A stretch of DNA of 64,000 bases, taken from positions 62,001 through 126,000 of the forward strand of contig JAICIO010000002.1 of assembly GCA_025924315.1 (NCBI GenBank), in the 5' to 3' direction. Numbering within the stretch: the stretch's first letter is position 1; each line of letters begins with the position of its first letter. Made by a program: the position numbers and the translations under genes. Shown here piece by piece: positions 1 through 64,000 of this stretch. This DNA comes from Phycisphaerae bacterium. GTDB lineage: Bacteria > Planctomycetota > Phycisphaerae > Tepidisphaerales > Tepidisphaeraceae. The notes beneath the pieces were generated by a model that did no database searches, had not been told where the DNA came from, and was given only the letters and a program-made list of their open reading frames with translations.

Positions 1-470
1 TTGGCGGCGTTATTCGATGCGGCGCTTCCGCTGCTGCCCGTCGCACCGGTGCCGGCGCCCGTGCCCCCCGACGTGCCGGGAGGAGCGCCGGTCGATCCCG
101 CGCCGGTGCTGCCTGGTCCGCCACTCGCAGGCGTGCCGGCAGTGCCAGATGCGGCTGCGCCCGCGGTTCCAGCGGCGGTTGGGGCGTTCGCGCCGGTACC
201 AGCGCCATTGCCGGCGGACGTTCCGTTTCCAGCACTGCTTGAATTCGCGCCGATCGCGCCCGCGGACGATTGACCCGCCCCACTGGACGCCGTGTTTGCA
301 TCGCCCGATGTCCCGCCGCTGCCGCTTGTGCTTCCCGCGGAGCTGCCACCACTACTGCTGCCACTGCCGCCTCCACCGCTCGCGGCGAGGGTGCTCGTCG
401 GATTGAAACTCAACGAAAGTCCCGCGACCGCCATCGCTGCAGCCGCCACGATTCGCCAATCGTTCCGCAT
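1..470 (-). CDS. Exported Ser/Gly/Ala/Thr-rich low-complexity protein (N-terminal part)
   Basis: Reading leftward from an ATG at 470 the frame stays open to the window edge, giving at least 156 residues. A consensus ribosome site (AGGAG, six bases upstream) supports this start. The N-terminus (MRNDWRIVAAAAMAVAGLS, then a run to LAASG) looks like a signal peptide cleaved after about residue 30. Everything after it is Gly, Ser, Ala, Thr, Asn and Pro in short irregular repeats, with no recognisable domain. It is probably a secreted or surface linker-type protein, or the stalk of a larger one whose C-terminus is outside the window. The frames on the opposite strand are GC-driven shadows. Function unknown. 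Confidence 0.75.
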   Translation of the reverse strand, partial: MRNDWRIVAAAAMAVAGLSLSFNPTSTLAASGGGGSGSSSGGSSAGSTSGSGGTSGDANTASSGAGQSSAGAIGANSSSAGNGTSAGNGAGTGANAPTAAGTAGAAASGTAGTPASGGPGSTGAGSTGAPPGTSGGTGAGTGATGSSGSAASNNAA

Positions 471-668
471 GGGAACTCCTCACAAAAAAATCCGTGATTA
501 TGGCCCCCGCGGCGGTCACATCGTCGCGGCAAACTGAGCCGGGTTTGCGAAAATGCAAAGCCCAGGCCCAATCAAGGGAATTGCTTGAAAGGATGACGGA
601 AATTTCCCGCCGCCTAGGCACGATGCCGCTGAAACCTATAATGCCACCGAGTTTGTGAAGGAGACCGC
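471..668. promoter_or_regulatory. Divergent intergenic region
   Basis: About 200 bases separate the divergent exported-protein gene and the YggS-type gene, so promoters for both should lie here. No operator-like inverted repeat or riboswitch stands out. An AAGGAG ribosome site lies just before the GTG at 669. Confidence 0.35.
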
Positions 669-1442
669 GTGGCCAAACGATCGCCGCTTGCTGAAAAATT
701 GGACGAGGTGAAGGATCGCATCGCCAAAGCCTGTCAAAAGGCCAAGCGCGATCCGAGCGAAGTGACGCTCATCGCCGTGACAAAAACCGCTGCCCCCGAG
801 CAGATCAGGGAAATACTGGGGCTGGGCGTATCCGACCTCGGCGAATCGCGCGTACAGGTGCTCGCGCAGCGCGCGGGCCAAGTCAATGAATATCACCAGC
901 GCCGCGTGCAGCACGGCGAGGCCGGAAATCTCCCGGCAAAGATCCGCTGGCACATGATCGGCCATCTCCAGCGCAACAAGGTGAAGGCGATCCTTCCGAT
1001 CGTGTCACTCATCCACAGCATCGATTCACTGAGACTCGCGGAGGAGATTGACAACCACGCGGCCAAGGCGGATCGAAAGGTGCCGGTTCTTCTTCAGGTC
1101 AACGCGAGCGAAGAGTCGAGCAAGTTTGGCGTCGCCGTCGGCGCCGCCGTGCACCTCGCCGAGCAGCTCGACTCGATGCCGAACCTGCAGATGATGGGCC
1201 TCATGACGATGGCCGAGCCCGATCAAACCGAAACGAAGCTCCGCCACACCTTCGCGCGAACGCGTGAGCTCTTCGAAGAAATGAAATGGCACAAAATCGG
1301 CGGAAATCACTTGCGCCACCTCAGCATGGGCATGAGCAACGATTTCGAAGCAGCAATCCTGGAAGGCGCGACGATGGTGAGAGTCGGAACAGCATTGTTC
1401 GGAGGGAAGATTCAGGACCACGAGGAAGCAGAGGAAAAGTGA
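669..1442 (+). CDS. YggS/PROSC-family PLP-binding homeostasis protein
   Basis: This 257-residue protein belongs to the YggS/YBL036C/PROSC family, which binds pyridoxal 5'-phosphate and buffers free PLP and amino-acid pools in the cytoplasm; no catalytic reaction is established for the family. The TIM-barrel PLP lysine is in LIAVTKT (about residue 39), and the EESSKFG and GLMTMA motifs are present. It is slightly longer than the usual ~230 residues because of an insert at about residues 70-90. The GTG start is set by an AAGGAG ribosome site. It is followed by a palindromic repeat and so probably ends its own transcription unit. Confidence 0.9.
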   Translation: MAKRSPLAEKLDEVKDRIAKACQKAKRDPSEVTLIAVTKTAAPEQIREILGLGVSDLGESRVQVLAQRAGQVNEYHQRRVQHGEAGNLPAKIRWHMIGHLQRNKVKAILPIVSLIHSIDSLRLAEEIDNHAAKADRKVPVLLQVNASEESSKFGVAVGAAVHLAEQLDSMPNLQMMGLMTMAEPDQTETKLRHTFARTRELFEEMKWHKIGGNHLRHLSMGMSNDFEAAILEGATMVRVGTALFGGKIQDHEEAEEK

Positions 1443-1507
1443 ACCACTAAGCCACGAAGGCCGCAAAGAACAAAAACTGCTTAGTGCTCTTCGTGTCTTC
1501 GTGGTTC
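1441..1507. repeat. Family D palindromic repeat
   Basis: Imperfect inverted repeat: GAACCACTAAGCCACGAAG at the left pairs with CTTCGTGTCTTCGTGGTTC at the right around an A/T-richer loop. It begins at the stop of the YggS-type gene. Similar long hairpins built of short purine-rich words occur near 12586 and 22018. Confidence 0.7.
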
Positions 1508-1517
1508 AATCCACGGC

Positions 1518-1832
1518 GTGCCCCAAATCGACTTCTTCAACTTCTTCCGCTACTTCCTCGGCACGGTGGTGACGATCTACGCCACTGTCATCACACTGCA
1601 ATCTTTATGGGGCTGGTACGTGTGGCTGGCGGGGAGCGATAAGTATGTCAGCCTGATTCGCCGATATGTGATTCTGCAGGGCCTGCGGCTGCGGTTTAAG
1701 ACGTTTTGGGGAGACGTGATTATCTGCCTGCTGCTGTGCATTGCCTTTTTGATTCTTTGGCGCGGGCACGTGTTGATTTACGATCTGGGGTACCGAATCG
1801 AAGATGTCCAGCGGCACGCCCAATCCTTCTGA
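1518..1832 (+). CDS. Small membrane protein, unknown function
   Basis: This 104-residue protein has two predicted membrane segments, at about residues 8-36 (FRYFLGTVVTIYATVITLQS) and 62-85 (WGDVIICLLLCIAFLILW). A basic loop lies between them (RRYVILQGLRLRFK). A GTG start is used. Its last 29 bases overlap the next gene in another frame, which suggests translational coupling and a shared role. I do not recognise the family. Confidence 0.65.
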   Translation: MPQIDFFNFFRYFLGTVVTIYATVITLQSLWGWYVWLAGSDKYVSLIRRYVILQGLRLRFKTFWGDVIICLLLCIAFLILWRGHVLIYDLGYRIEDVQRHAQSF

Positions 1833-2730
1833 TGTCAAAATGCTTCCCGGAAGCGCAGGCGAAACCGCGCCTATCCGCGCGCCGCAGCAGCCGATCGCAA
1901 CCACGCCCCCGCCGCGGCAGCTCTCCGAAGTCCCGAAAGACGAGCTCGAACATCTCGCGGAGGAATACGGACTCGATCCGACGCGCTTCAAAACGCGGCA
2001 GCATTTGGTCGCTGCCATTCACGAGCGCCGCCAGATGATCGCCGCGATGGATCGCGACGCGATGCTCGATGTCATCCGGTGGAGTCGCCGGCCTGTCGCA
2101 ATCAACGCATCGAAAGATCAGCTCGCGATCGAAATCTCGCGCATCAAGTCGATGAAGTTTTCCGGACTTTCGCAGCGAGGACTCGTCGCGCTCGGCCGCC
2201 TTCGGGGCGTGATCATCCAAGGGAACGAGCCGATTCCCGTGCTCGTCCGCAAGCTGAAGCGCCAGGAAGGCATCTTCACCAAGATCAACCGCAAGCGACG
2301 TGCATTCATCGGCTCAATCGTCTCGAACATGCTCGGCGAAGGTGAGCCCGCGACGAACTACGAATTCCTCCCGCCCGACGGCGGAACGCCCGGCGTCTCG
2401 CAAGCGTCGCGAAGCGCGACGATCAAGGACGAGATCGAAGAATCCGGTCTCTTCGGCGGCCTGACCAAATCCATCAAGAAGTCCGCTGACAGCTACCTGA
2501 ATCAGAAGCTCGATGAAATCGAAGCGCGCATCGATCGCAAGCTCGACGAGATCGACCGGCGCCTGGCGGAATGGCGCGACAAAGAAATCGCCAACCGCAT
2601 CCGCATCCTCAAGATCACGCTCTGGGCGAGCGTGATCGTCGGCGCGTTTTCCCTCATTTATTCCTACGTGCAGGTCTATCTCCTTCCGAGTTCGAAAGAA
2701 CCCCCGCCCGCGCACGTCGTGCATCACTAA
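1804..2730 (+). CDS. Rho-N/SAP-like repeat protein with C-terminal membrane anchor
   Basis: The 308-residue product has helix-turn units resembling Rho N-terminal/SAP-type motifs at about residues 40-145 (for example LEHLAEEYGLDPTRFKTRQH). It continues with a charged coiled-coil stretch (about 225-265, LNQKLDEIEARIDRKLDEID) and one membrane helix near the C-terminus (about 270-295). This suggests a membrane-tethered cytoplasmic protein, possibly nucleic-acid-binding through the N-terminal units; that function is inference. The start overlaps the preceding small membrane protein, so the two are probably cotranscribed. Confidence 0.65.
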   Translation: MSSGTPNPSDVKMLPGSAGETAPIRAPQQPIATTPPPRQLSEVPKDELEHLAEEYGLDPTRFKTRQHLVAAIHERRQMIAAMDRDAMLDVIRWSRRPVAINASKDQLAIEISRIKSMKFSGLSQRGLVALGRLRGVIIQGNEPIPVLVRKLKRQEGIFTKINRKRRAFIGSIVSNMLGEGEPATNYEFLPPDGGTPGVSQASRSATIKDEIEESGLFGGLTKSIKKSADSYLNQKLDEIEARIDRKLDEIDRRLAEWRDKEIANRIRILKITLWASVIVGAFSLIYSYVQVYLLPSSKEPPPAHVVHH

Positions 2731-2820
2731 CGCGCGTCTCTTCGTTCAGCCGGCGAGCTTGCTCGGCGTTAATACGCTCGTTGGCGAGATGCCTCGCGCA
2801 CGTGTATAAGTCGCGCAGTT

Positions 2821-4185
2821 GTGACCGACACCACCTCGATACCGAAAAACAGCAACTCCGCCTGGCGGCACACGCTGCGCGCTCTTCGCTTCCGCAATTA
2901 TCGACTCTTCTTCTTCGGCCAAGGCGTATCGCTCGTCGGCACGTGGATGACCCGCGTTGCGATCAGCTGGCTGGTTTATCTCCTCGCGAAAGATTCTCCG
3001 ACCGCCGTCAAAGCCGCAACGATTCTCGGAATCGTGGGATTCGCCGGGCAAATCCCGATGTGCATTCTCGCGCCGTTCGCGGGCGTGATCGTCGATCGCA
3101 TGAATCGCTATCACCTGCTGATCGTGACGCAGATCCTGTCAATGTTGCAGAGTCTCGCGCTCGCGCTGCTCGCGTGGCAGAAGACGATCAACATCCCGTG
3201 GGTGATCGTGCTGGCGGCGGCGCAAGGGATTATCAATGCGTTTGATGTCCCCGCGCGCCAGTCTTTCGTCGTGGAAATGATCGAAGATCGCGCTGATCTG
3301 CCGAATGCCATCGCACTCAACAGTTCGATGTTCAACAGCGCGCGCCTCATTGGGCCCGCGATCGGTGGATTGCTCGTCGCCGCCTTCGGACCAGCATTGT
3401 GCTTTCTGATCGACGGCCTCAGCTACATCGCGGTGATCGCTTCGCTCCTCGCCATGAAAGTTCCCGAGGCGGCGAAGCGAAAGATCACGGGACACCCGTT
3501 ACAGCAACTGCGCGAAGGCTTCAATTACGCGTTTGGTTTTCCGCCAGTGCGGGCAATTCTATTGCTCATTTCACTCATCAGCTTCACTTCAGCGGCGCTG
3601 CAGGTGCTCCTGCCGATTTACGCCGATCGGATTCACGCGAGCATTCACGGTGCGACGACGTTTGGTTTTCTCCTCGCCGCGATCGGCATCGGCGCGCTGC
3701 TCGGATCGATCTACCTTGCCGCGCGAAAATCGGTCCGTGGGCTCGGCGTCGTGCTGACCGTCGCCGCGGCACTCTTTGGTTTTTCGTCCATCGCGTTTGC
3801 ATTCGCGCACACGCTGTGGGTTTCGTTCTTCCTGGCGATGCTCTGCGGCGCGGGAATGGTCGTGCACATGGCGGCCGTCAACACCGTGCTGCAGACGCTG
3901 GTCGACGACCACATGCGCGGACGGCTCATGAGCTTCTTCATGATCGGTGTGATGGGGCTCGCACCCTTCGGCAGCCTCGCCGCCGGCGCGGTTGCGGATC
4001 GAATCGGCATCACGCCCACGCTCGTCCTCGTCGGCATCATCAGCGTTTTGGGCGCGGGATTGTTTACGCTCAAAATCCCCGCGATCCGTCCGCTTGTGCG
4101 CGAAATCTACAAACGCAAAGGCATCATTCCCGAAGTTGCCACAGGTCTCAACGAGGCCGCGAGGCTTGCGCCGCCGGAGGAGTGA
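2821..4185 (+). CDS. MFS transporter, EntS-like
   Basis: This 454-residue polytopic membrane protein matches the DUF894/EntS branch of the major facilitator superfamily. The N-terminus has the typical ALRFRNYRLFFFGQGVSLVG entry into TM1, followed by a TM2-3 loop with FAGVIVDRMNRY. About 12 hydrophobic segments alternate regularly. Members export small molecules such as siderophores or drugs; the substrate here is unknown. A GTG start is used, and the gene stops 16 bases before the WaaP-like gene, so the two may be cotranscribed. Confidence 0.85.
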   Translation: MTDTTSIPKNSNSAWRHTLRALRFRNYRLFFFGQGVSLVGTWMTRVAISWLVYLLAKDSPTAVKAATILGIVGFAGQIPMCILAPFAGVIVDRMNRYHLLIVTQILSMLQSLALALLAWQKTINIPWVIVLAAAQGIINAFDVPARQSFVVEMIEDRADLPNAIALNSSMFNSARLIGPAIGGLLVAAFGPALCFLIDGLSYIAVIASLLAMKVPEAAKRKITGHPLQQLREGFNYAFGFPPVRAILLLISLISFTSAALQVLLPIYADRIHASIHGATTFGFLLAAIGIGALLGSIYLAARKSVRGLGVVLTVAAALFGFSSIAFAFAHTLWVSFFLAMLCGAGMVVHMAAVNTVLQTLVDDHMRGRLMSFFMIGVMGLAPFGSLAAGAVADRIGITPTLVLVGIISVLGAGLFTLKIPAIRPLVREIYKRKGIIPEVATGLNEAARLAPPEE

Positions 4186-4201
4186 GGATATAAATCCGCA
4201 C

Positions 4202-5695
4202 GTGCCTCCGAAGGATCTGGAACAATCTCTCCGCGATCTGCCGCGCGTCGGCACGCGCATCCGCGATTACGACGATCGCCAGGTCTGGCGCATCGAGCAC
4301 AACGGCAAACCGTATTACCTCAAGTTTTACACCCGCGGCGAGGGACGACTGCGGCGATTGTTCATCGGCAATCCCGCCATGCGCGAGTTCCTTCGCTTGC
4401 AATGGTTGCAGAAGGCATCGATTCCATCGCCGCGCGCGGTCGCGGTGCTGAGCGGATTTCGCATCGACAATCTGCGGGGCGACGCGGTGATCACCGAGGG
4501 AATCGAGCCAGCGCAGAACCTCGACCAATACCTCAACGATCTGGAGTTGAACGCGCGGCCGGTTCCCAATCACCTCGATCTGAGCAAGCAAATTCGCACG
4601 CTCGTGCACAACATGGCCCTCGCGAAGCTGCGCCACAGCAACCTGCAACTGGACAACTTTCTCGTCCACAAAGGAAACGTTTATCTGCTCGATGCGATCA
4701 ACGTGCATCGCGGCGGGCCGAAGATGCGCGACATCCTGCTGCTCCGCCACAGCACATCGCGTTTTGCGACCAAGACCGATGTCCGCCGCGGATGGGATCT
4801 GTTGGCGGCCGGACCCGTGCCGAAGAAAAACTCGATCAGCGCAAGCGTCTACCGACGGTTTAACCGCCTCTTTCGCACAGAGAATGAATTCTTCGGTCGC
4901 CTGCGCGACAACAACTGGCGCGGCATGTTCTTCAAGCACTGGAATTATCCCCGGCGCTGGTCGCGCGTGAGTCGCGAACGATTCACGCGCGCGGATTGGG
5001 AATCCGCCTGGCCGCAACTGCTCGCGCAGGTCGAAAGCGATCAGTTCGAAGTGCTGAAACGCGGACCTTCGGGCGACGTGCTTGCCGGCGAAATCCTGCT
5101 CGGTGGGCGCCCGTTTCCGGTCGTCGTCAAACGACCGCGCATGAAGTACGCGTATCGCTACATTACGGCGATCGGCCGGCCGAGCCGCGCACTGCGCACG
5201 TGGATCAAAGCGTGGAAGATGATCGTGCGCGATGTGCCGGTCGATTGGCCGATGTTCATCATCGAGAAACGCGTCCTCGGTTATGTCGTCGACAGCCTGA
5301 TCGTCTTCGAGCGTCTCCCCGGCAAGACACTCGCGCATTTCGATCTCGACGCGCATACGCCCGAAGCGCGCGACACCCTGTTTCGGCGGCTCGGCACGAT
5401 CCTCCGCCGGATTGATTCGATGGGTTTCGGTCACTTCGATGCAAAGGCGACGAACTGGATCGTGCTTGAAGATGAAAAACTCGGCCCGACGCCGGTGATG
5501 ATCGACGCGGATGGCATTCGTCATTATCCGACCGCCCGGATGGGAATGGAGCGCTTGCTGCGCGCGATGCGCGATCACCCGCAGTACACGCCGGCCGACT
5601 CGCTTTCGCTCTGCCTCGGCTACGCGCCGTTCGGTCGCCTTGGCATCGAAAGGGCTGATCAAGCGGAGAAGCATGAGCCGAAGGAGGCAACATGA
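4202..5695 (+). CDS. Two-module WaaP/Kdo-kinase-like protein
   Basis: This 497-residue protein carries two LPS-kinase-like (protein-kinase fold) modules in one chain. The first (about residues 20-190) has YYLKFYTR for the nucleotide lysine, RHSNLQLDNFL as catalytic loop and DAINVH as metal site. The second (about 290-470) has FPVVVKRPRMK, GHFDAKATNW and IDADGIR. In the first the catalytic aspartate of HxD is Asn; in the second HFD is intact. The family phosphorylates heptose or Kdo in the LPS core. I chose the GTG at 4202 because the frame upstream lies inside the MFS gene. Its stop overlaps the start of the GT9 gene, which supports an LPS-core role. Confidence 0.8.
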   Translation: MPPKDLEQSLRDLPRVGTRIRDYDDRQVWRIEHNGKPYYLKFYTRGEGRLRRLFIGNPAMREFLRLQWLQKASIPSPRAVAVLSGFRIDNLRGDAVITEGIEPAQNLDQYLNDLELNARPVPNHLDLSKQIRTLVHNMALAKLRHSNLQLDNFLVHKGNVYLLDAINVHRGGPKMRDILLLRHSTSRFATKTDVRRGWDLLAAGPVPKKNSISASVYRRFNRLFRTENEFFGRLRDNNWRGMFFKHWNYPRRWSRVSRERFTRADWESAWPQLLAQVESDQFEVLKRGPSGDVLAGEILLGGRPFPVVVKRPRMKYAYRYITAIGRPSRALRTWIKAWKMIVRDVPVDWPMFIIEKRVLGYVVDSLIVFERLPGKTLAHFDLDAHTPEARDTLFRRLGTILRRIDSMGFGHFDAKATNWIVLEDEKLGPTPVMIDADGIRHYPTARMGMERLLRAMRDHPQYTPADSLSLCLGYAPFGRLGIERADQAEKHEPKEAT

Positions 5696-6726
5696 CCGCG
5701 TTGCCCATCCCGGACAATCCGCGGATTCTGATCATCAAACCGTCGGCGCTCGGCGACGTCGTTCACACGTTGCCGGTGCTGAATCTGCTGCGACTGCGAT
5801 GGCCGAAAGCGCACATTAGCTGGATGATCAACCCAGCGTTTGCCACCCTGATCGATCGCCATCCGCAGCTCGACGAAGTGATCCTTTTCGAGCGGCGAAA
5901 GTTCGGTCAATTCTGGCGAAATCCATCCGCGGCGATCGGATTCTTCAAATTCACCGGCTCCCTGCGCGCGCGACGGTTCGACCTTGTGCTCGATCTTCAA
6001 GGCCTCTTTCGAAGTGGGTGGCTGACGTTCAAAACCCGCGCGCCGATCCGCGTCGGCTTCGCCAACGCGCGCGAACTGGCGCATCTCTTCTACACCCACC
6101 GCGTACAGGTGGGATCGCCTGAGCAGCACGCGGTCGAGCGATACCTGAAGATGGCGGATTTCGTCGGCGCGGGACGCGACCCAGTCGAGTTTCGCTTCGC
6201 GACGACGGATGAAGATCGAGCGTCCGTTTCGCAATTGCTGGGCGACGTGAAGAACTTCGCCGTCCTGATGCCCGGCACAAACTGGGAAACCAAGCGGTGG
6301 CCCGTCGAACATTTCGCAGCGCTCGTCGAACCGCTCCGCGAACAATTCGGCTTAACATCGATTGTCGCCGGCGCGCCCGACGTCGCGCCGCTCGCCGCGA
6401 GAATGCCTGGCACGATCAATCTCGTTGGCCAAACGAACCTGCGACAGCTCCCCGCCCTCCTCGAGCGCGCATCGCTCGTCGTCGCCAACGACAGCGGCCC
6501 CATGCACATCGCCGCCGCCCTCAACCGTCCGCTCGTCACCCCGTACGGCCCCACCAACCCCATCCGCACCGGCCCCTACGCGCGCATGGACAGCGTCGTC
6601 CGCCTGGACATCCCGTGCAGTCCCTGCTACTCGCGCACGTGTTCGCATCAGAGCTGCCTGCGATGGTTGAAGCCAGAATCGGTTTTGAACCTCGCGCAGC
6701 AACAACTGGAGACACGCGCTGAATGA
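5692..6726 (+). CDS. Glycosyltransferase family 9, LPS heptosyltransferase-like
   Basis: This 344-residue cytoplasmic or peripheral GT-B enzyme is of the ADP-heptose:LPS heptosyltransferase family. The N-terminal motif PSALGDVVHTLPVL and the C-terminal donor-binding segment NDSGPMHIAAAL followed by PYGPTNP are diagnostic. A Cys-rich stretch (CSPCYSRTCSHQSCL) lies near the C-terminus. It starts within the stop of the WaaP-like kinase (ATGA) and its own stop overlaps the next start, so the three genes are translationally coupled. It probably adds heptose to the inner core. Confidence 0.9.
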   Translation: MTALPIPDNPRILIIKPSALGDVVHTLPVLNLLRLRWPKAHISWMINPAFATLIDRHPQLDEVILFERRKFGQFWRNPSAAIGFFKFTGSLRARRFDLVLDLQGLFRSGWLTFKTRAPIRVGFANARELAHLFYTHRVQVGSPEQHAVERYLKMADFVGAGRDPVEFRFATTDEDRASVSQLLGDVKNFAVLMPGTNWETKRWPVEHFAALVEPLREQFGLTSIVAGAPDVAPLAARMPGTINLVGQTNLRQLPALLERASLVVANDSGPMHIAAALNRPLVTPYGPTNPIRTGPYARMDSVVRLDIPCSPCYSRTCSHQSCLRWLKPESVLNLAQQQLETRAE

Positions 6727-7109
6727 TCGTCCAATTCGAGGCATCCTCGCTGAAGTCCGAATCTGAAGACGATAATGATCCGCCGTTTGTATACGTATTC
6801 GCCCTCGGCTTGACCGGGGATTACCTTTCGCTTGCGAGAGCTAAGCCGATCGGTGGTCCGGAGGATTGGGGCATTCACATTGAAGTAAACGATCAAATCT
6901 ACTCGGGCTACGACCAGATCGCGCGCTGCGAATTGACAAGTACGGCGATGGCTATCGTGCTAACGAAGCCGCTGGGGCGGCGCGCTGAGATCGAAGGTGT
7001 TAACGTTCGATTCACCCCCAAGAACCCGCCAAATCCGCACTTCATCGAGCACTTGCGTCTAATCTTCACGGGCAAAGAACAGCTCCTAGACGTGACACTT
7101 GGCACGTAG
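6723..7109 (+). CDS. Imm10-like small protein
   Basis: This 128-residue soluble protein has no signal peptide. The pattern YLSLAR, then WGIHIEVNDQIYSGYDQIA, then a beta-rich tail resembles the Imm10 family of polymorphic-toxin immunity proteins; I recall the family pattern but could not run a profile. No toxin gene is next to it. Its ATG overlaps the stop of the heptosyltransferase gene, so it is cotranscribed with LPS-core genes, an unusual place for an immunity protein. It could also be an unrelated small protein with a similar fold. Confidence 0.6.
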   Translation: MIVQFEASSLKSESEDDNDPPFVYVFALGLTGDYLSLARAKPIGGPEDWGIHIEVNDQIYSGYDQIARCELTSTAMAIVLTKPLGRRAEIEGVNVRFTPKNPPNPHFIEHLRLIFTGKEQLLDVTLGT

Positions 7110-7111
7110 TG

Positions 7112-8455
7112 TCACTTAACCTTGTCTTTCATCGCCGCGAATTCATCCCGCAGGGGATTCAAGCGTTCGCCCAAATAACGTTCGGTCCAGAGGTCGGGCA
7201 TGAGCCCCGCGAAGGTCGACTTGGTCGCGCTGGTCAGCTCGTCGCCCTGCTCGATGATCTTCCGCAAACCTTCAAGGTTCCGTTCCGCGGTCTGGCCGGC
7301 GGCGCGACGCGGGTCCATCGCTTGCGTCGTGAATTGCTCGCGAAGGTCACGCACCATATCCCAGCCGCGCGTGCGCAGATTGGTCAGTGCTTCCATGGAC
7401 TTGAACCATTTTTCAAAACGCTGGCGTTCGCCGAGTGTCTCGAGAAGTTTCAGGCAGGTGTCGCGGCCGCCTTCGGGAGGCTGGCCGTCATGTAACACGA
7501 CACCGACGTCAACCATGATATCGAGCGCCGCATCAATCGGTTCGCATTGCATGCGGTGCGTGTTGTAGCGGCTCCAGGCGGTAGCAACGATGCCCCTCAG
7601 TTTGAATCGATCGGCCACTTCTGCGTAACCCAGCGCATTGTCTTCACGCGCTTTCCAATTCGGGAGATCGGCATCGGGTCCTTCCGCGCCCTTGTACGCG
7701 CACGCGCCCCACAGCGGGATGCCGGCGGCTCGCAGTTTCTCGAAGCTCGCCGCGGAATGGTGTCCCTTCGTTTCCATCACCTTTCCGCCGTAGCCCCAGA
7801 CCATGAGATCCGCTTTCGTGCTGATCTTCTTCAGCGCAGGCTCTTCCCAATGAAGCATCATGTCGTGCCAGAGGATCGGTCGAATGTTCTTCGCGTTCAG
7901 TTTGTCGAGCAGCGGCTCGACGTGATGCAGATAGAGCGCCCCCTTGCCGTTCTTTTCAATGAACGCTTTCGTGTCGGGATGTGTGCCAAAGGTCCACGCC
8001 TCATCGCCACCGAGATGAAAATGCTTCACATCCGGCAGCAGCGCGAGCACGTCTTCCTGCATCTTCTCGACGAGTTCTCGCGCGCCGGGCGCGAGTGGAT
8101 TGAGCACGTCCGGCCGATCGGGCACCTCGCGCAGCTTCGCATAATCCGGAATCGACAGCGGCGTTTCCATGTGGCCGAGACATTGCACCAGCGGAATGAT
8201 TTCGATCCCGAGATGATGCGCCGCCTCCGCGAAGGCCTTCACCTGCTCCGGCGTGTACGCGGTCTCATTGCGAAATCGTTTGTCCACCGTCCACGGAAAC
8301 TGATCCTCCCATTCAACGAGCACTGCGTTGTATCCCGCCGCGGAGATCACCTTCAGCAGCGAGACGAGGCGCTCGGGCGTTGGTGGACACCCCTTGAGAT
8401 CGAGATGCACGCCACGAATTGGAGTGATGGGATCGGATCGGCGGAAAATGTCCAT
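7112..8455 (-). CDS. GH20 beta-N-acetylhexosaminidase-like hydrolase
   Basis: This 447-residue protein has a GH20 catalytic TIM barrel beginning with RGVHLDLKGCPPT. It carries the catalytic pair HLGGDE at residues 147-152, where Asp polarises the substrate N-acetyl group and Glu is the acid/base. There is no signal peptide and no N-terminal GH20b domain, so it is a compact, probably cytoplasmic form. It should release terminal GlcNAc or GalNAc from glycoconjugates or peptidoglycan fragments. It is convergent with the Imm10-like gene and ends two bases from it. Confidence 0.85.
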   Translation of the reverse strand: MDIFRRSDPITPIRGVHLDLKGCPPTPERLVSLLKVISAAGYNAVLVEWEDQFPWTVDKRFRNETAYTPEQVKAFAEAAHHLGIEIIPLVQCLGHMETPLSIPDYAKLREVPDRPDVLNPLAPGARELVEKMQEDVLALLPDVKHFHLGGDEAWTFGTHPDTKAFIEKNGKGALYLHHVEPLLDKLNAKNIRPILWHDMMLHWEEPALKKISTKADLMVWGYGGKVMETKGHHSAASFEKLRAAGIPLWGACAYKGAEGPDADLPNWKAREDNALGYAEVADRFKLRGIVATAWSRYNTHRMQCEPIDAALDIMVDVGVVLHDGQPPEGGRDTCLKLLETLGERQRFEKWFKSMEALTNLRTRGWDMVRDLREQFTTQAMDPRRAAGQTAERNLEGLRKIIEQGDELTSATKSTFAGLMPDLWTERYLGERLNPLRDEFAAMKDKVK

Positions 8456-8496
8456 GCGGAAGGTGTAACCGATGGAAGCGATGACGCAAGCGACAT

Positions 8497-8555
8497 GTAG
8501 GGCGGCCTCAGCACACCGTTTGGGACGCTACACAGAACGGTGTGCTGAAGCACAC
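8497..8555. repeat. Palindrome related to family A
   Basis: TCAGCACACCGTTTGGGA and GAACGGTGTGCTGAAGCACAC form an inverted repeat between the GH20 and bactofilin genes. The core (CAGCACACCG) is like the family A palindrome with a changed central word. Confidence 0.5.
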
Positions 8556-8556
8556 T

Positions 8557-8967
8557 TCACTTTTCGTTGGGTTGACCGATCGAGTATTTTCCCGCGAGGA
8601 TGGCGCCGGCGCCGACGGCCAGGCTCGGGGCGGTGACGTCGCCTTTGATTTCGGCTTCGGGGCCGACCAGAACCGGGCCGCGGCTGACGACGTTTCCTTT
8701 GACTTTTCCTCTCACGACGAGGCCGTTGCAGAGCACATCGGCGACGACGTTGCCTTTTTTCTCGACGGTGACGACGCCGCAGATTTCGATGGAGCGGCGG
8801 GCTTCGTATTGCGTGACGCGTTTGTCTTCGAGGCGGAGGGATTTGCTGCAGAACTTGCAGGTGATCGTCATCGCCTTGCGTCCGACTTCCTGCGATTTGT
8901 TGCAGTAAAGGCAGACGACCGTCGTGCGATCATCCGGCTGCGGGACGTTGTATTCGGGAGCGGCCAC
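8557..8967 (-). CDS. Bactofilin with N-terminal zinc ribbon
   Basis: This 136-residue protein starts with a zinc-ribbon pair: C19xxC22 and C37xxC40. From about residue 60 it has short beta-helix repeats typical of bactofilins (VVTVEKKGNVVADVLCNGLV, then KVKGNVVS). Bactofilins polymerise into cytoskeletal filaments without nucleotide and usually sit at the inner membrane. The zinc ribbon is an extra element that may bind a partner or nucleic acid (inference). A canonical bactofilin gene lies 139 bases upstream on the same strand. Confidence 0.8.
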   Translation of the reverse strand: MAAPEYNVPQPDDRTTVVCLYCNKSQEVGRKAMTITCKFCSKSLRLEDKRVTQYEARRSIEICGVVTVEKKGNVVADVLCNGLVVRGKVKGNVVSRGPVLVGPEAEIKGDVTAPSLAVGAGAILAGKYSIGQPNEK

Positions 8968-9013
8968 GCGATCGAATTGTAGGCCCTTTGCGTTCGTTCA
9001 GAAACCAACGAAT

Positions 9014-9086
9014 GTCGTCGTGAGCGCAGCGAAGGATCTGGCGTCTTACGGAAACATGCCAGATCCTTCGCGTTGCTCAGGATGAC
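9014..9086. repeat. Family B palindromic repeat (variant)
   Basis: Inverted repeat with arms around GCGAAGGATCTGG and CCAGATCCTTCGC, ending in CTCAGGATGAC. It lies between the two bactofilin genes and is a diverged copy of the elements at 36911, 50498 and 63742. Confidence 0.75.
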
Positions 9087-9106
9087 GCGCCGCGCGGCGC
9101 GACAGA

Positions 9107-9562
9107 TCAGCCTTGCTTCACCGGTTGCGGTCCGCCGGTCGGTGTCGGGCGCGGAGCGCCGCCGCCACCACCGGGTTGGCCTGCGGGACGTTGTGCGCCG
9201 CCCGCGTGCGTCGCGCCGGCTTTCACTGCGTCGGGGCCGACGAGCACGTGTCCGCTGAAGACCGCGCCTTCATCGACCACGAGCTTGCTCGCCTGCAAAT
9301 CGCCTTCGTAGCGGGCCGACTGCTTCAGCTCGACGCGATCGCTGGCGGTCAGGTTTCCCTTCACATCGCCTTCTACGATGATGGACCCGGCTTCGACGTC
9401 GGCCTGCATCTTTGCTTCTTTCGAGACGTGCAGACGTCCGGGCGTGTTGATCTTTCCTTCCAGTCGACCTTGCAGTCGCAGTCCTTTTTCGAAGGAGAGC
9501 TCGCCCTTGAATGTCGCGTCAGGGCCGAGGACGGTCGGGAAATCATTCGCGTTTTCTGCCAT
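9107..9562 (-). CDS. Bactofilin cytoskeletal protein
   Basis: This 151-residue protein has the standard bactofilin (DUF583) core: TVLGPDATFKGELSFEKGLR followed by repeats such as GRLEGKI, ADVEAGSIIVEGDVKGNL and YEGDLQASKLVV. A Gly/Pro-rich disordered tail (about residues 120-151) follows. The family forms beta-helical filaments that scaffold cell-shape or envelope machinery. The pair with the zinc-ribbon bactofilin downstream suggests co-assembled filaments. A GGAGG ribosome site precedes the ATG. Confidence 0.9.
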   Translation of the reverse strand: MAENANDFPTVLGPDATFKGELSFEKGLRLQGRLEGKINTPGRLHVSKEAKMQADVEAGSIIVEGDVKGNLTASDRVELKQSARYEGDLQASKLVVDEGAVFSGHVLVGPDAVKAGATHAGGAQRPAGQPGGGGGAPRPTPTGGPQPVKQG

Positions 9563-9661
9563 GGTGTGGTGCCTCCTGCAAGGTATCGAAACGTTAGTAA
9601 GTGGCGGCGGATTATAACCGCGTGCTTCTGATGAACAATCGCGCCAAAGCCACGAAAAAAG

Positions 9662-11302
9662 CTAATTGATGGTGACCGGATTGAAGACACCCGGCCGTCC
9701 AATATATCGCAGCACGTCGTCGAATTTTGTGACAAACATGTCTTCGAGTCCTTCGCTCCGAATATTCAGAATACCCGAGAACGTCGGATTGAAATCAACC
9801 GTGCCTTTGAATCGGCCCGCCATTGTCAGCCCGCCCGTGTGCGGATCGGCGGCGATCGAATCACCGAAATCATCACTCGTCGAGCCAAACGTTGTCGCGT
9901 TGATCGGCGTGCCATCGAGCGTGTAATTGACCGCGAAGACGTCGTAGCTGAAATCGCGATTGTCGTCGTTGCCGTCGTCGAAGTTTTCGGCGCCGAGCGT
10001 GCTGGTGAGCGTCGCCTTGCTTCCGCCGATCTTCATCGTGTCGTAAAACGCGCCGCTCAATACGAGCTGGTTGTTGTCGACGATCAAGTCACCCGCCACT
10101 TCGAAACCCGGCCCTGAAAGCTGGCGGGCGTAAACGAAGTTGCCGTTCACATCAAGCTTGGTGATCAGCAGATCTGTAAAACGCGGATCGTCGCCGGGGT
10201 TTTCGCCCGCGACGGTGATCGTCTGCTTCGACCCGAGCGACGCGAGCGAAAACTGATCCTGGACGTAGCTGATCGCGTAGACGTTGCGGTTGCTATCGGT
10301 CGCGACGCGCAGCCCGCCATCGAATTCGTCGCCACCGAGCTGCTTCACCCATGCAAGCTTTCCGCGATGGCTGAAGTAGGCGATGAACGCATCGGTTTCG
10401 CCTTCGGACTTGAGTTCAGTGATCCCTTTGCCCGGATTGAAATCCGCATGATCGGACGCGAACGTACCGGTGACAAACACGTTGCCGTATTGATCGATCG
10501 CGAGGCCATTCCCGCTATCTCGTTGCGGGAGATCGGTCTCGTCTCCGCCCATCGTGCCGACCCAATTCAGTGCACCAGCGGTGTTCAATTGCATGACGAA
10601 CGCATCATCTCGTCCGGACGCAGCAACATTCGCGACTTTGCTCGACGGATCGAAGTCCGCCTCGCGCGTGAAATAGCCGGTGACATACGCGATTCCGTTC
10701 GCGTCGACCTTGATGTCCTTGCCGACGTCGTTGAACACTCCACCCATGCGGTCGCCGTAGACGAGCGAGCCGGTTGAATTGAGCTTGATCACGAAGATGT
10801 CGTAGTTTCCCTTGTCGCCGAACGCTTCGACGTTTTGCGTACCGACGCCGGGATCGAAATCCATCGTCTGTTGAAAAGCGCCGGTGAGATAAATGTCGCC
10901 GGAGGGATCGACCGCGAGGCCGTTCACGTATTCGCCTGCATCCTCGGGCGCGATGCCGACGCCGTTGACGAATCCACCCGCGCGCTTGGGATCGGTGGCG
11001 AGCTCGTCCTTGAGCTTATCATCCACGTCCGAGCCGAGTTGTTTCACCCACACGAGCTTTCCGCGAGGAGAGTACTTGGCGACGTAGATGTCGCTGGTTC
11101 CGTTACTCGTCAGCGAGACGACGCCGCTGCCCGGTTTGAAATCGACCGTGCCGGTGAAGAGGCCGGTGACGATCGTGTTGCCGTCTGCGTCCACGGCGAT
11201 GTGCTGCCCCGCATCGAAGCTGGCGCCGCCGGCGGTGATCGGAAAATCCGTCGCGGACAGAAGCACGCGTCGTTCCATCGACTCGAGCCCGAAACTGTGC
11301 AT
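9662..11302 (-). CDS. SBBP-repeat surface protein with planctomycete N-terminal motif
   Basis: From the ATG at 11302 the protein has 546 residues and begins MHSFGLESMERRVLLSA, the planctomycete/LEPR-like N-terminal motif found on exported surface proteins. A GAGG ribosome site precedes this ATG; the frame farther upstream runs through a palindromic repeat and is not coding. The body contains about eight SBBP-type beta-propeller repeats, recognisable by units such as VDADGNTIVTGLFTGTVDFKPGSG and KYSPRGKLVWVKQLG. The C-terminus (IGRPGVFNPVTIN) has no PEP-CTERM. It is probably a cell-surface or secreted binding protein; the ligand is unknown. Confidence 0.85.
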   Translation of the reverse strand: MHSFGLESMERRVLLSATDFPITAGGASFDAGQHIAVDADGNTIVTGLFTGTVDFKPGSGVVSLTSNGTSDIYVAKYSPRGKLVWVKQLGSDVDDKLKDELATDPKRAGGFVNGVGIAPEDAGEYVNGLAVDPSGDIYLTGAFQQTMDFDPGVGTQNVEAFGDKGNYDIFVIKLNSTGSLVYGDRMGGVFNDVGKDIKVDANGIAYVTGYFTREADFDPSSKVANVAASGRDDAFVMQLNTAGALNWVGTMGGDETDLPQRDSGNGLAIDQYGNVFVTGTFASDHADFNPGKGITELKSEGETDAFIAYFSHRGKLAWVKQLGGDEFDGGLRVATDSNRNVYAISYVQDQFSLASLGSKQTITVAGENPGDDPRFTDLLITKLDVNGNFVYARQLSGPGFEVAGDLIVDNNQLVLSGAFYDTMKIGGSKATLTSTLGAENFDDGNDDNRDFSYDVFAVNYTLDGTPINATTFGSTSDDFGDSIAADPHTGGLTMAGRFKGTVDFNPTFSGILNIRSEGLEDMFVTKFDDVLRYIGRPGVFNPVTIN

Positions 11303-11396
11303 AGTGATTGCCCTCAGATTTACGAGCCGGAAGCGTACACGGACGCGCGGGGATTTGCGAATCGCGCAGGCTGGCAAAAGGCTAATCACTATTAAT

Positions 11397-11498
11397 GGTG
11401 GCACCGACATTCTTGTCGGTGATCGGGCGCGGTAATCCGCGCCCGATACGCGTCGATGCGTACATCGACGCGTCACAGGCAAGAATGCCTGTGCCACC
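11397..11498. repeat. Family C palindromic repeat
   Basis: GGTGGCACCGACATTCTTG at the left pairs with CAAGAATGCCTGTGCCACC at the right. Inside lie two smaller palindromes (GGGCGCGGTAATCCGCGCCC and a CGTCGATG/CATCGACG pair). It fills the divergent space between the SBBP and GH172 genes. A related copy is at 31454-31573. Confidence 0.8.
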
Positions 11499-11513
11499 GA
11501 GGCGGAGGCGCGA

Positions 11514-12584
11514 ATGGCACTCTTCACCGGAATGCACGATCTGTATCGACTGACGAATGCGCAATCGCGGTCGATCAGCCCTGAGAACTTCACCGGCGAA
11601 AAAGGCAAAGGTGGAATGGCGACCAGCGGCACAGGCGAGAAAGCCGCGCGCGAGCTGGGGCCGGGGTGGAAGATCTCGCCGTCGGTGCGCATTGAGGCCG
11701 GGCAAACCTTTACGATGGCGGACATTCCCGGCCCCGGCGCGATTCAGCACATCTGGCTCACGCCGACCGGCAAATGGCGGAACAGCATCTTGCGAATCTA
11801 CTGGGATGATCAGGCGAACCCATCGGTGGAATGCCCCATCGGCGACTTCTTCGCGTGCGGGTGGAACAAGTCCGCACAAGTGTCATCGCTTGCTGTGTGC
11901 GTGAATCCCGGAAGCGCGTTCAACTGCTACTGGCCGATGCCCTTCCGCAAGCGCTGCCGGATGACGCTCGAAAACCGCGATGCGGATGCGATGGTGTTGT
12001 ATTTCCAAATCGATTACGCGCTCGATCAAGTGCCCGACGACGCCGCCTACTTCCACGCACAGTTTAGACGAGTGAATCCGCTTCCGTACAAGCAGGTTTA
12101 CACCATTCTTGATGGCGTGAAGGGTAAAGGCCAGTACGTCGGCACGTACATGGCATGGGGCGTGAACAACACCGGCTGGTGGGGTGAAGGAGAGATCAAG
12201 TTTTATCTCGACGGAGATGACGAGTATCCGACGATCTGCGGCACAGGCACAGAGGACTATTTCTGCGGATCGTACAACTTCGAGAATCAGACGACGAAGC
12301 AGTATCAGGAGTTCACCACGCCGTACTCGGGGCTGGCGCAGGTGATTCGACCGGATGGGCTGTACCAATCGCAGACGCGATTCGGTTTGTATCGATGGCA
12401 CATCACCGATCCGATTCGCTTCGAGCGCGAATTGCGCGTGACGATTCAGGCGCTGGGGTGGAGAAGCGGCGGGCGATACCTGCCGCTTCAGGACGACATC
12501 GCTTCGGTCGCGTTCTGGTATCAGACCTTACCCACCGCGCCGTTTCCTCAGCTTGGATCGCGCGATGCGCTTGAGGTGATTTGA
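11514..12584 (+). CDS. DUF2961 (GH172-type) glycoside hydrolase
   Basis: This 356-residue protein belongs to DUF2961, the fold of glycoside hydrolase family 172. The hallmark ICGTGTEDYF at residues 241-250 contains the catalytic-type glutamate, and IPGPGAIQHIWLT lies at about 71-83. Characterised GH172 members act on fructofuranose- or arabinofuranose-containing sugars and assemble as trimers or hexamers. No signal peptide is visible, so it would act in the cytoplasm unless the start is wrong. It is flanked by palindromic repeats on both sides and has no sugar transporter beside it. Confidence 0.85.
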   Translation: MALFTGMHDLYRLTNAQSRSISPENFTGEKGKGGMATSGTGEKAARELGPGWKISPSVRIEAGQTFTMADIPGPGAIQHIWLTPTGKWRNSILRIYWDDQANPSVECPIGDFFACGWNKSAQVSSLAVCVNPGSAFNCYWPMPFRKRCRMTLENRDADAMVLYFQIDYALDQVPDDAAYFHAQFRRVNPLPYKQVYTILDGVKGKGQYVGTYMAWGVNNTGWWGEGEIKFYLDGDDEYPTICGTGTEDYFCGSYNFENQTTKQYQEFTTPYSGLAQVIRPDGLYQSQTRFGLYRWHITDPIRFERELRVTIQALGWRSGGRYLPLQDDIASVAFWYQTLPTAPFPQLGSRDALEVI

Positions 12585-12585
12585 A

Positions 12586-12663
12586 TGCGCCACAGAGGCA
12601 CAGAGAGCACAGAGAATCTTTATCTTGTGTGTTTTCTCTGCGCTCTCCGTGCCTCTGTCGCGC
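12586..12663. repeat. Family D palindromic repeat
   Basis: GCGCCACAGAGGCACAGAGA pairs with TCTCCGTGCCTCTGTCGCGC around a T-rich loop, just after the GH172 stop. The arms are built from CAGAG words. Confidence 0.75.
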
Positions 12664-12682
12664 ATTCCTTCTTCAATAAAAT

Positions 12683-12708
12683 AAGCCCACGGCTTAAGCC
12701 GTGGGCTT
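12683..12708. terminator. Perfect 26-base palindrome between convergent genes
   Basis: AAGCCCACGGCTT and AAGCCGTGGGCTT abut to give a perfect palindrome between the convergent GH172 and exported-protein genes. It could form a bidirectional transcription terminator, although no long T-run follows. Confidence 0.55.
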
Positions 12709-12734
12709 GGTGAAAGGTCTCAATCGATCGGAGC

Positions 12735-14519
12735 TTACGGCACGGCTGCCGGCGGCGGCGCACCACCACCCTGCATCTGCATCTTCATCTGCATGCCCGC
12801 TGCGACGAGGCTTTGGATCAGGCTCATCGGGGTGTAGCTGTCGATGCGGACGGACGAGCCTTCCGTTGCGATGGCGATGCCGATCGGGGGAAGGTCCGGT
12901 GGGAGCTGAAGCGGCACGCCGAAGCCGAACTGGCGAGCGTAGTTCAGACCCGTCGTCACGATTTGATCGACCGCGATGTAGCCGACCATCACGCGGTTCT
13001 TCGGCAGATTGGCCGCGACGGTCTTCAGCGATTCGGTGGACGCGACGGCGGTGTCCTTCTTTTTCGCGGCGTCGATCGCTTCGGTGAGCTGCGCTTCGGG
13101 CACGCCCATTGCAACGATCACGGTGTTGTCATCGGCAGCGCCGAGCAGCACCTGCATGCCGTTCGGGCCGTACATCATGTTGATCCCCTGCTGCGCCTGC
13201 TGAGCCTGGGGATCGTTCGGATCGGCGTTGAACTTCATGGTGATTTGATCGAAGTTCACGCCATTGACGGTCTTAGCATTGTCCTTCGATTCAATATCCA
13301 TCTTCACGGCCTGCTGACCAAGCCCCGCCGCCAGCTTCTGTTGTGCGGCGAACGCCTGTTTGTACGCGGCGACCAGCTCCTTCGAGTTCCCGTGGATGAT
13401 CGACACCGTTTGAACCAGCGCGTCCTGACCGATCGCGCCCGTCGGAGCGATCACGCCGATCGCCCCGCCGGTGTAGAGCGACAGAATCTTCTTCGTCGAG
13501 TCGATGTAATCGTTGATCGCCGCCGCCTGATCGCCCTGCGCCTTCTTCAGCTCGTCCGCGATCGGATCGAGCAGCGCGGCTGAGATCTTCGGCGCGTTGG
13601 CGGGATCATTCACGAAACCACCGAAGAACAGATACTTTTCCGTGGGCAGCCCTTCGAGCAGCGGCTCGGAGCTGTTCTTCACGCCACTGACGATGTCCGC
13701 GGCCTTCGTGCCTTCGTTGAAGTCACCGAGCAGCGTCGTGCTGATGCCTTCCGGCGTGAAGTTGATGGCGAAGCTCGCGCCGCGCGAATCGCGAATGAGC
13801 GCGCTGGCTGCATCAACGAACATGCTCACCATGTTCTTCATCATCGCGGCGTTGGGCGCGCCGCTCTGCTGGATGCCCGCCTGCACTTTTTCGAGCAACT
13901 CGCCCTTGTGCTCCTGAATCATCGGGAGCACGCGCTCTTTCACCTTCGGCATATTGCCGAAGACGACGATGTCCTTCGACGCCAGTTCCTTCGCGACGGC
14001 GCCTTGCGGCTTCACCCCGCCGTGCTTCAGGGCGACGATCGCCTTGCTGGGCGCGAGTACCGCATAGTTGCCCCAGTGGGCGATGTACGATGGCTGCGGC
14101 GTGTTCGGTAGCGTCACTTCGGTGACTTCGCCTTCGGTCTTGGCGTCGGCGAAGTTTCCGATGAACGCCTTGTAATCGGTCACCGGAATGAGAAAGAGCA
14201 TCGCTTCATCTTCGTGCTCCGGATCCGTCTTCGGATCCAGACCCACGAATGCGAGATCGCCTTCCTTGTTCAGGCCTTCCTTGATTCCCGCCTGTTGCTG
14301 CAACGCATTGAGCGGATCCTTGAATTGCTGCATCGCTTGTGCGAGCCCGATATCATCAGCGAATTTGCTCAGCTTGTTGCTGACGCTCTGCAGGTTGTTC
14401 ACCTTGATCACGACCAGCGCGTCTTCAGGCACCTGTTCGAGCACATCGGCCCGAGTTCGCGCTACGAGGCAGATGAGCAGCACGACGGCTGTCATCGCCA
14501 ATCGAATTTGTCGCTTCAT
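12735..14519 (-). CDS. Large exported protein, DUF3352-like
   Basis: This 594-residue protein has a clear signal peptide (MKRQIRLAMTAVVLLICLVA, cleaved about residue 24). It begins its mature part with VLEQVPEDALVVIKVNNLQ, the usual opening of DUF3352-like proteins of planctomycetes and cyanobacteria. The rest is Ala/Gln/Lys-rich with no catalytic motif, and a Gly/Pro/Ala tail ends the chain. An AAGGAG ribosome site precedes the ATG. Function unknown; it is probably periplasmic. Confidence 0.75.
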   Translation of the reverse strand: MKRQIRLAMTAVVLLICLVARTRADVLEQVPEDALVVIKVNNLQSVSNKLSKFADDIGLAQAMQQFKDPLNALQQQAGIKEGLNKEGDLAFVGLDPKTDPEHEDEAMLFLIPVTDYKAFIGNFADAKTEGEVTEVTLPNTPQPSYIAHWGNYAVLAPSKAIVALKHGGVKPQGAVAKELASKDIVVFGNMPKVKERVLPMIQEHKGELLEKVQAGIQQSGAPNAAMMKNMVSMFVDAASALIRDSRGASFAINFTPEGISTTLLGDFNEGTKAADIVSGVKNSSEPLLEGLPTEKYLFFGGFVNDPANAPKISAALLDPIADELKKAQGDQAAAINDYIDSTKKILSLYTGGAIGVIAPTGAIGQDALVQTVSIIHGNSKELVAAYKQAFAAQQKLAAGLGQQAVKMDIESKDNAKTVNGVNFDQITMKFNADPNDPQAQQAQQGINMMYGPNGMQVLLGAADDNTVIVAMGVPEAQLTEAIDAAKKKDTAVASTESLKTVAANLPKNRVMVGYIAVDQIVTTGLNYARQFGFGVPLQLPPDLPPIGIAIATEGSSVRIDSYTPMSLIQSLVAAGMQMKMQMQGGGAPPPAAVP

Positions 14520-14706
14520 ATACGAGGCTCCTTCTTATTTGTCACCGTGTCGGAATCGTTCCCACGCAACAAGTCGCCACTGCGCCGAGTTATGTAACAC
14601 AACCCCTAAGACCGGTCCACGGTCGATTGGTTAGAATCCGCATCCTCGCGTGTAATCGAGGGATGACGTTTCCTATTACACAACCGGTCGCGTAGAATCC
14701 TGGCAC
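14520..14706. promoter_or_regulatory. Divergent intergenic region upstream of moaA
   Basis: Divergent promoter space between the exported-protein gene and moaA. I looked for a molybdenum-cofactor riboswitch and did not find a convincing fold. Short repeated TAGAATCC words occur at about 14633 and 14694, of unknown meaning. Confidence 0.3.
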
Positions 14707-15810
14707 ATGCGGCTTCCCGTCTTTAGTTCCAGCTTGCCAATGCTCGACACCGGCCCGCAATCGATCGCGGCGGTTCGAGTGCTGCGCATCAGCGTGACCG
14801 ACCGCTGTAATTTCCGCTGCGTGTATTGCATGCCGGAAGAAGGCGTCCGCTGGCTGCCCAAAGAGGACATTCTCACCTTCGAAGAGATCGCGGATGTCGT
14901 TCGCGCCGCGATCGATGTTCACGGCATCCGTCGCTTCAAACTCACCGGCGGAGAGCCGACGCTGCGACATGGGATCGTCGATCTCGTGCGAATGCTTCGG
15001 TCGATTGAGGGCGCGGAAGACTTGTCGCTGACGACGAACGGCTTTCTGCTCGAAGACCTCGCCTTGCCTTTGAAAGAGTCCGGCCTCGATCGGGTGACGG
15101 TCAGTATCGACAGCCTTCGCCCCGATCGTTTCCGCCAGATCACCCGAACCGGCGATCTTGCCACTGTGCTTCGGGGCCTCGATCGCGCCGAAGACGTCGG
15201 CCTTGCATCGCTCAAGGTCAACTGCGTGACGATGCGCGGAACGAACGACGACGAGCTGGTCGACTTCGCAAAGCTCTCGCTCGATCGAAAGCTCACGGTG
15301 CGCTTCATCGAATACATGCCGCTCGGTGACGCGGCGCTCCTACGACCGACGAGCCGCGCGATCGACGCATCCGAAATCGGCCCGGCCGGTGGATGCGGCG
15401 CTCAGGATCGTGGCGCCGATGCATTGATTCCCGAATCCGAAGTTCGCGAAACGATTGAGCGAGCACTCGGCCCGCTCGCGCCGTTCGATCAGTCAAAAGA
15501 AGCCGGCGTCGGGCCCGCGAAGGTTTTCGTGCTCTCGAAGGGAAATCCGAAAGGCCGCATCGGCTTCATCAGCGCGATGTCCGCCCCCTTCTGTTCGACC
15601 TGCAACCGTCTGCGCATCACCGCCAACGGCATCCTGCGCAGCTGCCTCTTCGAAGGCGGCGAAGTCGATATCCGCCCGATCCTGCGAACTCCTGATCCGA
15701 GCCGCGATCGAAAGATCGCGGTCGCGCAAGCCATGACCGACTGCGTGCGCCTCAAGCCCGAGGTTCACTCCCATCACGGCAACGAACAGATGAGCCGCAT
15801 TGGCGGATAA
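14707..15810 (+). CDS. moaA: GTP 3',8-cyclase, molybdenum cofactor biosynthesis
   Basis: This 367-residue radical-SAM enzyme converts GTP to (8S)-3',8-cyclo-7,8-dihydroguanosine 5'-triphosphate, the first step of molybdopterin synthesis. The SAM-cluster motif DRCNFRCVYC (C34, C38, C41) and GGEPTLR are present. A second [4Fe-4S] site reads CSTCNRLRITANGILRSC, and the essential Gly-Gly is the very C-terminus. An insert at about residues 218-240 (ASEIGPAGGCGAQDRGADAL) is not typical. An internal ATG at 14740 could also be the start. No other moa gene is nearby, so the pathway is scattered. Confidence 0.95.
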   Translation: MRLPVFSSSLPMLDTGPQSIAAVRVLRISVTDRCNFRCVYCMPEEGVRWLPKEDILTFEEIADVVRAAIDVHGIRRFKLTGGEPTLRHGIVDLVRMLRSIEGAEDLSLTTNGFLLEDLALPLKESGLDRVTVSIDSLRPDRFRQITRTGDLATVLRGLDRAEDVGLASLKVNCVTMRGTNDDELVDFAKLSLDRKLTVRFIEYMPLGDAALLRPTSRAIDASEIGPAGGCGAQDRGADALIPESEVRETIERALGPLAPFDQSKEAGVGPAKVFVLSKGNPKGRIGFISAMSAPFCSTCNRLRITANGILRSCLFEGGEVDIRPILRTPDPSRDRKIAVAQAMTDCVRLKPEVHSHHGNEQMSRIGG

Positions 15811-15814
15811 CTCA

Positions 15815-16507
15815 TCACCAGATGCCCTGCCGCGTGCGCCCTTCGACCTTTGCATCCTTCACGACGATCGTCCCCGCCAGCAGATCATGCAGCGCTTGAC
15901 GACGCTCCGTCACGAGACATGCGAAATAGCCGTACACGCTGATGAGGGAAAGGAACTTCGCGAAATAGCGCGTCGTCGCCCGCCCAAATGAAATTCGCCG
16001 CCCCTGCGTGTCCGTCACTTTGATCGCCACCAGGCGCTTCCCCAGCGTCGCCTGATACACCGAACATTCCTGAAGCGCTTCGTAAACCCATCCGATGAGC
16101 ACCGCCACGACCAGCTTCGTAACGTCCGCGGCGATTTGGTCGTCCCAGTTGGTGAGATAGATCCCGTAGTGCTTGTTAATCGCATTGCTGATTGCCCCCG
16201 CGACCATCGCGGTCGCGAACAACGTCAGCAGGCCATCGACCCACCATGCGACGAAGCGTTCCTTGAAATCCGCATATTCGCGCACCTCTTCGGACTCGGG
16301 GCCGAAGTACTCAACCGTCCGCACCCACTCCGCCTCCGGCCCGTCAAACACATGCGGCACCTCCGCGGCACGCTGCCATTTTTCTTGCCCGTGTCGGCAG
16401 AGCCGATCCTCCGGCGACAGGTTTCCTGAACTCGCCATCGCGCGCAGCTGCACGAGCGGGTATGGACCCACCTTTCGATCACCCCGGGCGATGTACCAGT
16501 ACTTCAA
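15815..16507 (-). CDS. GYF_2/RDD membrane protein
   Basis: The 230-residue product opens with a GYF_2-type domain (YWYIARGDRKVGPYPLVQLR, residues 3-55). It continues with an RDD domain of three to four membrane helices (about 85-215) with the family signature QATLGKRLVAIKVTD and an LHDLLAGTIVV end. RDD proteins are poorly understood and have been linked to ion exchange or membrane-protein handling. It is convergent with moaA, with four bases between stops. Confidence 0.85.
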   Translation of the reverse strand: MKYWYIARGDRKVGPYPLVQLRAMASSGNLSPEDRLCRHGQEKWQRAAEVPHVFDGPEAEWVRTVEYFGPESEEVREYADFKERFVAWWVDGLLTLFATAMVAGAISNAINKHYGIYLTNWDDQIAADVTKLVVAVLIGWVYEALQECSVYQATLGKRLVAIKVTDTQGRRISFGRATTRYFAKFLSLISVYGYFACLVTERRQALHDLLAGTIVVKDAKVEGRTRQGIW

Positions 16508-16563
16508 ACTCGCCTCCCCAACATTCGCGGACGCTCAATCTATCATCGGACCAAAAAGCGTCG

Positions 16564-16631
16564 TCAGTTGACAGTTGTCAGTTGGCAGTAAAAGGGTTTA
16601 CTGACAACTGCCAACTGACAACTGTCAACTA
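16564..16631. repeat. Family E palindromic repeat of CAGTTG words
   Basis: Two 25-28 base arms built of CAGTTGACAGTTGTC and GACAACTGTCAACT words face each other around AAAAGGGTTT. It lies between the divergent RDD and acyltransferase genes and is a low-complexity stem, not a coding region. Confidence 0.8.
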
Positions 16632-16679
16632 TCCTGGCCGCTTCCCTTCATCGCGATTGCTCATAGAATCCTCGCACGC

Positions 16680-17612
16680 GTGGCGAAGAAAGAGCGAAAT
16701 GATTTCATTGATTACCTGCAGTACGTCGGACTGCGGCTGGTTTCGATGGCCCTGCACAGCTGGCCGGTGAACCTGAACTTGCAGGTCGCCCAGCTGCTCG
16801 GCAACTGCATGTATTTCATCGACCGCAAGCACCGCGAGCGCGCGATGGCCAATCTTCGCCGTAGTTTTCCCGACATGCCCGAGCGCCAGCGGAAAGATCT
16901 CGCCCGCCGCAGCATGCAGCAGCTCTTCATGCTCTTCGTCGAGGTGCTTTTCACGACGCGTCTCGTCCGCATCGACACCTTCGCCGAGTTTATCGAGCTC
17001 GGCAACTTCAAAGACACGCTGCAGCTTCTGCTCCGCAAGAACCAGGGCCTGATCATGCTGACCGGGCACTACGGCAACTGGGAAATCCTCGGCTACGTCC
17101 TCGCGACGCTTGGCTTCGAGACCACCTCGATCGCCCGTCCGCTCGATAATCCGTACGTAAACGAATGGCTCCTCGGCGTCCGCGAGAAAAAGGGCCAGCG
17201 GATCATCGCCAAGAAAGGCGCGACGAGCGAAGTAACCGACGTGCTCGAGAACCACGGCGTTGTCGGCTTCATCGCCGATCAGAATGCGGGCCCAAAAGGC
17301 ATCTTCGTTGATTTCTTTGGCCGCAAGGCGAGCACGTATAAATCGATCGGACTCCTCGCGATCAATTACAATGTCCCGGTCGTGATCGGCTATGCGAGGC
17401 GTCTCAACGACCGCTTCCGCTTCCGCATCGCGATGCAGGACATCATCTGGCCGGAGGATTGGAAGGACCAGGTCGACCCGCTGCGGTACGTCACGCAACG
17501 ATACAGCAAGGCGATCGAAGATTTCGTGCGCGAAGATCCGGGACAGTATTTGTGGATCCATCGTCGCTGGAAGTCCCGACCAAAAGGCGAAGCGCCTGAG
17601 GCGTACGACTGA
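16680..17612 (+). CDS. Lipid A acyltransferase, LpxL/HtrB family
   Basis: This 310-residue inner-membrane-associated enzyme transfers a secondary acyl chain onto a lipid A precursor or related glycolipid. The catalytic HX4E motif is HYGNWE (H130, E135). The usual basic/hydrophobic N-terminus, GFIADQNAGPKGIFVDFFG block and QYLWIHRRWKSRP C-terminus are all present. The GTG at 16680 starts the frame. It overlaps by one base with the FGGY-kinase gene, so the two are cotranscribed. Confidence 0.9.
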   Translation: MAKKERNDFIDYLQYVGLRLVSMALHSWPVNLNLQVAQLLGNCMYFIDRKHRERAMANLRRSFPDMPERQRKDLARRSMQQLFMLFVEVLFTTRLVRIDTFAEFIELGNFKDTLQLLLRKNQGLIMLTGHYGNWEILGYVLATLGFETTSIARPLDNPYVNEWLLGVREKKGQRIIAKKGATSEVTDVLENHGVVGFIADQNAGPKGIFVDFFGRKASTYKSIGLLAINYNVPVVIGYARRLNDRFRFRIAMQDIIWPEDWKDQVDPLRYVTQRYSKAIEDFVREDPGQYLWIHRRWKSRPKGEAPEAYD

Positions 17613-18910
17613 TGATTATTCTCGGAATCGATGTCGGATCGTCCTCCGTGAAAGCAGGAATTCTGCGGAACGGTCGGATCATAGGGCAAGTCTCCCGCTC
17701 ACCTTTTTCCACAAAGTACGACGGCGTTCGCGCCGAAGTGAACGCTGACGCCGTTCTGCGCGCCATCGCGGTCGGCATCGAAGCCGCGAGGAAGCGCGCG
17801 AAGTCCGTCGATCTCATCGCGCTCAGCGTCATGGCCCCGTCATGGCTCGCGATGGACAAACGCGGCCGCGCGCTCACGCCGATCGTCACGCATCAGGATC
17901 GCCGAAGCGTGGAGATCGCGCGCGAAATCGAACGACGCGTCGGGAAGAAGCGCCATCTCCACCTCGCAGGCAATCGCCCGTTCCCCGGCGGGATCAGCTC
18001 GACAACGTGCGCCTGGTTTCTGCAAAACGAGAAGTCGCTGATGCACCGCGCGGATCTCGTGGGCCATCTCAGCACGCTGCTCCTGCGACAACTCACAGGC
18101 GCTCGCGCGACCGATCCGTCCAACGCCAGTTTCATGGGCCTCTACCGCACGCTCACGCTCGGCGGATGGAGTGACGAGTTGTGCGACGCGATCGGCTTGT
18201 CTAAGCGGCTGCTGCCGGATGTGCTCGAGTCGAACGCGATCGCCGGCCGGGTTACGAATAAAGCCGCGCGGGAGTTTCGACTGACTGAAGGCACCCCCGT
18301 CGTCACAGGCACGATGGACACCAGCGCCGCCCTGCTGCTCATTGGCGCCAAACCCGGTCAGCTGCTCAACGTCAGCGGATCGACCGACGTTCTCGCGCTC
18401 TGCACGGGGAACCCGAAACCGCACGAGCGATTGCTCACGCGCGCCGTCGGCGTCGGCCAACGCTGGATGTCGGTAAGCACCCTCGCCGCCGCGGGATCGG
18501 CGATCATGTGGGCGAAAGACCAACTTTTTCCAGATATGACAAAGGAAAAGTTCTTCACTCTCGTCGAGAAACTCGCGCATTCACGGCGAGAGACAGGCGT
18601 GCGCTTCGATCCCTATCTCGCTGGCGAGCGCACCAGCATCGAGCAGAAACAGGCGGCGTTCCGGGGCCTGACGCTTGCGACGACGCGCCAAGAGATGCTG
18701 AAGGCGGTGATCGAATCGCTCGCCGCGGCGAGCGCCGCGAGAATCGATCTTCTGCGAGAAGTGAACGGACAGATGAACCATCACGTCGTCACATCCGGCG
18801 GAGCGCAACGCGGAATTGGAAAGGTTCTCTACCGCGATTGGAAAGGACGTTGGAGCTTCCACGCGGAGAAGGAGGCGACGTTACGCGGGCTTGCGAACCT
18901 GGTTCCGTAG
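17612..18910 (+). CDS. FGGY-family carbohydrate kinase
   Basis: This 432-residue kinase has the FGGY N-terminal phosphate motif LGIDVGSSSVKAG (residues 4-16) and the C-terminal nucleotide region VTSGGAQRGIGKVLYRDWKG. The layout is closest to xylulokinases, which phosphorylate D-xylulose with ATP, but substrate residues cannot be assigned by eye. It starts in the stop of the lipid A acyltransferase gene; the chain is rather short for the family (usual 480-520). Its stop TAG is the first three bases of a palindromic repeat. Confidence 0.85.
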   Translation: MIILGIDVGSSSVKAGILRNGRIIGQVSRSPFSTKYDGVRAEVNADAVLRAIAVGIEAARKRAKSVDLIALSVMAPSWLAMDKRGRALTPIVTHQDRRSVEIAREIERRVGKKRHLHLAGNRPFPGGISSTTCAWFLQNEKSLMHRADLVGHLSTLLLRQLTGARATDPSNASFMGLYRTLTLGGWSDELCDAIGLSKRLLPDVLESNAIAGRVTNKAAREFRLTEGTPVVTGTMDTSAALLLIGAKPGQLLNVSGSTDVLALCTGNPKPHERLLTRAVGVGQRWMSVSTLAAAGSAIMWAKDQLFPDMTKEKFFTLVEKLAHSRRETGVRFDPYLAGERTSIEQKQAAFRGLTLATTRQEMLKAVIESLAAASAARIDLLREVNGQMNHHVVTSGGAQRGIGKVLYRDWKGRWSFHAEKEATLRGLANLVP

Positions 18911-18982
18911 GGTCCGCTTCAGCGGACCGGTTATTTCTTCATTCTTACAAGGCGAATAGCCGGTCCGCTGAAGCGAACCCTA
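18908..18982. repeat. Family A palindromic repeat (copy 1)
   Basis: TAGGGTCCGCTTCAGCGGAC at the left pairs with GTCCGCTGAAGCGAACCCTA at the right. Other copies are at 25484, 50398 and 58857. The first three bases are the stop codon of the FGGY kinase. Confidence 0.9.
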
Positions 18983-19004
18983 CAAAGACCCGGTGACAGA
19001 GCCC

Positions 19005-19781
19005 TCAATGCCCGTCGTTCTTCCCCTCCGGCACCGAGATCTGTTTCACCGGCCCATTTTGATACGTCGGGAAATCTCGCAGCAGTTTCTTCTCGCCCGT
19101 CTGCTTATCGATCTTGCTCACGTCATCGCGGTGGTATTGCACCGCGTACGCGACGCGCGGCTGTGGCGTGTTATTCGCGCCAGAGCCGTGGATTGTCAGC
19201 CGAGTGAATGCAACACAATCCCCGGGACGCATGCGCAGCGGGAGAAAATCCTCCGGTTCGAACGTCACTTTCTGATGCCCGTCACCGTCCCCGGAAACAA
19301 TCGAGTTGAGCGTGCCACCCAGATGCGACCGCGGGACGACTTGCAGGCAACCGTTTTCAGGCGCCATCGGCGCCAGCGCGAACCAAAGGTTGATCCCTGG
19401 TCCGTCGAAGCGCGTGTAGTTGTTGTCCTGGTGAAAGTGAAACCGCCCGCCGCCGGAACCTTTGACGGCGGTGAACGGCAGATACAACCGGCTCGGCCCG
19501 CCCATCAATTGCGCCGCGATTTTCAGCAGGTTTTGGCTCTCGACGAGCGTCTGCAATCCGCTGCCTTCCAAATACTCGCGCGACTGAAGGAGCTTCTGCG
19601 TCTTGAGCCCGATCACGCGCATGATCTCCATTACCTCGCCGTTGAGTTTTCGCGCGGTTTCTTCGGAGATCAATCCGGGAAGGAGCAGGAATCCTTCGTC
19701 CTGGTAGAACTTGATCTCGCCACCGGAAAGCTCGAGCGGTAGAACCGGATCTGACACGGAAGACACGGACGCTGCGACCAT
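19005..19781 (-). CDS. Phytanoyl-CoA dioxygenase family protein
   Basis: This 258-residue Fe(II)/2-oxoglutarate oxygenase belongs to the PhyH family. The iron facial triad is visible as HQD (H117, D119) in FHFHQDNNYTRFDGPG and the distal histidine H198 in LTIHGSGANNT. RVAYAVQYHRDD contains the Arg that usually binds 2-oxoglutarate. Members hydroxylate very diverse small molecules, so the substrate is open. It stands alone between repeats. Confidence 0.9.
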   Translation of the reverse strand: MVAASVSSVSDPVLPLELSGGEIKFYQDEGFLLLPGLISEETARKLNGEVMEIMRVIGLKTQKLLQSREYLEGSGLQTLVESQNLLKIAAQLMGGPSRLYLPFTAVKGSGGGRFHFHQDNNYTRFDGPGINLWFALAPMAPENGCLQVVPRSHLGGTLNSIVSGDGDGHQKVTFEPEDFLPLRMRPGDCVAFTRLTIHGSGANNTPQPRVAYAVQYHRDDVSKIDKQTGEKKLLRDFPTYQNGPVKQISVPEGKNDGH

Positions 19782-19834
19782 GATTCACTCCCAGACGTTT
19801 AAAGAAGGGTCGCAATTATACAACGCCTAAACGT

Positions 19835-19897
19835 CTGCGAAACCGCAAGCGGCTCCTGCACGTGTTGAACGCGCGGGAGCCGCTTGCGGTTTCGCAG
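19835..19897. repeat. Palindrome of CTGCGAAACCGCAAGCGGCTCC type (family G)
   Basis: Arms CTGCGAAACCGCAAGCGGCT and AGCCGCTTGCGGTTTCGCAG face each other around a loop containing CACGTG. The element sits between the divergent PhyH dioxygenase and the exported Gly/Asp-rich gene downstream. Confidence 0.85.
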
Positions 19898-19911
19898 AGA
19901 TTGACGCGCGT

Positions 19912-20433
19912 TTACTTCTCGCTGGGCTGCGTCGTCGCCTTTCCGGTAATCATGCGGGTCAGCTCATTGAGCGCTTTATCGTCCTGGTTCGTGCGCTTGT
20001 AGAGCTCGACAAGTTGGAAGCGGATCGAGCGCTCGATGGTCGGATCTTTCACATCCGGCAGGAGCTTCATGTAGTAATCGATCGCGGCTTCGGGGCCTTT
20101 TTTGCGGAGCATGTCGCCCGCCATGACGACGGCGGCCACGCCGCTCGTGCTCGGGTCGCGCGACATGCGGGCGGACTGCTCGACCATCATCATGTAGCCT
20201 TGGAACATCCGCATCTGCGGGGGCAGCATGAATCCGCCACCGTCGCCGCCCATCATCGGGCCGTCCATTCCCGGCCCGCGATCACGGTCGCCGGGTCCAC
20301 GATCGCGATCACCGCCACGATCGCCCTGCGCGCCGGGGTGCTGACGTCCGCCGGGAGGTCCGTCCTGCCCAAGCGCGCTGCCCGCCACGAATCCCACGAG
20401 TGCCAGCCCCAGAATCATCCCTTTGAATTTCAC
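19912..20433 (-). CDS. Exported Gly/Asp/Arg-rich protein of the sigma-factor operon
   Basis: This 173-residue protein has a signal peptide (MKFKGMILGLALVGFVAGSALGQ). A Gly/Asp/Arg low-complexity region follows (about 25-62), then a Met-rich helical segment (PPQMRMFQGYMMMVEQSARM). The last 70 residues look like a short TPR-like helix pair. The GTG start at 20433 overlaps the previous stop, so it is translationally coupled to the membrane protein and ECF sigma genes upstream. It may be a periplasmic partner or sensor of that system (inference). Family not recognised. Confidence 0.7.
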   Translation of the reverse strand: MKFKGMILGLALVGFVAGSALGQDGPPGGRQHPGAQGDRGGDRDRGPGDRDRGPGMDGPMMGGDGGGFMLPPQMRMFQGYMMMVEQSARMSRDPSTSGVAAVVMAGDMLRKKGPEAAIDYYMKLLPDVKDPTIERSIRFQLVELYKRTNQDDKALNELTRMITGKATTQPSEK

Positions 20434-20843
20434 GATGCCTCCTGCGTGGTTGCGGTTGAAGAACTCATCATCTCGTCCATCGACGGCATCGACGGAATCT
20501 GCGACAGACCCATCGAATCAAGCGTTGGCACCACCGTCACGCCGTCGGGAAATGACTCATAATCGGTCGTATTTTCTGCATTTGCCTTCTTTGTAACAAC
20601 TTTCGGAGTCGCTGGCGTTTTGATCGGCGATTTCACGCTCAACTGATGCGGCGCCCGCGCAGGCGCATTGAGCCACAGCGCCAGCGCCACCACCGCCGCG
20701 ACGGCAATTGCGGCGAACGTCGCCATCATCGGCCAGATCCGCCGCGCCGCTCTTGGCAAAACATCGCCCGCGAGGTCGCCCGGATAACGGAGCTCATGAT
20801 ATTCCGCTTTCGCACAGTCGAGATTGTTTCGCAGTTCGCTCAT
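20430..20843 (-). CDS. Single-pass membrane protein, candidate anti-sigma factor
   Basis: From the ATG at 20843 the product has 137 residues: a short cytoplasmic N-terminus (MSELRNNLDCAKAEYHEL), one membrane helix (about residues 35-60, MMATFAAIAVAAVVALALWL) and a periplasmic Ser/Thr/Pro tail. The order sigma gene then single-pass membrane protein with an ATGA overlap is the usual layout for an anti-sigma factor, but no zinc-binding HxxxCxxC motif is present. It is therefore a candidate assigned by position only. Confidence 0.65.
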   Translation of the reverse strand: MSELRNNLDCAKAEYHELRYPGDLAGDVLPRAARRIWPMMATFAAIAVAAVVALALWLNAPARAPHQLSVKSPIKTPATPKVVTKKANAENTTDYESFPDGVTVVPTLDSMGLSQIPSMPSMDEMMSSSTATTQEAS

Positions 20844-21364
20844 TTGAGTTTCGCCATTTTCTGCTTCAGTGCTCGAAGCGCCTGATGCACCGTGGCTTTG
20901 ATCGTCCCCGCGGCGCATCCCATCGCGGCCGCGGCTTCTTCCGTCGATAAATCTTCAAAGAATCGCAACACCAGCGCCTCGCGCTGCCGCGGCGGAAGCT
21001 CGTCCAGCATCTCGCGGACGAGCGAATTCTGCTCCGCATCGCCCACCGCCAGATCCGGTGAATCTTCACCGCGCTTTGCGGCGTCAATCGGGATCGGGCG
21101 ATCCGTCCGCCGGATCTCGCGCGACACGTTGATCGCGATGCCGATCGACCAGGTTGTCAGCCGGCTCTGGCCGGAAAACTTCGGCAGTTCACGAATGAAG
21201 CGGAGTGCCGTCTCCTGAGCGGCGTCCCTCGCCCGCTCGTGATCGTGCAACTGGCCGTAACACACCCGGAACCAACGATCCTGCAGCTGCCGCAGCAGGT
21301 GCGCCTGCGCGGAGCGATCGCCTCCGCGGGCCGCCTCGATCGTTCGATCATCCGGATCGTCCAT
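20840..21364 (-). CDS. ECF-type RNA polymerase sigma factor
   Basis: This 174-residue sigma-70 family protein has region 2 (about residues 22-90, with RARDAAQETALRFIR and SRLTTWSIGIAINVSR) and region 4 (about 118-168, LDELPPRQREALVLRFFEDL then the STEEAAAAMGCAAGTIK recognition helix pair). It should direct RNA polymerase to its own regulon, and the downstream membrane gene is its likely regulator. The stop overlaps the next start. The coupled third gene encodes an exported protein. Confidence 0.9.
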   Translation of the reverse strand: MDDPDDRTIEAARGGDRSAQAHLLRQLQDRWFRVCYGQLHDHERARDAAQETALRFIRELPKFSGQSRLTTWSIGIAINVSREIRRTDRPIPIDAAKRGEDSPDLAVGDAEQNSLVREMLDELPPRQREALVLRFFEDLSTEEAAAAMGCAAGTIKATVHQALRALKQKMAKLK

Positions 21365-21513
21365 CCAATTGCCTCTGATCTGTGCCGATCGTCAGGATCG
21401 GGTTTAGTCCATCTTTTGCCCTTTTTACTATCGGGCGAGTGAGCCTTTCGACCGTTTCCCAAACGCGGGCATCCCGGCTACGATCGCCCCTCACGACCAA
21501 CTAAGGAGGCTTC

Positions 21514-21999
21514 GTGTCCAAGCAGTATTCCGCTCCGCCCGCGATGAGCATCGATACCAATAAGCACTACACTGCAACATTCGAGACCGGCAAAGGCACG
21601 ATCGTTTGCGAACTCTTCGCCAAGGATGCGCCTAAGACGGTCAACAACTTCGTCTTTCTCGCCCGAGAGGGATTTTACAACGGCACGAAGTTCCATCGCG
21701 TCATCCCCAACTTCATGGTCCAGGGCGGAGACCCCACCGGCACCGGCCGCGGCGGACCGGGGTACAAATTCGAAGACGAAACCAAGGGCAATCCGCACAA
21801 GCACCAGGTCGGCAGCCTATCGATGGCCAACGCCGGGCCGAATACCAACGGCAGCCAGTTCTTCATCACCCACGTCGTCACCGATTGGCTCGACGGCAAG
21901 CACACGGTTTTCGGCAAGGTCAGCAGTGGACAGGACGTGGTCAACAAGATCGAAGGCAACGACACGCTCAAGAGCGTGACGATTAGCGAAGCGGCATAA
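21514..21999 (+). CDS. Cyclophilin-type peptidyl-prolyl isomerase
   Basis: This 161-residue cytoplasmic cyclophilin catalyses cis-trans isomerisation of proline peptide bonds. The active-site stretch [19 protein letters not shown] (R, F, Q) and the [14 protein letters not shown] block are intact. There is no signal peptide. The GTG start is set by a strong AAGGAGG ribosome site. It is followed by a long palindrome ending in a T-run that probably terminates transcription. Confidence 0.95.
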
Positions 22000-22017
22000 G
22001 ACGCAAGAACATACTTT

Positions 22018-22119
22018 GTCGCGAAGGCGCGAAGGTCACGCGAAGGTCGCGAAGAAAAACATTTCGTGATTCTCTTCGCGAGCTTCGCACTCTTCGCGCC
22101 TTCGCGACAGCTGTTTTTT
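22018..22119. terminator. Family D palindrome with T-run after the cyclophilin gene
   Basis: GTCGCGAAGGCGCGAAGG pairs with CCTTCGCGACAG after an inner stretch of GCGAAGG words, then CTGTTTTTTT. The arms resemble the family D hairpins and the T-run makes a Rho-independent terminator likely for the plus strand. Confidence 0.65.
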
Positions 22120-22152
22120 TATTTGTAACGCCGGGCTGGGCTCGACGATCGA

Positions 22153-24513
22153 TCACAACAACGATACCGGATCGACATCGACTGCGATCCGGTCGCGTTC
22201 GGCGAGGTGACCCTTTTCTCGGACGGCTGACAGGATGTTTTGAAGCTTGCTCGCACGCGGGCTGCCGAGAACGATTTGGTGGCGGAAGTAGCCGGCAATT
22301 CGACTGATCGCGCACGGCATGGGGCCTTTCATCGACACACCGTCGCCCTGCTGCGCGATCGCCTCCGCGAGCTGGGCGGCGAGTGTTTCGGCCGTCTTGT
22401 GCAGCTTGTCCATGTCCGTGTCGCGCAAAATGATCCGCACGAGTCGAGAGAACGGGGGCAGGCCGACTTCCTTCCGATGGGCCAGCTCGCCCGTCGCGAA
22501 GCCGAGATAATCCTGTCGCATGGCCGAGCGAATCGTCGGATCGTCCGGCATGAAGGTCTGCAGCACGACGCGACCCGGCACAGCGCCGCGACCGGCGCGC
22601 CCGGCAACTTGCGTGATGAGCTGAAACGTTCGCTCGGCCGCCCGAAAATCAGGTAATGCCAGCGCGGTATCGCCACTGATCACACCGACGAGCGTCACGT
22701 TCGGGTAATCCAGCCCCTTGGCGATCATCTGCGTGCCGAGGAGCATTTGAATTTCCTTGCGCGCGAATCGACCGAGCGTCTGCTCGTAATCGCGCGAGCC
22801 GCGCATCGAGTCGCTGTCGACCCGCGCGAACTTCAGCTGCGGAAATTTCTTCGCGATTTCCTCTTCGACGCGCTGCGTGCCGAGACCGAATAGACTCAGT
22901 AGCTTGCCACACTGCGGGCATTTGTCCGGCAGCGCGTTCACCGCCAGGCAATAGTGACAATGCAGCTGCCCCTTGTGCAGTCCTTCCTTCAGCGACGCCC
23001 CCTCCGCATGCACGCCCGCGGAGCGGTGATACGTCATCGTCGTGTCGCAGTACTTGCATTGCATCAAGTGCTGGCACGACGGGCAGTAAACGAAGTTCGA
23101 ATAGCCACGACGGTTCAGCAGAAGAATCGCCTGCTGACCCTGATCGATCGTGTTCTTGAGCAGGTACTCGAGCCGCGGCGAGAGCAAGTGCACTCCGCGG
23201 CGCATACGATTCACCGTTCGGAGGTCGACCAGCTCGACATGCGGGAGCGCCAAGCCCATCACGCGATTGGGCAGCGGAATGTAGTGGTAGTTCGGCTCCT
23301 TCGAATGCTTCACGCGCTCGAACGTTTCAAGCGACGGCGTGGCGCTGCCGAGAATCACCGGCGCATTCTGCAACTGCGCCCGCTTCACCGCCACATCTCG
23401 CGCGTGATACCGGGGAGCGCTGTCCTGCTTGTAGCTCGATTCGTGTTCCTCATCGACGACGATCACGCCGAGATTCGGGATAGGCGCGAAGATCGCCGAT
23501 CGCGCGCCGACGACAACATCCGCGTGTCCCATCGCGATCCGCTGCCAGAAACGATGTCGCTCTGTCGCGCTCAGCCCGCTATGCAAAACTGCGACGCGCT
23601 TGAAGCGATCGGTGAAGCGCTTCACGGTTTGCGGCGTGAGCGCGATCTCCGGCACGAGCACGATCGCCTGTTTGCCCTGCGCGACAACCGAGCGAATGCA
23701 TTGCAGATAAATCTCTGTCTTGCCGCTCCCCGTCACGCCGTGCAGAAGATTGACCGAAAACCCGCCGCTCGCCATCCGCGGCTGAAGCTGCTCGAAGGCG
23801 ATTTCCTGATCGGTGTTCAATTTCAGATCGGGCTGATTGCCATGAGCTCCGCCCGAATCCGCAGTGAACTTTGGCAGATCCACTTCGGGACGGATCGTGA
23901 TCAGACCGAGTCGCGCGAGCTTGCGAACCGTCGGCGGTTTCGTCCCCGCTTCGCTCGCGAGGCGCGTGAGCTCAATCGACCCATCGGGTTCGAGCTGAAG
24001 CAACCGCGCCAGGATCGCACGGCGTTTCGGCGTGGTCGTCTTCTCGAGAATCGCTTGAACCTCTTCGCGCGACTTCGCCAGCCGAATGATCTGTGAATAA
24101 CCGATACCCACTTTCTTCCGCACCGCCGATGGAATGATGTTCTCGATCACCATTCCCAGCGGCGTGCAGTAATAGCGGCTAATCCACCGCGACAGCTCCA
24201 TGAGCGGTCCGCCGACGAGCACGCGGGCGTCTTCGATGTCGATCAGGTTCTTGATCTTTGGATAGGTCGTCGTCGGATGAATCGACACGACATAGCCGAA
24301 CGCCGGCTTGTTCTTCCGACCCAGCGGCACGCGCACGCGCTGCCCGACCTGAATCGAATCGACAAGCCGCGGCGGAATTGCATAATCGAGGTCGCGATCG
24401 ATGCTCTGCTCGAGCGCCACACCCGCGAACGGTCCTTGCGGCGCGCCTGCCAATGGCGCATCGTCGTGCGCATCGAGCTCGGCGTCGGGAAAGAGAGTGG
24501 ACGGCAAAGTCAC
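22153..24513 (-). CDS. priA: Primosomal protein N', replication restart helicase
   Basis: This 786-residue superfamily-2 DNA helicase restarts stalled replication forks and loads the primosome. Walker A is GVTGSGKTE (residues 259-267) and Walker B is the DEEH box in VIVVDEEHESSYK. The zinc-binding insert has the expected cysteines (CPSCQHLMQCKYC, then LHCHYC and CPQC). The conserved C-terminal AGRAGRG helicase motif VI is present. The N-terminal DNA-binding domain (about 30-130) is complete. It is a single gene with its own divergent promoter space. Confidence 0.95.
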   Translation of the reverse strand: MTLPSTLFPDAELDAHDDAPLAGAPQGPFAGVALEQSIDRDLDYAIPPRLVDSIQVGQRVRVPLGRKNKPAFGYVVSIHPTTTYPKIKNLIDIEDARVLVGGPLMELSRWISRYYCTPLGMVIENIIPSAVRKKVGIGYSQIIRLAKSREEVQAILEKTTTPKRRAILARLLQLEPDGSIELTRLASEAGTKPPTVRKLARLGLITIRPEVDLPKFTADSGGAHGNQPDLKLNTDQEIAFEQLQPRMASGGFSVNLLHGVTGSGKTEIYLQCIRSVVAQGKQAIVLVPEIALTPQTVKRFTDRFKRVAVLHSGLSATERHRFWQRIAMGHADVVVGARSAIFAPIPNLGVIVVDEEHESSYKQDSAPRYHARDVAVKRAQLQNAPVILGSATPSLETFERVKHSKEPNYHYIPLPNRVMGLALPHVELVDLRTVNRMRRGVHLLSPRLEYLLKNTIDQGQQAILLLNRRGYSNFVYCPSCQHLMQCKYCDTTMTYHRSAGVHAEGASLKEGLHKGQLHCHYCLAVNALPDKCPQCGKLLSLFGLGTQRVEEEIAKKFPQLKFARVDSDSMRGSRDYEQTLGRFARKEIQMLLGTQMIAKGLDYPNVTLVGVISGDTALALPDFRAAERTFQLITQVAGRAGRGAVPGRVVLQTFMPDDPTIRSAMRQDYLGFATGELAHRKEVGLPPFSRLVRIILRDTDMDKLHKTAETLAAQLAEAIAQQGDGVSMKGPMPCAISRIAGYFRHQIVLGSPRASKLQNILSAVREKGHLAERDRIAVDVDPVSLL

Positions 24514-24594
24514 AGCAGTTTATGGTATCCCGTCCGCAATTGTTCGGCAATCGTTAGGATTTGACTTGAGCGGATTTTCCACAGATTTTTCCAG

Positions 24595-25464
24595 ATGATC
24601 CTCGCCTCCTACACCCGCGCTCGCTTGCTCCTGCTTATCGGCACGCTCATCTCCGGTGCGATGTTCTGGTGGCTCGGCGACGCGTTTCACTTCCCCGCCA
24701 GCCTTTCTGCGAGTCTGATGCAGCAGCCCTCGATCGGTCCGCTGCTCGTCACCTTCGCGGTCGTCTTCTTCGCCGCGACGCTCGTCGGCACCATCATCGC
24801 GGGGACCGTTCGCTTCGACGCTGGAATCCTCTGCGCGTGCCTTGGGATGACCATCATCTCCATTCGCGCCGGGACCATGCGCGACGTGCTTTTTCGCGCA
24901 AGCGATCGAAATGTCTTCTGGATGCTCGCGGTGGAAGTCGCATTGCTTGGGTTCATCATCTGGTGCGGCTGGCAATTGCAGTGGATGTTTTTTCGCAAGG
25001 GCTGGCTGAAGGAGGATTCGGACCGCGACGGCGTCATCGCTTCGGATGACGAGATGAATCAGAAAGCGATGGCGCTTGCGGCCCAGGTCGTGGTGACGAT
25101 CGTGCTGATGCTGCTGCTGGCGCAGAGCGACCAGAAGCGGCAGGTCCTTGGGGCTATCGCGATCTCATCCTACGTCGGCACGATCGCGGCGTACTTTGCG
25201 GCGCCGACGCAGCCGAGCGTGTGGTACTGGATCGGCCCGATCATCGTCGCGGTCGTCGGATACACCGCAACAATGATCGCGCCCGCGGGTTGGGAGATCG
25301 GCGATCCGCGCGGCCCGCTCGCGAACCTCGCGCGGCCGTTGCCGATTGACTATGCAAGCGTCGGAACGGCCGCGTCGATTCTCGGTTATTGGATGAGCCG
25401 AAGATGGCAGCGCGCACGCGAAGACGCGCAGGAAGAACAAGCAGAAGCGGCGACGCAGGTGTGA
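24595..25464 (+). CDS. Polytopic membrane protein, unknown
   Basis: This 289-residue protein has about six to seven membrane segments (for example 12-30, 48-70, 75-95, 105-130, 155-175, 195-225) and a charged C-terminal tail (RRWQRAREDAQEEQAEAAT). A cytoplasmic or periplasmic loop contains DSDRDGVIASDDE. No family was recognised and no signature residue stands out. It is divergent from priA. Confidence 0.6.
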   Translation: MILASYTRARLLLLIGTLISGAMFWWLGDAFHFPASLSASLMQQPSIGPLLVTFAVVFFAATLVGTIIAGTVRFDAGILCACLGMTIISIRAGTMRDVLFRASDRNVFWMLAVEVALLGFIIWCGWQLQWMFFRKGWLKEDSDRDGVIASDDEMNQKAMALAAQVVVTIVLMLLLAQSDQKRQVLGAIAISSYVGTIAAYFAAPTQPSVWYWIGPIIVAVVGYTATMIAPAGWEIGDPRGPLANLARPLPIDYASVGTAASILGYWMSRRWQRAREDAQEEQAEAATQV

Positions 25465-25483
25465 CTGCCTGGGTGTGGTCTTG

Positions 25484-25564
25484 TAGGGTGCGCTTCAGCG
25501 CACCGGTTACTTTTTTTGTTCAGACGAGAAAAGCCGAATAACTGGTGCGCTGAAGCGCACCCTA
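25484..25564. repeat. Family A palindromic repeat (copy 2)
   Basis: TAGGGTGCGCTTCAGCGCAC pairs with GTGCGCTGAAGCGCACCCTA. It lies between the membrane-protein and GNAT genes, 20 bases after the stop, so here it does not supply the stop codon. Confidence 0.9.
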
Positions 25565-25576
25565 CGACGCAAATCT

Positions 25577-26134
25577 ATGATCGAACTTCGGCAATATCGT
25601 CGTCACGAAATTCCTCCGCTCTTGGCGGCGCAGATCGCTTCCTATCAACGAATCCAGTGGCCGCAGATTCGCGATCGCAACAACCGCGTCTGGGAATGGG
25701 ACGACGTCAATCGCGACTACATGCATTTTGTGCTGATCGATGAAGAAGTCGTCATCAGCCACGCCTCCGTGAATTGGCGCCACGTAACGCTCGGCGGGGA
25801 GCGATTCAACGTGTGGGGAATGAGCAGCGTGTTCACCTATCCTGCGTTTCGCAAAGGCGGATTTGCCACGAAGACAGTGTCGGCCGCGACGGATTTCATG
25901 CGCGAAGGATCGGGCGATCTCGCGATGCTTTTCACCGGCCAGCCGCTCGTGAAGTTCTACACCGCGATCGGATGGGAACACGTGCCGACCGCGCGCATTT
26001 TTTACGGTGACCCCGACGCTCCCGTTCAAAAAACCGACAACGCGATCATGATGCTGTTCATGTCCGATCGCGGACGAAAAGCCTGCGAGCAGTTCGCGAG
26101 AGAAGATGTCTTCGTCGGCCCCCAAACGTGGTGA
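25577..26134 (+). CDS. GNAT-family N-acetyltransferase
   Basis: This 185-residue protein has the GNAT acetyl-CoA-binding signature VFTYPAFRKGGFATKTVSAA (R/Q-x-x-G-x-G/A). Beta-alpha elements around it include SHASVNWRHVTLGGERFNVW and AMLFTGQPLVKFYTAIGW. The family acetylates small-molecule amines or protein N-termini; the substrate is not predictable. It follows a family A repeat and precedes a nested palindrome. Confidence 0.85.
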   Translation: MIELRQYRRHEIPPLLAAQIASYQRIQWPQIRDRNNRVWEWDDVNRDYMHFVLIDEEVVISHASVNWRHVTLGGERFNVWGMSSVFTYPAFRKGGFATKTVSAATDFMREGSGDLAMLFTGQPLVKFYTAIGWEHVPTARIFYGDPDAPVQKTDNAIMMLFMSDRGRKACEQFAREDVFVGPQTW

Positions 26135-26156
26135 TGCGTTTTTCACCACGGTGCTC

Positions 26157-26284
26157 GTCATCCTGAGAGCGTGTGATCTTTTCAGCGTGGCGAGGGCATC
26201 TTGCCCTCGCCAACGCGGCTGTAGCCGCAAATGCGAGGGCGAGACGCCCTCGCCACGCAAAAAATCACAGACTCTCAGGATGAC
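26157..26284. repeat. Nested palindrome (family B outer ends with an inner GCGAGGG element)
   Basis: The ends (GTCATCCTGAGAG ... CTCTCAGGATGAC) resemble family B ends. Inside is a GTGGCGAGGGCATCTTGCCC ... CGAGACGCCCTCGCCAC pair enclosing GCGGCTGTAGCCGC. It looks like one repeat inserted into another. Confidence 0.75.
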
Positions 26285-26313
26285 AATGCTGATCCACCTC
26301 GGCGCCCGCACCT

Positions 26314-27393
26314 TCACTGCACAAAAATCACAGGCTTGGTCGTCGGCGCCACGCTTGGTTGCGTCGCGGCGGCGAGGTCGGCTTCACGCTCCTTAATCTG
26401 GTCATCGAGCTTATCGAGCATTCGCTGCAGGGTCTTCACCGTCGGCGAATCATCCTTCAGCTTATCTTTCGCGCTGTCGAGGTTGAACTTCACGCTCACC
26501 CGTTGCCGTTTCATGGCAAACATGGCTCGATCCCCGCCGTTCTTCATGAAATCCTGGTTCACTTTCTCGATTTCTTCGAGATAGGCGATCATCCGCTTCT
26601 CGCGCAGCACCGCCGGGTGACTGTCACCGTACGTTTTCTGCAGTTCCGCCAGCTGGGTTTTGTGCTGCGCGACCAACAGCGCCATATTCAGCACCGCTCC
26701 GCGGCGCTGGCCTGGCGGCGGTTGTTCGGGAATCGGTTGATGAATCAATTTGTATCGAATTGCCAGACCATGTGATTTGTCATCGATCGACGAAATCTCG
26801 AGCCCGCCGATCTCCCCCTCGCGCGTGCGGAACAAATACGTCTTCGGCAAAATCAGCCCGACATCGACCGCGTTGAACGGCTGCGCTTCGACCGACTCGA
26901 GCTGCTTCTTCAGCGCAAAATAATCCTTCAGCTCATCGAGCTTCTTATCGATCTCGACCAGCGCCATGTCGTACGCGACAAACCCGTCGGCCGGGGCGCG
27001 GCTTTCGCACATCAGATCCGCCCCGCTGTCGCGCAACCACCGCCGCGACGCATCGAGATCCTCCGGCGTCGATTCGCCGTAGGAAAACGTCTTGCCCTTG
27101 TCGAAATCGAAATACGATTTCGATTGCGATTTGATGGGATCTTCGAGGTTCAATTCGACAATCGAATCAACCGGTTGCTGCACCACCGGTGCCGGCGGAG
27201 TGACCGGTTGGGCGGCCGGGATTGCGGTCACTTGGGCGGGCGGTGCCGGGTTCGCCGGAGCGATGGGCGGATTTGGTGTGACGGTCACGTAGACATGTTG
27301 CGTTGTTGGGACAAACGGCTTGAGCTGCGACGCAGCATGAGACGGCCACAGCGCGATGAAACATCCGGCCGCGAGCGGAAACACCATCTTCAT
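26314..27393 (-). CDS. Exported Pro-rich protein with helical C-terminal half
   Basis: This 359-residue protein has a signal peptide (MKMVFPLAAGCFIALWPSHA) and a Pro/Ala/Val-rich linker (about residues 30-70). A mixed alpha/beta central part follows (KSYFDFDKGKTFSY onward), then a charged coiled-coil-like C-terminus (about 235-340, with KFNLDSAKDKLKDDSP). Family not recognised. It may be an envelope-associated scaffolding protein. Confidence 0.65.
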   Translation of the reverse strand: MKMVFPLAAGCFIALWPSHAASQLKPFVPTTQHVYVTVTPNPPIAPANPAPPAQVTAIPAAQPVTPPAPVVQQPVDSIVELNLEDPIKSQSKSYFDFDKGKTFSYGESTPEDLDASRRWLRDSGADLMCESRAPADGFVAYDMALVEIDKKLDELKDYFALKKQLESVEAQPFNAVDVGLILPKTYLFRTREGEIGGLEISSIDDKSHGLAIRYKLIHQPIPEQPPPGQRRGAVLNMALLVAQHKTQLAELQKTYGDSHPAVLREKRMIAYLEEIEKVNQDFMKNGGDRAMFAMKRQRVSVKFNLDSAKDKLKDDSPTVKTLQRMLDKLDDQIKEREADLAAATQPSVAPTTKPVIFVQ

Positions 27394-27468
27394 GGCGACC
27401 CCGGTTGGCGTGTGATCCTTCAGAGTAGTAATGCGGAGTGCGGAGCGTCAACAGAATTTTGCGTCCAC

Positions 27469-28746
27469 TTACGTCGCCACGAGGCGTTGGGCGGCGCTGA
27501 CGATCGCGGGTTCTTCGCCTTCGTATGGCGCGGGTTGATCGAAATGGGTGTACGCGTTGGGCTCGTATCCGCCCTGCTCGTGGTGGCGCACCGTGCAGAG
27601 GTACCCGATGGAATCGTTTGCATAACCAGTCGACCAGATTTCCTGCGCGTCGGTCAGTGGGCGGAGCGTGCGCTCGACGGCGTGGCCGATCTCCTGCACC
27701 GGCTCACCGGGGATAGCGATGATTTGCAGGGGGCCGATCCGCATCGATTGGATTTGCGCCGCCCGACCTTTCGGCGCGGCGTTGCGCGCAATGAGGTCGA
27801 GCGTTTTGCGCGCCCACGGCGCTTTCACCGCGAGATCGACGGGCGTTGTGCCGGCGGCGATTTTGTGGAGCTCTTCATTCGATTTCGCCGTGCCGTATGG
27901 AAGGAAGAGCTCGCCTTCGCGCGATGCGAGGTTGTCCGCGTCGGAGGTCGTGAGATTGCCGGCGGCGTCGCGCACGGCGCGGGCAAGTTCGTCAGCGATC
28001 GCGTGCAATTGCTCGCGGTTCGCGGCGATGAACTCGTTCTTCTCGTTCACCATCAGCGGGCGGACGTTTCCGCAGCACCCCTGAAGGAACACGGCCGAGC
28101 ATTTCATCCACTGCTCGATTTTCGTGCGCGCGATGCCGGGATAATCTGGCGAAATCCAGCCGTCCGATCCGCGCTTGGTTGTCGGATGACATGAATAGTG
28201 GAAGAGAACCGCGAGCGGCTCACGATCCGCTCGATCGATCCGCAACACGCGCACGCGGCGATCGACGATCTCCGCGAAGTTGGGTTGAAATTCGCCAGCG
28301 ATCCCCGGAACCGGCCGGCGATTGACGTTGAAGTTGGCCGAGCCACACCCGAGTCCGAGCGTCACGGGCTCGAGCTTTTCCTGCGCCTCCGCCACCGCAT
28401 CGACCACGCGCGTCTCGACCATTTCCACGAAAGCGCGATCGGGAACCAGATCGCCATTGGCGCGCATCGCGGGGCCGGAATGCGTGTGGCTCGCCATCAG
28501 AAGAATGTGATCCGCCGGGATGGCGCAGCGGCGAACGATCTTGGCGCGGATTGATTCGGTCGTCGCGCGCGTCACGCCGATCAAATCGAGCGAAACAATC
28601 GCGAGCGACGTCGAATCGTTCGCGAACACGATCGCGCGCAGCTCCAGCGGATCCTGCACGCCGACCGACGGATTTGTGCTCCAGTGCCCTTGTAATCTCA
28701 GGCCCGGAGCGGGTGTGATGTCTCGGCCAGCAACGCCTGCGCGCAT
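27469..28746 (-). CDS. Neutral/alkaline ceramidase-like hydrolase
   Basis: This 425-residue protein belongs to the neutral/alkaline non-lysosomal ceramidase N-terminal family. Metal-site-type motifs are MASHTHSGPAMR (residues 84-95) and LFHYSCHPTT (about 205-214). No signal peptide is present. The second, C-terminal immunoglobulin-like domain of classical ceramidases is missing, so it is a shorter planctomycete-type member. The amide substrate is unknown; ceramide itself is not certain. Confidence 0.8.
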   Translation of the reverse strand: MRAGVAGRDITPAPGLRLQGHWSTNPSVGVQDPLELRAIVFANDSTSLAIVSLDLIGVTRATTESIRAKIVRRCAIPADHILLMASHTHSGPAMRANGDLVPDRAFVEMVETRVVDAVAEAQEKLEPVTLGLGCGSANFNVNRRPVPGIAGEFQPNFAEIVDRRVRVLRIDRADREPLAVLFHYSCHPTTKRGSDGWISPDYPGIARTKIEQWMKCSAVFLQGCCGNVRPLMVNEKNEFIAANREQLHAIADELARAVRDAAGNLTTSDADNLASREGELFLPYGTAKSNEELHKIAAGTTPVDLAVKAPWARKTLDLIARNAAPKGRAAQIQSMRIGPLQIIAIPGEPVQEIGHAVERTLRPLTDAQEIWSTGYANDSIGYLCTVRHHEQGGYEPNAYTHFDQPAPYEGEEPAIVSAAQRLVAT

Positions 28747-28854
28747 GGGCTCACGCTACGTTGGCCAAACGCGCCTGTCAAAACAAAGAGACGGGGTGCC
28801 GCTCGGACGCAACATCTATTACAATCGCACGACGAACCGACTCTCGGAGCATGC

Positions 28855-29478
28855 ATGAAATGGAAAATTGAAGGCACGGACGGCAGCGGCGATGACGTGA
28901 TCGTGATGGTGGAGGCGGACGATTCCGAATCCGCCTCGCGGCAAGCCACCTTCGCAGGCGTGAAGGTGAAGGCGGTGTATCCGGACGAGGCAACGCACCA
29001 AGCGGTGAAGTTGCCGCCGACGAATTCCGAGACGGCGCCGGGGCTCGCGACGCCTCCGCCGGGCTACACCGGAAAGGTCGTGATTGAGCGGGAAGACGAC
29101 GGCGCGCGCAGCGGCCTTTCGGGCCTCGGCTCACATCTGCATCTGCCGAGCGGCGACGCCGGCACGATTTTCACCATCGCGTCGCACATCATCGCGCTCA
29201 CCCTTGTGCTCATTGGCATCATCGTATTCCTGCACGGATGGATCGAATATGGGCGTGTGGACATTCCGTCGCCTCCGCCACTGGATCTCAGTCCGACAAC
29301 CGAGCAAGCGAGCGCGGCGGATTCGATCAGCCTGATACGCGCTGTCGGGTGGACAGAAGCACTCGCGTACGTCGGCCAGATGGTGATCGGCCTGCTGATC
29401 GTCATCATCTCGATCATGATCGAGGGCTTCATCACGCGCATGGTCGTGAACATCCGCGATACGTGGCACAAGAAGTGA
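28855..29478 (+). CDS. Membrane protein with N-terminal soluble domain
   Basis: This 207-residue protein has a soluble N-terminal domain (MKWKIEGTDGSGDDVIVMV through about 45) of the kind that precedes membrane segments in planctomycete proteins. A Pro/Thr-rich linker follows, then two membrane helices (about 102-125 and 170-195). Function unknown. It is followed by the frameshifted GH63-type gene. Confidence 0.65.
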   Translation: MKWKIEGTDGSGDDVIVMVEADDSESASRQATFAGVKVKAVYPDEATHQAVKLPPTNSETAPGLATPPPGYTGKVVIEREDDGARSGLSGLGSHLHLPSGDAGTIFTIASHIIALTLVLIGIIVFLHGWIEYGRVDIPSPPPLDLSPTTEQASAADSISLIRAVGWTEALAYVGQMVIGLLIVIISIMIEGFITRMVVNIRDTWHKK

Positions 29479-29522
29479 CCTTTCCGCGCTGGGTCTCGAA
29501 TACGTTTGAAAGGAATTGTCGC

Positions 29523-31450
29523 ATGCCGCGCTGCGCGTGGATGGTTTTCGTCGTTGCCCTTGGTGTCAACTTGAGCATTCGAGCGTCGGTGCGGATCGGG
29601 AACTTTTACTACAACGCGCCCAACGGCATCGCGTTCATCAAGGACGACGCTGCCGCATTCGTGATCGACCCGGGCGGATCGTACAACGCGGGCATCGTCG
29701 CGCCGGACGATTCATATCACCAGGTTTTTCTCTCGCAGGGCGACAATTATCTCATCGATTTCCAATGGGCACGCATCGGTGACGGCGTTGTCGCGCGACT
29801 TGAATCGCAGCGAGCAGAGAAACTCACGTTCAAACTCGATAAGAACTGGCCGGATTTTTCCAGCAAATACACGGGCGCACCCGATGGCGTGACCGGCATC
29901 GCCAAGACTGCTTCTGGCGATGTCGGATGGAAGCTGCAAGCCAAGCCGGCGCCGGAATCATCGAATGCGACGTCGATCACATTCGCACTCGCCGGTCCCG
30001 GAAAGCCGACGTATTTCGTGGCCGGTCTGGGGGATCTTCAGCCGATGGATCGCGTCGAGGCGCTTCTGTCCGACGCTCGGAAAGGTACGAGAAGCTGCGC
30101 CCACGGGCTGAGGGCCCCTCGGGCGACATCATCGGCGCGATCACCAACAACCTGAACAACTCCCGCGTTTACAGCAATAACAACCACCTCGCCGCCATCA
30201 CAGTCTCGCGGACCTTCGGCGTGAATCATCCAAACACCACGCCCTACTTCTGCTGGGACAGTTTCTTCAACGCATTGATGGCGTCGATCGACAACCCTGA
30301 ATCCGCGAAGGAAACCGTTCGTGGAATTCTTTCGGGGCAGAGCAAAGAGGGCCTGGTCCCGAACTTCACGCACTGGGCGTTCGATGGCGGCGGAACGAGC
30401 ACCGATCGCTCGCAACCGCCCGTCGGGTCGATGTGCATCTGGAAGATGCTGCAGCGCCATCCCGATCCCGATTTCCTCCGCGAGGTGTATCCGAAGCTCG
30501 TGCTCTGGCACGCGTGGTGGCTGAAGGATCGCAATCCGAAACACGATGGATTGCTGTGCTGGGGCACGAACGTCGACAAGATGGACGGGCCGCTGGGTTC
30601 GCTCCAAGGCGCGCTGTGGGAAACCGGCTGGGATGACACGCCGCATTTCCGCGACGTGCCGGGGGTGAAGATGGTCGGCCATACGATGAACCTGTACGCC
30701 GTCGATCTCTGTTCGATGTGGGCGATGGACGCGCACTATCTCGCGCTCATGGCCGACGCACTCGGCCGGAAAGACGACGCCGAGAAATTCCGACGCGACG
30801 AAAAGGAGATGAACGAGCGGATCAACAAAACGCTCTGGAACGACGAGCTCGGCATTTATTGCAGCCGCTTCTGGGACAACGAAGACGGCTCGCCGGGCAA
30901 ATTTCTCACGCGCATCACGCCGATGAATTTCTATCCGCTGATCTGTGGCGCCGCCTCGCCCGATCAGGCCAAGCGCGTGCTTGCCATCATGACCGACCCA
31001 AACCAATTCTGGGGCGAATGGATTCTGCCAACGGTTTCACGGAAAGATCCGCTTTACTTCGAACAGCGTTATTGGCACGGCACGATCTGGGGACCGGTGA
31101 ACTATCTTGTCTTCCAAGGCGTCAAGCGGTACGCAGCGCCGGAGGTTCAGGCCGAGTTTGCGCAGAAGAGCGTGCACCTCTTCATGAATAACTGGCTCGG
31201 CACCGGACAATGCGGCGAGAATTTTCTCAGTCTCAACGGTCGCGTCGGCGGAAATCCGAATTACACCTGGGGCGCGCTGATGTGCCTCATCGGCGTCGAG
31301 TCGGTGATCGACATCGACGACAACGGCCAGCCGCATCCCGGCCCGGGATATAACGAGCCGGTGACCATCGAAAATCTGCCGATCAACGGCAAGCCCGCGC
31401 GAGTCACGCTGAACTACGGCAAGGCGATGGCTACGATCGACCACCACTGA
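29523..31450 (+). pseudogene. Exported GH63-type glycosidase, frameshifted
   Basis: From the ATG at 29523 (AAGGAATTGTCGC upstream) the frame encodes a signal peptide (MPRCAWMVFVVALGVNLSIR) and an N-terminal beta domain (FYYNAPNGIAFIKDDAA onward). Near 30080 it leaves that frame; the reading resumes one base shifted (…DARK then RYEKLRPRAEGP) and continues to 31450. The second part is a complete (alpha/alpha)6 catalytic domain (YFCWDSFFNALM, then WDDTPHFRDVPG and HGTIWGPVNYL), typical of GH63 alpha-glucosidases or mannosylglycerate hydrolases. No slippery heptamer is visible, so a one-base deletion or an assembly error is more likely than programmed frameshifting. If active, it would hydrolyse glucose- or mannose-capped glycosides outside the cytoplasm. 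Confidence 0.7.
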
Positions 31451-31453
31451 TTG

Positions 31454-31573
31454 GGTCGCACAAACATTCTTGTCTGTGACGGGACGAGGTACTCCTCGAC
31501 CCGTGTCTGCTTGTGTTCCGACATCGGCCGCCGGGTACGGTGTCCGATCACCGACAGGAATGTCGGCGCCACC
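31454..31573. repeat. Family C palindromic repeat
   Basis: GGTCGCACAAACATTCTTG at the left and CCGACAGGAATGTCGGCGCC at the right resemble the ends of the element at 11397-11498; the inner part (GGGACGAGGTACTCCTCGACC) is a second palindrome. It follows the GH63-type gene. Confidence 0.7.
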
Positions 31574-31598
31574 GTTGAACGGCGTGGAATATGGTGAG

Positions 31599-32477
31599 TT
31601 ACTGCGCGATCGCGAGAACGCCCTGCTGGCGTTCGAGCAGGTCATCCGCGTCGGCAATGATCGGCTCCCAGGGCGCGCCGTCGAAGCCGAGGTCGATCGC
31701 ACGCCGCCGCGCTTCCCGCGCGGTGTGGCAAATCTGCGTGACATAATCGATCGACTTCTTCAGCTCATCGCGCTCGGTTGAGGTCAGCCCGCGACGGCCA
31801 TTGTTCAAATAGGAATTCGAGAGATCTTCGGCCCGTTCGGTCTGGTGGCGAATGCGGCTCAGTTCCCCACCCATCAGCGAGCGTGCGTGCTCGCCGAGCT
31901 GTTTGAGTTCGGTGTGGGTTTTCTCCGCCGATCCGGACGTGGCGTATTCGAGATAGGCGATGTCGAGAACCATCGGCAGGATCTTCATCGTCGGCACGAG
32001 CGTGTCGTCGTGCATGGCCGCGTCAATCTTCTGCTGGTTCGCGCTGAGCAAATCATCGCGCAGTGCCGCGAACGCCTGCTTGCGCGATTCGGAATCGAGG
32101 ATGTCGATCTGAGCCGTGCCGGTTTTCGCCATGTACTTATTCGCCGGCGACGCCTTCATCAGCACGATATTCGCCCGCGCGGTGGCGGCCTCAGCCGTAT
32201 TCGAAGCGCTCTTCGCAGCTCCTTCGAACGCGGAGCCCGCTTCCATCCGCTGGCCGAGCTGCAGCTGGCACTCGCCGCGCATCATCAGCAGCTGATATCG
32301 CGTTTTCTCGTCCTTCGCATCGCGCCGCGCCAGCGCGTCGGAGATCGTCCGCAGCGCGTCGCGATAGTCTTTCGAGTCCATTGTCTTCTGCACATCCTGA
32401 ATCGTTTGCGCATGTGCGGCGAACGAACCCGCGAACGCCAAGAGGACTGCAAAGCGTCTGATGATGATCGGATTCAC
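31599..32477 (-). CDS. Exported TPR-like helical protein
   Basis: From a GTG at 32477 (GGAGGG upstream) the product has 292 residues. The signal peptide is VNPIIIRRFAVLLAFAGSFAAHA. The mature part is helical with TPR-like repeats (about residues 25-130: DVQKTMDSKDYRDALRTISD, then MLMRGECQLQLG-type units) and further Leu/Arg-rich helices. It may be a periplasmic assembly or scaffold protein. The frame upstream of 32477 overlaps the adjacent DUF1275 gene and is not used. Confidence 0.65.
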   Translation of the reverse strand: MNPIIIRRFAVLLAFAGSFAAHAQTIQDVQKTMDSKDYRDALRTISDALARRDAKDEKTRYQLLMMRGECQLQLGQRMEAGSAFEGAAKSASNTAEAATARANIVLMKASPANKYMAKTGTAQIDILDSESRKQAFAALRDDLLSANQQKIDAAMHDDTLVPTMKILPMVLDIAYLEYATSGSAEKTHTELKQLGEHARSLMGGELSRIRHQTERAEDLSNSYLNNGRRGLTSTERDELKKSIDYVTQICHTAREARRRAIDLGFDGAPWEPIIADADDLLERQQGVLAIAQ

Positions 32478-32569
32478 GGGCCCTCCATCAAATTGAATGG
32501 AGGCATTAGAACCCGGCACACCACTGCATTTCCAAAAATCGTGCCCGAATCCACATTCGATGACCACGA

Positions 32570-33307
32570 TTACGACCATGCACGGCGCTCGATGTAAGCG
32601 ATGGCGCTCGCGATGCCGACGATCGCGATCGGCGCGACGAGAGATCGGCCCGTCCAGCGAACAACTGCGAATGCGCCCGCGGCGCCACCGGTGACGTAGA
32701 TGGGCCAGACCGCGATGAGAAATCGCCACGAAGGTCGTCCGCTGAGCTCGAACCGTGTGCGAGCGGTTCTGGCGTGGCCGAAGACGCGAGCGATCCATCC
32801 CGCCGAGAGATCGCTGAGCGTTCCGGTGACAAACGTCGTGGCAACGCCTCCGATGCTCATGCACCGCGCCGCTTCCGTCTGCATTCCCATCGCGATCGCG
32901 GAGAGCGCGATGAACACTCCCTGCGCGACGCGCGGCGACTCATTCGCCAGGTAGGTCGTCCACAACAGCATGAGCAACATGATGAATGCCATTTCGCACA
33001 GCAGCGTCCGCCACGCATGCGATGGATCCGGCGTACGCAGTCGCCGCGAATAGAGAACGAGCGTGCCCAGCGCAACGCCTGAGCAGTAACCGGCCAGCGC
33101 GAGCAACGACCCAATCACGCGCGTGCTGTGCATGCCGGCGATGGCGATCCCGAGCAACACCGTGTTCCCAGTCATATTGGCGGTGAAAACGTGACCGAGG
33201 CCGACGTAACTGACCGCATCGAGATAACCCGCGGAGAACGTGAGCCCCGCAAGCATCAGATTGATCGTCGCGGGTTCGCGTGGCTCTGGCGCGGTCATCG
33301 TCGTCAT
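32570..33307 (-). CDS. DUF1275 (YoaK-like) membrane protein
   Basis: From the ATG at 33307 the product has 245 residues and six membrane segments. The family hallmark AGYLDAVSYVGLGHVFTANM TGNTV block (residues 26-50) and the second GGVATTFVTGTLSDLS element are present. DUF1275 proteins are of uncertain function and have been suggested as transport-related. It starts 11 bases after the PPC/DUF296 gene and is likely cotranscribed with it. Confidence 0.85.
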   Translation of the reverse strand: MTTMTAPEPREPATINLMLAGLTFSAGYLDAVSYVGLGHVFTANMTGNTVLLGIAIAGMHSTRVIGSLLALAGYCSGVALGTLVLYSRRLRTPDPSHAWRTLLCEMAFIMLLMLLWTTYLANESPRVAQGVFIALSAIAMGMQTEAARCMSIGGVATTFVTGTLSDLSAGWIARVFGHARTARTRFELSGRPSWRFLIAVWPIYVTGGAAGAFAVVRWTGRSLVAPIAIVGIASAIAYIERRAWS

Positions 33308-33318
33308 GTCATCGGCCG

Positions 33319-33768
33319 CTACACTTGAATCAGCCCGAGCCCGGAGTCGGCATCGAACTTGCGTTGCAGGTGCTTCGGTGAGTCCGTAAGGATGACCTCC
33401 AGGGTGGGACGCACATGCGCCTCCATAAGGTGTCCGCCGCGCGTTCTGCAATCGCGCGTGCCGAGCACCACATGAGCGTGCACCTTCCTTTTCCCGTGAT
33501 CGTCCAGAGAAATATCGCCCGCGAGCGTGAGCACCTCCATCTGTTCGCGCAGGGGAAACTTCTGATATTCGCGGGTGGACCAGTCAAAGTACGCGAGCAC
33601 AACATCGCTGAACGCGCCGATCGCGGTGAACTGCGAGCCGGCGAGCTCATGCTCGTTTGCGACATCGTTCAAGCCCGAGATGACTTCGTCACCGGATTCG
33701 AAAATCACCGCGAAGGTGCGCTGGCCGTGCGCCTCGTTGAGGAGTTTGGATTGCATGTCAGGCTCCAT
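33319..33768 (-). CDS. PPC/DUF296-domain protein
   Basis: This 149-residue protein matches the PPC/DUF296 domain found in prokaryotic small proteins and plant AT-hook factors. Signature stretches are FAVIFESGDEVISGLNDVAN, HAHVVLGTRDCRTRGGHLME and RPTLEVILTDSP. A conserved His in HAHVVLG is typical of the metal- or ligand-binding members. It overlaps the C-terminus of the FAD/Fe-S oxidoreductase gene by 11 bases, so they are coupled. A regulatory role for the oxidoreductase is possible but not shown. Confidence 0.85.
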   Translation of the reverse strand: MEPDMQSKLLNEAHGQRTFAVIFESGDEVISGLNDVANEHELAGSQFTAIGAFSDVVLAYFDWSTREYQKFPLREQMEVLTLAGDISLDDHGKRKVHAHVVLGTRDCRTRGGHLMEAHVRPTLEVILTDSPKHLQRKFDADSGLGLIQV

Positions 33769-36700
33769 GTTGTGAATCGCGATGTTTGAGAAGCGCGTAC
33801 AGGCCGAGGCCGAGAATGCCTCCGGCCGCGGCGAGAGCGCCGGCGCGCACGGCGGCGCGTCGAAACTCGCGTGATTGCTTCGCGACGAGCGCCGCTTCCG
33901 GTCGATGCCAGGGCGCCTGCGAGTATTTCGCGAGCTGAATCGCCTCCGCCAGATGCAGCGCGTGGCGATCGGTCTCCTGCTGAATCTGTTCGCGGCAGCT
34001 GAAACCGTCGGCGATGATCATCGTCTCGTCATCGGCTTCTCGGACTTTTGGCAGGAGCGCGCGCTCGCCGCAGGCGATCGACACGTCATAGTGATCGCCC
34101 TTCTCGTAGCCGAACGCACCGGCCATCCCGCAACAACCGGAATCGAGCAGTTCATAATCCGCGTGCATCCGCTTGAGCGCCGCCTCCTCGGCGCCGGGAC
34201 CCATGATCGCGTGATGGTGGCAATGCATCTGAACCATGGCCTTGTTTGCCAGCTTCGGCACTTCATAGTGCGGCGCTTTTTTCTCGAGGAACTCGCTCAG
34301 CAGAAACGTCTGCTGCTGCAGTCGGCGGGCGTTCATGTCGTTGGGGAAAAGATTCGTGAGCTCATCGCGGAAGACGGCGCCGCAGCTGGGTTCGAGCATG
34401 ACGAACGGCACGCCCGCTTCGATTTCGCGAGACATCTCACTGAGGATTTGCAAAAGCCACCGCTGCGCCATGCCGAGGAAGCCGTAGTCATACAGCGGCC
34501 GCCCGCAACACATGTCGCGCTTCGGAACCACCACACGAAAGCCCGCGTCCTCGAGCACTTCGACTGCGGCGATCGCCACATGCGGTGTGAAGTTGTTGTT
34601 AAACGTGTCCGGCCAAAGCACGACGGGATCGCCGGCCGGATTTCGCGGCTGGTGTGACGCGAACCAACTCTTAAACGTCTGCGGCGCAAAGGCCGGCACC
34701 GTTCGCTGCGGGGCAACGCCGCCGAGGAACTTGAAGACGTCGCGAATGATTGGTGTTTGGGTGATTGCATTCGCGACCATCGGCGCCAAACTCGCCAGCC
34801 GCGCCCAATAGTGAATCCAACCAAACGCGTACGCATGCCGCGGACGGAGACGCTTCTCGTAATAGTGCGAGAGGAACTCGGACTTGTAGGTCGCGAGATC
34901 CACGTGCACCGGGCAATCGCCTTTGCACCCTTTGCACGAGAGGCACAGGTCGAGCGATTCCTTCACCGATTCGCTCTTCCATCCGTCGTGCACCGCTTCG
35001 CCCTGCAGCATCTCGAAGAGCATGTGCGCGCGGCCGCGCGTGCTGTGCTTCTCTTCGCGCGTCACCATGTAGCTGGGGCACATCGTGCCGCCCTCTTCAC
35101 GGCGGCATTTGCCTACGCCGACGCAGCGCTCCGTCGCGCGGCGGAAGCTATTTTGATCGCCGGTGTAATGGAAGTATGTCGCGGGCTCCGGTGGATCGTA
35201 ATCGGGACCGTAGCGCAGGTTCTCGTCGATCTTGTAGGGATGAACCACCTTGTGCGGATTCATTTTGTTGGTCGGATCCCAGATCGCTTTGAACTCTTCG
35301 AACGCTTTGATGAGTTCCGGCCCGAACATTTTCGGAAGCATCTCGGCGCGCGATTGGCCATCACCATGTTCGCCCGAAAGTGATCCCTTGTAGCTCACGA
35401 CCAGATCGGATGCTTCCTCAATGAACCGGCGGAACTTCGCCACGCCATCCGCGGTTTTCAGGCCGAAGTTCAAGCGCGTGTGGATGCAACCGTCGCCGAA
35501 ATGTCCGTAAAGACATCCGACGTAATTAAACTTATCGAGGAGCTTCTTGAAGTCGCGCAGATACGGGCCGACGTCTTTGGGTGCGACTGCGGCGTCTTCC
35601 CAGCCTTCCCAATTCTCTTCCTCGCCAGGAATGTGCGCGGTGGCGCCGAGGCCGGCCTCGCGAACTTCCCACACTTGTTTCTCCTCCGCGGGGTCGTCGA
35701 ACAACTTCATATCGGGCGCATTCTGTTTCTTCTTCAGCTCATCCATCAACTTCCGCGCCTTGTCGTCCGCTTCTCCGCGCGTTTCCCCGCCGAACTCGAT
35801 CATCAGATAGCCTTTGCCTTTGGGAAACAGCTTGAGGTGATTGAGCTGAAGATGTTTCTTCTGAAGATCGACGATGAACTTGTAATCGAGCGCTTCAAGT
35901 CCCTGCGGCTTGTGCCCGAGAACTTCCATCACGTGATCGCCCGCGGAGAACACGTCCGGATATCCAAGCACCAGGAGATTTCGATAAGGCGGCCAGTCCA
36001 CGAGATTCGTGACCGCCTCCAGAATCGTGACGCACGTTCCTTCGCTGCCGACGAGCGCGCGCCCGACGTGAAATCCCTCTTCGGGCAAGAGCGCGTCCAA
36101 GTTGTACCCCGACACGCGGCGCGGAATCCGCGGGAAGCGCTCGCGAATGAGCGAAGCGTATTTGTCCCGCAGCGCCTTAAGCTTGCTGTAGATTTCGCCA
36201 CGTCGTCCGCCGGCGCGGATGATCGATTCGAGCTCCTCGTCGCTCGTCTTTCCGACGCGCATGCGCGTGCCGTCGTAGAGCAGGATGTCGAGCTCGTGAA
36301 TGTTGTCGGACGTGCGACCGGCCATTACCGAGTGCACGCCGCACGAATTATTTCCGCACATCCCGCCGAGCGTGCACCAACGATGCGTCGCGGGATCCGG
36401 GCCAAACATGAGGCCATGTTTCTCCGCGGCGCTTCGTAGATCTTGGCACACAACGCCGGGATGCACGCGCGCCAGCTTCCGCTTCGGATCGATCTCGATG
36501 ATGTCGTGGAGATACTTGGTGAAATCCATGACCACCGCGACGTTGCAACATTGCCCCGCGAGGCTGGTCCCACATCCGCGGCTGAGGACGGGTGCGCCGA
36601 ACTGGCGGCATGTCGCCACCGTTTCGATCACATCCTGTTCGCTCTTCGGAATCACGACGCCGATCGGCACCTGGCGGTAATTCGAACCATCCGTCGCATA

Positions 36701-36865
36701 GAGCGCGCGACTGCCGTCATCGAAGCGCACCTCGCCACTGATCCGCCGGCGCAACTCCGACGCGAGATCCTGGGCATCCAGCTCCGGCGCATGCCGGTGA
36801 TGAAAGAACCGCCGCTGGGGTTGCTGTTGAGAAATATTCTTTCGTGCGATCACCGGTAAATGCAT
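33758..36865 (-). CDS. FAD/Fe-S oxidoreductase (GlcD + GlpC fusion type)
   Basis: This 1035-residue fusion has an N-terminal FAD-binding-4 domain (about residues 65-290: LSRGCGTSLAGQCCN, then TLGGMCGNNSCGVHS) and a glycolate/D-lactate-oxidase C domain (about 310-545, with GHFGDGCIHTRL and SGEHGDGQSR). Two 4Fe-4S sites follow (CVGVGKCRREEGGTMCP; CLSCKGCKGDCP). The CCG heterodisulfide-reductase-type repeats are CCGRPLYDYG and GCCGMAGAFG. One membrane helix ends the chain. Family members oxidise D-2-hydroxyacids such as D-lactate, glycolate or D-2-hydroxyglutarate and pass electrons to quinone. It lies upstream of the PPC gene and downstream of the LarA gene, on the same strand. Confidence 0.9.
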   Translation of the reverse strand: MHLPVIARKNISQQQPQRRFFHHRHAPELDAQDLASELRRRISGEVRFDDGSRALYATDGSNYRQVPIGVVIPKSEQDVIETVATCRQFGAPVLSRGCGTSLAGQCCNVAVVMDFTKYLHDIIEIDPKRKLARVHPGVVCQDLRSAAEKHGLMFGPDPATHRWCTLGGMCGNNSCGVHSVMAGRTSDNIHELDILLYDGTRMRVGKTSDEELESIIRAGGRRGEIYSKLKALRDKYASLIRERFPRIPRRVSGYNLDALLPEEGFHVGRALVGSEGTCVTILEAVTNLVDWPPYRNLLVLGYPDVFSAGDHVMEVLGHKPQGLEALDYKFIVDLQKKHLQLNHLKLFPKGKGYLMIEFGGETRGEADDKARKLMDELKKKQNAPDMKLFDDPAEEKQVWEVREAGLGATAHIPGEEENWEGWEDAAVAPKDVGPYLRDFKKLLDKFNYVGCLYGHFGDGCIHTRLNFGLKTADGVAKFRRFIEEASDLVVSYKGSLSGEHGDGQSRAEMLPKMFGPELIKAFEEFKAIWDPTNKMNPHKVVHPYKIDENLRYGPDYDPPEPATYFHYTGDQNSFRRATERCVGVGKCRREEGGTMCPSYMVTREEKHSTRGRAHMLFEMLQGEAVHDGWKSESVKESLDLCLSCKGCKGDCPVHVDLATYKSEFLSHYYEKRLRPRHAYAFGWIHYWARLASLAPMVANAITQTPIIRDVFKFLGGVAPQRTVPAFAPQTFKSWFASHQPRNPAGDPVVLWPDTFNNNFTPHVAIAAVEVLEDAGFRVVVPKRDMCCGRPLYDYGFLGMAQRWLLQILSEMSREIEAGVPFVMLEPSCGAVFRDELTNLFPNDMNARRLQQQTFLLSEFLEKKAPHYEVPKLANKAMVQMHCHHHAIMGPGAEEAALKRMHADYELLDSGCCGMAGAFGYEKGDHYDVSIACGERALLPKVREADDETMIIADGFSCREQIQQETDRHALHLAEAIQLAKYSQAPWHRPEAALVAKQSREFRRAAVRAGALAAAGGILGLGLYALLKHRDSQHGA

Positions 36866-36910
36866 AACTGGTGCCTTCCTTGCTTCGTCACGCGCAACGT
36901 TCCCGAACTG

Positions 36911-36988
36911 TCATCCTGAGCGAAGCGAAGGATCTCGATGTCGAGCACGTGTTGCGATCCCGAGATCCTTCGCTTCGCTCAGGATGAC
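36911..36988. repeat. Family B palindromic repeat (copy 2)
   Basis: GTCATCCTGAGCGAAGCGAA pairs with TTCGCTTCGCTCAGGATGAC; the inner ends are GGATCTCGATGTCGAGC and CCCGAGATCC. It lies between the FAD/Fe-S and LarA genes. Confidence 0.9.
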
Positions 36989-37086
36989 ACTCAAGAGCGC
37001 TCATTGAATGGATCCGAAACGTCCGATTGCGTCATTTCCAACTCCGAAACAGGCCCGGCCGCTTCAGCGGCAGGGAATTCACTTAA

Positions 37087-38409
37087 TCAATTCGTCTTAT
37101 CCGCAATCCGATCGCTCGCTTCGTCATCGACCACCGGCAGGATGTGTCCGCCAAATCGCAACACCGCGATCGACGCATCCTTGCCTTGTTTTTCCAACGC
37201 CATCTTCACGCCTTCGTTCGCATCGCGCGCGTAGCGAAAGCCGATCTTCTTCGCCTCATCCGGCTTCACGCCTGGCGACACCATGATGCAGTCGGTCTTG
37301 TCCACGATCTGGCACACGTCCGCGAGAATGGCGGCGCCGACGAGGTCATCGACTTTGCCGTGTTGCACCATCTCGACGATCTGCGCGTGCGGCTTGTAGC
37401 CGATCTCCAGAAGGTTCTTGTGATTCGACGCGACGCCTTCGGGATTGGGGCTCACGAGGATGAGCGATCCGCCGTCCTTCACCGCCATTGTGCCGGCATA
37501 TGGACCTTTCGCTGATTGCCAGAAATCCCGATCGGCGGAGTGCGAATCGATCAGCACGATGTCCGCGCGCGTCGGCATGTGCGCCGCGTATACTTCGCGC
37601 GAACACTTGCACCCTTCGCGATGCGCTTTGACGACGTCGCCGGTGAAGCATCCGACGATCGTGTGATTTTTGTCCACGCCATACACAACGTTGACGATGT
37701 ACTTCAGCCCCGCCATCTCCGCGGCCTCTTCCATGCGGAGACGCATCGGATTCTCTGGAATGCCCATGACGGTTTCGGACATGTGCATCGACGCTTCCCA
37801 CTGATTGCGATCCATGATCTCCGGCCCCGCGACGCCGGGGAACGCGATCTTCGCGCCGCCGGATAATCCCTTCACGCGATGCGGGACAATCGAGCCGACG
37901 CCGACGACAAAATCAAATTGCGTCAGCAACTTGTTCGCGGTGACAGGCGTGCCATCGCGCGTGGTGCCGAAATGATGAAGCGATGATTTGTCTTTGTAGT
38001 GATGCTCGTGAACGCGGTATTTGCCGTAGAGCGGGCCGAGTTTCTTTTTGACCTCATCCGGCTTCATCGGGCGGTGCGTGCCGGGCGACTGCAACAGCTC
38101 GATGTTCTTGTCATCGATTCCCGCCGCGTGCAACTCGTCCATGACGTGCGGAAGAATTCTCGCCGTCGGCGTTTCGCGCGTTCCGTCATCGATGAGCAAA
38201 AGGACGCGTTTGGCCGACTGCGCCGCGGCGCGCAGTCGCGGCGCACCGATGGGATTGGCAAATCCTTTTTCGAGCACCTCCTTTTCGTTCACACCTTGTG
38301 GCGTATGCGGAGAAAAGACACCCATGAGATTCCGCTTGGGCAGGTCGACGGGCGCGATCTTCTCGTATCCGGGATACGGAAAGTCGATTCGGACGGTTGT
38401 TTCGCTCAT
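37087..38409 (-). CDS. LarA-family nickel-pincer 2-hydroxyacid racemase/epimerase homologue
   Basis: This 440-residue protein belongs to the LarA (DUF2088) family, which uses the nickel-pincer nucleotide to racemise or epimerise 2-hydroxyacids. Visible motifs: DDGTRETP (74-81), GTHRP with H112, PHRVKGLSGGAK with H177 and K187, the lysine position that carries the cofactor. In the region after SGGAK where another metal His lies in L. plantarum LarA, this protein reads FPGVAGPEIMDRNQW. This may mark a different LarA homologue class, which by family precedent include lactate, malate, phenyllactate, hydroxyglutarate and gluconate epimerases. It is followed on the same strand by an FAD/Fe-S dehydrogenase, and LarB/LarE lie 10 kb away, suggesting 2-hydroxyacid metabolism. 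Confidence 0.85.
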   Translation of the reverse strand: MSETTVRIDFPYPGYEKIAPVDLPKRNLMGVFSPHTPQGVNEKEVLEKGFANPIGAPRLRAAAQSAKRVLLLIDDGTRETPTARILPHVMDELHAAGIDDKNIELLQSPGTHRPMKPDEVKKKLGPLYGKYRVHEHHYKDKSSLHHFGTTRDGTPVTANKLLTQFDFVVGVGSIVPHRVKGLSGGAKIAFPGVAGPEIMDRNQWEASMHMSETVMGIPENPMRLRMEEAAEMAGLKYIVNVVYGVDKNHTIVGCFTGDVVKAHREGCKCSREVYAAHMPTRADIVLIDSHSADRDFWQSAKGPYAGTMAVKDGGSLILVSPNPEGVASNHKNLLEIGYKPHAQIVEMVQHGKVDDLVGAAILADVCQIVDKTDCIMVSPGVKPDEAKKIGFRYARDANEGVKMALEKQGKDASIAVLRFGGHILPVVDDEASDRIADKTN

Positions 38410-38443
38410 TGAGACGAAACTGTGCTGCAGCGCCCGTTCCCGG

Positions 38444-38466
38444 GAACCAAGTAATTTCCTTGGTTC
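38444..38466. promoter_or_regulatory. Operator-like inverted repeat between divergent genes
   Basis: GAACCAAG and CTTGGTTC are perfect 8-base arms separated by seven bases (TAATTTC), centred between the divergent LarA (start 38409) and DUF362 (start 38511) genes. The AATTTCCTT word repeats after it. Position and symmetry fit a dimeric-regulator site; no regulator is identified. Confidence 0.45.
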
Positions 38467-38510
38467 TGTAATTTCCTTTCATGTGGCATGAGTTGTGTCG
38501 AAAGGAAATC

Positions 38511-39950
38511 ATGCCCAACCATTCCCAAGCCACCGTCGCCATTGCGCATACAAAGGAAAAGCACCGATCCCCTGAAAGGGTGACTGCCCTGGTGCGACAG
38601 GCCGTCGATTTGATCGGCGGAATGTCACGCTTCGTGAAACCGGGGCAGACCGTTCTGATCAAGCCAAACCAAACGGTTTACTACTCGGCCGAAGAGGGTT
38701 GCACGACCGATCCGAACGTCGTCGCCGCCGTGATCCGGCTCGCGAAAGAAGCCGGCGCCGCGCGCGTGCAGATCGCGGAATCGAGCGGCGGGTTCTTCAA
38801 CTCCATCGCGTGCATGAAGATCACGGGGATGGCTGCGATGGCCGAACGCGAAGGCGCCGAGCTCGTCGATCTCGGCCGCTGCGAGACGCGCGACACGCGC
38901 ATTCCAAACGGCCGCGTCATTCAGAGCTGCCCGATTTCCGTTCCGCTGCTGGAAGCGGACGTGATCATCGATTGTCCAAAAGCGAAGAACCATCACATCC
39001 AGCCGATCTCCGGCGCGCTGAAGAACTGGGTCGGCGCGGTGAATGCTGAATGGCGGCAACAGAATCACGGCAAGCCCGACATGTTCGGAAAATTCATGGA
39101 CATCATGTCCGTCACGCGCCCGCATCTCTGCATCGCCGACGCGCTGATCGCGGGAGAAGGTGATGGCCCGATTGCGAATCTTCCGCACTGGTGCGGCTGT
39201 GTGCTCGCGACAACTGATCCCGTCGCGATGGATGTCAGCCTCTGCAAACTGCTTCAGCACGATTGGCACGAGCTGAAGTTCATCCCCGAAGCAGTCGCGC
39301 GCGGCATTGGTGTGGCCGAGCCGATTCGGTATGTCGGCAAGCAGATCGAAGAGGTCGCGATCCCCGCATGGCATCCCCATCATGGTTTCGACTATCTGCC
39401 TCTCAACTTCCTCGTCGGCGAAGGTGTCACGCTCGAAGGGACGGTCGGCCACGTGAAAAGCGTCGTCGACAGCATGCTGCGTCGTGGGGAGCTCGAAGAA
39501 GTGATGTGGCTCAAGGGCACGCCGACGATCATGATCGGCGCGATCGAGGACCCCGAATTCGAAACGCATCTGAAAGAAGGCCCGTACGTCGTCTTCGACG
39601 ACGCCGCACTACCGAAATACAAAAACGATCCGCGCGTGCATTTCGTTCCCGGTCATCCTGTGCTGCGCATGGCGATGCCGGAATTGCAGGCCGGCCTCGG
39701 TGTGTCGATTCCCGGAAAGGTTGTTGAGGTCGGCCAGCAGTGGCGCCTGTGGGGAATCCACGCCAGCCATTACGGCACACCCGCGCGCAAAGCGAAAACC
39801 ATCGCGACTCCGATTGCGATCGCGGGCGCGGCACTTGCGGGATTCATCGGCGCCGTCGTCCTCGCCGATCGCGCCGTCGTTCGACATCAAAGACGCAACT
39901 CATTCCCGCGAAATGCGATGAACCGACTGCGCGACATCATTAACACCTGA
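38511..39950 (+). CDS. DUF362 family protein
   Basis: From the ATG at 38511 (GAAAGGAAATC upstream) the product has 479 residues. The DUF362 core (IKPNQTVYYSAEEGCTTDPN, then CPKAKNHHIQPISGALKNWVG) is intact, and the C-terminus has one membrane helix (about residues 433-455) with a basic tail. DUF362 proteins often carry ferredoxin-like domains; none is visible here, and their role is uncertain. It is divergent from the LarA gene across an operator-like palindrome and is followed by GH1, so a shared regulon is plausible. Confidence 0.85.
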   Translation: MPNHSQATVAIAHTKEKHRSPERVTALVRQAVDLIGGMSRFVKPGQTVLIKPNQTVYYSAEEGCTTDPNVVAAVIRLAKEAGAARVQIAESSGGFFNSIACMKITGMAAMAEREGAELVDLGRCETRDTRIPNGRVIQSCPISVPLLEADVIIDCPKAKNHHIQPISGALKNWVGAVNAEWRQQNHGKPDMFGKFMDIMSVTRPHLCIADALIAGEGDGPIANLPHWCGCVLATTDPVAMDVSLCKLLQHDWHELKFIPEAVARGIGVAEPIRYVGKQIEEVAIPAWHPHHGFDYLPLNFLVGEGVTLEGTVGHVKSVVDSMLRRGELEEVMWLKGTPTIMIGAIEDPEFETHLKEGPYVVFDDAALPKYKNDPRVHFVPGHPVLRMAMPELQAGLGVSIPGKVVEVGQQWRLWGIHASHYGTPARKAKTIATPIAIAGAALAGFIGAVVLADRAVVRHQRRNSFPRNAMNRLRDIINT

Positions 39951-39953
39951 CCT

Positions 39954-41366
39954 ATGCAGCATCTACTCAACCACACGGCCAGTACCAGTGCTCGTCACTT
40001 CATCTTCTGCACCGGCATCGAGAACAGCTATCCCGTCATCACGACGAAGGACGGCAAGCGTCTCCGCCGCGATGGAATGAAGCTGAGCGATCATTACCGC
40101 CTCTGGCGGAAAGACTTCAACCTCGTCAAAGAGATGGGCATCACCTTTCTGCGCTACGGCCCGCCCTACTACAAGTGCCACAAAGGCCCGATGCAGTACG
40201 ACTGGTCTTTCGCCGACAAAACCTTCGGACGCCTGAAGGCAATGCGCATCCACCCGATCACAGACCTGTGCCACTTCGGCGTGCCGGACTGGATCGGCGA
40301 TTTCCAGAATCCCGAATGGCCCGAACTCTTCGCGGACTACGCCGGCGCGTTCGCCCAGCGCTTTCCCTGGGTCCGCCACTACACGCCTGTGAACGAAATC
40401 TACGTCTGCGCCCGTTTCAGCGGACAACTCGGCTGGTGGAACGAACAGCTCAAAACCGATCGCGGATTCGTCACCGCGCTCAAGCACATGTGCCGCGCGA
40501 ATCTCCTCGCCGAGGAGGCGATTCTCAAAGTCCAGCCCGATGCCCTGTTCATCCAAAGCGAGTCCTCCGAATACTTCCACGCCGGCACGCCCGAAGCGCA
40601 GGACAAGTCCGAATTCTTCAACCAGAAACGCTTCCTCTCCCTCGACCTGTCCTACGGCCACGACGTCACCGGCAGCATGTACGAATATCTCCTCGACAAC
40701 GGTCTCAGCCGCGAGGAATACCACTGGCTGCTCGATCACGGCAAAGCCCTGCGCCCGCGCTGCATCATGGGCAACGATTACTACATCACCAACGAACACG
40801 AAGTCCGCGACGCCACCGGCGCGTCCGAACCGTCCGGCGAAATCTTCGGCTACTACGTCATCACCAAACAATATTTCGATCGCTATCACCTGCCCGTCAT
40901 GCACACGGAAACCAATCGCAAGAACGATGAGGAAGCCCCGGCCTGGCTGTGGAAGGAATGGTCGAACGTCCTGCGCCTGCGAGCCGACGGCGTGCCGATT
41001 CTCGGCTTCACCTGGTACTCGCTCATCGACCAGATCGATTGGGACACCGCGCTGCGCGAAGACAACCATCGCGTCGATCCGCTCGGCCTGTACGACCTCA
41101 ACCGCAAAATCCGCGACGTCGGTAAAGCCTATCGCGTGCTGATCAACCAGTGGCGCGACGAGCTTCCGATGCAAAGCATGTCGCGCGACATGCGCCTGAC
41201 GAAGCAGGATCTGGAAAGCCACCCGCGAACGCTTCCGACGGAGCAAGAACAAGCGCGTGTCGAAGATAAAAAACGCCAACCCATCCGAATGAAAACGCGA
41301 TCCGGATCGCGAAAACATGCGCAACGGCAAAAGAAGCGGGAGAAACGCAGCTCCAAATCAAAGTAA
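39954..41366 (+). CDS. GH1-like glycoside hydrolase
   Basis: This 470-residue protein has a GH1-type TIM barrel with acid/base TPVNEI (E148) and a nucleophile-position glutamate in MHTETN (E319). The family normally has TFNEP and ITENG there, so it is divergent. The C-terminal 60 residues are Lys/Arg-rich and disordered (for example RKHAQRQKKREKRSSKSK). Likely a beta-glycosidase acting on a glucoside or galactoside; the substrate is unknown. It starts four bases after the DUF362 stop. Confidence 0.8.
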   Translation: MQHLLNHTASTSARHFIFCTGIENSYPVITTKDGKRLRRDGMKLSDHYRLWRKDFNLVKEMGITFLRYGPPYYKCHKGPMQYDWSFADKTFGRLKAMRIHPITDLCHFGVPDWIGDFQNPEWPELFADYAGAFAQRFPWVRHYTPVNEIYVCARFSGQLGWWNEQLKTDRGFVTALKHMCRANLLAEEAILKVQPDALFIQSESSEYFHAGTPEAQDKSEFFNQKRFLSLDLSYGHDVTGSMYEYLLDNGLSREEYHWLLDHGKALRPRCIMGNDYYITNEHEVRDATGASEPSGEIFGYYVITKQYFDRYHLPVMHTETNRKNDEEAPAWLWKEWSNVLRLRADGVPILGFTWYSLIDQIDWDTALREDNHRVDPLGLYDLNRKIRDVGKAYRVLINQWRDELPMQSMSRDMRLTKQDLESHPRTLPTEQEQARVEDKKRQPIRMKTRSGSRKHAQRQKKREKRSSKSK

Positions 41367-42719
41367 TTCTTCCACCGACTGCGGGCGCGAGAGGAAATCG
41401 GTGAGCAGCTCGTATCCCGTTTCGCTCACGACGACCATATCGCAGTGCCGCGCCCCGCCGAGGCCTTCGATGTAGATGCCGGGCTCGACGTTGAACACCA
41501 TCCCGACGTCGAGCACATCCTCCGACACCGGATGAATCCGCGGCCGCGCATTGTGATCGATCGCGACGAATCCCACGCCGTGGCCTGTCGGATGTTTGAA
41601 CTCCTTCTCAAACCCGTGCTCGCGCATGACCTGTCGCGCGGCGGCATCGACCTGTGCGCCGGTTCCGCCGGGACGAATCGCCTTCAGCGCCGCCTCCCGC
41701 GCCGCGAAGATCGCGTCGAAGATTCGCTTCTGCCGATCGTCCGCCTCCCCAACAACAAACGTCCGCGTGATGTCCGTCCAGAACCCATCCACGCACGAAT
41801 TGCAATGCACTAGCACGAGATCCCCATTTTCGATCCTTCGACCGCGCGACCGCTGATACGCCGCAAACGCCTCATACGCATTCGCCCCCGACATACAGTA
41901 CGCGAAGCACATCGCGCGACGCCCCTCCGCCGCTTGTCTTCGACCCTGAGGCTCAGACCCGAAGGGCAGTTTCGCAGATGCAACCGCATCCATCGCCGCT
42001 TGCGGCTTAGCGGGATCGCCGGAAACTGATGCTCCCGCTAAGCCGCAAGCGGCCGAGTGCGCTTCCGTTTCTTCAAAGCAACCCAGCGCCTCCACGAACT
42101 CCGCTTCTAGCGCCGACGCCACCGCACGCTCCGTCATCCCCACCCGAATCCGCGAAACGGTTTGCTCATACGCCCGCGCCGCGATCCGACAACTCAACCG
42201 AAGTCGCTCAATCTCCCCCGTCGTCATCGGCTCGCGCAGCCGCTCCAACATCGCGCTCGCGCCAATCCACTTCCCCTCCGGCGCCGCCTTCACAAGCTCC
42301 CCACCATAAACATTCTGCGCGACGTACGATGCCGGCCGCATCGACGTCGAACCTTCAAACCCAATTCGCCCCGTCGCCACCCCCAACTTCGCCAGCACCA
42401 CCGCCAGCTTCGCGCGCACCACATCCACTGTGGACACAATCTTCTCCATCGACGCCGGCTCAAACGTCACCACCTCATCCGCCCACCCGCCCTTCGCCAG
42501 CTCCTCCTCATCCGACGGCGCGAGCACCACGATCTCGCCCGCGCTCGTCACCACCGCCGCCGATACCCCCGTCACCGGCCAATACCCGCTCGCCAGAAGC
42601 ACGTTCTCCGGCGCAGCACAAACCACCGCGTCCAACCGCTCCGCCCGCAGCACCGAAACCATCCGCCGAACTCGGTCCTCGTCGCGCTTCACAACCCCAG
42701 TGTCACGCGCCCACCCCAA
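41358..42719 (-). CDS. M24 metallopeptidase (Xaa-Pro dipeptidase-like) with in-frame palindrome
   Basis: This 453-residue protein has a creatinase-like N-terminal domain and a C-terminal pita-bread fold. The expected metal ligands are visible: two Asp in SCVDGFWTDITRTF, His in HPTGHGVGF and Glu in FNVEPGIYIEG. Between FVEALG and AMCFAYCMSG about 50 residues are encoded by a palindromic element (SAACGLAG ... PAKPQAAM). Relatives pass almost directly from one to the other, so the insert probably forms a surface loop. It overlaps the convergent GH1 gene by nine bases. Probable N-terminal aminopeptidase or Xaa-Pro dipeptidase; an internal GTG could also be the start. Confidence 0.8.
   Translation of the reverse strand: MGWARDTGVVKRDEDRVRRMVSVLRAERLDAVVCAAPENVLLASGYWPVTGVSAAVVTSAGEIVVLAPSDEEELAKGGWADEVVTFEPASMEKIVSTVDVVRAKLAVVLAKLGVATGRIGFEGSTSMRPASYVAQNVYGGELVKAAPEGKWIGASAMLERLREPMTTGEIERLRLSCRIAARAYEQTVSRIRVGMTERAVASALEAEFVEALGCFEETEAHSAACGLAGASVSGDPAKPQAAMDAVASAKLPFGSEPQGRRQAAEGRRAMCFAYCMSGANAYEAFAAYQRSRGRRIENGDLVLVHCNSCVDGFWTDITRTFVVGEADDRQKRIFDAIFAAREAALKAIRPGGTGAQVDAAARQVMREHGFEKEFKHPTGHGVGFVAIDHNARPRIHPVSEDVLDVGMVFNVEPGIYIEGLGGARHCDMVVVSETGYELLTDFLSRPQSVEELL
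41998..42056. repeat. Palindromic element inside the M24 peptidase gene
   Basis: GCCGCTTGCGGCTTAGCGGG and CCCGCTAAGCCGCAAGCGGC face each other around a 20-base loop. It reads in frame through the peptidase gene. The GCGGC/GGGCTAA words relate it to the copies at 49494 and 52801. Confidence 0.85.
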
Positions 42720-43312
42720 AGAGGACCACCAAGGAAAATGCTCACCCCCGCCCCGCGCCTCCGCCTGTCACCCGCCCGTGGCTTCGTTTCACCAACGCCC
42801 CCGGACCGGTCAATACCGGTAAACAACGGTCAATGGCGGTCAATGGCGGTAAACTGAAAAATCCCAAAGCCCAAGCACCAATGACCAATGAATGACGAAT
42901 GCCCAAGCCCCAATGGTCGTTGGGAAATTGGGATTTGATTGGTCATTGTGATTTGGTCATTGGTCATTCCTCCCCGTTGGCTTCGTTTTGAATTTTCGCG
43001 CGTCGCGGTCAACAAACGTTAACTTTCGTCAACTTTTGACAACCAGCGTCAACCGCGAGCGTTCCAATCGATCCGAACCCGCGATCCTGACTTCGACGAG
43101 CAAAGTCGAGTCGCCGACCGCCGCTAACTAGCCCCCCAATTAGCGGCGGAGCAAAGCTCCGCGGGTTCCCCAACGCATCCTACCGCCGCCCCGCACATAT
43201 TTCCGCGGAAAAATCGCAAGCGAGGGAGGCGCGCATCGCCGATTTGGTAAACGCCGTTCCCAATGTCCCGGTTTTTCGGGCGCCGAATATTCGGATGTCC
43301 CTCTTGTGTCTC
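42720..43312. other. Long intergenic region of repeats, no gene seen
   Basis: About 590 bases without a convincing gene. It contains a run of GGTCAATGGCGG/GGTAAAC words (42810-42855), a 115-base palindrome (42857-42970), a run of GTCAAC/GTTAAC words (43007-43065) and a family I copy (43255-43320). The short frames here show no recognisable protein. Confidence 0.6.
42857..42970. repeat. Palindromic repeat of CCCAAAGC/CATTGGTC words (family F)
   Basis: AATCCCAAAGCCCAAGCACC ... and AATTGGGATTTGATTGGTC form a long imperfect stem, with GACCAATGAATGACGAATGC at its heart. Such TGACCAATG words recur only here in the window. Confidence 0.65.
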
Positions 43313-43320
43313 CTACGAGA
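43255..43320. repeat. Family I repeat (copy 1)
   Basis: Contains TTTTTCGGGCGCCGAATATT then CGGATGTCCCTCTTGTGTCT. The tail GATGTCCCTCTTGTGTCTCC is shared with the copies at 47660 and 48050. Confidence 0.6.
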
Positions 43321-43924
43321 CTTCGGCGTGTTCGGCGCGGGCGGAGCGAAAGACCACGCGGGCGGCATCGGCGTTCATCGCGAAGATTCCGCTGCCGACG
43401 ATCAGGTCCGGCCAGGCTGATCGCCAGAAAAACGCGGTGACCATGCCGGCGAGGATGATCGCGATGTTCGCCAGCACGTCATTGCGCGCCGAGAGAAACG
43501 CGGCGCGAGTGAGGCTTGCGGCGTGATGGCGGTAGCGCGCGAGCATCAGTGCACAGATGAAATTGATTGTGAGCGCGCCCGCGCCTGCGAGTGTCAGTGG
43601 AACGGGCGCGGGCACGAGCGGCTCGCGGAATTTTCGCCATGCGGCCCACAGCGTCGCCAGTGCCGGGAGGAGAAGGATTCCGGCAAGGATTATTCCCACG
43701 CGAGCGCGGTTTCGCGGGGTGAAGCGCAAGGCGGAGAAGATCAGGAAGTTGAGCGAGGCATCTTCGAGGAAGTCGATACTATCGGCCAGCAGCGAGACCG
43801 ACCCGATCGAGAGCGCGACCGCCAGCTCGATACCGAAGTAACCGAGGTTGAGCAACGCGACCAGGCGAACGGTGCGGCGAAGCCGCGCGGCCGTGGCGAG
43901 GTCGTTGGATCGCGGTTCGGGCAT
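43313..43924 (-). CDS. Cation diffusion facilitator-type transporter, altered metal site
   Basis: From the ATG at 43924 the product has 203 residues and about six membrane segments. It matches the short CDF-type cation transporters. The first metal motif reads SLLADSIDFLEDASLNF with Asp where the family usually has His (HxxxD). In the second helix it has FLSARNDVLANIA with Ser in the first position. CDFs with DxxxD sites are associated with Mn or Fe, so zinc is not the safest guess. The upstream frame is not needed and overlaps the divergent ferric-reductase-like gene. Confidence 0.7.
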   Translation of the reverse strand: MPEPRSNDLATAARLRRTVRLVALLNLGYFGIELAVALSIGSVSLLADSIDFLEDASLNFLIFSALRFTPRNRARVGIILAGILLLPALATLWAAWRKFREPLVPAPVPLTLAGAGALTINFICALMLARYRHHAASLTRAAFLSARNDVLANIAIILAGMVTAFFWRSAWPDLIVGSGIFAMNADAARVVFRSARAEHAEVS

Positions 43925-44003
43925 AGCCTGCGACGCGACAATAGTCCGAAGCGCGGGAGGGGTCGAGTTCGACCGCGGGACGATTGCGCCATCGGTCGAT
44001 AAA

Positions 44004-44699
44004 ATGGCGCCAATGAAAGCGTGGTATTTTCGTTTCGCGCGACCGATGGTGTATGCGGGGGCGGGAATCGCGATCGTCGGCGTGATCGTTGCATCGGCAT
44101 GGGGGCAGGCGGATTTTGGCCGCGTGCTGGTGGACACGCGAGAACTCTTTGGATTGTGGGCGCTGGGATTGCTCGTGGCGTCAATGCTGCTCGGTCCGCT
44201 CACGTCCGTGTTTCCATGGATTCCGCTCAAGTCGCCATTGATGTACGCGCGGCGTGCGATCGGCGTGTCGGCGCTCGTGTTTGCGCTGCTGCATGTCGTG
44301 GCGTATTTGTGGTCGGTGCTTCGTCGGGATTGGCATGAGCTTTACACGCCGGGCGCGCTCTGGGTGGCCGGGCTCATCCTCGGCATTCTCGCGAGCCTGG
44401 ACATGCTCGCGCTCGGCGTGACCAGCCGGGATTCAAGTGTGAGGAAGATGGGCGGGCGACGGTGGAAGCGACTGCACCGGACGATCTACCCACTGCTGGC
44501 GATCGTCCTGCTGCACGCGCTGTTCGTCGGCGCCGATTTTGGGATTAATCGCGCTCCGGACGTGCGCGGCGAGGCGGACGCGGGCGCGCTGGTGACTTTC
44601 GCGTCTCTGACAGCGGCGTGGGTGGTGTTGTTCCTTCTTCGCCGCCGAAAGTTGCATTGGATCCCGCGCTTGTTCGTGGCACACAACGCGAAAGGCTAA
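44004..44699 (+). CDS. Ferric-reductase-like/MsrQ-type heme membrane protein
   Basis: From the ATG at 44004 (or 44013) the product has about 231 residues and six membrane helices. The ferric-reductase-like transmembrane layout is visible in GVSALVFALLHVVAYLWSV, KRLHRTIYPLLAIVLLHALFVG and GLWALGLLVASMLLGP, with heme-ligand-type histidines in those helices. MsrQ members pass electrons from quinone to the methionine sulfoxide reductase MsrP; no msrP is next to it. It starts on the opposite strand from the CDF gene, 80 bases away. Confidence 0.75.
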   Translation: MAPMKAWYFRFARPMVYAGAGIAIVGVIVASAWGQADFGRVLVDTRELFGLWALGLLVASMLLGPLTSVFPWIPLKSPLMYARRAIGVSALVFALLHVVAYLWSVLRRDWHELYTPGALWVAGLILGILASLDMLALGVTSRDSSVRKMGGRRWKRLHRTIYPLLAIVLLHALFVGADFGINRAPDVRGEADAGALVTFASLTAAWVVLFLLRRRKLHWIPRLFVAHNAKG

Positions 44700-44708
44700 G
44701 CGTCATTT

Positions 44709-44778
44709 CTGCACGTGCTCCTCGTCCATCCTGGCGCGCCGGGACTGCACCGTCAACAGCTTGATGATCCGCCCGGTC
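44709..44778. repeat. Flanking homologous segment (copy 2)
   Basis: This segment and 45297-45357 share CTGCACRTGCTCCTCGTCCA, then CCGT.A.CAGCTT and CGCCCGGT. On the minus strand both encode TGR(I/L)IKL(L/V)TV then DEEHVQK. They flank the secreted Cys-Cys gene and seem to be remnants of one coding sequence. Confidence 0.6.
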
Positions 44779-44800
44779 TTAAATGTCCACTTTTACGCTT

Positions 44801-45199
44801 TTACAGCTTTCGAAGCATCTCCGCCGTTCCCTGTGGCCCGGTGACTTCGAACGTCACCGGTCCTTCGCTGGGCTCCATCGTCACTTGCATGCGGAGAAAG
44901 CTGCAGCAGTCATGTTCTTTTTCCATGATTCGAGCCAGGTCAGTGAGCAACCCGGGCGCGCTCTTGAAATGAAACCGAAGACCATTTTTGATGTCCTCGA
45001 CTTTGTCGGCACGCTTGAAGAGCCCGGGAATCAATTCATGACGCTGCGCGGCCAATTGCTCGGGCGACAATTTGCAGGAATCGCCGGCAGAAACCTGCAC
45101 GGAAGAGGTGCTGGGCATGGTTGTGGACTCCGCAAAAGACCGCGCCCCGATGGCAAGTCCGACGACGGACGCGATGCTGAACAACACCAAACATCTCAT
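44801..45199 (-). CDS. Exported Cys-Cys protein of a metal-operon-type family
   Basis: From the ATG at 45199 (AAAGGAACAGCG upstream) the product has 132 residues. The signal peptide is MRCLVLFSIASVVGLAIGA. The mature part has CKLSPEQLAAQRHELIPG and EKEHDCCSFLRMQV, the pattern of small proteins often linked with mercury or metal operons; the CC pair in HDCCSF is the notable site. It may bind a thiophilic metal. The frame upstream of 45199 carries a copy of the TGRLIKLVTV segment and is not its own N-terminus. No mer gene is adjacent. Confidence 0.65.
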   Translation of the reverse strand: MRCLVLFSIASVVGLAIGARSFAESTTMPSTSSVQVSAGDSCKLSPEQLAAQRHELIPGLFKRADKVEDIKNGLRFHFKSAPGLLTDLARIMEKEHDCCSFLRMQVTMEPSEGPVTFEVTGPQGTAEMLRKL

Positions 45200-45296
45200 C
45201 GCTGTTCCTTTCACTTGATCTCGAATCAACTCCATCAACTTTATACGCGCGAAAACGTCCGACAAACAGGAAGCACTGCAGCGACCTACCATCTTC

Positions 45297-45357
45297 TGCA
45301 CATGCTCCTCGTCCAGAATCTCCGGAACCGTGACCAGCTTAATCAATCGCCCGGTGC
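45297..45357. repeat. Flanking homologous segment (copy 1)
   Basis: Homologous to 44709-44778. In the minus frame it reads FDACTGRLIKLVTVPEIL then DEEHVQKM, which looks like the end of a protein whose body is gone. It lies just downstream of the endonuclease pseudogene. Confidence 0.55.
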
Positions 45358-46155
45358 ACGCGTCGAAGGCGGCACAGCGCCGGTAGCCGCGTCAGCTGGA
45401 CTTGCGGCTCGCGGAGTAACGATCGAGCGGTCGCTGGAGCGTTGTACGCGCCTCGCGGCGGCATCGGCCTCCGGTCCCTCCAGTGCATCACGCTTGATCA
45501 CTTGATCGCTCAGGACCGCAGCGATCTCGTTTTCATCAATGTTCACCTTAACGACACGTCGGAGTTCTCGGCGAATTGCGTCGAGAACGGACCCATTTCT
45601 GAGGATCAGCGCGGCGAGGAGATATCTGCTCGTAGCATCCTTTAGGTCGCGTACCTCGTCCTGCGCTTCATGATTAAACCCTTCCTTGGTGAAGAGAAAG
45701 AAAAGCTGTTGCTACGCTTCGTCTTTGCAATCCGCCTGCGTCAAATCGAGTTCCGCGATAAGCTGCTTGTCGATCGGTTTGGCGAAAATCACAAAATATA
45801 ATCGCCAAGTAATGCCGTTAGTCAGAGCAACCCACTCGATGCCCTGATTGGCGGCGTAATCGACGGCCTGTTTCACGTGCCTGTCTTCCAACGAGATTCC
45901 GATGGCCTTCACTTCGATGAGGAGCTTGAGCTTTTCACCGATCTTCACGGCGAGGTCGCAATAAGTCCCCCGGATCGCGTGCTCGCTCGTTACGTCGGCG
46001 TACTTATCAAACCCGAACACCACCTCCAGCAGGTCCATCACAAGCTTCACGGTGTCTGCCTCGGATACATCTCGGGATCGTTGATCTTCAATGATTGGGC
46101 GCATCTGCTTCATCCCTGCGTTGAGGCGGTCGCAAACCTTTTTCGGGATGTTCAT
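45343..46155 (-). pseudogene. Type I R-subunit-like endonuclease N-terminal-domain protein, amber interrupted
   Basis: Starting at the ATG of 46155 (AAAGGTGAAGC upstream), the frame encodes MNIPKKVCDRLNAGM, ADTVKLVMDLLEVVFGFD, EHAIRGTYCDLAVKIG and LLIEVKAIGI, typical of the HsdR-N-like endonuclease proteins (D and ExK catalytic residues visible). At 45712-45714 a TAG stops it. The same frame continues on the other side (QQLFFLFTKEGFNHEAQDEV then RYLLAALILRNGSVLDAIRR) and matches the C-terminal part of this family to the end at 45343. One nonsense change therefore splits an otherwise complete gene. It starts on the stop of the methyltransferase remnant. Confidence 0.75.
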
Positions 46156-46382
46156 TGCTTCACCTTTCCATTGAGAAAATTTCGTTGTTGGCGTTTGGAA
46201 TTGAACGGCGGATCGATGCAGATCAGGTCGATGCACTGCGGCGGGAGGTTGGCGAGCTGCTCGAGATTGTCGCCGCAGTAGATGACGCGGGTGTCGAGCA
46301 GTGACGAAGGTTTGCCCGGTCGTGGAGTCGCTTCAGTTACTTCCCCCGCTGGGCGCTTGGTCGCGCGAGTGGATTTCCCCAT
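46152..46382 (-). pseudogene. N-terminal remnant of a DNA methyltransferase
   Basis: The frame starting at the ATG of 46382 encodes SLLDTRVIYCGDNLEQLANL and IDLICIDPPFNS, which are motifs I-adjacent and IV (DPPF) of N6-adenine or N4-cytosine methyltransferases. It then ends within 15 residues (KRQQRNFLNGKVKQ), missing the rest of the catalytic domain and the target-recognition domain. The stop overlaps the start of the endonuclease-like pseudogene (ATGA). An internal deletion fused the start of the methyltransferase to the end of the region before the nuclease. Confidence 0.75.
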
Positions 46383-46469
46383 GCGGGAAAAGTTAATCGC
46401 TCGCGGTGGGATCGGCAACCGAGCGGCTACGAAGCGCCGCCACGCGCGTGGGGAAGTGACCCCTTATCT

Positions 46470-47636
46470 TCATCCAACGGCGATTTGCCAATCGCTTAGC
46501 ACGACTACATACGGCAGCTCAGGGTGGTGACTGACGATCTTGATCTCAATCGAGCAGCTTTCGGCCGGCATCTTCAGCTTCGCCTCGTAGGTTCCTTCCC
46601 AGAGCGTTTCATCCTCAAAAGGTTCTTTGGCTTTCGCGCGCGGCATCTCCTGGCCATCGACGTGAACGAGCTCTTCGACGAGCTTGCATTGGACCCAATC
46701 GGTTATGACGTCGGGATTGTCTTGATCCGTCGGTCTTTCTGGATCGCCGATCCGGACGAAAAACTTCGCCTCGTCGAACGGCCCGTACGGGTTCGCATGG
46801 GTCAGCCGCACGGTTGCCTGCTTATTCGCCTGCGGCGGGTCGGGCGTCGTGCCGGCATGCAATTCCGATTCGCCCGGCAGCTCCCAGAATGCTTCTGAGT
46901 CGCGGACCGCTTTGGGCTTGGAGGTTTTCGCGGACGTTTTCGCGGCGGATCTGGGCTTCTTCGCCGGAGCTTTGACCGGTGGTTCCTCGCCCGAGGCAAT
47001 GGGCTTTAGTTTATCGATTGCTTTGAGGTCGGCCGCCCTTAGCGTCTCGACTGGTTGTCCCGCGACGTTGGCGAGGAACTGCGCGAGCGCGGCGCGAGTT
47101 TCCGGATCGCGAGGAATCTGGCTGGCCTGCGACGCCATGATTTGCAGAGGGTTGGTTCGCGCCATGATGACGATGAGATCGATGCTTGTCCAACTCGCCG
47201 ACGCGCGAACGAGCGCACCGAGCAGCTCCGGCGGATACCCTTTGAACTTGCCGGCGACGTTAATGATCGTACTGGCGACGCCCTGCCCGATGGCACATCG
47301 CGGGCGGCGTGCTTGAATCAAACCGGCGCATTGATCGAACCAGGACAAGATTTGCATCGCGGCCACAATGTATTTAGCCCGCTCGTCCGGCGACAAGGTT
47401 TCGAGTCGCGTGATGCCGGGGTTCTGCTTCAGATTGCGGCTGCCCCATCTCCCCTGCGCTTCATCGCTTTTCACGATTTCCACAACCGCTTCGAACTGCG
47501 GCCGGTACGCCTCGACGCCGATGCGGTCTGTCGCGACAGCGAGCGCTTGCTCGAGCGCCCCTTCTGCGGGCGGCAGATAACTGTCATCATCCTGGTGCCG
47601 CCAGAGGAAATACGAAAGGAATTCAGCTCGATCCAT
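46470..47636 (-). CDS. Uncharacterised protein with Lys/Ala/Ser linker
   Basis: From the ATG at 47636 the product has 388 residues. A helical N-terminal domain (about 1-240, starting MDRAEFLSYFLWRHQDDDSY) is followed by a Lys/Ala/Ser/Pro linker (KAPAKKPRSAAKTSAKTSKP), then a beta-rich C-terminal domain (about 280-388, with ATVRLTHANPYGPFDEAKFF). No catalytic motif or family recognised. The frame upstream of 47636 is not used. It lies beside the decayed restriction-modification genes but a functional link is unproven. Confidence 0.6.
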   Translation of the reverse strand: MDRAEFLSYFLWRHQDDDSYLPPAEGALEQALAVATDRIGVEAYRPQFEAVVEIVKSDEAQGRWGSRNLKQNPGITRLETLSPDERAKYIVAAMQILSWFDQCAGLIQARRPRCAIGQGVASTIINVAGKFKGYPPELLGALVRASASWTSIDLIVIMARTNPLQIMASQASQIPRDPETRAALAQFLANVAGQPVETLRAADLKAIDKLKPIASGEEPPVKAPAKKPRSAAKTSAKTSKPKAVRDSEAFWELPGESELHAGTTPDPPQANKQATVRLTHANPYGPFDEAKFFVRIGDPERPTDQDNPDVITDWVQCKLVEELVHVDGQEMPRAKAKEPFEDETLWEGTYEAKLKMPAESCSIEIKIVSHHPELPYVVVLSDWQIAVG

Positions 47637-47659
47637 GGGGTGCGATTGATGAAGATTAA

Positions 47660-47745
47660 CTGAAACAAGGGAAACGGAAAGGTGACATCCAAAGTTTTCC
47701 TTCGCCGCTAATTCTCGATGTTCCCTTTTGTGTCTCCCTGTAACA
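47660..47745. repeat. Family I repeat (copy 2)
   Basis: Contains GGTGACATCCAAAGTTTTCC, then TTCGCCGCTAATTCTCGATG, TTCCCTTTTGTGTCTCC. It overlaps the 3' end of the small membrane-protein gene at 47708-48004 and lies 24 bases from the uncharacterised gene. Confidence 0.65.
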
Positions 47746-48004
47746 CCTTCCCTCGGAGCAGGGCAACTCCACAAAAGATCAGTCCGCCCATCAACGGCCA
47801 GAAGGCGAAGTGAAAGACCAGCGCAGCAAGCATCCCGCTCGTCGTCCCGGGGGGAAACACGCTGGGGAGCGAATTGAACAGAATCTCCTCCATCGCCCAT
47901 GCTTTTGCCGCAATCTGTGGCCCTGTGAGCGGGGCAAGAAAGATGACGCACGCCGCCACGAACCCGAACAGCATTCCCCAACAAAAGAGGCGGATGCTTT
48001 TCAT
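47708..48004 (-). CDS. Small membrane protein, unknown
   Basis: This 98-residue protein has two to three membrane segments (MKSIRLFCWGMLFGFVAACV, and MLAALVFHFAFWPLMGGLIF). The last residues (QGDTKGNIEN) are encoded within the family I repeat. GGGGGAACAGATCCTC precedes the ATG. Family not recognised. Confidence 0.55.
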   Translation of the reverse strand: MKSIRLFCWGMLFGFVAACVIFLAPLTGPQIAAKAWAMEEILFNSLPSVFPPGTTSGMLAALVFHFAFWPLMGGLIFCGVALLRGKVLQGDTKGNIEN

Positions 48005-48049
48005 GAGGATCTGTTCCCCCTAAAGGAATTGACATTCATTGGCCGGGGC

Positions 48050-48130
48050 CGACGGAACATAAACAAACGTAAAGGGGATATCCAGAATTTCCTTCGCCGC
48101 TCATCCTGGATCTCCCCTTTTTTTGTGTCC
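48050..48130. repeat. Family I repeat (copy 3)
   Basis: Contains GGGGATATCCAGAATTTCCT, TCGCCGCTCATCCTGGATCT and CCCCTTTTTTGTGTCCTC. The TTCCTTCGCCGCT core is shared with copy 2. Confidence 0.65.
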
Positions 48131-48148
48131 TCTTCGGTGTGTGGTGGA

Positions 48149-48579
48149 CTAGTGGACTGCGTAGCTCTCGACGCTGCCGTCTTTGTGCGGGCGGTTGGCG
48201 GTGCCATCGGGATGAGGAGGATCGACTTGCCACGTCGAGGTTGCGGCGGAGAGGTCGCTCATGATCGGGAAGTTGGTCTTGTCTTCGCGCGAGAGCGCGT
48301 CGAGCTTGTCCCAGACCACATAGCTGTAGCTGATGCCGAGCCGACTCGAAGAGGCGGTGGCGGTTTCCTTCCAGACGCGCTCGTCGGCGGGACATCGGTA
48401 GACGTCGCTCCTGGGTGAGAGATAGCGGGCGAGGGCGTCGTAGATTGGGGGTGCGTTGTCGGGATTGGAGATCTCAAAAGGCTTGGGCATGAAGGCGGCG
48501 CTGGGCCAACGGGGTCGTTCCAGGAAATGTAGATCAACCACGCCCCAAGGATTGCGATCCCAAGGCCGATCCACTTCAT
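48149..48579 (-). pseudogene. H-X-DG-type membrane-anchored protein, likely frameshifted
   Basis: The N-terminal frame from the ATG at 48579 encodes one membrane anchor (MKWIGLGIAILGAWLIYISW). Around 48495-48535 this frame runs into a Pro/Ser shadow, while the next frame opens with FMPKPFEISNPDNAPPIYDA and continues to DPPHPDGTANRPHKDGSVES, the H-X-DG style end of planctomycete prepilin-like proteins. A single-base deletion between them is the simplest reading. It could also be two separate short genes. Confidence 0.5.
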
Positions 48580-48712
48580 GAGCGATCAAGCTAATCACTG
48601 GCGGTGGAATCGGCAGACGAAATCGTGGATGGCGCGAAGTCGTGCCAAGGGTTTTCCTTGGACTTGTTTGACGTTGACTGATTTTGAGCGGTGGGTTTAG
48701 GTTCGCACTTGC

Positions 48713-49489
48713 ATGCTGGATGAGAAATCTATTCGGTCGCTGCTGTCGCGAGTCGCGCGGGGGGAGGAGTCTGTGGAGGCGGGGGTTCGGGCGCTGAAGT
48801 GTTTGAATGTGGAGGACCTGGGGTTTGCGCGGCTCGATCATCACCGCGAGGTGCGGCGTGGGTGTGCGGAGGTGATTTACTGCGATGGGAAAACGCCTGC
48901 CCAAGTTGCATCGATTGCGGCGAGCGTGGCGGCGCTGCATGCGCGGTTGCTGGGGACGCGGGCGAATGCGGAACATTTTGCGGCGGCGAAGGCGGTTGTG
49001 GCGGATCTGCAATACGATGCGACGTCGCGGTGCATTTGGCTGGAGCGCGATGTCGATCGTCCGCGGCGCAAGGGCGTGATGCTGCTGGCGGCGGGGACGA
49101 GCGATCTGCCGGTGGCGGAGGAGGCGTGGCGCACGCTGGACTTTATGGGCGATCAGGCGGAGCGGATTTACGACATTGGCGTGGCGGGGTTGCATCGGTT
49201 GCTCGAGGTTGTGCCGAAATTGATGAGCGCGAACGTGGTGATCGTGGCCGCGGGGATGGAAGGCGCGCTGCCTTCGGTGGTGGCGGGGTTAATCTCGGCG
49301 CCGGTGATCGCGGTGCCGACTTCGGTGGGATATGGCACGAGCTTCGGCGGATTGACGGCGCTGCTCGGGATGCTCAACACGTGCGCCGCCGGCATCGGGG
49401 TCGTCAACATTGATAATGGTTTCGGCGCGGCGCAATTGGCGTCGATGATCAATCAGCGGATACACGGGGGGCCGGTCGCCCAGAAGTGA
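48713..49489 (+). CDS. larB: LarB, nickel-pincer cofactor carboxylase/hydrolase
   Basis: This 258-residue protein matches LarB, which carboxylates nicotinic acid adenine dinucleotide and hydrolyses the phosphoanhydride bond, the first step to the nickel-pincer nucleotide. The AIR-carboxylase-like C-terminal half has LLAAGTSDLPVAEEAW, IVAAGMEGALPSVVAGLI and VPTSVGYGTSFGG. The N-terminal AFHRE-type helix region is also present (GFARLDHHREVRRGCAEVIY). It is followed by larE after a short repeat, and together they should supply LarA at 37-38 kb. LarC is absent from the window. Confidence 0.9.
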   Translation: MLDEKSIRSLLSRVARGEESVEAGVRALKCLNVEDLGFARLDHHREVRRGCAEVIYCDGKTPAQVASIAASVAALHARLLGTRANAEHFAAAKAVVADLQYDATSRCIWLERDVDRPRRKGVMLLAAGTSDLPVAEEAWRTLDFMGDQAERIYDIGVAGLHRLLEVVPKLMSANVVIVAAGMEGALPSVVAGLISAPVIAVPTSVGYGTSFGGLTALLGMLNTCAAGIGVVNIDNGFGAAQLASMINQRIHGGPVAQK

Positions 49490-49493
49490 ATGG

Positions 49494-49544
49494 GTTAGCC
49501 CCGCCGCTAGCGGCGGGTTACCGGCCGCGAGCGGCCGGGCTAAC
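49494..49544. repeat. Palindrome of GCGGCCGGGCTAA type (family H, copy 1)
   Basis: GTTAGCCCCGCCGCTAGCGG and CCGCGAGCGGCCGGGCTAAC face each other between larB and larE. Its frame would extend larE upstream, but the ribosome site and ATG are after it. Confidence 0.75.
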
Positions 49545-49557
49545 GGTGGAGTGCGAG

Positions 49558-50400
49558 ATGAACGACGTAGTCCAAATGAAGCTCGATGCGCTGGTGAATC
49601 TCCTGGGGGAGATGCAGTCGGTGCTCGTCGCGTATTCTGGTGGTGTGGATAGCGCGCTGGTGATGGCGGCGGCGCATCGCGCGCTGGGCGATCGCGCGCT
49701 GGCGTGCATCGGGCGATCGCCGAGTTATCCGCAACGCGAGTTTCGGGCTGCGGTTGCATTGGCGAAGCAAATCGGCGCGCGGTATCGGGTGATTTCGCCG
49801 CAGGAAGAGCTCGACGATCGCTACAACCGCAACGACGCCGACCGGTGCTATTTCTGCAAGACCGCCCTCTTCGAAAAACTGCGACACATCGCGGCCGGTG
49901 AAGGATGGAACGCGATCGCGGACGGGACGCACTGCGATGACGTTGGCGATCACGTTCACGGAATGCGAGCGGCGCGTGATCGGAAGATTCGTTCGCCGCT
50001 GATCGAACTGAATTTTACGAAGGCGGACGCGCGCGCGTTGGCCCGCGCGCTCCATCTGCCGGTCTGGGATAAACCGGCGATGGCGTGCCTCGCGTCGCGC
50101 GTGCCACATGGAACCGCAATCACCCCGAAGTTACTTCAGCAAGTCGAACGAGCCGAAGACGCACTCGCTGAGCTCGGCTTCCGACAATTTCGCGTGCGAC
50201 ATCACGGCGAGATCGCACGCATCGAACTGGCGAGTGATGAATTCGATCGAATGCAGCAGCATCGTCGTGAAGTCGTCGAAGGTGTTCGCGCGGCGGGGTA
50301 TCGGTTCGTGACGCTGGATTTGCTTGCGTATCACGAAGGAGTCGAGTCGCCTGCCGATTCGTTGGTCCAGCTTCATGTTCCGACTTCGGGGCCGGTGTAG
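49558..50400 (+). CDS. larE: LarE, ATP-dependent sulfur transferase for the nickel-pincer cofactor
   Basis: From the ATG at 49558 the product has 280 residues. LarE adenylates the cofactor carboxylates and inserts sulfur. The PP-loop is SGGVDS (residues 27-32), and C177 in ACLASRVPHG matches the sacrificial cysteine C176 of Lactiplantibacillus LarE. Two further cysteines, C97 and C100 (RCYFC), could form a three-cysteine set of the kind proposed to bind a [4Fe-4S] cluster in some LarE proteins. I prefer 49558 over the GTG at 49486, which lies in larB and crosses a palindrome. Its TAG stop is the first part of a family A repeat. Confidence 0.9.
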   Translation: MNDVVQMKLDALVNLLGEMQSVLVAYSGGVDSALVMAAAHRALGDRALACIGRSPSYPQREFRAAVALAKQIGARYRVISPQEELDDRYNRNDADRCYFCKTALFEKLRHIAAGEGWNAIADGTHCDDVGDHVHGMRAARDRKIRSPLIELNFTKADARALARALHLPVWDKPAMACLASRVPHGTAITPKLLQQVERAEDALAELGFRQFRVRHHGEIARIELASDEFDRMQQHRREVVEGVRAAGYRFVTLDLLAYHEGVESPADSLVQLHVPTSGPV

Positions 50401-50464
50401 GGTGCGCTTCAGCGCACCGGTTATTCATCGCGTCGAAAAGCAAGGTGCGCTGAAGCGCACCCTA
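50398..50464. repeat. Family A palindromic repeat (copy 3)
   Basis: TAGGGTGCGCTTCAGCGCAC pairs with GTGCGCTGAAGCGCACCCTA. The first TAG is the stop of larE. A family B copy follows 34 bases later. Confidence 0.9.
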
Positions 50465-50497
50465 CAAGACTCTCCAAGTCACACGTGCGCAGCGCGC

Positions 50498-50576
50498 GTC
50501 ATCCTGAGCGGAGCGAAGGATCTCGGGATCGGGCGTTGCTCTCGAGTTGGAGATCCTTCGCTTCGCTCAGGATGAC
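50498..50576. repeat. Family B palindromic repeat (copy 3)
   Basis: GTCATCCTGAGCGGAGCGAA pairs with TTCGCTTCGCTCAGGATGAC. It lies between the convergent larE and response-regulator genes. Confidence 0.9.
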
Positions 50577-50605
50577 AGCTCTCGCCGTGACGATAAATGA
50601 GATGA

Positions 50606-51253
50606 TCATTCGAGGCTCGTCACGCCTTCGCGGATGGCGTAGCGCGTGAGCTCGGCGACGCTGTAGATCTTCAGCTTTTCCATGACCTGCCGGCGGTGGC
50701 CTTCGACGGTTTTGCTGCTGAGGCCGAGCTGATACGCGATCTCCTTCGTGTTCTTTCCTTCGGCAACCATCTGCAGCACTTCGCGTTCGCGCGGCGAAAG
50801 CGTGCCACAGAACGCGCCGCGCTCGGGGACTCCGCCGACGCATTCCTTTACCAGCACGCCGGTGATCTTCGGGCTGAGGTAAACTTCGCCGCGGAAAACG
50901 CACTCGATTGCGCTTACCAGCTCGTCGATCGGGCTGTCCTTCAGTAAATAACCTGATGCGCCGGCGGCGAGCATTTCCATGATGAATTGCCGCTCGGGGT
51001 GCATCGAGACCGCGATCACCTTGCAGTTGTGCATCAGCTCGCAAATCTTCCGCGTCGCTTCGATGCCGTTCAGGCCGGGCATTGTCACGTCCATGATGAT
51101 GAGATCGGGTTTGAGTGACTGGCACAGCGCGATCGCGTCGCGACCGTTGTCGGTTTCACCGATGACTTCAAATCCGCCCGATTGCTCCAGCATGCTGCGC
51201 AGGCCCTGCCGCACCAATTGATGATCGTCTGCCAACAGAATCTTGATGCTCAT
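50606..51253 (-). CDS. NarL/FixJ-type response regulator
   Basis: This 215-residue DNA-binding response regulator has a receiver domain (phosphoacceptor Asp in DLIIMDVTMPG, about residue 54; conserved Thr/Lys region GYLLKDSP). The LuxR-type helix-turn-helix is at about 145-205 (TLSPREREVLQMVAEGKNTK, then KTVEGHRRQVMEKL). It should be phosphorylated by the sensor kinase whose C-terminus overlaps its start by 86 bases. The regulated genes are not evident. Confidence 0.9.
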   Translation of the reverse strand: MSIKILLADDHQLVRQGLRSMLEQSGGFEVIGETDNGRDAIALCQSLKPDLIIMDVTMPGLNGIEATRKICELMHNCKVIAVSMHPERQFIMEMLAAGASGYLLKDSPIDELVSAIECVFRGEVYLSPKITGVLVKECVGGVPERGAFCGTLSPREREVLQMVAEGKNTKEIAYQLGLSSKTVEGHRRQVMEKLKIYSVAELTRYAIREGVTSLE

Positions 51254-52673
51254 CGCGATCTCCCTGTTTGATCAACGGCGCGTAAATCACGGCTCGACAT
51301 CCGGCGTCCGGCTCGGAAGAAATTTCAAGTCGCCCGCCGAGGTGCGCCAAGCGCTGGCGGATGCTAAACAATCCAAATCCACCCCGCGAATAGTCGACCG
51401 GCGAATTCGTCGCAAAGCCACGGCCGTCGTCCTTCACAACGATGCGCAGCTCCGAATCGAGGCAGCGCACCTCCACTTCGCACCGCCGCGCATGCGCGTG
51501 TTTCACGATATTCATCAGCAATTCGCGCACGGAATGAAACAGTGCAATGCGCGTTTCTTCGGTGATCGGCTTGCGCTTTCGATCATCGCGCAGCGTGAAG
51601 GAAATGCCGTGATCTTCGCGAATGCGATCGCCGAGCCACTGGACCGCGGCGGCAAGGCCCAGCTCGTAAAGCACGGGCGGACTCAGCTGCGCCGTGAGAT
51701 TTCGCGTGTGGACGATCGAACGATCGATCAGCTCGTAAACTTCCTCTAGCCGCTTCTGCACCGGCTCTTCGCGCACGTCTCGTCGCAGACCGTCCAGCTT
51801 CATCTTCGACAGCGCCAGCATTTGCACGACGGCATCGTGTAAAACCTGCGCGATGCGGCGGCGCTCGCGCTCTTCCGCCATCATCAGTTCCGATGACAGC
51901 TCCTGCAGCCGCTCCTTTTGCTCGCGCGTCTCGGCCTCGGCGCGCTTACGCTCTGTCAGATCCAGCACAAACCCCACCACCTCTTCACGCGGCGGATCGA
52001 CGAGTGCGCAGCCGACCAGGACCGGAATGCGCTGGTTGAGCTCGACGAGATGATCCTTCTCATACGGCTCACACACGCCGTCGCATTTCAGTTGTTCGAC
52101 CGCCTTCTGATCGCGCTCCCGATGCTCGGGCGCCGAAGCGCTCTGCCAGTTGACGGCGCCCGCTTGCAAGTCGTCCTGAGCCTTGCCGACGAGCCGGAGC
52201 AATTCCGCATTCGCCCACGTGATGTTGCCTCGGATGTCGGAGAAGAACACGCCGATGAGATTGGCTTCGGCCAGTCGCTGAGCGCGCGCCTCGTTCCGCC
52301 GCGCGAGCATCGCCTCCGCGGCGCATCGGAAGTTGGCTCGCCGCAATGCGCCATTCAACGCGGCAATGAGCGTTCCGATGGCGATGAAGATGCATAACCG
52401 CGCGGCCAGCTCGACGCTGCTGATGGTCGCGATGCGCAATGGCGACACCAGAATGACCAGTATCGCCGCCGTGCCGAGGGCGACCGAGAGCAGGCCCGGG
52501 CCGGTCCCGCCATACCAGGAGCTGAACGCCACCGCGCCATAGAAAAGCAGGAACGGCGCGAGCGCGAGAATCGGATGTCGAATGAGCAATGCCAGCGCAG
52601 CGGCCACCGCTGTTGCAATGACGGCCGTTAGATACCGCCTCGTCACGGATTGAGGCTCGCTTGTCGGATGCAT
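51168..52673 (-). CDS. NarX/DegS-type sensor histidine kinase
   Basis: This 501-residue kinase has four membrane segments in a DUF4118-like N-terminal region (about 12-105) and a PAS domain (about 130-245, ANLIGVFFSDIRGNITWANA). A coiled-coil linker and a HisKA_3 dimerisation region with RRIAQVLHDAVVQ follow, then the HATPase domain (about 370-470, with HSVRELLMNIVKHAHARR and DDGRGFATNS). The last ~28 residues are encoded over the start of the response-regulator gene. Input signal unknown. Confidence 0.9.
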   Translation of the reverse strand: MHPTSEPQSVTRRYLTAVIATAVAAALALLIRHPILALAPFLLFYGAVAFSSWYGGTGPGLLSVALGTAAILVILVSPLRIATISSVELAARLCIFIAIGTLIAALNGALRRANFRCAAEAMLARRNEARAQRLAEANLIGVFFSDIRGNITWANAELLRLVGKAQDDLQAGAVNWQSASAPEHRERDQKAVEQLKCDGVCEPYEKDHLVELNQRIPVLVGCALVDPPREEVVGFVLDLTERKRAEAETREQKERLQELSSELMMAEERERRRIAQVLHDAVVQMLALSKMKLDGLRRDVREEPVQKRLEEVYELIDRSIVHTRNLTAQLSPPVLYELGLAAAVQWLGDRIREDHGISFTLRDDRKRKPITEETRIALFHSVRELLMNIVKHAHARRCEVEVRCLDSELRIVVKDDGRGFATNSPVDYSRGGFGLFSIRQRLAHLGGRLEISSEPDAGCRAVIYAPLIKQGDRDEHQDSVGRRSSIGAAGPAQHAGAIGRI

Positions 52674-52800
52674 GATGCGAGAGGCGCAGCTTATTCGGAT
52701 CGACCAATTTCAACTGCGCCGAAAAGTCGCTGCGGAAGGCGAGGATTTTCCTTGGCAACAGGGCGTGAGCTTTCCTTAGCCTCGCTGTTCGCGAGGAGGT

Positions 52801-52882
52801 CCGGCCGCAAGCGGCCGGGCTAACCAGGGCAATCGCATGTGAACCGTTTTGTGATCATATGAGTTCGAGCGGCCGGGCTAAA
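52801..52882. repeat. Family H repeat (copy 2), paired GCGGCCGGGCTAA words
   Basis: CCGGCCGCAAGCGGCCGGGC at the left and GAGCGGCCGGGCTAA at the right. The words are direct repeats rather than a clean palindrome. It lies upstream of the tRNA gene. Confidence 0.55.
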
Positions 52883-52935
52883 CGAGCGTTTTTGACTGAT
52901 ATTGCCGGCTCGACTATCGTCTGATGACGACCGCC

Positions 52936-53022
52936 GGAGGAGTGGCAGAGCGGTTTAATGCGCCGGTCTTGAAAACCGGTGAGCCCGCAAGGGTTCCAGG
53001 GGTTCGAATCCCTTCTCCTCCG
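52936..53022 (+). tRNA. tRNA-Ser (UGA anticodon)
   Basis: The 87-base gene has acceptor arms GGAGGAG and CTCCTCC with discriminator G. The anticodon stem CCGGT/ACCGG encloses loop CTTGAAA (anticodon TGA), and the long variable arm typical of tRNA-Ser (GAGCCCGCAAGGGTTC) is present. The T arm is GGGGTTCGAATCCC. CCA is not encoded. I looked for an att-type copy of its 3' end and saw none. Confidence 0.95.
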
Positions 53023-53112
53023 TTCGACTCGCTGCGCGACTCGATTGAGCTCGTCGAAGTCTCGCTCACGGCAGGCCGGACGATTTCATTCGTCGCTCGC
53101 CTGGCGTGCCCG

Positions 53113-55554
53113 CTATTTTGGAAACGGCGCGTCGTGCTGGGCGGCCTGCCAGGCTAAGGCTGCGAGAAACGCCGTGTTATACTGAAGGTCGTCGGGCTGC
53201 AGGCGCTCATACACATCCGCGTTCGAGTGATGCGTGCGCGAGTCGTATTCGATCGCATCCTGCATAAAGTTGAAGCTCGGCACCTGGATCTTGAGGAACG
53301 AATTCTCGTCTTCTCCCCCAACGTCCCAGGGCGACACCGTCGTCGTTCCCATTTCGCGAAACGGTGAGATCCATCGATTCAGCACTGCGTCGGCCGCCCG
53401 GTCACTGGGATTGAAGATGCCACGGATCTTGCCTGTGCCACCATCCAGGTTGAAGTAGGCCACTATGTGTTCCTGTTCTAAAGGCTGCGTGGCGGAATTG
53501 CCTTCTCGAGATCGAGCGTGCTGCGTTGCATACGCTCCAGAGCCAAGCGCTCCCTGTTCCTCGCCCGTCCAAAGACCGATTCGAATCGTCCGCCGTGGCT
53601 TAAGGTCCAGGGCTTTGATGATCCGCATGGCCTCCATCAGCATCGCTGCGCCGGCGGCGTTGTCCGTGGCGCCGGTCGCGTAGGTCCAGGAATCGAGATG
53701 AGCGCCGAACATCACGACCTCATGCTTTAGCTTTTCGTCCGTCCCGGGAATCTCCGCGATCACATTCGAGACGCGCGCATTGTCATAGAACTTGTTCTGC
53801 ACCTCGAGTTCGAGTGTCACCGGAATGTTCTTTTCGAGAATGCGCGCCACGCGGCCATACGATTCGGCACTGACGTCTACGATCGGTAATGGACCGACAT
53901 GACCGGACATGAAAATCGTCCCGCCGTCGCCTGGGGCCGCGTAAAGTAGCGCCGCGACTTGCTCCTTTGCTAACCAATCCCGCGATTCCGCATCGTCCAA
54001 AATCCTGTCGGTAAAACGAAGTTCCTCCACTTCACGACATTTCAGATTTGGGGGAGGCTGTGGCGCGGCGAGGCGGGCCGAGTGCTCATCACTCTCGCGC
54101 GTCGCCTCTGGCGTGAAGTGCGCGGGTGTTGGCCGTGGTGGGTCGAGAAGCAGGAATGCGTTCTTCAGTTTTCCGCTATAGCGTTTCATGTCCGCCAGCG
54201 AGTGAACATCAAATCGAATCGCGGGACCGGAGATACGGCCGTTGGTGCCGGGTGAGCAGACCACCGGCGCGGCTTGAAGCACAAATGCCTGTGGAGTGAC
54301 GGCGCGGAACGTGAACTCTTCGTTCGTCCATCCGCGGGCGGATCCCCACGGCTCTAAACGCGCAGCGCTAATACCCCACGACTGCAGCCTTTCCACCGCC
54401 CACTTGCCGGCCGCCTCAGTACTCGGCGAACCGGTAAGCCGTGGTCCATAAACGTCCGCCAGCCAACTGGCGGTGTCCATGACTTTTGAATGCCCGAGCA
54501 CCTCCGCTTCGATGCGCTTCACCGTCCCGGCGTCGATCTCCGCGTATTCCGCATTTGAAGGCCGACTCGAGGACGAAGCAGCGGATGTCGTTTTGTCAAA
54601 GATGTGACAATCGGTGTGTACGTTGTCCAATCGAAAGGCGATGTCGTTCTCACCAAACTCGACGCGCTTCAACTCGCACGTAACGGTGTGAATCGGCTGT
54701 GTCGACGCTTCGTCAATGAACAATCGTGGTCGGGCATAATACGCGGTCACGCACCGCCCGGGAAGCCAGATCCCTGCGCTATCGTAGATTTTCCAATTTT
54801 CACAATGCATGTGGCTCACGCGCTGGCCGAGGACATTCCACTGCTCGCTCTCCGCGACCGCGTATCCGTGTTTCGCATCGAGCAGAAAAGTAGCGGTGCG
54901 CGTCGCCTTGATATCCGCGCGCGGAGGGTCAAGCCCAGCCCTTTGCTCGGCGGCCATATCATCGCTGATGCGAAACGTCACGCGAACGTCGTCGCCGACT
55001 CGCTCGACCTTGGTTAAATCGCCTTCCGCCGCATAGTGCAACGCCGCAGGTTCGAGAGCGGTGAATCGGCCGAGCTGCGCTCCGTAGTCCGGGGCCCAAA
55101 TACCAGCGGCCTCCAGGTAAGGCCACCGGAATGGTCTGGCGCCCAGAGTGGAGACATCGAGCAATGCGCATTTTCTGATTGTTCCGCCGGTATCGCGCCG
55201 CTCGATCGTCTGGCCATCGAAGGTGGCCTCGTTGTCGTACGTTTTGTGATCGGCATCATAATTCTCACGCCGATAAAAAAAGCCTCCTCTGAAGTCGACA
55301 GAAGTCGTCATCCTCGGGCTGTAATCCCAGTTGGCGAGTGTCCCGGTGCATGTCTCGGTCGACTCGAGGTAAACCGCGCGGAGCGATGACCGTTGTTTCT
55401 CTAATTGCCGAAGCACCTCTGCCGGAAGTGCGATGCCCCCATTCGAGTCCTGCGTGGAGGGCAGTTCGGCGGCGGCAGCACTGGCTACGAGCAAAGCGGA
55501 CAGAGCGATGACCGCGAGAGTGTTCATCCGGCGGATTTGAGGCGTGTGAGACAC
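53113..55554 (-). CDS. Exported M28-family zinc peptidase
   Basis: From the GTG at 55554 (AAGGAGGG upstream) the product has 813 residues with a Sec signal (RRMNTLAVIALSALLVASAAA). The N-terminal ~330 residues are a beta-rich domain of unknown type. The M28 domain at the C-terminal half has HLDSWTYATGATDNAAGA, TGEEQGALGSG and HHSNADVYERL, which give the zinc ligands and the catalytic Glu. A PA-type insert sits before it. It is likely an extracellular or periplasmic aminopeptidase or carboxypeptidase. The tRNA-Ser gene is convergent with it, 90 bases away. Confidence 0.85.
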   Translation of the reverse strand: MSHTPQIRRMNTLAVIALSALLVASAAAAELPSTQDSNGGIALPAEVLRQLEKQRSSLRAVYLESTETCTGTLANWDYSPRMTTSVDFRGGFFYRRENYDADHKTYDNEATFDGQTIERRDTGGTIRKCALLDVSTLGARPFRWPYLEAAGIWAPDYGAQLGRFTALEPAALHYAAEGDLTKVERVGDDVRVTFRISDDMAAEQRAGLDPPRADIKATRTATFLLDAKHGYAVAESEQWNVLGQRVSHMHCENWKIYDSAGIWLPGRCVTAYYARPRLFIDEASTQPIHTVTCELKRVEFGENDIAFRLDNVHTDCHIFDKTTSAASSSSRPSNAEYAEIDAGTVKRIEAEVLGHSKVMDTASWLADVYGPRLTGSPSTEAAGKWAVERLQSWGISAARLEPWGSARGWTNEEFTFRAVTPQAFVLQAAPVVCSPGTNGRISGPAIRFDVHSLADMKRYSGKLKNAFLLLDPPRPTPAHFTPEATRESDEHSARLAAPQPPPNLKCREVEELRFTDRILDDAESRDWLAKEQVAALLYAAPGDGGTIFMSGHVGPLPIVDVSAESYGRVARILEKNIPVTLELEVQNKFYDNARVSNVIAEIPGTDEKLKHEVVMFGAHLDSWTYATGATDNAAGAAMLMEAMRIIKALDLKPRRTIRIGLWTGEEQGALGSGAYATQHARSREGNSATQPLEQEHIVAYFNLDGGTGKIRGIFNPSDRAADAVLNRWISPFREMGTTTVSPWDVGGEDENSFLKIQVPSFNFMQDAIEYDSRTHHSNADVYERLQPDDLQYNTAFLAALAWQAAQHDAPFPK

Positions 55555-55977
55555 ATTCCCTCCTTCACACATGAATATGGCCGATACGGGGACGGGAAGA
55601 CATAATTCTCGCCCAGCCTACTTGGTACAGCAACGGCGTCGGGGCAATCCCGACGCAACGTGGTCGCGGGCGAAACCCAAGCGCTCGGTCAGGGGCGGCC
55701 AGGACTTCCGCATTTCCTTACTACGATTGTCGTGATGAGGATGAATTTTCGACCTTTTACGCCGAAAATCAGCGGCGAGCAGGTCAAAACCGCCTCGCTC
55801 AAAGTGCAAAAAGATTTATTTTTAGGGGTTGAAGTGGTTGATCGAGGTAGCAATTCGACCTAATTAGTTCCCCACACATTTTGCGTCGGAGGCCTGGAGC
55901 TGTTCGGGCTGGGCTTCAATCGGGCTTTGCCTCTGTGACGTGCAACGTTGTCCCTCTTTGTCCAAGAAGGGTTGGTC
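55555..55977. other. Intergenic region, no gene seen
   Basis: About 420 bases between the divergent peptidase and RTX/beta-helix genes. A short frame at 55660-55863 has no recognisable features. An AT-rich stretch (AAAAAGATTTATTTTTAGGG, about 55807-55827) may belong to a promoter. Confidence 0.4.
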
Positions 55978-58698
55978 ATGCAGGATTTCTCCCTTCGCGC
56001 CTGGCGCGGGTGCGCGAATTTTTTCACGAGCGGGGCCGTACGGATTGGCCGGCTTGTGCGCAGCGTTTTTTCGTTTCTCACGCCTTCACAGAAGATCCAA
56101 CTGGCGGTCGAACAGACCCTCGCACAGCTTCGTGGGTCGGTCGTCTGCTTTGAAGGATTGGAAGACCGGCAACTGTTCGCGGGGATCTCGCTCAGTGGAA
56201 GCGTCCTCACCATCACGGGTAACAGCAGCGGAAAGAATACGCTCGGGGCGAATTACAACTCCGCCGGGCAACTTGTCGCGCAGTTCAACTCGACCACCAA
56301 GACCTACAGCGCCAGCAGCGTGTCATCGGTCAATATTGTCGGCGGTTCGAGCGGCGACTATCTCTACCTCACCTCCGCGACGACCAAGCCCGGCACGTTC
56401 CACGCCGGCGGCGGGAACGACACCGTCTGGGCGGGCAGCGGCAACGACACGATTTATGGTGAAGCCGGCGACGACTCTTTGAACGGTCGCGGCGGAAACG
56501 ACGTGATCTACGGCGGCGACGGAAACGACGCCATCGATGGCGGGAGCGGCACGAACAGCATCACCGCCGGCAATCCGTCGACCACAACGACCACGCCAAC
56601 GCCGGCGCCGACCGGAAGCACCAGCAGCGGCACCACCGATCCCACCAAGCCGTATCCGCCGGTGTCACCGACCAATCTCGCGGCGAGCTCGGCGTCTTCG
56701 ACGTCGATCAAGCTGACGTGGAGTGACAACACCAACCGTGAGCTCGGTTACAAGGTCGAGCGCAGCACGGATGGCAGCACATGGTCGCAGATTGCCACGA
56801 CCGGCGCGAGCATCGCGACGTACACCAACACCGGCCTGACCAGTGGCAAGAAGTACTACTACCGCGTCCGCGCCTACAACGAGTATGGCAACAGCTCGTA
56901 CACGAACACGGCGTCGGCGACGCCCGGCAGCAGCACGACGACCACCGGTGGATCGACCGGCGGCACGACCAGCGGCGGGACGATCATCCCGCACGATGCG
57001 AATGCGTCCTCGCCCAACGCAGTCATCTCGATGCTCGCCGGCAGCGCTAACGCGGGCATTCCCATTACCGTCAACGCGATGAGCTCAAGCCTCGGCAGCG
57101 GCACGCCGCTGACCGCGCGCTACGAATGGGACTTCGGCGACTCCAATGGCAAGTACAACAAGCTTGTCGGTTTCAACGCCGCTCACATTTACGACAACGC
57201 CGGCACCTACACGATCACGCTGAAGATCATCAACGAATCCGGCAAGATCGACACCGCCACGCGAAGCGTGTCGATCGCGTCCGCCAATCGCAAGACGATT
57301 TACGTCTCGGCCGCGGGCAACGACAACAATAGCGGAACCTCCAGTTCCAGCCCGGTGAAGACCATGTCGCGCGCCGATGCGATCCTCGGCGATAATAGCA
57401 ACTACGAGGTTCTCTTCCGCCGGGGCGATACGTTCACAACGACGACCGGCATCAATTTCGGCGGCGACAACGTCGTCATCGGCGCCTATGGCACCGGGTC
57501 GATGCCCGTCCTGAAATACAACGGCCCGCAGTCGTACGATGCGATCATCTGGGCTCGCGGTGGAAGCACCGGCGCGACCGTGCAGGACATTACCTTCGAC
57601 ACGATCTACACCGGCTCTGACTCGAGCAACATGCCCAACGCGCTGGCCGCCAGCGGAACCAACTTCGCCGCGCGAAATTGCCAGTTCCTGAATGTCGGGT
57701 ATGCATTCAACGGCAACATGTACACACACGGCCTGCTGCTGCAGGACAACGACGCCCCATCGATCACCGGCATCAAGTCGTACTTCGCCTGGATCGAAGG
57801 CGATGATCTCAGCATCATCGGCAACAAGGTCGCGAACTCCACCCGCGAGCACATTGTGCGGGCCGAGGACGTCAATCACGTTCTTCTCGCGTACAACGAC
57901 TTCACCAACCTCAACCGCACCAGCGTCGATCAGTACGACAGCAACAAAGGGTGCATGACGATCCACAAGGGCAACTATGTCTGGATCGCCAACAACACGA
58001 TCAACGACGGTCCGCTGAGCGTTGGGCCTCTCGGTCAGACCAACGGTCTGAACGACACCGGCGCCCGCATGAATTACACCGTCGTCGAAAACAACAAGAT
58101 CAACGCGGAAACGCTCGTGTTGCACGGCGCGCAGCACGTGATGTTCCGCAACAACATCTCGACGATGGACGGCGACGTCGCCTACACCATCGACGGGTAT
58201 AACAGCCAGTACAACCGTGAAGTGGTGGACCTCAACCTCTACAACAACACGGCCACCGAAAGCCAGGCCGAAGGCAATTTCATCAAGGTGCAGGGCGATG
58301 TGAACGGGATCAATCTCGTGAACAATCTCTACGTCGCGCCGAATGAACAAACCGGCGCCAATCGCGCGGCCCCGGTGTATGTCAACGACACGAGCCTCTC
58401 CAGCTTCCACGTTGTGACCAACAACGTCTGGAGCATCGGTTCGATCCTGGCCTACGCACAAGGCGGGATCAACTACATCTGGCCGAGCTGGTCCAGTTCC
58501 GCCGGCTACCAGACGCCGACCGAATGGAACGGCATCAGCCAGGTCGGCACCGACGTCTTCTCAAAGGTGACGCTCAGCGGATACACGCCCTCCAGCGTCG
58601 CCGCCAACGAAGGCACCTGGACTCCCGGTGTGTTCTACGACTACTACGGCAAGCTCCGCCCAACCACCGGCATCGCCGCGGGTGCGGTAGAAGCGTAA
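55978..58698 (+). CDS. Exported RTX/FN3/PKD protein with beta-helix domain
   Basis: The ATG at 55978 follows AAGAAGGGTTGGTC and gives 906 residues. The N-terminus carries the planctomycete motif FEGLEDRQLFAG (about residues 59-70). RTX nonapeptides follow (GGGNDTVWAGSGNDTIYG, then GGNDVIYGGDGND; calcium-binding), then a fibronectin type III domain, a PKD domain (YEWDFGDSNGKYN) and a right-handed beta-helix-like C-terminal half of about 430 residues. The order suggests a surface polysaccharide-binding or lyase protein; no catalytic residue can be named. Confidence 0.85.
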   Translation: MQDFSLRAWRGCANFFTSGAVRIGRLVRSVFSFLTPSQKIQLAVEQTLAQLRGSVVCFEGLEDRQLFAGISLSGSVLTITGNSSGKNTLGANYNSAGQLVAQFNSTTKTYSASSVSSVNIVGGSSGDYLYLTSATTKPGTFHAGGGNDTVWAGSGNDTIYGEAGDDSLNGRGGNDVIYGGDGNDAIDGGSGTNSITAGNPSTTTTTPTPAPTGSTSSGTTDPTKPYPPVSPTNLAASSASSTSIKLTWSDNTNRELGYKVERSTDGSTWSQIATTGASIATYTNTGLTSGKKYYYRVRAYNEYGNSSYTNTASATPGSSTTTTGGSTGGTTSGGTIIPHDANASSPNAVISMLAGSANAGIPITVNAMSSSLGSGTPLTARYEWDFGDSNGKYNKLVGFNAAHIYDNAGTYTITLKIINESGKIDTATRSVSIASANRKTIYVSAAGNDNNSGTSSSSPVKTMSRADAILGDNSNYEVLFRRGDTFTTTTGINFGGDNVVIGAYGTGSMPVLKYNGPQSYDAIIWARGGSTGATVQDITFDTIYTGSDSSNMPNALAASGTNFAARNCQFLNVGYAFNGNMYTHGLLLQDNDAPSITGIKSYFAWIEGDDLSIIGNKVANSTREHIVRAEDVNHVLLAYNDFTNLNRTSVDQYDSNKGCMTIHKGNYVWIANNTINDGPLSVGPLGQTNGLNDTGARMNYTVVENNKINAETLVLHGAQHVMFRNNISTMDGDVAYTIDGYNSQYNREVVDLNLYNNTATESQAEGNFIKVQGDVNGINLVNNLYVAPNEQTGANRAAPVYVNDTSLSSFHVVTNNVWSIGSILAYAQGGINYIWPSWSSSAGYQTPTEWNGISQVGTDVFSKVTLSGYTPSSVAANEGTWTPGVFYDYYGKLRPTTGIAAGAVEA

Positions 58699-58856
58699 AT
58701 CGAATCATCGCGAAGATTGAATCGAGCACCGCCCGAGGCACGCATGTCGCGGGCGGTGCTTTTGTTTCTATCGGGGATTGCTCAACGCATTTGGAAGATC
58801 GCCGCGAGAAATGGCCGATAACACGGATGCCGCCTGACGCCGGCGCATCGATCTTG

Positions 58857-58929
58857 TAGGGTCCGCTTCAGCGGACCGGTTACTCCGTCGTCAGGAAAAG
58901 AAATAACCGATCCGCTGAAGCGGACCCTA
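58857..58929. repeat. Family A palindromic repeat (copy 4)
   Basis: TAGGGTCCGCTTCAGCGGAC pairs with GATCCGCTGAAGCGGACCCT. It lies between the RTX protein and the asparagine-synthase-like gene. Confidence 0.9.
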
Positions 58930-58999
58930 CTAGAGCCGAAATCGGTCGTAACCCGTTGCACGTGCGAATTGTGCTTCGGCGCGTATCTTGGTTGACAGA

Positions 59000-60547
59000 A
59001 TGAATCATCCTTTTATTGCAATTGAAGCAAACGCCGGAAAACCGCGGGTTCGTGGCGCGACGCAGGCATCGCTCGGGCACTCCTACGCCGGCCCCGATCC
59101 GTCGAATCGCCAAGGCGTCTTCGCGGAGTGGAAATGGGATGGCGAGCAACTTGAAGCGACAACCGATCGACTCGGATTCTACAACCTGTATTACTACGGC
59201 GACGGCGACGGCGTGATGGTTTCGCCGTCGATCATTCAGCTCATCGCGCAAGGCGCGCCAACGGAGTGGGATGACGCGGCGCTCGGCGTGTTCTTCAACA
59301 TCGGATTCTTCATCGACGAAGAAACGCCCTTCGCAAAGATCAAATCCCTTCCACCGAACGGAAAGCTCGTGTGGCGGCCGGGATCGCTCACGGTTACGGG
59401 CGAGGTCGAGATCCCGCCCGAAACGCGGCTGAATCGCAAGCAGGCGATCGAAGGCTTCGCCGAACTCTTTCGCGAATCGACACGCCGCGCGATCGCCAGT
59501 TGCACCGACAAATACATTTGCCCCCTGAGCGGCGGGCGCGATTCGCGGCACATCGTGCTGGAGATGAAGGCGCAGAACAAGCTGCCCGAGCGCTGCATCA
59601 CGTATAACTATTCGGTCGGCGCGCTCGACGCCGAAGCGACCAGCGCGAAGATGGTGGCCGACGCCATCGGCGCGAAGCACGAAATCATCCACGGCAGCAA
59701 ATCGTCGCTGCGCGACAATCTCCGCGCGGTGCTGTTCACGGATCTGTGCTCGGACGAGCATTTCCAGATGACGCCGCTGCGCGATTACACGATCAAGCAT
59801 CAGCCGCTGTTCACGTTCGACGGCATCGGCGGAGACGTGCTCTCGCGCAGCAAGGGTTTCGCCCGCGCGAATCTTCACGAGGCCTGCCGCCAGGGCAAAT
59901 GGACCGAAGTGGCCGCGGATTTCGTCAAAGGTCATCGCACGCTCGTGCGCTGGTCGGCCGCGGACGAAATGAATGCAGCCGTTGCCGAGCGCCGCTTCGG
60001 GCAGTCCGCCGCCATCGAGCGCATCGCCGAAAGCCTGGCAAAGTTCGAATCGGCCGCGCATCCCGTCACCGCGTTTCTCTTCAACAGCCGAACGCGCCGC
60101 GAGATTTCACTCGTCACCACCGCCGTCCTCTCCCACGCGAAGGTGCTCTGCCCGTTCCTCGACCATCAGTTGGTTACGTTCCTCCAGTCTTTACCGGCTG
60201 AAATAACCGCCGATGCGAAACTTCATGACGAGACGACCAAGACCTCATATCCCGAGTATGCGAACATTCCGTACTGCGATGAGTTGAAGATCAATTCCGC
60301 CGGACACCGTCACGGCCTGCTTTGGCGGATGAAGCGCACCCAGGAAGCGATCGCCGCGATGATAGATATCCGCCCGAGCCTTGGCTATTCCGAATTCCTC
60401 ACCCAGGCCCGCATGCTCTACGACCGCGAACGCCGCCACCAATACATCCACCGGGTGCACTTCATCGCGCTGCAAGCCTGCGACAACCCCAAGACAGCGC
60501 AGCGCATGCTCAATGCTCTCGATAAAATGGACCGCGCCGCCGTCTGA
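59000..60547 (+). CDS. Asparagine-synthase-like amidotransferase without the N-terminal cysteine
   Basis: This 515-residue protein has a divergent glutamine-amidotransferase-like N-terminal half (starts MNHPFIAIEANAGKP) and a synthetase half with PP-loop SGGRDSR. Asparagine synthetase needs Cys at position 2 for glutaminase activity, and here it is Asn, so it would use free ammonia or another nucleophile. C-terminal features (ATSAKMVADAIGAKHEII, FDGIGGDVLS) match the synthase fold. Such proteins also occur in peptide-modifying or beta-lactam-type pathways. The next gene encodes a PEP-CTERM protein. Confidence 0.8.
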   Translation: MNHPFIAIEANAGKPRVRGATQASLGHSYAGPDPSNRQGVFAEWKWDGEQLEATTDRLGFYNLYYYGDGDGVMVSPSIIQLIAQGAPTEWDDAALGVFFNIGFFIDEETPFAKIKSLPPNGKLVWRPGSLTVTGEVEIPPETRLNRKQAIEGFAELFRESTRRAIASCTDKYICPLSGGRDSRHIVLEMKAQNKLPERCITYNYSVGALDAEATSAKMVADAIGAKHEIIHGSKSSLRDNLRAVLFTDLCSDEHFQMTPLRDYTIKHQPLFTFDGIGGDVLSRSKGFARANLHEACRQGKWTEVAADFVKGHRTLVRWSAADEMNAAVAERRFGQSAAIERIAESLAKFESAAHPVTAFLFNSRTRREISLVTTAVLSHAKVLCPFLDHQLVTFLQSLPAEITADAKLHDETTKTSYPEYANIPYCDELKINSAGHRHGLLWRMKRTQEAIAAMIDIRPSLGYSEFLTQARMLYDRERRHQYIHRVHFIALQACDNPKTAQRMLNALDKMDRAAV

Positions 60548-60685
60548 TGCGCAATGAGAGCGAGACCAGACTCGCAATATTCCGCATCGAATTGAAATGT
60601 CTAGACCCGTCGCTTAAATTGTCTTCCAATGTGGGGGTCTCCGCAGGAGGGGCCACTCCCCGTTTGTTCGTCAGGGAGAATTCCT

Positions 60686-61843
60686 TTGTATCGATCCCGA
60701 GCACTTCGCGCGCTGGCAGTATCCGCCGCGATAATCGTCGGATTTGTCTGCACCTCGTCTGCGATAGCGATGGGTTACACGGATCTATACAGCGTCCAGG
60801 CGCCGCCGGGGCGGCAAAATCTGGTGTTGAATCAGTCTGTAGCTCCCGGAGGACAAATCGTTGGAAGGGCGTCATCATCGGCGTCGGGGCCATACGCAAC
60901 GCTTTGGACCCCATCAGCCCCATCGGGCATCGATCTTCATCCGACCACTGGTTTTGACAACTCTCAAGCGCGGGCAACGGATGGAACTCATCAGGTCGGT
61001 TACGGCGCTGTCTCAGGCAGTCAGAATGTCTACCACGCGCTGCTGTGGAGTGGGACGGCGGCCAGCGCAATCGATCTGAATCCGGCTGTCGGTTTCACCG
61101 ATTCACAGGCAGAGGGAGTACACGGGACGCAGCAAGTTGGTGCAGGATCAGGAACGGCGACGAACAATAGTTACCACGCGATGCTCTGGTCCGGCTCCGC
61201 TGACAGCTACGTTGATCTTCATCCACAGAGCGGCTTCAGTTCCTCTGGTGCATTCGCCACAGATGGTGTGCATCAGGTCGGCAGCGGTAACACGACCGCA
61301 ATGGGCAATCCGACTCATGCGCTGCTTTGGTCCGGCACGGCCGCAAGCTATCTCGACTTGAACCCGTCGCGCGTCACCAATTCCAGCGCATATGGTGTTC
61401 ATGGAAACCAGCAAGTCGGTTACGCGATGGGAAGCGCGACGCAGAACTCAATTCATGCGGGGTTATGGGCGGGTACCGCCGCGAGCTACGGCGATCTCAA
61501 TCCCGCTGGCTATTCGCAATCCGAGGCGTTGGCGACGGACGGCTCGCGACAAGTTGGATCCGCGAATGGCTTGAACACCGAAGGGCAGGACCACGCGTTT
61601 GTGTGGGCAGGAACCGCCGCGAGCGGGTTTGACCTGCACAGCCTGCTGCCTTCGTCCTTCATGTACTCGTACGCAACCAGCATCGATGGCGACACGGTCT
61701 ACGGTTACGCCGCGGACAATGATCTGCACTATCACGTGATCGCGTGGAGCATTCCGGAGCCCGCAGGCATTTCATTGATTGCAACGGCCGGCGGCATCGT
61801 ACTCCTCTCTCGCCGTCGTCGACGAGTCTGCTCCGAACACTGA
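60686..61843 (+). CDS. PEP-CTERM-anchored HAF-like repeat protein
   Basis: From a TTG at 60686 (CAGGGAGAATTCC upstream) the product has 385 residues. It has a signal peptide (LYRSRALRALAVSAAIIVGF) and about seven HAF-type repeats (HALLWSGTAASAIDLNP then GVHGTQQVGAG). The C-terminal PEP-CTERM signal is IPEPAGISLIATAGGIV then RRRRR. PEP-CTERM proteins are processed by an exosortase (EpsH-type) and linked to the outer surface; no exosortase gene is in the window. Confidence 0.85.
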   Translation: MYRSRALRALAVSAAIIVGFVCTSSAIAMGYTDLYSVQAPPGRQNLVLNQSVAPGGQIVGRASSSASGPYATLWTPSAPSGIDLHPTTGFDNSQARATDGTHQVGYGAVSGSQNVYHALLWSGTAASAIDLNPAVGFTDSQAEGVHGTQQVGAGSGTATNNSYHAMLWSGSADSYVDLHPQSGFSSSGAFATDGVHQVGSGNTTAMGNPTHALLWSGTAASYLDLNPSRVTNSSAYGVHGNQQVGYAMGSATQNSIHAGLWAGTAASYGDLNPAGYSQSEALATDGSRQVGSANGLNTEGQDHAFVWAGTAASGFDLHSLLPSSFMYSYATSIDGDTVYGYAADNDLHYHVIAWSIPEPAGISLIATAGGIVLLSRRRRRVCSEH

Positions 61844-61846
61844 TGC

Positions 61847-62839
61847 TCACACCGATTCCACCTTCACCACCCGCCCCTCTCGCACGGACTGCTGAATCGC
61901 CACTGCCACCGCGATTGCTCGAGCGCCGTCTTCGACGGTCGCTCGCGGCGGGCGATTGTTCTGAATTGCATCCGCGAGATCGACAACCTCCGGCTCGTAC
62001 GGATGACCTTCGACTTGCGCGACCGGCAGCGGCGACCATTCTTCCTTCCCGCGCGGCGCAAATTGATCGCGGACGACTGTCGCTTTCGTGCCATACGCGC
62101 TGAGGTTGTACAGCTTGGGCATCGGCCCGCTCGGCGCGTACGCGCTCGTGCATTTTCCGATCGCGCCGCTGGCGAATTTCAAAATCGCGACGGCGCAGTC
62201 GTCTTCTTTCATCTCGGGAAACGCGAGGTGATTGCTCATTGCCTGCACCTCGGCGATCGGCCCCGCCCACCACTGCATGATGTCGATCGGATGACACCCG
62301 CCGCCGATCATCGGCACCTCGGCCTCCAAGTTCCACCCTTTCTGCCAGCGGAGATCGTGAATGTAGTCGCCTTCGAGATAGAACAGTTTGCCAAGTTCGC
62401 CCGCATCGATGCGGCGCTTCACTTCGACGAACACCGGATTGAACCGCAGCACGTGGCCGCACATCGCTTTGACGCCTTGCTTCGCAACGCGGCGGTACGC
62501 TTCGACGATTCTGCGACAGTCATCGAGATTATTCCCGAGCGGCTTCTCGCAGAAGAGATGCTTGCCGCGGTTCAGCGCTTCGACCGCGGGCTCGACATGC
62601 AAATGATCGGGCGTGTGCACCGAGACGAGGTCGAGTTGCTCTCGGTCGAGCATCTCGCGAAAGTTGGTGTAGACGCGATCGACGCCATGCTCCGCCGCGA
62701 CGGTTCGGGCTCGCGATTCGTTCACATCGCAGATCGCGACGAGATTCATCGGCGCAGTCGTTTTGTACGCGCGCGTGAAGGCAGCGCCGTTCTTTCCGAC
62801 ACCGATCTGAGCGACTCGGATTGCTCGCTGCTCGCTCAT
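61847..62839 (-). CDS. Gfo/Idh/MocA-family oxidoreductase
   Basis: This 330-residue NAD(P)-dependent oxidoreductase has the Rossmann motif VAQIGVGKNGAAF and the family signature CEKPLG (catalytic Lys region). GGGCHPIDIMQWW is the usual active-site His/Asp element. Members act on sugars or inositols. It shares overlapping codons with the epimerase gene upstream (ATGA) on the same strand, so the two are cotranscribed and probably work on one sugar. Confidence 0.9.
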   Translation of the reverse strand: MSEQRAIRVAQIGVGKNGAAFTRAYKTTAPMNLVAICDVNESRARTVAAEHGVDRVYTNFREMLDREQLDLVSVHTPDHLHVEPAVEALNRGKHLFCEKPLGNNLDDCRRIVEAYRRVAKQGVKAMCGHVLRFNPVFVEVKRRIDAGELGKLFYLEGDYIHDLRWQKGWNLEAEVPMIGGGCHPIDIMQWWAGPIAEVQAMSNHLAFPEMKEDDCAVAILKFASGAIGKCTSAYAPSGPMPKLYNLSAYGTKATVVRDQFAPRGKEEWSPLPVAQVEGHPYEPEVVDLADAIQNNRPPRATVEDGARAIAVAVAIQQSVREGRVVKVESV

Positions 62840-63720
62840 GGCTGTTCCCGCCAGCCGTGAAGTTTAAGAAACGCGTCGAAGCTCGATTCCGGCTGCCAAC
62901 CGAGTGCCTGCTTCGCCCGATCGATGCGCGTGACGGGCCAGAAGAATTTATGCTCGGGCTCCAGCTTCAACTGCTTGAGAATCGGCGAACACCCCGGCCA
63001 ATGCCGCTCCAGCACCGCCCACGGATCCTTCGCCGCATCGAAAATGTCCGCCTGCGTCAGCGGCGTTTCCGGACCGAGGTTCAGTTGCACGTCGCGCAGT
63101 CCCGGCCTGGTCGCCGCAAGTAAATTTGCCCGCGCCGCATCGACGGCGGTGACGTAACGACACAGCAGCAGCAGCCCAAGCTCGTTAATCCCCTCGTCGC
63201 CGAAACCCATGTAGCGCAATTGCACCGATTCCAACTGATCCGTCCGCGCGTACATGCTGCCAAGCTCTTCAATCATGAGTTTCGAGGTGGGATAGATCCA
63301 CGTCGGTCGCGGCGGGAGCGATTCATCGATGATCGCATTCCCATACGCCTGCCAATCGACACCGACGTATACCTCCATCGTGCTCGAGAAAACGCACCGG
63401 CGGATGCCGTTCCGGATCGCGGCGTTGTAGAGATACTCGGCCGACAGAATATTCGTCCGCAGAAACTCCGCGTTCGTCGCCTTCCCGTACTGCGCCCCAT
63501 GCATCGCGGCGGTGTGAATGATGCAGTCGCAACCCTCCGCCGCGCGAAGCACCGCATCCGGATCGGTGATATCGGCGCGAACTCCGCCGTGTGCGACGAC
63601 TTCGTCGGACGTGTCGAACAAAACAAACTGATGTTCGCTCCCGCCAACTCGGCGAATCGCGCGACCAAGCCGTCCGTTCGCACCGGTCAAAAGAATCTTC
63701 ATGTTCTCGATGATCGTCAT
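62836..63720 (-). CDS. NAD-dependent epimerase/dehydratase
   Basis: From the ATG at 63720 (or 63702) the product has about 294 residues. It is an extended short-chain dehydrogenase with ILLTGANGRLGRAIRRVG (glycine-rich NAD site), a Ser near VFSSTMEVYVG and the YPTSK motif (Tyr/Lys catalytic pair). It is coupled by overlap with the Gfo/Idh oxidoreductase, which suggests one sugar pathway. A frame upstream would read through a family B palindrome and is not taken as its start. Confidence 0.85.
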   Translation of the reverse strand: MTIIENMKILLTGANGRLGRAIRRVGGSEHQFVLFDTSDEVVAHGGVRADITDPDAVLRAAEGCDCIIHTAAMHGAQYGKATNAEFLRTNILSAEYLYNAAIRNGIRRCVFSSTMEVYVGVDWQAYGNAIIDESLPPRPTWIYPTSKLMIEELGSMYARTDQLESVQLRYMGFGDEGINELGLLLLCRYVTAVDAARANLLAATRPGLRDVQLNLGPETPLTQADIFDAAKDPWAVLERHWPGCSPILKQLKLEPEHKFFWPVTRIDRAKQALGWQPESSFDAFLKLHGWREQP

Positions 63721-63741
63721 TTCCCGCGCGCGTGCCAATTC

Positions 63742-63820
63742 GTCATCCTGAGCGAAGCGAAGGATCTCCATATCCAAGCACGTTCTCGATCCCGAGATCC
63801 TTCGCTTCGCTCAGGATGAC
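63742..63820. repeat. Family B palindromic repeat (copy 4)
   Basis: GTCATCCTGAGCGAAGCGAA pairs with TTCGCTTCGCTCAGGATGAC. It lies between the divergent epimerase and enolase-superfamily genes. The epimerase frame can be read upstream through it as EILRFAQDD. Confidence 0.9.
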
Positions 63821-63855
63821 ATTGCTGGAGAACCCAGACGCGCTATATTGATCGC

Positions 63856-64000
63856 ATGCCCCGCTCGCTCCGCATTACGAAAATCGCCGCCACGCCCGTC
63901 GTCGTCCCTTCGCGGGCGGACAGCATCATGTCGCCCGAACTTGAGGACGACTGGAGCAAATCGCCCGGCATCGGCAAATCGACAGGCCTGAGCACCGCGA
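63856..64000 (+). CDS. Enolase-superfamily (mandelate racemase-like) protein, N-terminal part
   Basis: An ATG at 63856 opens a frame that runs off the right edge (at least 48 residues). The start MPRSLRITKIAATPVVVPSR is typical of mandelate racemase/muconate-lactonizing-type enolase-superfamily members, which dehydrate or epimerise sugar acids. With the epimerase and Gfo/Idh genes divergent from it, a sugar-acid catabolic cluster is plausible. The catalytic part is not visible. Confidence 0.6.
   Translation, partial: MPRSLRITKIAATPVVVPSRADSIMSPELEDDWSKSPGIGKSTGLSTA

Follow-up and report, generated by a model that had tools for sequence, protein, structure and literature searches.

The question raised by this locus is which reaction a LarA homologue lying beside a FAD/Fe-S 2-hydroxyacid dehydrogenase would support, and whether it would still do so with nickel. 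The window, that is, the whole 64,000-nucleotide stretch analyzed, is part of contig 2 of a Phycisphaerae assembly of 6.57 Mb (262 contigs, 96.8% complete). The genes named in the sequence-only reading were all present as open reading frames where it had placed them, and their families were confirmed by Pfam domains above the curated cut-offs (Lar_N/LarA_C, FAD_binding_4 + FAD-oxidase_C + Fer4 + CCG, PCC, DUF362 and Glyco_hydro_1); the GH1 gene lies just beyond the range given there for the set. The GH1 domain scored 45.8 bits against a cut-off of 22.6, with the profile matched only in part. Overlooked in that reading were larB, larE and the M24 gene of the conserved set described below (Table 1). 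The dehydrogenase, larA, GH1 and M24 genes are all inside 9 kb, with larB-larE about 10 kb from larA, and a search with a LarA query found no second LarA homologue in the window's genome. The divergent promoter proposed between larA and the DUF362 gene was not borne out: a sigma-70 consensus scan gave no promoter-like site in the approximately 70 bp between the two starts.

Table 1. Features of the locus, with positions counted from the first nucleotide of the window.
Feature	Position	Strand	Basis and remarks
PPC/DUF296 protein	33319..33768	-	Pfam PCC; 11-bp overlap with the FAD/Fe-S gene
FAD/4Fe-4S 2-hydroxyacid dehydrogenase fusion (GlcD-like + GlpC/CCG)	33758..36865	-	1035 aa; Pfam, NCBIfam, motifs
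REP-like hairpin	36910..36988	.	In the gap separating larA from the dehydrogenase gene
LarA homologue, new subfamily	37087..38409	-	440 aa; Pfam Lar_N/LarA_C, alignment, fold match
Gln203 codon (DRNQW), nickel-ligand histidine position	37801..37803	-	Residue mapping onto bases
DUF362 protein, hydrophobic C-terminal tail, divergent from larA	38481..39950	+	Pfam
GH1-like protein, divergent	39954..41366	+	Pfam Glyco_hydro_1; candidate catalytic glutamates in VNEI and HTETN
M24 (creatinase/prolidase-like) protein	41358..42719	-	Pfam; related genes near other larA
LarB (pyridinium-3,5-biscarboxylate mononucleotide synthase)	48713..49489	+	NF033503, 282 bits, cut-off 175
LarE sulfur insertase	49486..50400	+	TIGR00268, 292 bits, cut-off 150; 4-bp overlap with larB

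The domain scores (Lar_N 158.4 bits, LarA_C 36.8 bits) place the protein in the LarA (DUF2088) superfamily, and its fold agrees. The predicted structure (mean pLDDT 90.6) matched the LarA structures of Isosphaera and Lactiplantibacillus with Z values of 46–48 over more than 400 residues at 25–28% identity, the best fold match being 9eid (Z 48). With the LarA of Isosphaera pallida (9EIA/9EID) and Lactiplantibacillus plantarum (5HUQ) it shares the two-domain fold and the residues D72, R75, H108, H174, Q295 and K298, retained as D75, R78, H112, H177, Q298 and K301, as well as the cofactor-tethering lysine K184, retained as K187. These seven residues were invariant in the window protein and the five relatives found for it (59–77% identity).

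The relatives were sought in 392 Planctomycetota genomes, 395 Gemmatimonadota genomes, the order of the window and one GTDB contig scan. The six sequences, two from Tepidisphaeraceae and four from Gemmatimonadota, form a single clade with an SH-aLRT value of 100, which will be called LarA-Q. Going by the record titles, three or more of the six genomes are MAGs, and that of the sister Tepidisphaeraceae (L091) is 58% complete.

What sets this clade apart is the position of the nickel ligand. The motif FPGVAGPEIMDRNQW, which the sequence-only reading had quoted from the region after the cofactor lysine as unlike lactate racemase, is present in the protein and is indeed unusual, but the reading had not recognized that a nickel-ligand histidine is lost there: the motif spans the site equivalent to His200 of L. 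plantarum LarA, occupied by Gln203. Glutamine was found here in all six members of the subfamily, which thus lack the histidine ligand of NPN-dependent racemases and epimerases, and histidine in all of the other 49 LarA homologues compared (three of them of known structure). A misalignment is unlikely, because Gln203 and His200 both follow the cofactor lysine by 16 residues, with no gap in the alignment. In I. pallida LarA, the square plane of nickel is completed by His199, equivalent to His200 (PMC11851776), and the cofactor-binding residues, H200 included, are present in all the LarA groups analyzed elsewhere (PMC7583248). A one-histidine LarA subfamily (LarA Bw and LarA Sp; 9Q3J and 9Q3K) likewise alters an otherwise conserved active-site histidine, but it loses the acid/base His174 and keeps the nickel-binding histidine (PMC12611868), the reverse of LarA-Q. 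Neither a LarA with a His-to-Gln change nor a LarA without LarC was found in the literature searched, mainly the main texts of open-access papers. The histidine of SMHMS was considered as a substitute ligand and rejected, as it is not conserved (SMQMS and SLRMS in relatives). Other residues specific to the subfamily are H134, H290, H422, C254 and E205. Since Gln203 is conserved in the six proteins, any nickel would be held in a different way, probably through an amide, which is a weaker ligand, or through other residues; LarA-Q may bind the metal differently or do without nickel. On sequence grounds, LarA-Q is a real and conserved subfamily of LarA in which a metal ligand has changed, undescribed in the literature searched.

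Concerning the substrate, the published class signatures are read at positions 175, 176, 358 and 359, the lactate pattern being F, F, W, E/Q (PMC11770544). The equivalent positions of the window protein are R178, V179, A360 and I361, identical in the six members, compared to L/M/W/Q or F/F/W/T in the LarA of I. pallida and L. plantarum. The combination R, V, A, I fits none of the published patterns (LAR, MAR, HGR, GntE and HHR; PMC11770544), of which the HHR pattern is a loose one, with F/Y at 358. All the NCBIfam LarA equivalog cut-offs were missed by far. The malate racemase Mar2 (LarAH6; NF052593) was both the best NCBIfam match (269.7 bits) and the best PDB sequence match, but this score is far under the 500-bit cut-off, the malate racemase signature (H/Q + K) is missing from the window protein, and Mar2 has the histidine ligand where the window protein has glutamine. 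An identity as plain lactate racemase was rejected on the specificity signature and the tree, in agreement with the sequence-only reading, which had judged the region after the cofactor lysine unlike that enzyme. R178 and K180 are close to His177, the second catalytic histidine; neither was found at these positions in the other 49 homologues, which carry mostly uncharged residues there. Because of these two residues beside His177, the likeliest substrate class may be, as a faint hint, a 2-hydroxy acid with a charged or polar side chain.

The related loci were mapped by tblastn. The FAD/Fe-S dehydrogenase gene adjoins larA or lies near it in five of the six loci, and the partner found near larA in the four Gemmatimonadota is 59–65% identical to that of the window; no FAD/Fe-S gene was found within a 19.5 kb stretch of L091. 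GH1 and M24 genes accompany larA in three of the six loci. The homologues in L091 and L086 are 60% identical to the window protein in the case of GH1 and 39–41% identical in that of M24, and in L091 the GH1 and M24 genes and larB-larE-larA are all inside 10 kb. A pyruvate-oxidase-like gene occurs in four loci and a Qrc/ACIII-like quinone module in three. The Gemmatimonadota G061, G063 and G463 share one gene order: glycogen-debranching-like hydrolase, SDR, pyruvate-oxidase-type ThDP enzyme (NF006129 at 1086 bits, against a cut-off of 724), larA, FAD/Fe-S dehydrogenase, QrcA-like multihaem cytochrome, a fusion resembling QrcB and QrcC, and NrfD protein; in G599, of the same phylum, it is ThDP enzyme, dehydrogenase, M24, larA and GH1. 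The make-up of the neighbourhood varies between lineages.

Considering all the loci, the combination of larA with dehydrogenase, GH1 and M24 genes appears repeatedly, in Planctomycetota as well as Gemmatimonadota. Linkage conserved over such a distance, together with the LarA identity of 59–77%, suggests that parts of a functional set were moved by horizontal transfer. Of the neighbours named in the sequence-only reading, the dehydrogenase and GH1 genes were conserved with larA in both phyla, and not the DUF362 and PPC genes, which had no match in the mapped related loci and were rejected as members of the module. No special module was to be implied if LarA grouped with plain lactate racemases and its neighbours were not conserved elsewhere; what was found is a clade of its own with conserved neighbours. 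Oxidoreductases of COG0277/COG0247 are already known from the surroundings of several LarA groups, and genomic context is often a poor predictor of LarA substrates (PMC7583248).

The FAD/Fe-S protein displays the motifs HFGDGCIH, GEHG and CLSCKGCKGDCP as well as a pair of CCG motifs, and its C-terminal tail is hydrophobic. No NCBIfam dehydrogenase equivalog was reached at its cut-off. The best match was the YdiJ-type D-2-hydroxyglutarate dehydrogenase, a FAD/Fe-S fusion of similar length, with 478.9 bits; the substrate of YdiJ is not transferable to the window protein, because this score is far under the cut-off of 1350 bits. The multihaem cytochrome, the fused QrcB+QrcC-like protein and the NrfD protein encoded beside the dehydrogenase in three Gemmatimonadota resemble Qrc menaquinone reductase and alternative complex III, but they score under the Qrc cut-offs, and the window has no Qrc-like module.

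The gene content, the conserved linkage, the residue changes and the fold, all read from sequence, point to a module for the respiratory oxidation of 2-hydroxy acids, whose LarA belongs to a new subfamily with altered metal binding, a reading to which we give a probability of roughly 0.55. Given the established chemistry of LarA and FAD/Fe-S 2-hydroxyacid dehydrogenases, the simplest route would run from stereoinversion through oxidation of the D-isomer to decarboxylation of the 2-oxo acid. The reaction, its direction and the metal state of the module would then be the following. LarA-Q would interconvert the C2 stereoisomers of a 2-hydroxy acid. Its cofactor would be the pyridinium-dithioacid mononucleotide that LarB and LarE help to make, attached to Lys187, and His112 and His177 would probably form the acid/base pair; the pocket has the conserved Gln203 in place of the histidine that closes the square plane of nickel. 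The FAD/Fe-S protein would convert the D form into the 2-oxo acid by oxidation, handing electrons on to the quinone/cytochrome chain, in which the Qrc/ACIII-like complex encoded alongside the dehydrogenase would take part in Gemmatimonadota. In loci that encode the pyruvate-oxidase-like ThDP enzyme, this protein may go on to decarboxylate the 2-oxo acid. We infer the racemase, dehydrogenase and electron-transfer steps from family and linkage, and they fit the earlier suggestion of a racemase feeding a D-specific dehydrogenase. The GH1 and M24 proteins might have a conjugate of the substrate as their target. An aldonate substrate and the release of the substrate by GH1, also suggested earlier, are only possibilities.

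Two other readings were considered. LarA-Q could be an ordinary nickel racemase in which glutamine serves as the fourth ligand with little functional change, within a lactate-type utilization set. Every other catalytic and cofactor residue is kept, LarB and LarE are present, as is LarC in Gemmatimonadota, and the pyruvate-oxidase-like neighbour would suit a route from lactate to pyruvate and acetate. Nevertheless, all the compared homologues outside the clade have the histidine, and R, V, A, I departs from the lactate pattern (PMC11770544), so this reading is considered rather unlikely. At the other extreme, LarA-Q would be dead as a racemase and bind the cofactor, its precursor or another nucleotide as a carrier, a chaperone or a one-way hydride enzyme, in a stress/redox island. 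The lost metal ligand and the mixed neighbours (GH1, M24, SDR and ThDP enzyme) go in this direction, but the invariance of D75, R78, H112, H177, K187, Q298 and K301 speaks for an intact acid/base pair and substrate-carboxylate site, and makes it very improbable.

The cofactor genes bear on a further alternative. LarB and LarE are encoded in the genome (48713–50400 of the window), the cysteines of LarE sitting in RCYFC and ACLAS, and in L091 larB-larE is directly upstream of larA in a tight operon, so that LarA-Q is tied to the LarB/LarE product. The nickel insertase LarC was not found with TIGR00299 and PF01969 in the window's genome (96.8% complete), nor with the same models in L091 (58% complete); assembly gaps are possible in both. 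The pyridinium dithioacid mononucleotide is chemically close to the nicotinamide ring, and LarA-Q might be a natural LarA without LarC-inserted nickel, in which the tethered mononucleotide itself carries hydride in the manner of NAD, or another metal is bound, the losses of the ligand and of larC being coupled in Tepidisphaeraceae. This would be consistent with the loss of the nickel ligand in the same proteins, with the operon larB-larE-larC in the family member G004, whose larC place is taken by larA in L091, and with the nickel-less cofactor adducts observed on LarA proteins by mass spectrometry (PMC11796402). On the other hand, LarC was also not found in the LarB-positive family members G001, G010 and G016, which have no LarA-Q, and larC can sit apart from larBE, as in G022. 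The four Gemmatimonadota carrying LarA-Q all have LarC; this carries no information, since 190 of the 395 genomes of the phylum encode LarC whatever their LarA status (LarA itself was found in 17 at the threshold used). Independence from LarC, once considered as the main claim, was lowered on these grounds and is regarded as improbable.

With the nickel-ligand histidine replaced and the other catalytic residues kept, the LarA-Q clade is a natural experiment on the role of nickel and its fourth ligand. Whether hydride can pass to nickel rather than to the ring carbon has been connected with the histidine leaving the metal (PMC11851776), and the choice between nickel and ring carbon becomes testable through this clade, while the conserved neighbours of LarA-Q supply a concrete pathway for testing.

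A REP-like palindrome, GTCATCCTGAGCGAAGCGAAGGATC, occurs together with its complement in four paired copies in the window, where none would be expected by chance; the positions are listed in the table with those of the other features. Concerning the genes around larA, the DUF362 protein and the FAD/Fe-S dehydrogenase both end in hydrophobic, glycine/alanine-rich stretches, which look like C-terminal membrane anchors. A hydrolase of the GDE/MGH1 type was also found near larA in the Gemmatimonadota loci, its similarity to the MGH1-like protein of the window being weak.

Positions of features in the window and in other sequence stretches (L numbers)
Feature	Stretch	Position	Remark
REP-like palindrome pair	window	9014-9086	
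REP-like palindrome pair	window	36910-36988	between larA and dehydrogenase gene
REP-like palindrome pair	window	50498-50576	shortly past larE
REP-like palindrome pair	window	63742-63820	
MGH1-like (GH63/trehalase-type) glycoside hydrolase	window	29927-31450	~2 kb past PPC gene
Dehydrogenase	window	33758-36865	
DUF362 protein	window	38481-39950	
Divergent LarA homologue	L138	7002-8324	SGGxK motif replaced by FANHNKNY
Divergent LarA homologue	L139	7885-9192	SGGxK motif replaced by FANHNKNY
Distinct LarA homologue with its neighbours (genome G116)	L087	6909-11346	37% identity, histidine retained

The genomes of the two divergent LarA homologues belong to the family of the window and contain LarB; LarC was not found in them. 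The neighbours of the G116 homologue are a PBP_like_2 binding protein and a TOBE-domain ABC ATPase, such as occur in tungstate/molybdate uptake.

Among the 395 Gemmatimonadota genomes, LarC was present in 190, while LarA, counted as matches to the window LarA used as the query (E 1e-20), was present in just 17. This disparity suggests that, in Gemmatimonadota, LarC or its product is used independently of LarA.
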